Part shown: one piece after another, positions 1 to 26,030 of the stretch
How the letters are laid out: the number at the start of each line of letters is the position of its first letter
Numbering within the stretch: position 1 is the stretch's first letter
Virus record (IMG/VR): IMGVR_UViG_3300047461_000064
Span: 1-26,030 of that record
DNA from: a virus
Length of the DNA: 26,030 bases
Direction: 5' to 3' (one strand)
Notes under the pieces: generated by a model
Told to the model about the DNA's origin: nothing
Databases searched by the model: none
Seen by the model: only the letters and a program-made list of their open reading frames with translations
Translations under genes and position numbers: made by a program

Positions 1-3000
1 TTAATCTATCTCCAAATAGTGTTCCTGTTGAGTCACCTTGTATTGGTGTTCCACTAGTCTCAGGAGTTCTGATAACTAATGTTGTGTCATACTTCAAGTT
101 ACCACCTACATCAATCATTCTTACAACATCACCTGTTTGTGGTGCTGCTGGTAGTGTAACAATTAATGTTTGTGTATTCTGAACATTGACCATGTATATT
201 ATATTTGCAATCAATGATAGATCTGCTTCTGGTGACGCTGCGGATAAGTATCTTGTATGTCTTGCACCACTTGATGTAGTGAAGTTTGTTAATCCGAATG
301 CATCAATCGAACGATCTTGTTTGATAGTGTATTCACTACCACCATTTATACCTAGATTCTGTACTGAGAATACATCTGACTCTGTTGGTGATGCTGATGA
401 TACACCTGTGACTGTTAGAGTTGTCTTAGCAGTTACGTTACCTAAGTTGTCAACTGAGAATGATGGTGTGCAATTTAATGTTAGGAGAACGTTTTCTGGG
501 CAGGATGATGGATATAAGAAGAAGTCTCCTCTAGCAAGTACACCAGCATCCCAATATAATAGACCTTGGTGATCAGCATGTCCGTCATCATTAACAAAGT
601 GGAATAGTTTTGTCTGTTTAACACTATCGTAAATTACAAAGTTACCACCCGCTAGTGTTAGGTTATCTGTGACATTTAGACTACCCTCTCTATATGACTT
701 AGCACCATCACCAACTTGCTCATTCATCACTGATGTATGAGTCTTACCATATAATCTACCAGTTACAATTCCAAGAATTTCAACACCAGTAGTTGTATTT
801 CTAAATCTTAACCACTGTTTGTAGTCCAGTTTAGATTGTGAGATATATCCTCTCTCTAGTATTACAGAGAGATAATCATTACTTACACCAGCAACTAATC
901 TTTGTCTGATCTGAGCATCAGTTACGAGAGATTGTGTCTCATGTTTGATAACTCTTCTAACAACATCAGCAGCACTGTGACTCATGTTGACTGTTCCTTC
1001 CTGTGCTCTAGTTGCAACGATTGTATTCGTTCCATCTACAACATCAGTGATTGTCATAAATTCAATCTGACCAGTTACACCTGTGAATGATGCTAGAGGT
1101 CCTACAGCAATTAAGTCTCCTATCGCAAACTTACCAGTTCCTTCTCCAAGAGATTGAACTGCAATCTGTAAAACAGATGCACTGTTACCAGCAGCAGTTG
1201 ATATAATAGTTGTATTAGGACCATTACCCTGTATTGACTGTGGATCTGCGTAGTAACCATATGTGATTATCTCTGATGCATTCAATGCTGTTGGTAGATC
1301 AGCATTTGTAAGAATACTACCACTGCTAGACCATGCTAAGTTGACATCAAATCTACCAGCATGTGTTCCGATTGTTGTTGTTCCTGAGCATGTATCAACA
1401 TCAAATGTAGTGTTGAGTCCACCATCAGTTGTAGTCAGTCTTTCGTTCCTGCTTGCTCTGAATGTAGTTCCAGTTACTGACTGTGCTCCAATAATATTGG
1501 ATGTTAAGTAAATAGCACCACCAAATACAAAGTCAACAGCAGTATCTTGTAGTAAAAAGAGTGGTGATGAATCTGTAACGACAGATAGAACATCGCCCTT
1601 CTTAATATCATTGATTGTCTTACCAGAAGTTGTAATTGATACGTTAGTAATTACATTTGATCCAGCAGCAGCATCACCTAAGAATGAAATATCACTGAGA
1701 GTACCACATCCACCAGACATATTGAGTGATGAATTGATTGTAACAATAGAACCAGGTACGGCTGGGTTACCAATTTGTACCTCACCTGTTACAGAGTTAA
1801 CTTCAAATACATCTAAGTCTGGGTCAGCACAATTAGAAACTCTAAACTTCTGTACTTGCTGATCTAATGATGTAATAACCTTGATATATTCTGGAACTTT
1901 TGGTGAATCATCTCTGTCAACAATGATGTAATCATTGCTTGTTAGATTACCACCAAACTCAGATAAGTATACACTATCAGTTGCACTGGTATCATTGTCA
2001 AGTGCTTGCTCTGTCCATGTAGCATCAAACTGTACGTTAACCTTGTATATTGGTGTAGTATCAACGTGATTACTTAATACACCACCAAATGCACCAAATG
2101 GTTGACGCTTGACTTTGATGTAGTAAGGTGCTTCACTTATTCTTGTAAGTTCTACAACTTGTAGAATCTCTGGATGACTGGTTGCAGATGATCCTGCACC
2201 AACAGTAGCACTATCAACTATGATATAGTCGTTAGTTCCAAAGTATGGATCGCCATTTGCTTTGACTGGAGCAAACTTAAGTGGTAAGTAGTACTCATCG
2301 CCAGATAGACCAGATAATATAATTGGTTCAACTGCTCCACCAGTATTGATTGAGTTCTGATATGATGCTCCACCCCATTGTCCTGCACCAGCAGTATCAA
2401 CTTGGTTGTATCCTTCTTCGTTTGTCTGTTTTACGAGTACATTTAAGATGTCAACGTTCTTATTGAATAATGCCTGTGATATAATACCATCTTCATGTGA
2501 AACTATATCTGTTCCTAACTGTGCTCTTCCACCAGTAAATGCGAATGATGCAACACCACCACAAAGATGGACATCACCATTAAACTTAGCAGATGCAATA
2601 ACTTCTAACTGGTTATTGATAGTAGTCTTACCACCCTGACCAGCGACATTAATTTCAGATGCGTTAGTAGCAAAGTTAATGATTGAAGGTCCTCCAGAGT
2701 TGGAGAAGAAATCAACCTGTGATGCTTGAGACTTAAGTTCAACAGTATCACCACTTGCTCTGCGGAATCCTAACCACATATCACCATCAACTCTCAAGTT
2801 TCTAGTCTTGATCTTGGTGTATGATAAGTCTTCGTTAGTGTTAGCATATGCACCACCAATTTCTACCTTAGAAATGCTAGTGCCAGCACTGTCAGGTGTT
2901 GCACCTAACCATAGGTTACTGTGTGCAGATGAACCACCAACATATATGAACTGATCTGCAGTGCTATCATTGAATAGATTAGCAGTTGTAACCTGACTAC

Positions 3001-6000
3001 CTATGTTTAATGTACCAACGAATGTAGTATCATCGACTAGGTTAAATGTTCCTGTTGTCTGTGATGTTCTGATCTCAGCAATTACACCATCGCCATTAAC
3101 TTCGATGTCATGCTCAAATCTAGCATCAGCAGTGAATCTTGATGTTCCTGCTACAACCAGAGCTCTGTCTAGGTTAGCATTACTTACATTGATACCAACA
3201 CGACCACTGTTTGTAGTTGCTATTCTGAATACTGATATGTCATTAGGAGCAGAACTATCTCCACCAACTAATAATGCATTGTCAACAGCAGTCTTATCAC
3301 GATCAGCAAACTGTGTATGCTGTAAGAAGTCAGCAGTTGTTCTACCACTGATGAATGCTGTACCAACAACATCTAAGTTAGCACGTGGATCTGTTGTAAG
3401 GTTATCAACAAACGCATTTTCATATGCACTGTGTGGTGCTCTTGCGACTGTGTTAATACCTAACTTGTAATCACCAATAGTTTCTGTCTCTGTTCTTAAT
3501 GCTTCACCACCTAATACACCAACTTCCTTGAAGTTAGAGTTAGAGAACTCAATGGTAGGTGCTGTCGCTCCTACAGCAGTTCCAGCAATGATTGTCTCCC
3601 ATGGTTGTGTTGCCTGTGGAATCTGATCAATAACTTGGAAATGACAGTAGTTATTTGTTGGTGAGAATGGATCGCCAGGTTTAGCAGCATATATCTGCCA
3701 TGTTAGATTTAATCTAGGATCATAGTAGAAGTTCTTAATTCTAATCTGTGAACTAGATGTAATTCCAATCTCTTGGTTAGTAAGAGCAACGCCACTATTA
3801 AAGTCTCTGAACTCTAATTTAACAACGTTTGATCCATCAAACACAATATTGTCAATACTATTGTTAGCAATCTGTGCAAAGTAGTTAGCGAGGATCCAAC
3901 CAAGAGAACCACTCTTACCTATTTCAGATCCCTTAAGTAATACATCGCCTGTTTTTGCTAGTACACCACCATAATTTACAAACTGTCCTGCGTTTATTCT
4001 AGATCCGCCGTTTGCAATCAATGGAGATTGATTAGGTGTGATGTTAGAAGCAACACCCGCTACAGTATGTGTCTGGAATAAGTATCCCTGACCATTACCT
4101 CTAGCATTAAACTGGAATACAGCAGATTTAATTGTGTTCTTACTAATTCTGATGTCACCCTCAGTTGGAGGTGAGAATGAAGTTCTGTCTAGTCCTTCAT
4201 CCTGTTCTAGTTGTGTAACTGGATCAACAGATGTGACATTTGAACGAATGATCAAAGCATCACGTGCCTGTGTAAGATCAGAATCTTGAACAGCAATGGT
4301 GATAGGTGATTCAAATGTGTTCACCAATTCACCGTCACCACCAACAACTGTAATATTCTGGTTGAATGTTACAGGAGTATCGAAGGTAGTAACTAATCCT
4401 CCTAGTGTATCATCCTCATCTCCATCATCTACAAGTGTTGCCCTGTCTATGAATGTCTCTTCACCAGTGATAGCATTGATTCTTCTGTTACCAATATACA
4501 AGTCACCTTGTGAGTTGATACCAGTGTAGAATACAATACCACCGTCTTGTTTCTTGGACTGTGCGTAGAAGTCTTCGTCTGGTGTGAGTACAACTTCTTG
4601 TCTTGCTGGTAAACCAGTACTGTAGTTACCTGGACCGAAACCGAGGTATTCAAATGTGTGGTTTCCTGCTCTTGCGATAGATGGTCGTCTAAGTTCGACG
4701 TAGTATTTCGTATCTGTTATTGATACAGCACCATTACCACCAATCGGTATCTTTCTTTGTTCAGATCCTGATGCAGCGTTACCACTTTGTGCTTCAATTG
4801 TATATGATCTTTCGATAAACGCTGGTTGTTCTGTCAAGTCTGCAACCATTTCTCTGGTTGTTGATCCTTTGAAATCGTTGACTGTAACAGCACCATGTAC
4901 ATAGTTATCAGCAGCAGAGTATGCTTGTGGTGGATCAATTAATCCAGCATAGTAATCTTTCTCTTTCTGTGTTGTACCAGAGTTGTTGAACCAAAGAGGA
5001 TCGTTTCTATAGTTTAGAGGATATAGTTTACCGACTGGTTGTGAGAACTTAAACTTCTTAAAGTTGTTAGTTACACCAGCACCAGTTGGGAATGGTGAGA
5101 TATTACCACGTAGTGCAGTTAGATAGTAAATACCATCCTGCTGACCTGAGATACGTTGTTGTAATGTCTCATATCCGAAGATATAGAATGTATCTTCAAT
5201 AACACCAACATCATCAACACTATCAACATAGTATTCTACACCAGCGTCATCTTGTATTCTGTCGCCAGGTGTGATTGTGTAAACGTTCGCACCGTTTTGC
5301 TTGTAGAAAAACTGGGGATTATTTTTTGCAATTTGGGTCTTAAGAGGTAGTGATTTGCCCATATCCTGATCCTCTAGCATGTCAGCAAAGACTGTGCCTT
5401 GAGTAAATCTTGTATTGGCGTACTCACTATAAACTAGATCACCACCACGAATATTCTTGATGATAATATAATGCTCACCATTTATGGTGTAGTAAGCATG
5501 GATATTTGCAAGACCTGATGAGTTACCAGCAAATGAAACTGCGTTGGTAGATGATGCAAGATTATTTACTTTGCTTGTTACGAAGTTACCACCCTGTGGT
5601 GATGTGATCTTAACTGTAGTAAATGTCTCGTTTCTTAAGCCAGGGAAGTTCTTAGTATCGACACCATGATCAAATAGTGTTAGTTCTAAGTATTCAATGC
5701 TGTCATCTAATATGTCCTTAACTTTACGTCCAGACTCGATTGTTGCTTGGATACCAGATGTGAACTTAGCAAATGCTCTGTATTCAATACCAGCACCTGT
5801 TGTGTCTCTTCTGTATGGATCGTATGATCCAGATGTATCACCAATAAATTCACCAGCATCAACTGGGTTCTGGAATCTAGCACCATATACACTACCAACA
5901 ACTGGTTTTAGTAGGATCTTCTGTGGTACTAACTTACGTGTGTCGTCAGTTCTAGTCTTAATAACAAATCCATTGATAGGATCTCTAGCGTTCTGTAAGT

Positions 6001-9000
6001 AACTAGGAATAACCATACGAAGTTTGTATGTTCTCTCATCAGCAATACGATTGTCTTCTAGACGCTGATACCACATGTCAGTGGATCTTTGTCTGTCTGC
6101 GTAGTCTGACTCCTTAATTCTCCAGAATATATTATTTTTCTTGACGTTATCTGGTTGTCCAGTAACTTCATCCCTACATTGAATGTACCATTTACCACTT
6201 GTTGCGGTAGCGTCAGTAAAGCCAGGATCAAACTTCATTGGTGAACGACGTTTGTTAGCAAATACATCAAACTTAGTTCCACTCTGACCAGATGCAAATG
6301 TAATTGGATTTACATTGTTAATAGCATCAGCATGTGACTTGTGTAATGTGATTACCTTACTGTTCTGGTAACGAGTGAAGAACTCAACGTTAGGATTAAT
6401 TCTACCGATAGCAGAATTTTGTGGATCAGTAACTGCAACAGATGAATCATTTGCATAAGTTGTAGAAACTAGAGGTAGTACACCACCTTCTACTGCTCTG
6501 ATGAATGCTTTCTGTGGAGTTGTTCCTGCATTTGGTACGTCAAATATATGTGAAACGTTGGTCATAATACCAGCGTTGACTGTATTTGTTAACTCTGCAC
6601 TGTAGTTGTGTAGATCATACTTGTCATCAAGAACGAATTGATAAAGATCAATCTCAACATCCTTGTCTATACTATCTGTCTCAGATGCATAGATGTAGAT
6701 ACCAGCAGCAGCATTTTCTTTGGATGTTGCAAGCATCAATCTAGTCTGATCACTACCATTGAATAGTGTTGTTGCACCATAGTTTTCTGGTTGTGTAACT
6801 CTGCCTGGTGCGATTACATAATATGTTCTGTTAGTTTCAAATCCATTTGGTAGTCTAACAAGACGCTTGTCAACATCAACATACTTACCAGTTACTTGAT
6901 CGAAACGGGGTCTTGGAACTAATCTTACGGGAGTTCCAGTCTCAAAGTTATGTGGGTTTGAAGGACCTGTACCAGCAACGTCAATTGTGAATAGTGTTGC
7001 TCTAGATGATAACAGTGCAGTGTTGACTGTTTGTTCTTGTCTAGTGACTGTGCCAAGACCACTGTTAATAATAGTAGTGATGTTACCGACTAATGTTTCA
7101 ATGGCGTTTGCTGTTCCTGCACACTCTCTACTTGATGGTGATGTGGTTGTATCAGCAATAACTTCAGGACCTTCTGACTCAGGACCTACAGTCACAGTTG
7201 TTGGTAATGTGTCTGCCCAGATACCATTTTCATATACAAAGTATAGATCAATTGTTGTGCTATTCTGTAGTGCGTTTACAGTCACACCCTCAGTCAATCT
7301 AGAACCATTGACACCAAGTTCAACTTGTGTGTTACTTACAATTCTCTTGACATATGTTCCTTGTGGTATTGTTGTGTAAACTGGAGTTGGACTGTTACCT
7401 AGTAAGCCAGGTGCATTGTCTCCATCACGATAAGATCCAGCAGTGTATTCAACAACACTCATACCTATGATAATACCACGAGTATCGTTAACATCTACAA
7501 TTGCAGAACCAGAGTTAGTTGAACAATTATATGCTAGAACATCGAAGTTTCTCATGGCAGCAGTTGCCATCTGTCCAACGTAATCCCATGCGTCTAGTGT
7601 TTCTGTCTTCTCCCCATCAATGTATTCTAGATTGTTACCAACATAATATGCTTCACCAGCCTGTATACTGTTTAAGTTACCACCAAGTCTAAGGTCATTA
7701 ACAACAGCATCAACGATGTATGTGACATCACGGAAACACTTGGATGCTTCGTTATTGATTGTAAAGTCACCTGTGTTGAGTACGGGTAGACCAGCAAGTG
7801 TCCCGTCAGTGATTGCGTCATTGAGAATATCAAATAGAACCTCAATAGAACTACGAACGTTAGCACAATCCCATTCACCATTGTTTAGTGGAGGTAGAGC
7901 ATCTAAATTACCATCATTAATAGAGTTGCAAAGGATGTCAAGTAAAGCATTGACTGTTGCACAAACATCAGAGCAGTTACCATCCTGATATGTGGATGGT
8001 TGATACTTACCAGCAGATCTTGGATATGCATGTGATGTCTTGTTCTGATCTTTAGTACATGTAAAGATGAGTGACTCTTCCTTCAATTTAATTGATGTAC
8101 CAGATGCTAGACTATGGTTACCTATAGTCAATGCAAGTTGTCCACTTGTTTGATCATATACAGCATTTGATACGTTATGCTCAACTAATGGTGATGTGCC
8201 AACGTTAATTGTAATACTATAAGTTGTAACAGCAGTTGGGTTTACATTCTGTCCCTGTACTGGGTCACTTGCTCTAGGATATGTCTTAGTAGTTCCATAC
8301 TGATCCATTCCACATGAGAATGTGAGTGAGTTATCATCTAATGATAGTGAATCACCTGTAGTTACGCCATGAGCAAATCCAAAGTACATTACCAATAGTC
8401 CACTTGTTGCATCATATGTTGCGTTGGTTGGTGTTATTTGTGCACCGTTAACAACATTGACTGCACCAGTTGTAGCACTTACAAACTTATGATCATAGTT
8501 ACCACCAGATATGACTGCACCTGACTGTGCAGCAACAAATGTATGGGCGTATTGTTCGCCCGCTGGTGATGCACCAACGTTAATTGTAATTGATGTTGCA
8601 GTTGCAGATAGTATGTTGAGTGCTGTGTTCCAACCAGGATCTGCACCATCAGCAGTTGTCCTTTGTATACCATTAAGATTACCAACGCCAGCATCAGTTC
8701 CGATTGCTCCGATGATGATGTCCATCAATGAGTCAACAGCAGCGACTGCTGAACCACACTTAGGTAATAGTTCCTCATCATCCCAGTCGTCTACGATTGT
8801 ATTGTCAATGATTTGTGTTAGATCGTTACCAGCAGAAACAGTGACTGTTTCATTCTTGATAACTTGCATTGCAACATTCTTAACTTCTTGGAATACCTTT
8901 GCTACCTCGTCTCTTTCTACATCTTGAATGATCTGTGGATATGTCTTACCATTAAAGTCATTAGTGATGTAACCTTTAGCAATAGAATATGTCTTATAGT

Positions 9001-12000
9001 TACCACCAAACTTAACATCCCACATTACATCACGTAACACATCATAGATGTCATCTAAGCAATCTTGTGCTGTATTTCCTGTAGATGGTGTGTATGATGG
9101 ATATGCTGCTCTCATTCTCTCATATGCTTCCTTAGCAATAAAGAGTTGATTAGATATAACCATGTCATGTGCATCACACTCAATGTCTCCAACAATAGGA
9201 GGATCACCAATAGTGTCAAGTGTAATGTTTAGATCACGATCATAGTATTGATTGTTCAATGCACGTTGCATCAAATCTTCTGCACGTTTGAATGCAGTAA
9301 CTGATGGTGCAACCTCATTGTCAACACCGTTAGCAATGAGTTGGTTACCCTTGAAGTATTCCTTAGTTGCAGCGATAGTAAACTCGTTACCACCAAACCA
9401 AAGATCTTGTGCAACTGCCTCAACTACAATACCCAAGTCTCTACGACACTTAGCTTCGCCAGGTATCAGTGTGCCAGGATTGGCAGCGTTATTCCAGATA
9501 CCACCTGTGATATTACCAGCAGCGATAGCATCGGTAACGATAGTTCCTAGTGTGTCAATAGCAGACTGTACATCTGAACATGCACTTGAACTTGTTCTGC
9601 TTGTAATTGCTGAGTTCTGTTTTCTAACTGCGTTTGCTGTTGCAGATACAAATGTGTGGGCGTAGTTACCACCAGCGATAACTGCTCCAGCTGTTGCTGA
9701 TACAAATGTATGTGGATCAGTGTTTGTAGATGGAACAGTTGTTAATACTTGAAGTGTAATTGTAGTTCCAGTTACTGACTCAATGTTAATTGCAGTATTA
9801 TAAAATGGGTCATTACCATTTGATCTAGGATATGATTTCTCTGCAGCAGCACCTGTAGCACCGTTATATCCACAACTGAATGTTAATGAGTTAGGTGCTA
9901 ACTTAATAGATGTACCAGCAGTTAAATCATGAGCACCAATCTCAAGAACCATTAGTCCTGTGTTAGGATCATATGTTGTTCCTGTAGTTGGTGTGTATGT
10001 TACTAGAGGTGATGTACCTACGTTAACTTCAAATGTATCATTAGTTTTATTTGCAACAGTCAACCATGTGTTGAATGTTGGATCAGTTGGTCTTGGATAT
10101 GTTTTGTTAGCAGTATTACCATCCATTGTACATGATAGTGTCAATGAATTTTCTAAGAACTTAATCTTATCTCCGTTAGCAAGTCCGTGACCTGTAATAG
10201 TTGTTACTAGAGTTCCAGTTGTTGCATCATATGTCACGTTAGTAGGAGTTCCTACGTCAGTAGTTGATCCAGCATAAGTAGATCCACCTTCTGTAACTGT
10301 TAGATCTTTGTAGTATAACTGGTTGGTGATTGCTTTCTTCATCTCACCAATAGCAGTATTATATGCAGTTATACTTTCTGACTCTTCACCCTGTAGACCA
10401 TTTGGCAATGGTGTACTTGCATTGGTAAAGTATTGTTCTGTGTATTCTCTGGTATGTTTGTTACCTTCGTGATACATGTCAACGGAAATAGCATCAATGA
10501 AGTATCCTAAGTCACGAGCACACTTGACTTCGCCAGGTCCTCTACCAGTACCATAGTTAACTTCTATTGGCATGGTGCTAAGGTTACCATTAGCAAGAAT
10601 TGTAGTAACAATACCTGTTAGTGTATCAGTTGCAGCTTGTACATCAGAACATAATGCTGATTGTGCATCAATCAATTCATTCTCAGTGTTACCACCAAAG
10701 TTGACTGCGTTAGATGTAGCACTCACAAATGTATGTGCATAGTTACCACCACTCTCAACTGCACCAGTGGTTGCAGATACAAATGTATGTGGATCAGTGT
10801 TTGTGGAAGGAACAGTTGTTAATACTTGGAGAGTAATTGTTGTAGCAGTTACTGACTGAATTGCAATTGAAGTATTGAAGAATGGGTCATTACCATTTGA
10901 TCTAGGATATGCTTTCTCAGCAGCAGCACCAGTAGCACCACCAAATCCACAACTGAATACTAATGATTCCTCTTTTAACTTAACATTTGTACCAGCAGTC
11001 AAGTTATGAGCACCGATTTCAAGAACCATCAATCCTGTATTAGGATCATATGTTGTTCCTGTGGTTGGTGTGAACTCTACAATAGGTGATGCACCAACAT
11101 TGACTGTAATAGTATCTGCTGTAGATGAAGTAATTTCGATATACTGTCCAGATACTGGGTCGGTTGTACGAGGATATGTGTGGTTGGTTGCATTGTTATC
11201 CATTGAACATGTAAATGTCAATGAGTTATCTGCAATCTTAATATAGTCTCCTGTACTTAAATCATGGTTGGCAATATCAAGAACCATATCACCAGTAGAT
11301 GCAGTATATGCAGCACCATGTGGTGTGTAATCTCTAGATACCTGACCGTATGCTGAGCCAGGTGCATTGTCTGCAGTTCTATCAATCGCTCCTTGTGTAC
11401 CATTGTCTTTGAAGTATAACTGGTTAGTTATTGCCTTCTTGATCATGTCACGAGCTTTATTGAAGTTCGTGTTGTATACTGCTGAGTTGAATGAGAACTC
11501 AGGTGTTGTATTATCAGTAAAGAACTCTGCTGCAAATCTATGTGAGTAAACATTACCCTTACAGAATAAGTCAAGTGCAACTGAGTCAACAAAGATACCA
11601 ATATCTCTACGACATTTCTCTTCGCCAGGTCCTGAGATATATGATGTCTCTGAAGGAAGACCAGATAGATTACCAGCAGTAATTTGTGCAGTAACAATAT
11701 CAGTCAAAGTAACGATAGCAGACTGTACATCATCGCATGCACCAGACTGGTTGTTAGGAATGTCTCCACCACCTCCACCATACTGTGCAGGACCTGGTGT
11801 AACACTAAGATCTTGTATACTCAACTGGTTAGCTACAGCAAGTTTCATGTAGTCTCTTGCTTTGTTGAATGCAAATACACTTTCTGCTTCTTCACCCTGT
11901 AGACCACCAATGATCCATGTAGTACCAGCAGCATTGAAATATTCTGAGATAAACTTACGTGCATACTTATTACCACCAACAAATAAGTCTAAACCTATTG

Positions 12001-15000
12001 CTTCTATGAAGATGTCTAGGTCACGCTTACATTTTGCTTCGTACTGTCCGTGGTTTGGATACTGTGCAAATGTATCATTCCATGCTGTGTTTACAATCTC
12101 TACTCTGTTCTGTACAATTAAACGATAACCGTCAGCATATCTCGAACGTGCATCTGTTGCTTGGTCACCAACAAAATAATAGTCTGGATGTTGTACAGTT
12201 GTTTCTGCTAGTGCTGTGTCAACAATCTGATCTCTGTTCTTTGAAATCAAACGATATGCAGATGCGTATCTTGATCCTTCATCAGTCTGGTTGTCTCCAT
12301 CAATATAGAAGTTAGGATGATCAACAGCAATCTGAGCAAGTGCCTTATCTCTAATCTCAGATGAGTTTCTTCTGATTAGACGGAATGCATCAGCAAGTCT
12401 TGACTGTGAGTTTGTCTGTGTATCAGTAGGATGATAGAAGTCAGGATGATATACAGATATCTCTGCGACTGCTGCATCAAGAATGAAATCTTTGTTAGCA
12501 ACGATTCTGTTACGGGCGTCTTTATAACGGGATGCTGGATCTGCTTTAAGTGCTAAGTCAATAGTAACACCATTTGTTGTGTCACCATCTAGTTCTGCCT
12601 GTGAACCTGTCTTACCAACATTAATACCATATGGTGCAAGGTTACTGTTAGGATCAGGATCATATAAATCTGCTTTGTTTGGTAGTAAGTTAGCAATAGC
12701 AAGTTTACATAGATCTCTTGCTCTACGGAATGCGTAGGTTGCATAGTCCTCCTCACCAACTAGACCATTAGTTAGTGGGTTACCATCACCATCAAAGTAT
12801 TCTCTTGTTGCTGCAATAACGTTTGCGTTACCACCATCTCTTAAATCTTCTGCAACAGCATCAACAACTAAACCAATATCTCTCTTGCACTTACCATCAC
12901 CAATACCTTGAATCACTGCTGATCCATAAGTTCTGATCATGTCATCAAATGCTGTGTCAACAATATACTGTCTGTTTGCTGCAATCAAGTTACGAGCATC
13001 AAAGTATCTGTTACCAGCAGGATCTAAACCAGGATTAACATAAGGAATATTCTGAAGTCTAGGATATTTTTCTAGAATATATCCAAATACTTCTTCTTGG
13101 ATCATGCGTCTGTTGCTTTCAATCAAGTTAGCAGCATCAGCATATACACTGTTGACTACACCACCACTAGGATTAAGAATAGATCCTTTTGCAATGTACT
13201 TAACAAAACCAGTTGGTTCTAGTGATGCATTGAAGAACTCATCTGTGCCAGGTGCTGGATCTAACTTAACATATAATTTGTCATCAGACTTAGCACCTAA
13301 TCTATAACCATCAATTGTTGCTGCTGGTCTGACTAATGGATCTACAATATCTTCGTTGCCGAGGAATAATTTAGTATAGTTCTGTGATGTAGATAATGTT
13401 CCTTGTATATCAATAGTATAATAGGAAATCTTTTTAGTGCTGGCAGTATTATCAACAACTGTCTTAGGAGGAATAATATCTGTGATGAATCCACCCTTAT
13501 CTTGGTTGAATGCAAATCCTTTGAAACCAATAGCATGTAAGGATGTGTTACCAAAGTTAGAGTTAGAGTTGGTGATTGACATGTCACCACCTGACTCCAT
13601 CAAGAAGTGATCAGCAAAACCAACAGCAAAGATACTAACACACTGAATGAATGAATCTTCAGATGCTCTAACGTGGAAGTTTCTCCACTCATCTTTATAG
13701 TATGCGTCACCTTTTGTATGATATGGAACTGTAGCAAATGCGTCTACAAGTGATGCTTGGTTCCATGTGTTTGTATACTCGTCGTATCTAATGAATGCTC
13801 TATCATCTTTCTGTAGAGATACACCAGTGTACTGAGCGATAACCATTGATTTGAAACCAGTGGCTTTCAAACCATTTGCCCAGATACCACAAATACCCCA
13901 TGTAGATCTGATTGATACGTTAAAGACATATGGTGATGCAGATTCAACTGAGTCAACTTCTGCTAATGCCTGTGCATTCTGTCCAAGTGCTGGTGTTGTG
14001 TCAACACTTACAGTCTGTCCAGACACAATATTACTACCAATTCCACTTGTTACAAATGGAACTAGATATTTAAATTTACGGGCGTCGTTCTGATCAATCT
14101 CTTTGATCTCGAAGATACCTTCTAATACGTCATCAATTTCTGTGTTTGCAATAGCAACAAACTGTCCTTGGAAATATCCATGGTCAACTTTAGTTGTTAC
14201 TGTTACTTCTGTAGTAGATGCAGGAATACTAGGATCAGTTGTAGCATCAGTAAGAGTCAAACTCTCAATAATTCTAGAGTCAGATAGAGGACCTACAATT
14301 CTGTTTTCTTGTACTCTTGTATCAAATTCGCCAGGATCATCAATAGTTGGTTGATATGCAGAGAATGCCTTAGCAATTTTTCTGTAGAATAGATTTAACT
14401 CATCTGTATCTGCATATTCAAATACTGTTAGTTTGTGGTGAGAATAGTTAGGTGCTGCTAATCTAGTAAAGTCAGATGGATCGTAGTAAACTTTACCAGT
14501 TCCAGCTGCAGCATCATATAGAGGAGATTCAGATGTTGTTTGACCATCTTTAAGAGTAAACTGCCAGAAATAACAACCACCAGTTACATTGAACATAGCA
14601 GTACGAGGAATCTCTCTTTCTGTTACAGCAGGATCAGGAACATAAAGAGGTCTTACAACAGTTCTTCTTAAATCATAACCAACGAGTGATGAACCACGAG
14701 GAATAATGGCACCACCTTCAGTGTTATTAAACTTATAGTATACGTTATCAGAATTAGATAAATCTAGGATGCTGTCATCTGTCCAAGCATTGTTTGCTTG
14801 ATCAAAACCAAATATATCAACGCCACTTGTGTCTACTAAACCAGGTCTATTATCAATATAATGGATGCCAGGCATCAACATTATAGTGAATTGGTCGAAC
14901 CTATCATTTCCAAATCCTGGTAGATATGAATACCTAGCAATTTCTAAAAATGCTCTCTGTATGCTTTTAAATGGTACAACTGGTGAATTACCTCTGTTAG

Positions 15001-15094
15001 ATAATGCATCGGTTGCATTAAAATCATCAGGCGAAACATAAAGATACTTACCAGTCTTACTGCTGATAAGGTTATCCAAACGTGATAATGGCAT
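1..15094 (-). CDS. giant virion structural protein, probable tail fibre/adhesin (C-terminus beyond window)
   Basis: A single frame runs without a stop from ATG at 15094 to the left edge: at least 5,031 codons, over 500 kDa. The same frame reads sensible protein at both ends. The N-terminus (MPLSRLDNLIS, then KYLYVSPDDFN) resembles the pectin-lyase-like start of phage fibre proteins. Residues about 650-2700 are repeats: helical units with DARNLI/YRLI cores, seven C-x-x-D...GGN modules (Cys 736, 1022, 1161, 1525, 1883, 2012, 2453), and beta modules with SCxMD...YPR and HTFVSAT motifs. Around residue 3315 comes ISGQQDGIYYLTAL, and near residues 4970-5030 VTLPAAPQTGDVVRMIDVGG followed by GTPIQGDSTGTLFGD; I recall both from cyanophage fibre-like proteins. 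A weak AGAGAG ribosome site (15100-15105) and a late promoter precede it. Structural role is well supported by size, modules and position after baseplate genes; the exact appendage is inference. Confidence 0.85.
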   Translation of the reverse strand, partial: MPLSRLDNLISSKTGKYLYVSPDDFNATDALSNRGNSPVVPFKSIQRAFLEIARYSYLPGFGNDRFDQFTIMLMPGIHYIDNRPGLVDTSGVDIFGFDQANNAWTDDSILDLSNSDNVYYKFNNTEGGAIIPRGSSLVGYDLRRTVVRPLYVPDPAVTEREIPRTAMFNVTGGCYFWQFTLKDGQTTSESPLYDAAAGTGKVYYDPSDFTRLAAPNYSHHKLTVFEYADTDELNLFYRKIAKAFSAYQPTIDDPGEFDTRVQENRIVGPLSDSRIIESLTLTDATTDPSIPASTTEVTVTTKVDHGYFQGQFVAIANTEIDDVLEGIFEIKEIDQNDARKFKYLVPFVTSGIGSNIVSGQTVSVDTTPALGQNAQALAEVDSVESASPYVFNVSIRSTWGICGIWANGLKATGFKSMVIAQYTGVSLQKDDRAFIRYDEYTNTWNQASLVDAFATVPYHTKGDAYYKDEWRNFHVRASEDSFIQCVSIFAVGFADHFLMESGGDMSITNSNSNFGNTSLHAIGFKGFAFNQDKGGFITDIIPPKTVVDNTASTKKISYYTIDIQGTLSTSQNYTKLFLGNEDIVDPLVRPAATIDGYRLGAKSDDKLYVKLDPAPGTDEFFNASLEPTGFVKYIAKGSILNPSGGVVNSVYADAANLIESNRRMIQEEVFGYILEKYPRLQNIPYVNPGLDPAGNRYFDARNLIAANRQYIVDTAFDDMIRTYGSAVIQGIGDGKCKRDIGLVVDAVAEDLRDGGNANVIAATREYFDGDGNPLTNGLVGEEDYATYAFRRARDLCKLAIANLLPNKADLYDPDPNSNLAPYGINVGKTGSQAELDGDTTNGVTIDLALKADPASRYKDARNRIVANKDFILDAAVAEISVYHPDFYHPTDTQTNSQSRLADAFRLIRRNSSEIRDKALAQIAVDHPNFYIDGDNQTDEGSRYASAYRLISKNRDQIVDTALAETTVQHPDYYFVGDQATDARSRYADGYRLIVQNRVEIVNTAWNDTFAQYPNHGQYEAKCKRDLDIFIEAIGLDLFVGGNKYARKFISEYFNAAGTTWIIGGLQGEEAESVFAFNKARDYMKLAVANQLSIQDLSVTPGPAQYGGGGGDIPNNQSGACDDVQSAIVTLTDIVTAQITAGNLSGLPSETSYISGPGEEKCRRDIGIFVDSVALDLFCKGNVYSHRFAAEFFTDNTTPEFSFNSAVYNTNFNKARDMIKKAITNQLYFKDNGTQGAIDRTADNAPGSAYGQVSRDYTPHGAAYTASTGDMVLDIANHDLSTGDYIKIADNSLTFTCSMDNNATNHTYPRTTDPVSGQYIEITSSTADTITVNVGASPIVEFTPTTGTTYDPNTGLMVLEIGAHNLTAGTNVKLKEESLVFSCGFGGATGAAAEKAYPRSNGNDPFFNTSIAIQSVTATTITLQVLTTVPSTNTDPHTFVSATTGAVESGGNYAHTFVSATSNAVNFGGNTENELIDAQSALCSDVQAATDTLTGIVTTILANGNLSTMPIEVNYGTGRGPGEVKCARDLGYFIDAISVDMYHEGNKHTREYTEQYFTNASTPLPNGLQGEESESITAYNTAIGEMKKAITNQLYYKDLTVTEGGSTYAGSTTDVGTPTNVTYDATTGTLVTTITGHGLANGDKIKFLENSLTLSCTMDGNTANKTYPRPTDPTFNTWLTVANKTNDTFEVNVGTSPLVTYTPTTGTTYDPNTGLMVLEIGAHDLTAGTSIKLAPNSLTFSCGYNGATGAAAEKSYPRSNGNDPFYNTAINIESVTGTTITLQVLTTVPSTNTDPHTFVSATAGAVIAGGNYAHTFVSATANAVRKQNSAITSRTSSSACSDVQSAIDTLGTIVTDAIAAGNITGGIWNNAANPGTLIPGEAKCRRDLGIVVEAVAQDLWFGGNEFTIAATKEYFKGNQLIANGVDNEVAPSVTAFKRAEDLMQRALNNQYYDRDLNITLDTIGDPPIVGDIECDAHDMVISNQLFIAKEAYERMRAAYPSYTPSTGNTAQDCLDDIYDVLRDVMWDVKFGGNYKTYSIAKGYITNDFNGKTYPQIIQDVERDEVAKVFQEVKNVAMQVIKNETVTVSAGNDLTQIIDNTIVDDWDDEELLPKCGSAVAAVDSLMDIIIGAIGTDAGVGNLNGIQRTTADGADPGWNTALNILSATATSITINVGASPAGEQYAHTFVAAQSGAVISGGNYDHKFVSATTGAVNVVNGAQITPTNATYDATSGLLVMYFGFAHGVTTGDSLSLDDNSLTFSCGMDQYGTTKTYPRASDPVQGQNVNPTAVTTYSITINVGTSPLVEHNVSNAVYDQTSGQLALTIGNHSLASGTSIKLKEESLIFTCTKDQNKTSHAYPRSAGKYQPSTYQDGNCSDVCATVNALLDILCNSINDGNLDALPPLNNGEWDCANVRSSIEVLFDILNDAITDGTLAGLPVLNTGDFTINNEASKCFRDVTYIVDAVVNDLRLGGNLNSIQAGEAYYVGNNLEYIDGEKTETLDAWDYVGQMATAAMRNFDVLAYNCSTNSGSAIVDVNDTRGIIIGMSVVEYTAGSYRDGDNAPGLLGNSPTPVYTTIPQGTYVKRIVSNTQVELGVNGSRLTEGVTVNALQNSTTIDLYFVYENGIWADTLPTTVTVGPESEGPEVIADTTTSPSSRECAGTANAIETLVGNITTIINSGLGTVTRQEQTVNTALLSSRATLFTIDVAGTGPSNPHNFETGTPVRLVPRPRFDQVTGKYVDVDKRLVRLPNGFETNRTYYVIAPGRVTQPENYGATTLFNGSDQTRLMLATSKENAAAGIYIYASETDSIDKDVEIDLYQFVLDDKYDLHNYSAELTNTVNAGIMTNVSHIFDVPNAGTTPQKAFIRAVEGGVLPLVSTTYANDSSVAVTDPQNSAIGRINPNVEFFTRYQNSKVITLHKSHADAINNVNPITFASGQSGTKFDVFANKRRSPMKFDPGFTDATATSGKWYIQCRDEVTGQPDNVKKNNIFWRIKESDYADRQRSTDMWYQRLEDNRIADERTYKLRMVIPSYLQNARDPINGFVIKTRTDDTRKLVPQKILLKPVVGSVYGARFQNPVDAGEFIGDTSGSYDPYRRDTTGAGIEYRAFAKFTSGIQATIESGRKVKDILDDSIEYLELTLFDHGVDTKNFPGLRNETFTTVKITSPQGGNFVTSKVNNLASSTNAVSFAGNSSGLANIHAYYTINGEHYIIIKNIRGGDLVYSEYANTRFTQGTVFADMLEDQDMGKSLPLKTQIAKNNPQFFYKQNGANVYTITPGDRIQDDAGVEYYVDSVDDVGVIEDTFYIFGYETLQQRISGQQDGIYYLTALRGNISPFPTGAGVTNNFKKFKFSQPVGKLYPLNYRNDPLWFNNSGTTQKEKDYYAGLIDPPQAYSAADNYVHGAVTVNDFKGSTTREMVADLTEQPAFIERSYTIEAQSGNAASGSEQRKIPIGGNGAVSITDTKYYVELRRPSIARAGNHTFEYLGFGPGNYSTGLPARQEVVLTPDEDFYAQSKKQDGGIVFYTGINSQGDLYIGNRRINAITGEETFIDRATLVDDGDEDDTLGGLVTTFDTPVTFNQNITVVGGDGELVNTFESPITIAVQDSDLTQARDALIIRSNVTSVDPVTQLEQDEGLDRTSFSPPTEGDIRISKNTIKSAVFQFNARGNGQGYLFQTHTVAGVASNITPNQSPLIANGGSRINAGQFVNYGGVLAKTGDVLLKGSEIGKSGSLGWILANYFAQIANNSIDNIVFDGSNVVKLEFRDFNSGVALTNQEIGITSSSQIRIKNFYYDPRLNLTWQIYAAKPGDPFSPTNNYCHFQVIDQIPQATQPWETIIAGTAVGATAPTIEFSNSNFKEVGVLGGEALRTETETIGDYKLGINTVARAPHSAYENAFVDNLTTDPRANLDVVGTAFISGRTTADFLQHTQFADRDKTAVDNALLVGGDSSAPNDISVFRIATTNSGRVGINVSNANLDRALVVAGTSRFTADARFEHDIEVNGDGVIAEIRTSQTTGTFNLVDDTTFVGTLNIGSQVTTANLFNDSTADQFIYVGGSSAHSNLWLGATPDSAGTSISKVEIGGAYANTNEDLSYTKIKTRNLRVDGDMWLGFRRASGDTVELKSQASQVDFFSNSGGPSIINFATNASEINVAGQGGKTTINNQLEVIASAKFNGDVHLCGGVASFAFTGGRAQLGTDIVSHEDGIISQALFNKNVDILNVLVKQTNEEGYNQVDTAGAGQWGGASYQNSINTGGAVEPIILSGLSGDEYYLPLKFAPVKANGDPYFGTNDYIIVDSATVGAGSSATSHPEILQVVELTRISEAPYYIKVKRQPFGAFGGVLSNHVDTTPIYKVNVQFDATWTEQALDNDTSATDSVYLSEFGGNLTSNDYIIVDRDDSPKVPEYIKVITSLDQQVQKFRVSNCADPDLDVFEVNSVTGEVQIGNPAVPGSIVTINSSLNMSGGCGTLSDISFLGDAAAGSNVITNVSITTSGKTINDIKKGDVLSVVTDSSPLFLLQDTAVDFVFGGAIYLTSNIIGAQSVTGTTFRASRNERLTTTDGGLNTTFDVDTCSGTTTIGTHAGRFDVNLAWSSSGSILTNADLPTALNASEIITYGYYADPQSIQGNGPNTTIISTAAGNSASVLQIAVQSLGEGTGKFAIGDLIAVGPLASFTGVTGQIEFMTITDVVDGTNTIVATRAQEGTVNMSHSAADVVRRVIKHETQSLVTDAQIRQRLVAGVSNDYLSVILERGYISQSKLDYKQWLRFRNTTTGVEILGIVTGRLYGKTHTSVMNEQVGDGAKSYREGSLNVTDNLTLAGGNFVIYDSVKQTKLFHFVNDDGHADHQGLLYWDAGVLARGDFFLYPSSCPENVLLTLNCTPSFSVDNLGNVTAKTTLTVTGVSSASPTESDVFSVQNLGINGGSEYTIKQDRSIDAFGLTNFTTSSGARHTRYLSAASPEADLSLIANIIYMVNVQNTQTLIVTLPAAPQTGDVVRMIDVGGNLKYDTTLVIRTPETSGTPIQGDSTGTLFGDRL
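9620..11330 (-). repeat. direct duplication with 1,077-base offset inside the giant gene
   Basis: The stretch around 9702-10030 reappears at 10779-11107, offset exactly 1,077 bases (359 codons). Identity is visible at DNA level: 9804-9834 equals 10881-10911 (31 bases), and 9702-9727 equals 10779-10804 (26 bases). Both copies encode the same beta module order: SCG...GAAAEK.YPRSNGNDP, TLQVLTTVPSTNTDPHTFVSAT and GGNYAHTFVSAT. The flanking C-x-x-D modules at 11612, 10520 and 9446 are 1,092 and 1,074 bases apart, so the whole composite block is repeated. Confidence 0.85.
12085..12545 (-). repeat. four tandem 43-44-codon helical repeats inside the giant gene
   Basis: Residues about 850-1004 hold four consecutive copies of a unit with the pattern RYxDAxRLIxxNRxxIVDxAxxxIxxxHPxFY. 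Equivalent bases lie at 12122, 12251, 12380 and 12512, giving periods of 129, 129 and 132 bases. Examples are ADAFRLIRRNSSEI, ASAYRLISKNRDQIVDTAL and ADGYRLIVQNRVEIVNTA. The unit is rich in Ala, Arg and Ile and looks alpha-helical. The array sits between the first two C-x-x-D modules. Confidence 0.85.
12930..13150 (-). repeat. second helical repeat pair inside the giant gene
   Basis: Two further copies of the same helical unit lie at residues about 650-722: YADAANLIESNRRMIQEEVF and YFDARNLIAANRQYIVDTAF, 138 bases (46 codons) apart. They directly precede the first C-x-x-D module (Cys 736), the same arrangement as the four-copy array before the second module. Confidence 0.75.
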
Positions 15095-15135
15095 GATTAC
15101 TCTCTGATCCTGTAGTTAAAACTTTCCTCGTGATT

Positions 15136-15143
15136 TATTTATA
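15136..15143 (-). promoter_or_regulatory. T4-type late promoter for the giant gene
   Basis: The minus strand reads TATAAATA, the canonical T4-family late promoter (sigma gp55 -10 element). It ends 42 bases before the giant gene's ATG and directly follows a terminator hairpin. That predicts a leader of about 36 bases. Confidence 0.65.
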
Positions 15144-15146
15144 CAC

Positions 15147-15173
15147 GCAAAACCCCCAGTTTTGCTGAGGGTT
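15147..15173 (-). terminator. Rho-independent terminator after the HNH gene
   Basis: On the minus strand AACCCTCAG pairs with CTGGGGGTT (one G-T wobble) across a CAAAA loop, followed by a short TTTTGC tract. Arms are at 15165-15173 and 15151-15159. It separates the HNH gene from the late promoter of the giant gene. Confidence 0.75.
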
Positions 15174-15203
15174 CTAAGATATGGTATAGGTTAGATTTGA
15201 ACC

Positions 15204-15554
15204 TTATGTAATTACGATTAATTCTGGTAGTTGTACGTATCCATGATCCAATAATCTATGGCAGTTTGCACATAGAGGAGCACACTTATCTATCTCTTCT
15301 TTTAATGCAGTATAACTTGATATACACATCAACTTAGATATACTTGATGCTTTCTCTGACTGATCTATATGATATAGATCCATAACTTCTACGGGATAAT
15401 CTTTATTGCAAATGACACACGGGTGTGATTTAGCATCATCAACCATTTGTTTCCTTCTTTTTGCACCGACTTGATTTACTTTTTTTGTCTTGGAATTTTT
15501 TCTTGCCCACTCCCGTTGATATTTTCGATTTTCCTCTTTGTCTTTGATAGGCAT
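15204..15554 (-). CDS. HNH endonuclease, probable free-standing homing nuclease
   Basis: This 116-residue protein has a basic, lysine-rich N-terminus (residues 1-45) likely to contact DNA, followed by a zinc-type HNH core: CVIC at 46-49, YHID with His62, then CAPLCANCHR at 91-100 supplying a CxxC pair (95, 98), Asn97 and His99. HNH nucleases of this layout cut double-stranded DNA and in T4-like phages are often selfish free-standing homing genes. It lies one base downstream of the cpeT-like stop codon and immediately before a terminator, with no strong ribosome site, so it probably depends on upstream transcription and translational coupling. It could instead have a DNA-metabolism role; the position between an auxiliary gene and a structural gene favours a homing element. 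Confidence 0.8.
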   Translation of the reverse strand: MPIKDKEENRKYQREWARKNSKTKKVNQVGAKRRKQMVDDAKSHPCVICNKDYPVEVMDLYHIDQSEKASSISKLMCISSYTALKEEIDKCAPLCANCHRLLDHGYVQLPELIVIT

Positions 15555-15555
15555 G

Positions 15556-16074
15556 TTACTGTCTCACAAACTTAAACGCACCGTAGTCAGAACCCCATAC
15601 CTTAGTACGACTCTCTGCATGTAATCCTTTATCTGTTACCTGATACTCTGTCTCACTCAACATAACTTCATTCTGAACATATGTTTTTATACCATTCCAT
15701 GTTACCCAACACTCACAGGTAGATGTTCCACCAAAAAATATTTTATTACCTGTCTTTCTCATGATGACATCACACCCTTCACGATATTTTAATATATCAT
15801 CAGTAATTTTATCTATATTCTTACACTCTGCGAATTGTAGAGGATTTATAATCTCATAATTCTTCAGACGATATTCTTCATTTTCTTGTACAACATCAAT
15901 TACGAACTGTCTGTAGGGTCTGTTCAAAAGATAGTTGTATGCTTGCTCCCCATAAATGCGATTCCCACCAATTAAACGATGAGAGACACGTATATGTGCA
16001 TAACGAGTAGGGTGGGATTGTGCTTGTCTTTTATTGGCAAACGTTCCCACTAACAATTCAGTAAATTCATTCAT
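15556..16074 (-). CDS. cpeT: CpeT/CpcT-like phycobiliprotein bilin lyase
   Basis: This 172-residue protein matches the CpeT/CpcT family as known from cyanophages: an LLVGTFANKRQA start, YAHIRV (25-30), YGEQAYNYLLNRPYRQFVIDV (41-61), a central CDVIM (101-105), GGTSTCECWVTWNG (115-128) and the terminal VWGSDYGAFKF (159-169). Family members attach or chaperone phycobilins on phycobiliproteins; phage versions bind phycoerythrobilin, but their lyase activity is less certain. The role would be to modify host light harvesting during infection. Its start overlaps the stop of the upstream gene by four bases (16071-16074), indicating coupling. No strong ribosome site is seen. Family assignment is firm; the exact phycobiliprotein target is unknown. 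Confidence 0.85.
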   Translation of the reverse strand: MNEFTELLVGTFANKRQAQSHPTRYAHIRVSHRLIGGNRIYGEQAYNYLLNRPYRQFVIDVVQENEEYRLKNYEIINPLQFAECKNIDKITDDILKYREGCDVIMRKTGNKIFFGGTSTCECWVTWNGIKTYVQNEVMLSETEYQVTDKGLHAESRTKVWGSDYGAFKFVRQ

Positions 16075-16331
16075 TCGGGTAAAATTTCTCGATTAAGAAG
16101 ATCTAATTCAAATAAAACTGGATGACATTCTTCTTCCATCAGGTAGTCACCCCATCTCAAAATATCTTCTAATGTATACTCTGGATTAATAGCACATTCT
16201 GTAAGAATCCACTTGTCTTGCTTCTGATAATTTTCTAAACCATCAAATGCAAAGGGTATATCATTAATAAAATACATTCTAACAGGTTCACTGTCTACAA
16301 ATACATGTCTTTTGCCGATTGGGTATTTCAT
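16071..16331 (-). CDS. small conserved-looking phage protein of unknown function
   Basis: An 86-residue acidic protein (starts MKYPIGKRHVFVD, ends NREILPE) with no signal peptide, membrane segment or motif I recognise. Trp and Glu/Asp-rich stretches (ILTECAINPEYTLEDILRWG) suggest a compact soluble fold. It is translationally coupled to the cpeT-like gene by a four-base overlap and lies 28 bases after the glutaredoxin gene. A near-consensus sigma70 promoter ends four bases before the assigned ATG, so either the mRNA is leaderless or translation starts at an internal Met such as residue 19. Function unknown; the coupling suggests it acts with or is co-dosed with CpeT. Confidence 0.65.
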   Translation of the reverse strand: MKYPIGKRHVFVDSEPVRMYFINDIPFAFDGLENYQKQDKWILTECAINPEYTLEDILRWGDYLMEEECHPVLFELDLLNREILPE

Positions 16332-16334
16332 AAT

Positions 16335-16363
16335 ATTCTACATAACACTCATGTTTTTGTCAA
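16335..16363 (-). promoter_or_regulatory. sigma70-like promoter before the 16331 gene and cpeT
   Basis: The minus strand shows TTGACA (16358-16363), a 17-base spacer and TAGAAT (16335-16340). The -35 overlaps the glutaredoxin stop codon. The predicted start site falls at about 16328, at or just inside the assigned start codon of the downstream gene. This is a sequence match only. Confidence 0.5.
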
Positions 16364-16590
16364 GTCTTAAGAAACATCTCGTGTAAAGTTTCTTTTAGTG
16401 TTCCAATATGGTCTTTGCCTATTGTAACTTGTGGGTATTTAGCGTCTCCACCAAATTCCATTTCAAACTCTGTCTGAGTGAAGTCTTCTCCTAGCACATA
16501 CTCGTGGAAACTATGTCCTTGACTTCGCAAAAGTGAAACTGCACGTTCACACTCTTGATTTCCATTAGAATAAACGACTGACTGTTGCAT
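16360..16590 (-). CDS. glutaredoxin-like protein
   Basis: A 76-residue thioredoxin-fold protein of the short phage glutaredoxin type. SVVYSNGNQEC (4-14) is the first strand and active-site loop, with a single Cys14 where classical glutaredoxins have CPYC. YPQVTIG (52-58) carries the cis-proline loop (Pro53), and HIGTLKETL (61-69) is the C-terminal helix region that normally contacts glutathione. Monothiol-like members use glutathione and can reduce ribonucleotide reductase or bind Fe-S clusters; which applies here is not visible. Length is close to that of phage glutaredoxins. An AGGA lies about 13 bases upstream of the ATG, too far for an ideal ribosome site. It sits between an anchored unknown protein and the coupled unknown/cpeT pair. 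Confidence 0.8.
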   Translation of the reverse strand: MQQSVVYSNGNQECERAVSLLRSQGHSFHEYVLGEDFTQTEFEMEFGGDAKYPQVTIGKDHIGTLKETLHEMFLKT

Positions 16591-16622
16591 GGTTGATTGT
16601 AAGTCCTATAATATATGTATTT

Positions 16623-17216
16623 TTAGCAATCTTTAGACATATCCTCTGCCATATTTCCACCAATCTCTGCACCTTGGTTACCACCAAACATTGCTACCCA
16701 TCCTGCTGCTACCCATCCTACGAATGGTATAGTGCTAAGAGTAGGTGCTGCTGCTGCACCAACGCTAGTGCCTACAAGTCTTCCAGTTCCTTCTGCTGAT
16801 CCTATTGCTTTTATACATGCTTCACTTTGTCTAGCAGCAACTATCTCTGCTGTCTGCCCTGCTGTCAAACCAGGTTTCTGATCTAACCATGATCTAGTAT
16901 TAGATACTGCACCACCTTGGTTGGTCTTACCATCCATAAAGTATTCTTCAGCAACCTTAGTTGTGTTAGTTGCAAGTCCCAAGAACCCTGCCTTCTCTTT
17001 AATATCTTTAGTAATATATGCTGTTGCAGGATCATTTGCTCTGTAAGCAACTTTATACCCATCCTCTGTTACCTCTGCCTGATAAGTTGTATAGTCACCT
17101 ACAGGTAATTTTAAATCTGGTAATTTACTTTGTTGTCTAGTTGACAGGACACCTATCATAGCTATATGTGATACACCTACGAGAGTTCCTAAACTAATTC
17201 CAATCCACTTATTCAT
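16623..17216 (-). CDS. membrane-anchored glycine-zipper protein of cyanophages
   Basis: A 197-residue protein with an N-terminal hydrophobic anchor (residues 4-25, WIGISLGTLVGVSHIAMIGV), a polar domain containing GDYTTYQAEVTEDGYKVAYRANDP (40-63), and a C-terminal glycine/alanine-rich hydrophobic stretch (GTGRLVGTSVGAAAAP to GGNQGAEIGGNMAEDM, about 142-192) resembling glycine-zipper membrane segments. It ends in Cys. I recognise the general pattern from T4-like cyanophage genomes, where it is uncharacterised. It would sit in the host membrane with the middle domain on one side; a role in membrane remodelling or lysis is possible but not shown. It starts 10 bases after the cupin gene, so it probably shares its transcript. 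Confidence 0.75.
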   Translation of the reverse strand: MNKWIGISLGTLVGVSHIAMIGVLSTRQQSKLPDLKLPVGDYTTYQAEVTEDGYKVAYRANDPATAYITKDIKEKAGFLGLATNTTKVAEEYFMDGKTNQGGAVSNTRSWLDQKPGLTAGQTAEIVAARQSEACIKAIGSAEGTGRLVGTSVGAAAAPTLSTIPFVGWVAAGWVAMFGGNQGAEIGGNMAEDMSKDC

Positions 17217-17226
17217 TTGTCTTCAT

Positions 17227-17700
17227 TTACTCACCTAAAGTATGTATAACAGGTTTTTCGTTCTTTAAAATGTTATACAATTCCATATTCTCTGCAGTAG
17301 ATACTGGATAGAACTCAGCACTGGGATCAAACCCATCGTATCTCTTTGCCTGATTAATTACTATTGATCCATTCTCTCCTGATGTAGACCTATGGAACGT
17401 GCCACGAGGTATTATTAATGCACCACTATGTCTATTAAGATGCACTATATGGTATTGATATCTCCAATCTCTATTGACTAACTCAAAAGTTCTCTCACCT
17501 GATAATACTCTATTACAGTCATCTTGAAAACTATGGATATAGAACTGTTTACCTCCCACGCAATCAGGTGGAGGTGATATGGCAGGACCTGTGTGTACCA
17601 CAAGATCACTAGCATTTGATTCTTCTACAGATATATCATAAAATATTACATCATCTGTTTCACGAAACACACGGTGTCTCTTAAAATGTATGTCACTCAT
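17227..17700 (-). CDS. cupin-fold protein coupled to PTOX
   Basis: A 157-residue single-domain protein with two cupin-like motifs. QFYIHSFQDD...LSGERTFEL (52-74) resembles motif 1 (His56 and Glu69 as candidate metal ligands). GALIIPRGTFHRSTSG (93-108) resembles motif 2 (His103), followed by GSIVINQAKRYDGF (111-124). Cupins are beta-barrel proteins acting as metal-dependent enzymes or as small-molecule sensors; the substrate cannot be told from sequence. Its ATG overlaps the PTOX stop codon (17697-17700), so the two are translationally coupled and probably work in the same process. An oxygenase, epimerase or binding role would all fit the fold. Confidence 0.65.
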   Translation of the reverse strand: MSDIHFKRHRVFRETDDVIFYDISVEESNASDLVVHTGPAISPPPDCVGGKQFYIHSFQDDCNRVLSGERTFELVNRDWRYQYHIVHLNRHSGALIIPRGTFHRSTSGENGSIVINQAKRYDGFDPSAEFYPVSTAENMELYNILKNEKPVIHTLGE

Positions 17701-18197
17701 ATCATTGTCATTGCATGTTGTAATTCTCTTGCGTGTTCTAATTCATCTGATGCTATTTCTTGTATTTTAGCATCTTCTGGGTGATATGCACCATACTTAA
17801 CATAAGTTTCATATGCATGCTTTTCAATCTTCATGTTGATGTCGTAAGCGTCCATAGGATCAACGAGATAGTAAACAACCATGATCCAATAATAAAGTAG
17901 AACAAGATGTTTGGCAAAAAACCTGTCGATCCAATGCTTATTGCCTTCCCTAAGTTCCATTTCCTCCAGATGCTCTGTTTCATTTAATGCTTGGTAAAAA
18001 TGTTCCTTCATTAAGTATACATGTTCTTCACCTCGAAGTCCAAGACTTTCACGAAAATGTAACACACTGATAAAAGCAAAGTAAGGTGCTCTGGCAATCA
18101 CTTCAAGAACCCAGAACCTCTGAAAATCTCTACCTCTGTAGAGGAAGTCTAAGATATAGATTGTAGTATCTAAGACGAATGTGTTTATTTGTTTCAT
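17697..18197 (-). CDS. ptox: plastoquinol terminal oxidase (PTOX), alternative-oxidase family
   Basis: This 166-residue diiron oxidase would oxidise plastoquinol and reduce oxygen to water, giving the host thylakoid an electron sink when carbon fixation is shut down. The four iron-binding segments are visible: LEVIARAPYF with Glu32, NETEHLEEM with Glu73 and His76, IEKHAYETYVKY with Glu125, and DELEHARE with Glu152 and His155. GRDFQRFWVLEV and the hydrophobic LVLLYYWIMVVYYLV (98-112) match PTOX, a monotopic membrane protein. Its length suits cyanophage versions, which lack the N-terminal extension of plant PTOX. A TATAAATA element ends six bases before the ATG and no ribosome site is seen, so the mRNA may be leaderless. 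It is coupled to the cupin gene downstream. Confidence 0.95.
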   Translation of the reverse strand: MKQINTFVLDTTIYILDFLYRGRDFQRFWVLEVIARAPYFAFISVLHFRESLGLRGEEHVYLMKEHFYQALNETEHLEEMELREGNKHWIDRFFAKHLVLLYYWIMVVYYLVDPMDAYDINMKIEKHAYETYVKYGAYHPEDAKIQEIASDELEHARELQHAMTMI

Positions 18198-18202
18198 ATA
18201 GG

Positions 18203-18210
18203 TATTTATA
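18203..18210 (-). promoter_or_regulatory. late promoter candidate abutting PTOX
   Basis: A perfect minus-strand TATAAATA lies across the stop codon (18206-18208) of the preceding gene. By T4 spacing, transcription would start at or next to the A of the PTOX ATG (18197). It could be a true promoter for a leaderless message or a chance match in AT-rich DNA. Confidence 0.4.
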
Positions 18211-18529
18211 CTGAGAACAACGCTTTCATAACAAAATCTTTAGATAGATCAGGTTCCCCAAACATATCCATTTGTATTATATCAGCATTTACCTCGATGT
18301 CATCCTTATTCTTACGAGAATGTAACCAATAGCACGTACCATCCTCTCTTATATAAAAGTAACTGGTGTTGTGTGAGTCAAGACAAAAGACAGCATACAA
18401 ATAAGGGTATTCCCTCTTAGCATTTGGATCTGGTTTACATGACTTACCCATGCTTCCATACATGGGTTCTTTACCACTACCATGAGCAGGGGGTATGTCT
18501 CTCATGACATGCCAATCATATCCTGTCAT
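18206..18529 (-). CDS. uncharacterised small phage protein
   Basis: A 107-residue soluble protein (MTGYDWHVMRDIPPAHGSGK) with an aromatic-rich centre (YPYLYAVFCLDSHNTSYFYIREDGTCYWLHSRK, residues about 42-73) that reads as alternating beta strands. It has no signal peptide or membrane segment, and I recognise no family. A good ribosome site, GGAGG within 18541-18548, lies about 12 bases upstream inside the preceding gene, and only four bases separate its ATG from that gene's stop, so it is co-expressed with the two small genes before it. It ends within the PTOX promoter candidate. Confidence 0.65.
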   Translation of the reverse strand: MTGYDWHVMRDIPPAHGSGKEPMYGSMGKSCKPDPNAKREYPYLYAVFCLDSHNTSYFYIREDGTCYWLHSRKNKDDIEVNADIIQMDMFGEPDLSKDFVMKALFSV

Positions 18530-18533
18530 TTAA

Positions 18534-18806
18534 TCAAAACCACCTCCATGGTAACATTGACATACCTACCATATTTAACAATGGTTCAAATGCTAGTGCA
18601 ATTAATGTAAACATTAAAACTTCTATAAAAAGTCGTTGTCTTGGTGAGAACTTTGACTTCCATTTTTCAACTTTCTCCCCTACCTTCTCACAACGTCTTA
18701 ACAAACCTGTCTTCTTTAGAATTAGTGTTGCCCACCACTGTGGATCTACTAAGTTTCCCAAGGTCTCTATTGTAAATTTACAATATGCTTTTATAAGTTT
18801 AATCAA
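18534..18806 (-). CDS. small membrane protein, TTG start
   Basis: A 90-residue basic protein starting at a TTG that overlaps the TGA of the upstream gene (18803-18806). A GGAGA ribosome site at 18815-18819, nine bases upstream, supports this start; no in-frame ATG exists nearby. Residues about 1-55 are amphipathic and Lys/Trp-rich (IETLGNLVDPQWWATLILKK; KVGEKVEKWKSK). Residues about 59-82 form one hydrophobic membrane segment (LFIEVLMFTLIALAFEPLLNM), and the protein ends PWRWF. It could be an inner-membrane accessory or holin-like protein, but nothing specific shows this. Confidence 0.7.
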   Translation of the reverse strand: MIKLIKAYCKFTIETLGNLVDPQWWATLILKKTGLLRRCEKVGEKVEKWKSKFSPRQRLFIEVLMFTLIALAFEPLLNMVGMSMLPWRWF

Positions 18807-19111
18807 TCACGTTGTCTCCAATCATCAGATCTATCAGGTTTAAACCAGTCTACTATTTCATCTGGTGAACCAAAACCCCTACGGTGATTACTTGAATCGG
18901 GGTCTCCAATATTCAAGTGATTAAGAAAAGACTCGTCTGGATTTACACTCATCCGACGAGCCTTTTGTAGCATACCTCTCGCTGAGGTGTTTGCTTTAGA
19001 TAATTTTTGTGCCCATATCATATCCTCCATACTTACATCTGTTCCCGCTGCAATTGACTTGCAAATGCCTTCTAACCGAAGACGATATTGTGTGGAAAGC
19101 ATATCACCCAT
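18803..19111 (-). CDS. conserved cyanophage small protein, function unknown
   Basis: A 102-residue soluble protein. The first half is helical (LSTQYRLRLEGICKSIAAGT, MEDMIWAQKLSKANTSARGMLQKARR) and the second half is acidic and charged, ending in SPDEIVDWFKPDRSDDWRQRD. I recall this pattern from T4-like cyanophage genomes as an unassigned small protein, possibly virion-associated. A late promoter candidate ends 12 bases upstream, so a late-phase role is plausible. The start could be Met1 (19111) or Met4 (19102); neither has a strong ribosome site. The TTGA overlap with the next gene suggests a three-gene operon with it and the 18206 gene. Confidence 0.7.
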   Translation of the reverse strand: MGDMLSTQYRLRLEGICKSIAAGTDVSMEDMIWAQKLSKANTSARGMLQKARRMSVNPDESFLNHLNIGDPDSSNHRRGFGSPDEIVDWFKPDRSDDWRQRD

Positions 19112-19123
19112 ATAACTAAAAAT

Positions 19124-19131
19124 TATTTATA
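19124..19131 (-). promoter_or_regulatory. late promoter candidate inside an inverted repeat
   Basis: Minus-strand TATAAATA 12 bases upstream of the ATG at 19111. It lies between perfect 9-base inverted arms ATATAACTA (19110-19118) and TAGTTATAT (19142-19150). The region is AT-rich, so both features could partly be chance. Confidence 0.5.
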
Positions 19132-19156
19132 GTATAACCAATAGTTATATCTTGAT

Positions 19157-19300
19157 TTACCAATCATTCTCCATCTCTATTTGCTGTGCAGGACAGGGAG
19201 GTGTTGTTCTATGATAATTGACATGTAATATTTCTATAAACAAAAGAGAACAAACAATTATCATATTGATCTGAAACAACGGATGCTTGAGTAAATTCAT
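19157..19300 (-). CDS. 47-residue single-pass membrane micro-ORF
   Basis: An ORF of 47 codons starts at ATG 19300: MNLLKHPLFQ, then a hydrophobic segment INMIIVCSLLFIEIL (residues 11-25), then a polar tail with TTPPCP and EMENDW. The composition, a Lys/His-flanked transmembrane helix with a short soluble tail, is typical of small phage membrane proteins. It fills the otherwise empty gap between the terminator of the beta-barrel gene and the next late promoter. No ribosome site is seen and the ATG lies just after the terminator's T-tract, so expression would need read-through or an unseen promoter. Translation from Met13 is an alternative. Confidence 0.45.
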   Translation of the reverse strand: MNLLKHPLFQINMIIVCSLLFIEILHVNYHRTTPPCPAQQIEMENDW

Positions 19301-19305
19301 TACAT

Positions 19306-19334
19306 AAAAAAAGACCCCTACTATGTAGAGGTCT
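19306..19334 (-). terminator. Rho-independent terminator of the beta-barrel gene
   Basis: On the minus strand AGACCTCTA (19326-19334) pairs with TAGGGGTCT (19312-19320), with one G-T wobble, across a five-base loop, followed by seven Ts (19306-19312). It lies about 45 bases after the stop at 19378. The mismatch on the plus strand and the T-tract orientation fix its direction as minus. Confidence 0.85.
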
Positions 19335-19377
19335 GTAAGTTCCGAATGTAGAGACGCACGAAAGGTCTCAATACTAT

Positions 19378-19749
19378 TTAGAATGTGTACTTAAGTCCTG
19401 CCTTTCCAGACCAGTCTACGTCATCAACGTTAGTTGCACCAGAGAGTTCTCCGTATACTCCTACGCTATCAGTGATAGACTTACCGCCACCAATGTAACC
19501 GATTAACTCAGTGTCACCGAACTCATCAGCAGTTTCTGTGTGAGTTACTGTAGGACCACCTGATACATACCAGTCAATTCCGTTAGGAGTTGTACCTTCG
19601 TATCCAACTTGGAATTCCCAAGTTCCTGATGTATATGCTCCGTCTGGATATGAACCACTTGCTTCCACATTAACGTAAGGACCTGCAAACGCAGCACCAG
19701 AGAATAGAAGAGGAGTTGCAGCAAGTGCTGCGATTGTTGATTTGATCAT
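19378..19749 (-). CDS. secreted small beta-barrel / porin-like protein
   Basis: A 123-residue protein with a clear Sec signal peptide (residues 1-22, MIKSTIAALAATPLLFSGAAFA, cleavage after AFA) and a mature part of alternating hydrophobic/polar strands (GPYVNVEASGSY, GTWEFQVGYEG, GIDWYVSGGPTVTHT, ELIGYIGGGKSI, VGVYGELSGA) ending in GKAGLKYTF. A C-terminal Phe preceded by alternating residues is the usual outer-membrane barrel assembly signal. At about 100 mature residues it is too short for a full porin, so an 8-strand-like small barrel or an oligomer is likelier. It has its own sigma70 promoter, leader and terminator, unlike its neighbours, which suggests a host-derived gene expressed early and independently. 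The function, perhaps altering the host surface, is inference. Confidence 0.75.
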   Translation of the reverse strand: MIKSTIAALAATPLLFSGAAFAGPYVNVEASGSYPDGAYTSGTWEFQVGYEGTTPNGIDWYVSGGPTVTHTETADEFGDTELIGYIGGGKSITDSVGVYGELSGATNVDDVDWSGKAGLKYTF

Positions 19750-19783
19750 TTTTGTTTTTGTTTTTCTCGCAAGATATACTATT

Positions 19784-19827
19784 CCTGCGGATGTGAGACT
19801 ACACCGACATGTGAGTCTTTTCGCAGG
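19784..19827 (-). promoter_or_regulatory. foldable 5' leader of the beta-barrel gene
   Basis: In the roughly 100-base leader, an outer stem CCTGCG/CGCAGG (19822-19827 with 19784-19789) encloses an inner stem AGACT/AGTCT (19814-19818 with 19796-19800). The inner stem can extend through ACA/TGT around a bulged C. The stretch between this structure and the ATG is unstructured and A-rich. It does not match the glutamine riboswitch motifs known in cyanophages. Confidence 0.5.
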
Positions 19828-19856
19828 GTTACGATCTTTCGAGTCCTGTACTGTAT

Positions 19857-19884
19857 ATTATAATACTTAATTTAGATTTGTCAA
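19857..19884 (-). promoter_or_regulatory. sigma70-type promoter of the beta-barrel gene
   Basis: The minus strand has TTGACA (19879-19884), a 16-base spacer and TATAAT (19857-19862), both hexamers consensus. It predicts a transcript start near 19850 and a leader of about 100 bases to the ATG at 19749. It would be read by host RNA polymerase, unlike the late promoters elsewhere. Confidence 0.75.
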
Positions 19885-19941
19885 GCTTTTAACCGAACTC
19901 TGACATAGTAAACCTTATACGAAATATAAGAAAACCTAATA

Positions 19942-20985
19942 TTAATTCAAGAATATCATTGCACCAGTAATCTTGACTGCTGCTGTACCATCCAAATTTA
20001 GGGTTGCTGCAGAAACGTCCATGACACCCTCAGACGTAATCATAGCAGAACCTGTACCCGCCATGTCTAATAATCCTGCTGTGCTAACCTCGACTCCACC
20101 TGTACCTTTTACTGTAGTAAATCCTGATGAAATTATATCTGTTGCTGCAGTACCTCCAGCAGCAAATTGTGTTCTGGTACTCAAACTCATTCCAACTGTT
20201 CTATTCGTAATTAGAGCACCAGGACCTCCAAGAGAAACTAAATGTAAACAACCAAGAGTTCCTATAACAGCATCCTGTGCTGCTCTCATGTTTATGCTGC
20301 CTGGTGAAATTATATTGACCTGTGCACGAGGATCAAATTGCATGAATGTTTCTTCACCAGCACCAAAAGACATTTTCTGACCTGTTACGATATCTTTCTC
20401 GTTAACAGTTATAGTGTTAACACTAGCACCCTGTAACTGTAAGTCACCCTGTGCTGCAATTAATATATTTTGTGCGTCAATTTCTAGTTGATCAGTTGCT
20501 GTTATTAAAATTTTTGTTGCTTTTATACTATGTTGACCACCTATACATTCTTCTACAACATCGCCATATGCAAGAACACTTAATGCTTTGCCCTTACTTT
20601 TTGTTCCTCCCATATTGTATTCATAATATGAAGTAGAAAGATGTTTTTGGTTTGTGCCACCTTCCGAATATAACCCAAGTACAGCACTTCCAGCAATTTC
20701 TGTGTTTTCAGGACCTGTGCGTATTCTGATGCCACCATCATTGCGATATGACATAAAACAACCACCACCTCTAGGACCATCAATCCTTAAAGTCATTGTT
20801 TCTTCGTCTGGAAATACTCTTTCGTAAATTTCTGATCTAGTTCTCCAACCCTTAGCAAGAGTGGTAAAACGAGGACCATCACCTAATTCCTGAGTCTCAT
20901 CAGGGGTCGTCTGCTGAAAAATATCGTCTGGATAATCAACAGCGGGAAAAAATACGCTTTTTGATTGTTGCTTTGGAGGTGTCAT
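19942..20985 (-). CDS. beta-helical tail spike protein (gp5 C-terminal-like), separate from the hub
   Basis: The protein is 347 residues from the ATG at 20985, whose ATGA overlaps the stop of the gp5-like gene; a TTG two codons earlier (20991) is a less likely start. After a polar N-terminus come RVFPDEETMTLRIDGPRGGG and repeated short strands with D/N/G turns: ILITATDQLEIDAQNILIAA, GDLQLQGASVNTITV, INMRAAQDAVIGTLG, and MDVSAATLNLDGTAAVKITG to the end. This is the repeat style of the triple-stranded beta-helix that forms the membrane-piercing needle in T4 gp5 and VgrG. In T4 the helix is fused to the hub; here it is a separate gene coupled to an OB-fold hub protein. The spike role is inferred from repeat pattern and neighbourhood. 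Confidence 0.75.
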   Translation of the reverse strand: MTPPKQQSKSVFFPAVDYPDDIFQQTTPDETQELGDGPRFTTLAKGWRTRSEIYERVFPDEETMTLRIDGPRGGGCFMSYRNDGGIRIRTGPENTEIAGSAVLGLYSEGGTNQKHLSTSYYEYNMGGTKSKGKALSVLAYGDVVEECIGGQHSIKATKILITATDQLEIDAQNILIAAQGDLQLQGASVNTITVNEKDIVTGQKMSFGAGEETFMQFDPRAQVNIISPGSINMRAAQDAVIGTLGCLHLVSLGGPGALITNRTVGMSLSTRTQFAAGGTAATDIISSGFTTVKGTGGVEVSTAGLLDMAGTGSAMITSEGVMDVSAATLNLDGTAAVKITGAMIFLN

Positions 20986-23786
20986 GGGCAATCAACGTAG
21001 CGACCAGTTCCAATCTTAGTAGATCCAACTGCTGATAGTGCTTCTGTATTAAGACATGCTAATGATGGCATTAATCTAGCACCAGATCCACCACCACCTC
21101 TAATAGTAATAGGAGGAAATGCAGAGTAAGTTGTTGTTCTATCTAAAACACGAACTTGTACTAACAAACCATTTTTTACTATTGCTTCCGCACGTCCTTC
21201 TTCTCCATCCACAAGAATTGTTGGAGCACTTGTATATCCTCTGCCAGGACTGAGAATACTAAATGCATCAATAATACATCTAACATCATTATCTGATGCA
21301 AGATTTTTCTTGTAACCAAATCCTGATGATTTAACTCTAATTTCAGTTAAGAATCCATTGCCATCTAATAATCCTGTTGCAGTAGCACCGACTCCCTCAC
21401 CAGCAATGAATACAATAGGAGGTTCTGCCCATGCATCACCTTTATCTTCTACAGGAACTTCTATAATTCCTCCATTATCATCAGTTATAACATTTCGAGT
21501 ATTTACAGTTGGTGGTCTAAAAGTTTCGTAAACAGTAGATGTATCATCGCCAACACCTTGATCAGAATCACCTATACTCTGGTCACTATCAGTAAGAATA
21601 AGAACATCTACAGATGCACCATTACCATTAAGTGTGAAAGTTAATGTTTCTTCATCTTCAATTTCTTTATCATCATTAATACCAACAGTAATTTTTGCTG
21701 TATTATCTTGAATTACAAACTGTCCTCGTAATGAATTACCAACAATATCTGAAGGTGTTATATTATCACCAGTCAAGTAATAATATAATATAGATCCATT
21801 TGGAATATTTGTTGTTGTAACTGTGTATATAATAAATTCTCCCTCAGAAACTGTTTTTCTATTTGCAACAACACTGAATGTTGGATTTGGATCTGGATCA
21901 CCATCTCCCGTTGGAAACCCGTCTATATCAGGTGTCTCATCAATATTTGCAAATGGATCTACAAGGTTTGGATTGAATGGATCGTATGGTTCTTTCAAAT
22001 CTCTCTCTACTATAGTTCCAACACCTATGTTTTTCTTAAATATTGTTTTTACATCATTACCTTCTGGAGAATTTAATGTTAATTTCACATAAAAAACTTC
22101 ATTATCATCGCTTTCGTTATCTACTAAAGTTTGAACTTCTAAAGTTTTTTCAGTTTCGGTAGGAGCAAATCCTAATATATCATCTACAGCAAGATAATCT
22201 GTACCAGCAGTAGCACTCCCTTGATTTGCTAGTGTTTGTACTTTAACAGATGATGCTATGCCAGTAAAACCACTTCTAGTAACAGTAAAACGAGCAGAAC
22301 TTCCCTCTTCTACCTCTACATCTGTAATATCGTATGTGATTTTAGGTTGTTTTGTTGTATCTGTAGGAAGTTTAGGAACCCCACCTATAAATCCAATTGT
22401 TGTTACTGTTAATGGAGATCCAGTGTACGCTTCTTCACAAGTATACTGTGTATAGTCTCTTGGTGTATCACCAAATAAATTATCAATACCATCTAATAAT
22501 CTATCTAAGAAATTCTCATCATCATCTGTTTTTTCCTCACCAGTTGTACATTTTTGCTTAACTTCTTCGCAACTTCTATCAGTTCCAGAACAACTAATTC
22601 CTAATAAATTTAAAATATAATTGATTGCTTTTCCGATTACATTGAATGGAGCAGCAATAGCACCTAGGATATCTTGTAGAGGACCTAAGACACTATTAAG
22701 CAATTGATTCATTAACTGATAAATTTTAGAAATAATACCATTCACTAACTCATCAACCTGACAAATAGCAGCACGATAGATTTGATTAATGTAACTCATT
22801 AAAAGATTTGTCAACCACTCAGCAATTCTAAGATATAAATCTTCCATTTTACATCCAAGATCTTTAAGCATCTTGTTCATCCATTCAGTTGCACCTGTCA
22901 ATACATTTCCACTTTTGTTTGGTCTTAGAAGGAATTTTACTAAAGCGTCAACTGCATCTCTAATTAGTTTTGTTATGTATCCTTTGGCTCCTGCAATAAA
23001 CTCTCTAATAATTGCAACTATTTTATTTACGTATGTCCTTGCCTTTCCTGTAGAACTATAAAGTCCTCCAGTATACTTGTCAACGTAAAAAGTTCCTATA
23101 TTACCATTATTATTTTGTACATTGTAAAGAAATTGACCTAGATTAGTTTTTATTTTATCTTTGAGTTTCTTTTCTTTGCAAGCTTGTGCAGTTTCTGTAC
23201 ACCAATCTTCTTGTTTTATAACTTCAATTTTATTACCAAGATCTACTTTAAATTGAGCTTTGCCATTATATTCTTTCGTTGATCCATCAGATTGTACACC
23301 AACTAGATCGTTTGTCTCTGATTTACTCGGATCTCCATCTTTATCTGGGTTTACAGTAAATCTTGGTTCTAATCTTATTCCAGTTTTAAATCTAGAATCA
23401 TCATCGTCTGGTGATACTTCATTCTTGACTGTAGTAGCACCAGGCACTTGTCCAATAGAACCCATGATGATAGGTTTCTGTTTATCATTATCTAAGTAGA
23501 AACCAATCACCCAACAACCTGGTATTAGTTGAGCAGATGCTCCACCAATATTACCAGGCATGAAAGGTGTGGTAACAGGCATCATCACAGTTGCCCATGG
23601 TAGTTTTTTTGTTTCTAAGAGTTGCTTAGATCTAGGATGCTCTCCTACAATCGCAACCTTATACCGCCAACCACCTTTTCCTTTGGTGTTTGACGCAGTT
23701 TCTTCTATTTGACCTACCCACCAAGATAATCCATCATTACCTATTTTGTGACTAGGAACTAACCGTGACAGTGCTTCATCATTCAT
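20982..23786 (-). CDS. gp5-like baseplate hub protein, OB-fold plus Calx-beta-type domains, no lysozyme seen
   Basis: A 934-residue protein. Residues about 20-115 match the gp5/VgrG OB-fold: WWVGQIEE (22-29), YKVAIVGEHPRS (42-53), LPWATVMMPVTTP (62-74), GCWVIGFYLDNDKQKPIIMG (90-109). Then come a charged linker, a long helical hydrophobic region (about 250-400, with QLLNSVLGPLQDILGAI), a Cys-rich stretch (CSGTDRSCEEVKQKC), a Calx-beta-like domain (about 475-590, VEVEEGSSARFTVTRSG), a second similar domain (about 635-735, KTVSEGEFIIYTVTTTN), and glycine-rich GRGYTSAPTILVDG segments before the end GTGRYVDCP. I see no T4-type lysozyme catalytic motif. It would trimerise at the hub above the spike encoded by the next, overlapping gene. 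It starts two bases after the CP12-like stop. Confidence 0.8.
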   Translation of the reverse strand: MNDEALSRLVPSHKIGNDGLSWWVGQIEETASNTKGKGGWRYKVAIVGEHPRSKQLLETKKLPWATVMMPVTTPFMPGNIGGASAQLIPGCWVIGFYLDNDKQKPIIMGSIGQVPGATTVKNEVSPDDDDSRFKTGIRLEPRFTVNPDKDGDPSKSETNDLVGVQSDGSTKEYNGKAQFKVDLGNKIEVIKQEDWCTETAQACKEKKLKDKIKTNLGQFLYNVQNNNGNIGTFYVDKYTGGLYSSTGKARTYVNKIVAIIREFIAGAKGYITKLIRDAVDALVKFLLRPNKSGNVLTGATEWMNKMLKDLGCKMEDLYLRIAEWLTNLLMSYINQIYRAAICQVDELVNGIISKIYQLMNQLLNSVLGPLQDILGAIAAPFNVIGKAINYILNLLGISCSGTDRSCEEVKQKCTTGEEKTDDDENFLDRLLDGIDNLFGDTPRDYTQYTCEEAYTGSPLTVTTIGFIGGVPKLPTDTTKQPKITYDITDVEVEEGSSARFTVTRSGFTGIASSVKVQTLANQGSATAGTDYLAVDDILGFAPTETEKTLEVQTLVDNESDDNEVFYVKLTLNSPEGNDVKTIFKKNIGVGTIVERDLKEPYDPFNPNLVDPFANIDETPDIDGFPTGDGDPDPNPTFSVVANRKTVSEGEFIIYTVTTTNIPNGSILYYYLTGDNITPSDIVGNSLRGQFVIQDNTAKITVGINDDKEIEDEETLTFTLNGNGASVDVLILTDSDQSIGDSDQGVGDDTSTVYETFRPPTVNTRNVITDDNGGIIEVPVEDKGDAWAEPPIVFIAGEGVGATATGLLDGNGFLTEIRVKSSGFGYKKNLASDNDVRCIIDAFSILSPGRGYTSAPTILVDGEEGRAEAIVKNGLLVQVRVLDRTTTYSAFPPITIRGGGGSGARLMPSLACLNTEALSAVGSTKIGTGRYVDCP

Positions 23787-23788
23787 GT

Positions 23789-24016
23789 TTAATCGTCATA
23801 TATTAGACACTCAGGTTCATCAGGGTGTACATCACAGAATACCTCTAATACATTAGGGTCATGATGATCTCCTGCCTTTATTTCGTCTTTGTGATGTTCT
23901 ACATACTCTTCTAAGTCATGCAACTCATCTTCAATGTGATGACGCATGGGTTCTGATGTTTTTGGATCTTCAAGGATTTCTTTGTCCTTTTTGATATGAT
24001 CTTCAATTGATTTCAT
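23789..24016 (-). CDS. cp12: CP12-like Calvin-cycle regulator
   Basis: A 75-residue acidic, His-rich, probably flexible protein. Its C-terminus, LEVFCDVHPDEPECLIYDD (57-75), matches CP12: two Cys (61 and 70) separated by eight residues, the PxxxEC core and the YDD end. ELHDLEEYVEHH (31-42) sits where CP12 has its AWDxVEEL helix. The N-terminal Cys pair of plant CP12 is absent, as in many short forms. CP12 bridges glyceraldehyde-3-phosphate dehydrogenase and phosphoribulokinase and inhibits the Calvin cycle; in cyanophages it is thought to steer carbon to the pentose phosphate route. One oddity is Leu after the last Cys, where CP12 usually has Arg. It lies between two baseplate hub genes and has the strongest ribosome site in the window (GGAGGT, 24024-24029). 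Confidence 0.8.
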   Translation of the reverse strand: MKSIEDHIKKDKEILEDPKTSEPMRHHIEDELHDLEEYVEHHKDEIKAGDHHDPNVLEVFCDVHPDEPECLIYDD

Positions 24017-24023
24017 TGTATTT

Positions 24024-24042
24024 ACCTCCGTACAGTATGTAC
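24024..24042 (-). promoter_or_regulatory. strong ribosome site abutting a 13-base palindrome before the CP12-like gene
   Basis: GGAGGT (24024-24029) lies seven bases before the ATG. Directly upstream, GTACAGTATGTAC (24030-24042) is a 5-3-5 inverted repeat. A late-promoter-like AATAAATA (one mismatch to TATAAATA) lies just beyond, near 24047-24054. Together they suggest separate control of this gene inside the baseplate operon. Confidence 0.45.
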
Positions 24043-24050
24043 ATTATTAT

Positions 24051-25505
24051 TTATTCGCCATGTGCTGATGGATCTACATCAGTTCCATAAGAATCTCTGA
24101 ATAATCTTAGCGTAGAATATCCATTTCCGCTAGTACCTCCGTTAACAAAGTTAAATGTATGTGTGACTTCCTTAACAAGATAAACTCCACTAGACTCTTT
24201 ATCGTATGGTGTCTCCTCCTTCAGTGCATCTGGTAACTTACTGTTTAAACGTAATGTAATTTTATCTCCTGAGCAAATAAGAGGATTAGGAGGAATTTTT
24301 AATGTTCCCTCTTGATTCTTAAGTAAATCATATCTAGCAACTGACTGTGCAGCATAATATTTTACCCAATCAGCATATTCTGTGGGATTTTCTACCTTTG
24401 GATCTTCTGGATCTTTTACCTCTGGATCATCATACCATGTCTCACTATCCAATACAGCAGACATAACTCTAGTTGGTTTTCCAGATAATTCATCAGTATT
24501 TCCTGGCACTAGAGATACTGTAGATTGTCCTCCTAGATGTGCCATGTTACTATAACTATCTTTAATTTTATAAACATACTCATCATATTGACCAGTACTG
24601 TGATTAAAAAATACCATTTTTGTAGAATATTTACCGAGTCTTAATGATGACATAAGATCAACTTCAGCATTAAGAGTAAATGCTGTTATATTAAACCTAG
24701 CATCTCCTGATGCATCTGTATTTGCTATAACCTCAACATAAGGACCCCACGATTGTGATTTTAAACTTGGTACGTTATCTTTTTTAACTATAAAGAGTTC
24801 TTCTTCAGATGTATCACATAAAGCATCTATTGAAAAAAGATTATATCCTCTATTATTTTCCCAAAAGAAAAAACCAGCACTTCCTCTTATCTGTTGTTCC
24901 GATCCCGTTGTATTTTCTGTTTGATCTTGTCCATATGTTGTTTTACTAGATACTGATCTTTTTATAAGTTGTGCAACTATATCAAATGGTCTTTTATTAT
25001 TAGGAATCATTCTTACTTTAAATCTTGATGGTTCAGAAAATACTTCTTTACTTGATTTTAATTCCTCTCTAATCATTTTAATAATTATTGATGATGGTTC
25101 TCCATCTTGCTGTGTCTGAATTCTAACGCTTTCATTTACTAAAGCTTCTTCAGAAACTAACAGTAAATTATAAACTTGTTTCTTACCATCTATAATTCTA
25201 CTAGCAATTTTATAAATTCTAAAACTATATTTTTGTGCATCTTTATTAAATGAGTGTTTTATTGCCAATTCAACTTCTTCACCACCTTCTATTGGAAAAG
25301 TGTTAATAAAATCTTTTGAGTCACTAAGAACTAAAGCTCCTGATACAAATGGAGACAATATACTCTCCATGTAATCAAAACTAATTATCATATCAGTTCC
25401 AATAGTTCTTTCTTTGCAAACTTTTGCTTTATTATCAATTTTTCTGAAAACACAACCCTCAAGTGATATTTGAGTTGGGTGTTGTTCTTTCTTATCTTCT
25501 GCCAT
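24051..25505 (-). CDS. gp27-like baseplate hub protein
   Basis: A 484-residue protein resembling the hub/collar family of T4 gp27. It has GTDMIISFDYMESILSPFVSGALVLSDSKDF near residues 37-67, EGGEEVELAIKHSF, then RPFDIVAQLIKRSV and a GFFFWENNRGYNLFSIDAL segment (about 213-231). Its end contains VYLVKEVTHTFNFVNGG and an acidic tail. gp27 forms the trimeric ring that joins the tail tube to the gp5 spike complex, which fits its place just before the gp5-like gene. It is somewhat longer than T4 gp27 (391 residues). Its start overlaps the preceding stop by one base (TAATG), indicating coupling. The assignment rests on fold-type motifs and synteny; confidence is moderate. Confidence 0.7.
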   Translation of the reverse strand: MAEDKKEQHPTQISLEGCVFRKIDNKAKVCKERTIGTDMIISFDYMESILSPFVSGALVLSDSKDFINTFPIEGGEEVELAIKHSFNKDAQKYSFRIYKIASRIIDGKKQVYNLLLVSEEALVNESVRIQTQQDGEPSSIIIKMIREELKSSKEVFSEPSRFKVRMIPNNKRPFDIVAQLIKRSVSSKTTYGQDQTENTTGSEQQIRGSAGFFFWENNRGYNLFSIDALCDTSEEELFIVKKDNVPSLKSQSWGPYVEVIANTDASGDARFNITAFTLNAEVDLMSSLRLGKYSTKMVFFNHSTGQYDEYVYKIKDSYSNMAHLGGQSTVSLVPGNTDELSGKPTRVMSAVLDSETWYDDPEVKDPEDPKVENPTEYADWVKYYAAQSVARYDLLKNQEGTLKIPPNPLICSGDKITLRLNSKLPDALKEETPYDKESSGVYLVKEVTHTFNFVNGGTSGNGYSTLRLFRDSYGTDVDPSAHGE

Positions 25506-26030
25506 TACTTACTCATGATAGAAAAACCTGTTATAAACTTAGTTAGGTCATCGTTGAAACCTTGTCCTAAATTTTCATTACCACTTTCCTGTCCTCCACC
25601 TTGTCCACCACCATTGTAGTAATTGTTATTAATTACAGTAGTTGCTATTGGATTTACATTTTCATTCTGTAATTTCATTGAGTTATTTTGTCCAACACTC
25701 TTCATATATCCGTCCATTGTTCCGTCAGCAAGTGGTTGTGGATTTAAAAACTCATTTGCAACTAAACTTGCTAATGTTGCTAATCCTCCACCTCTAAAGG
25801 ATGATAAAAATCCAAATCCTCTCTTCACTGCTTGTCTTCCTGCTGGTGTAGGACCTGATCCAAAACCACCTTCATTAGCAGCAACACCTGGTCTAAATCC
25901 ACGAGTCAAATCCCATCCTCCCATTTTTCCACCTTTGCCAAATTTTCCACGTTGTTTCCAATCATCTGCCATTAGATCTTTCCACTTCATCGTATCTTCT
26001 TTTGGAGTATAACCCTTGTTAAACCAATTA
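25505..26030 (-). CDS. C-terminal end of a large tail structural protein, possibly tape measure (N-terminus beyond window)
   Basis: An ATG at 25990 would give 161 residues, but the frame stays open to the right edge and the extra codons read plausible protein (NWFNKGYTPKEDT before MKWKDLMADD). I therefore treat it as the tail of a longer gene. Visible features are a Lys/Gly-rich segment (QRGKFGKGGKMGGW), an Ala/Gly-rich region (GFLSSFRGGGLATLASLVAN), VNPIATTVINNNYYNGGGQG and an amphipathic end. Asn/Tyr strings such as INNNYYN near the C-terminus are common in phage tape measure proteins, and such a gene next to gp27-like is expected. A self-contained 161-residue protein cannot be excluded. 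Confidence 0.6.
   Translation of the reverse strand, partial: NWFNKGYTPKEDTMKWKDLMADDWKQRGKFGKGGKMGGWDLTRGFRPGVAANEGGFGSGPTPAGRQAVKRGFGFLSSFRGGGLATLASLVANEFLNPQPLADGTMDGYMKSVGQNNSMKLQNENVNPIATTVINNNYYNGGGQGGGQESGNENLGQGFNDDLTKFITGFSIMSK

Follow-up and report, generated by a model that had tools for sequence, protein, structure and literature searches.

Canonical CP12 proteins carry an AWD_VEEL core in addition to two pairs of Cys residues (PMC3906501, PMC9406205). The phage-encoded form occupies a central place in the model according to which cyanophages shut carbon fixation and feed nucleotide synthesis, and it has been reported that phage CP12 is expressed and that the NADPH/NADP ratio rises twofold in the course of infection (PMC5082946). 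The expression evidence considered here rests on P-HM2, a phage in which the position of cp12 is unusual. Sullivan et al. noted in 2010 that the location of the gene varies, from the psbA region to "near gp5", and that S-PM2 lacks it (PMC3037559). We have analyzed a 26,030-base record of a marine cyanobacterial virus (the whole stretch is referred to as the window), in which cp12 is enclosed by two baseplate hub genes (Table 1).

The 75-residue product of the reading frame is a genuine CP12. A sequence-only reading of the same DNA had recognized the C-terminal double-Cys signature of the family and had proposed a search against the CP12 profile, and that search indeed resulted in a match to the Pfam family over residues 3-74 (E 1.1e-11, 45.8 bits at a cut-off of 22.7). 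The PHROGs profile search yielded phrog_627 (E 5.8e-38), which is listed in that database as unnamed and of unknown function, yet the family is CP12. The NCBIfam search returned no CP12 match. The signature itself is formed by the pair C61/C70 with a central Pro, C61-DVHPDEPE-C70-LIYDD, and thus ends in an acidic, Tyr-containing tail; the Cys pair and the Pro are invariant in an alignment of diverse phage copies (17/17). C61 and C70 are the only Cys residues of the protein, and both the N-terminal Cys pair and the AWD_VEEL core of the canonical CP12-N/C class are absent. Profile matches were also obtained to the CP12 chains that were solved with GAPDH/PRK (6gfo/6gve, 3zdf and 3b1j), in which the CxxxPxxxxC...YDD segment was aligned. 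Moreover, the C-terminal segment that contacts GAPDH according to the solved complexes is as well conserved in the phage copies as it is in the hosts. In a Foldseek search with the CP12 model the top match was the full-length CP12 with GAPDH (6gfo), at an E of 0.76 that is below significance. Selection on the gene is strongly purifying, with a median dN/dS of about 0.05 at a median dS of 1.75 among relatives, and this combination of large synonymous and small protein change implies that the product is a real, selected protein. Besides this presumably redox-regulated CP12, the same fragment carries a small glutaredoxin-like ORF (16360-16590).

Table 1. Features of the cp12 region, in positions of the window.
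Feature	Position	Strand	Basis
cp12 ORF, phage CP12 (PF02672; phrog_627), 75 aa	23789..24016	-	ORF translation, profile matches, dN/dS
Strong Shine-Dalgarno (SD) GGAGG, 8 nt before ATG	24025..24029	-	sequence; 4-nt SD before cp12 in 64/80 relatives
Perfect 5+5 palindrome GTACA-TAC-TGTAC (GTACATACTGTAC)	24030..24042	-	part of conserved leader element TGTACATACTGTACGGAGG
Late-promoter motif AATAAATA, starts at -39, overlaps gp27 stop codon	24048..24055	-	exact match to NATAAATA
gp27-like baseplate hub protein, 484 aa, phrog_350 'tail protein'	24051..25505	-	PHROGs, predicted structure, Foldseek
gp5-like baseplate hub protein, 934 aa, phrog_1922, Gp5_OB + Calx-beta	20982..23786	-	PHROGs, Pfam

The location between a gp27-like and a gp5-like gene, which had been proposed from the letters alone, was borne out for both neighbours. 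The AlphaFold model of the upstream product was made from 28 homologues (pTM 0.80), and its top PDB matches in Foldseek were T4 gp27 in the gp27-gp5 complex (2z6b_D, E 2.8e-17; 1k28_D, E 2.7e-16); judged by this predicted structure, the upstream neighbour has the gp27 fold. The downstream product matched the family 'baseplate hub subunit and tail lysozyme' (E 1.5e-254) as well as the Pfam domain Gp5_OB. Its Calx-beta domain (residues 478-574, E 6.1e-14) is, to our knowledge, not known in T4 gp5.

Neither the gene nor its location is new: the position is usual, and most of the sampled cyanomyovirus copies reside in the gp27-gp5 slot. The gene is present in at least 362 phage records. Within a context sample of 80 close IMG/VR loci it is flanked by both gp27 and gp5 in 56 cases, adjoins gp5 in 10 more and lies elsewhere in the remaining 14. 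Among the named phages, the strict order gp27-cp12-gp5 is found in S-SM2, ACG-2014e, ACG-2014j, Sf-CH8, S-SCSM1, S-WAM2, DSL-LC03 and S-RSM4, and a slot in which cp12 is followed by cpeT, tRNA-Val or other genes before gp5 in P-TIM40, P-RSM4, P-SSM3, S-H38, S-SSM6b, S-RIM2, Syn2, Syn9 and S-SM1. The exceptions are P-HM1, P-HM2 and MED4-213, where cp12 adjoins talC, P-TIM68, where it adjoins baseplate wedge genes, and P-SSM2. Several assemblies labelled 'Euryarchaeota', Chloroflexota, Rhodopirellula and Nonlabens (cf. L129) contain phage cp12 contigs, which fits contamination, and one phage copy (L099, reverse strand, after 6106) has an in-frame stop after ELHDL with the leader and the rest of the gene intact.

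In a tree of 64 sequences, made from a short alignment and with weak inner branching within the phage clade, the 39 phage copies constitute one clade (support 100/96) beside the CP12 of the picocyanobacterial hosts. Phage cp12 was thus probably acquired once, long ago, from a lineage ancestral or closely related to these hosts. Since the non-hub copies (the P-HM group, P-TIM68 and the loci L048 and L057) nest inside the phage clade and its deep rows are hub-located, the tree also suggests that the hub position is older than the other positions of the gene.

The leader of cp12 contains the strong ribosome site and the palindrome that the sequence-only reading had described. The element that was considered there as near to a late promoter turned out to be even an exact match, at a promoter-like distance, to NATAAATA, the published late-promoter motif of the cyanomyoviruses (PMC2984593). 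The position of AATAAATA at -39 is conserved in the subclade of the window. The window shows no excess of the heptamer ATAAATA (4 occurrences versus 9 expected from shuffling), and from the shuffling expectation the chance of encountering it on the sense strand of the ~34-nt leader is about 0.006. Across 17 loci the leader is invariant in 30 of 36 columns, versus 0 of 120 in the adjacent 3' coding end of gp27. The 19-nt element TGTACATACTGTACGGAGG was found in 22 viral contigs, in each case directly before cp12 (22/22), and nowhere else. In the named-phage loci, which are related sequences and not independent, NATAAATA is present at -45 to -15 of 8/20 cp12 genes versus 4/122 other ORFs. Among the 80 IMG/VR loci, TATAAATA is found at about -33 in 10 of the 14 that lie outside the hub. 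However, NATAAATA is absent from the 70 nt that precede cp12 in 36 of the 56 hub loci, so there the gene would be read from tail genes further upstream. A further TATAAATA lies at 18203-18210 of the window, where only some 5 nt separate it from the ATG that opens the plastoquinol terminal oxidase gene, and a late transcript of that gene would have almost no leader.

Applying the promoter spacing of T4-like phages, we would expect transcription from the motif before cp12 to start near 24042, the first base of the palindrome. As to an RNA hairpin, the folding energy of the leader was no better than that of shuffled sequences (z about -0.6). Two relatives carry GTGCA in place of GTACA and keep the pairing as a G-U pair, cases that are too few to count; the Rfam search gave no match. 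This leader may be of use to gp5 no less than to cp12.

We consider it likely that the window encodes a picocyanobacterial-type CP12 that was acquired once, has been kept in the gp27-gp5 slot, acts as a GAPDH/PRK-binding brake on the Calvin cycle and is probably transcribed late. We infer that the C-terminal disulfide segment would bind the photosynthetic GAPDH of the host, and PRK with it. The resulting slowdown of the Calvin cycle would divert NADPH and carbon into the pentose phosphate pathway and the synthesis of nucleotides. The gene would be transcribed together with the hub genes, from a late promoter of the gp55 type immediately ahead of it, and a single leader would suffice for both cp12 and gp5, the start of which lies 2 nt past cp12. 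The combination of late motif, strong SD and conserved palindrome supports late expression with the hub genes, and the late production that had been anticipated for this copy is plausible on the basis of its leader. A comparison between phages points in the direction of a role in carbon fixation: S-RSM4, in which cp12 and gp5 are arranged in the same order as in the window, is reported to bring CO2 fixation to a stop in about 2 h, sooner than S-PM2 does (PMC10452541). The contrast with the cp12-less S-PM2 is suggestive, and only that, because S-RSM4 has other pentose-phosphate genes too.

What counts against the late reading is that cp12 is a highly expressed middle gene in P-HM2, where auxiliary metabolic genes (AMGs) are exclusively middle, and that 95% of the genes common to P-HM2 and P-SSM2 retain their time class (PMC5082946). 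CP12 could therefore have the same role but be a middle product as in P-HM2, in which case NATAAATA would either belong to a set of overlapping early and late starts or be meant for gp5 only. It has indeed been proposed that the middle genes of cyanomyoviruses carry overlapping early and late promoters (PMC2984593), a sigma-70-like match (9/12) overlaps the cp12 leader, and read-through from upstream could make the protein earlier. We nevertheless regard this alternative as somewhat unlikely. A scan for sigma-70-like promoters in the window region revealed 20 matches where 22.3 were expected, no excess over shuffled sequences. Moreover, the P-HM2 gene precedes talC, outside the hub cluster, and has a TTGACA box in its leader. 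Considering that this copy stands in a different place with a different leader, the hub-located copies may be late.

As a tentative generalization, which may well prove too broad, we suggest that most T4-like cyanophages produce CP12 late from an ancestral gp27-gp5 home, through a late promoter or hub read-through into gp5, and that the 'middle' timing of P-HM2 is derived and results from the relocation to talC. If the hub-located cp12 is indeed late, the inhibition of the Calvin cycle would be tied to virion assembly, and the current model would have to be revised in its timing part for the majority of T4-like cyanophages.

The sequence-only reading had also drawn attention to the Leu that replaces the usual Arg after the last Cys. 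The Leu is indeed there, and the suggestion that it may change partner binding did not hold up, as the residue is found in 80/80 close phage relatives and in 25 of the 36 host-family loci that were sampled, one of the 25 being a phage copy in a single-cell genome (L133); the other 11 host-family loci have Arg. A phage-specific change can be ruled out, the Leu being common to hosts. The AWD core and the N-terminal Cys pair are each absent from all host-family loci (0/36), and the N-terminal Cys pair, the core and Arg are present in all of the other cyanobacteria (20/20). Because the picocyanobacterial hosts share the Leu and the missing N-terminal features with the phages, inheritance from the host lineage is the simplest explanation, and with an inherited Leu there is no ground for supposing that the phage protein binds the GAPDH of its host differently. 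Two further observations relate to the host genes. The Prochlorococcus single cell AG-418-C09 (L119/L133) holds a host cp12 and a phage cp12 together, which fits an infected cell. In addition, the host CP12 of two genomes (L183 1741-1974, beside obg; L124/L131) has the phage-type 5-residue insertion (HHKEEIEAGDHHDP) and may represent a donor lineage or reflect gene conversion from phage.

The N-terminal half of canonical CP12 contacts PRK. This half is divergent in phage CP12, which counts against the explanation that we prefer. In fact, the missing N-terminal Cys pair and AWD core could mean that the phage protein binds GAPDH only, not PRK, and acts as a truncated competitor of the host CP12. 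This seems unlikely: the CP12 of the picocyanobacterial hosts lacks the same parts, and, as reviewed in PMC9406205, the ternary complex forms despite an absent N-terminal pair in S. elongatus PCC7942 and Galdieria.

The nearest neighbours of cp12 in the window are virion genes, and an injected, virion-associated protein was among the roles that had been considered for this copy. As part of the particle, or attached to it, CP12 would enter the cell along with the DNA and act at once. In S-SM1, where cp12 resides in the gp27-gp5 slot, the measured virion proteome (41 proteins) comprises gp5 and T4-GC15, the tail protein that adjoins cp12, whereas the paper treats CP12 under carbon metabolism and counts the virion structural proteins apart (PMC3037559), an indirect argument against CP12 in the virion. 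Furthermore, the copies beside talC (P-HM1, P-HM2 and MED4-213) and those elsewhere in other loci have no structural neighbour. Virion association of CP12 is thus unlikely, and delivery of an active protein with the DNA highly improbable.

The junction with gp5 is tight. In the window gp5 has no SD of its own, and in 64 of 64 loci the gap between cp12 and an SD-less gp5 measures -1 to +5 nt. Translational coupling of gp5 to cp12 is not a distinctive feature of the arrangement, since gp5 is also without SD in 9/9 named-phage loci where other genes (cpeT, tRNA) separate the two. The long residence of cp12 between gp27 and gp5 and this junction could be taken to indicate that CP12 was co-opted as a small factor for baseplate or hub assembly and lost its metabolic regulation, an idea to which we attach very little credence, as the GAPDH-binding segment is conserved as in the hosts, S-PM2 does without the gene (PMC3037559), other phages carry it away from the hub locus with its sequence kept, and the coupling is not special.

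The CP12 of the window can be placed among the known forms as a probable regulator of the Calvin cycle, probably late, that has the C-terminal GAPDH-binding segment in common with the canonical protein of S. elongatus/T. elongatus and the chloroplast, whereas it has neither the N-terminal Cys pair nor the AWD_VEEL core of the latter (20/20 sampled). Picocyanobacterial host CP12 (Prochlorococcus/Synechococcus; adjoining obg in L123 and L183) resembles the phage form in the absence of both and in the C-terminal CxxxPxxxxC with a CLVYDD or CRVYDD tail, but the phage proteins usually have a 5-aa insertion before DHHDP, have a different N-terminal region and constitute a separate clade. The cp12 genes of P-HM1, P-HM2 and MED4-213 belong to the same phage clade and encode the same protein as the window copy; they differ in their location before talC, in a TTGACA-containing leader and, for P-HM2, in being a middle gene (PMC5082946). 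The closest resemblance is to the cyanophage CP12 of T4-GC 337 (Syn9 gp17, S-RSM4 SRSM4_226, S-SM1 SSM1_018), which is of the same family and measures 70-75 aa, shares the gp27-like/gp5 neighbourhood and has the Leu past the last Cys in most copies. The identity of the window copy with those of the named phages does not exceed 77%, and the copy is distinguished from them by the conserved 19-nt leader element, which is seen only in its own subclade.
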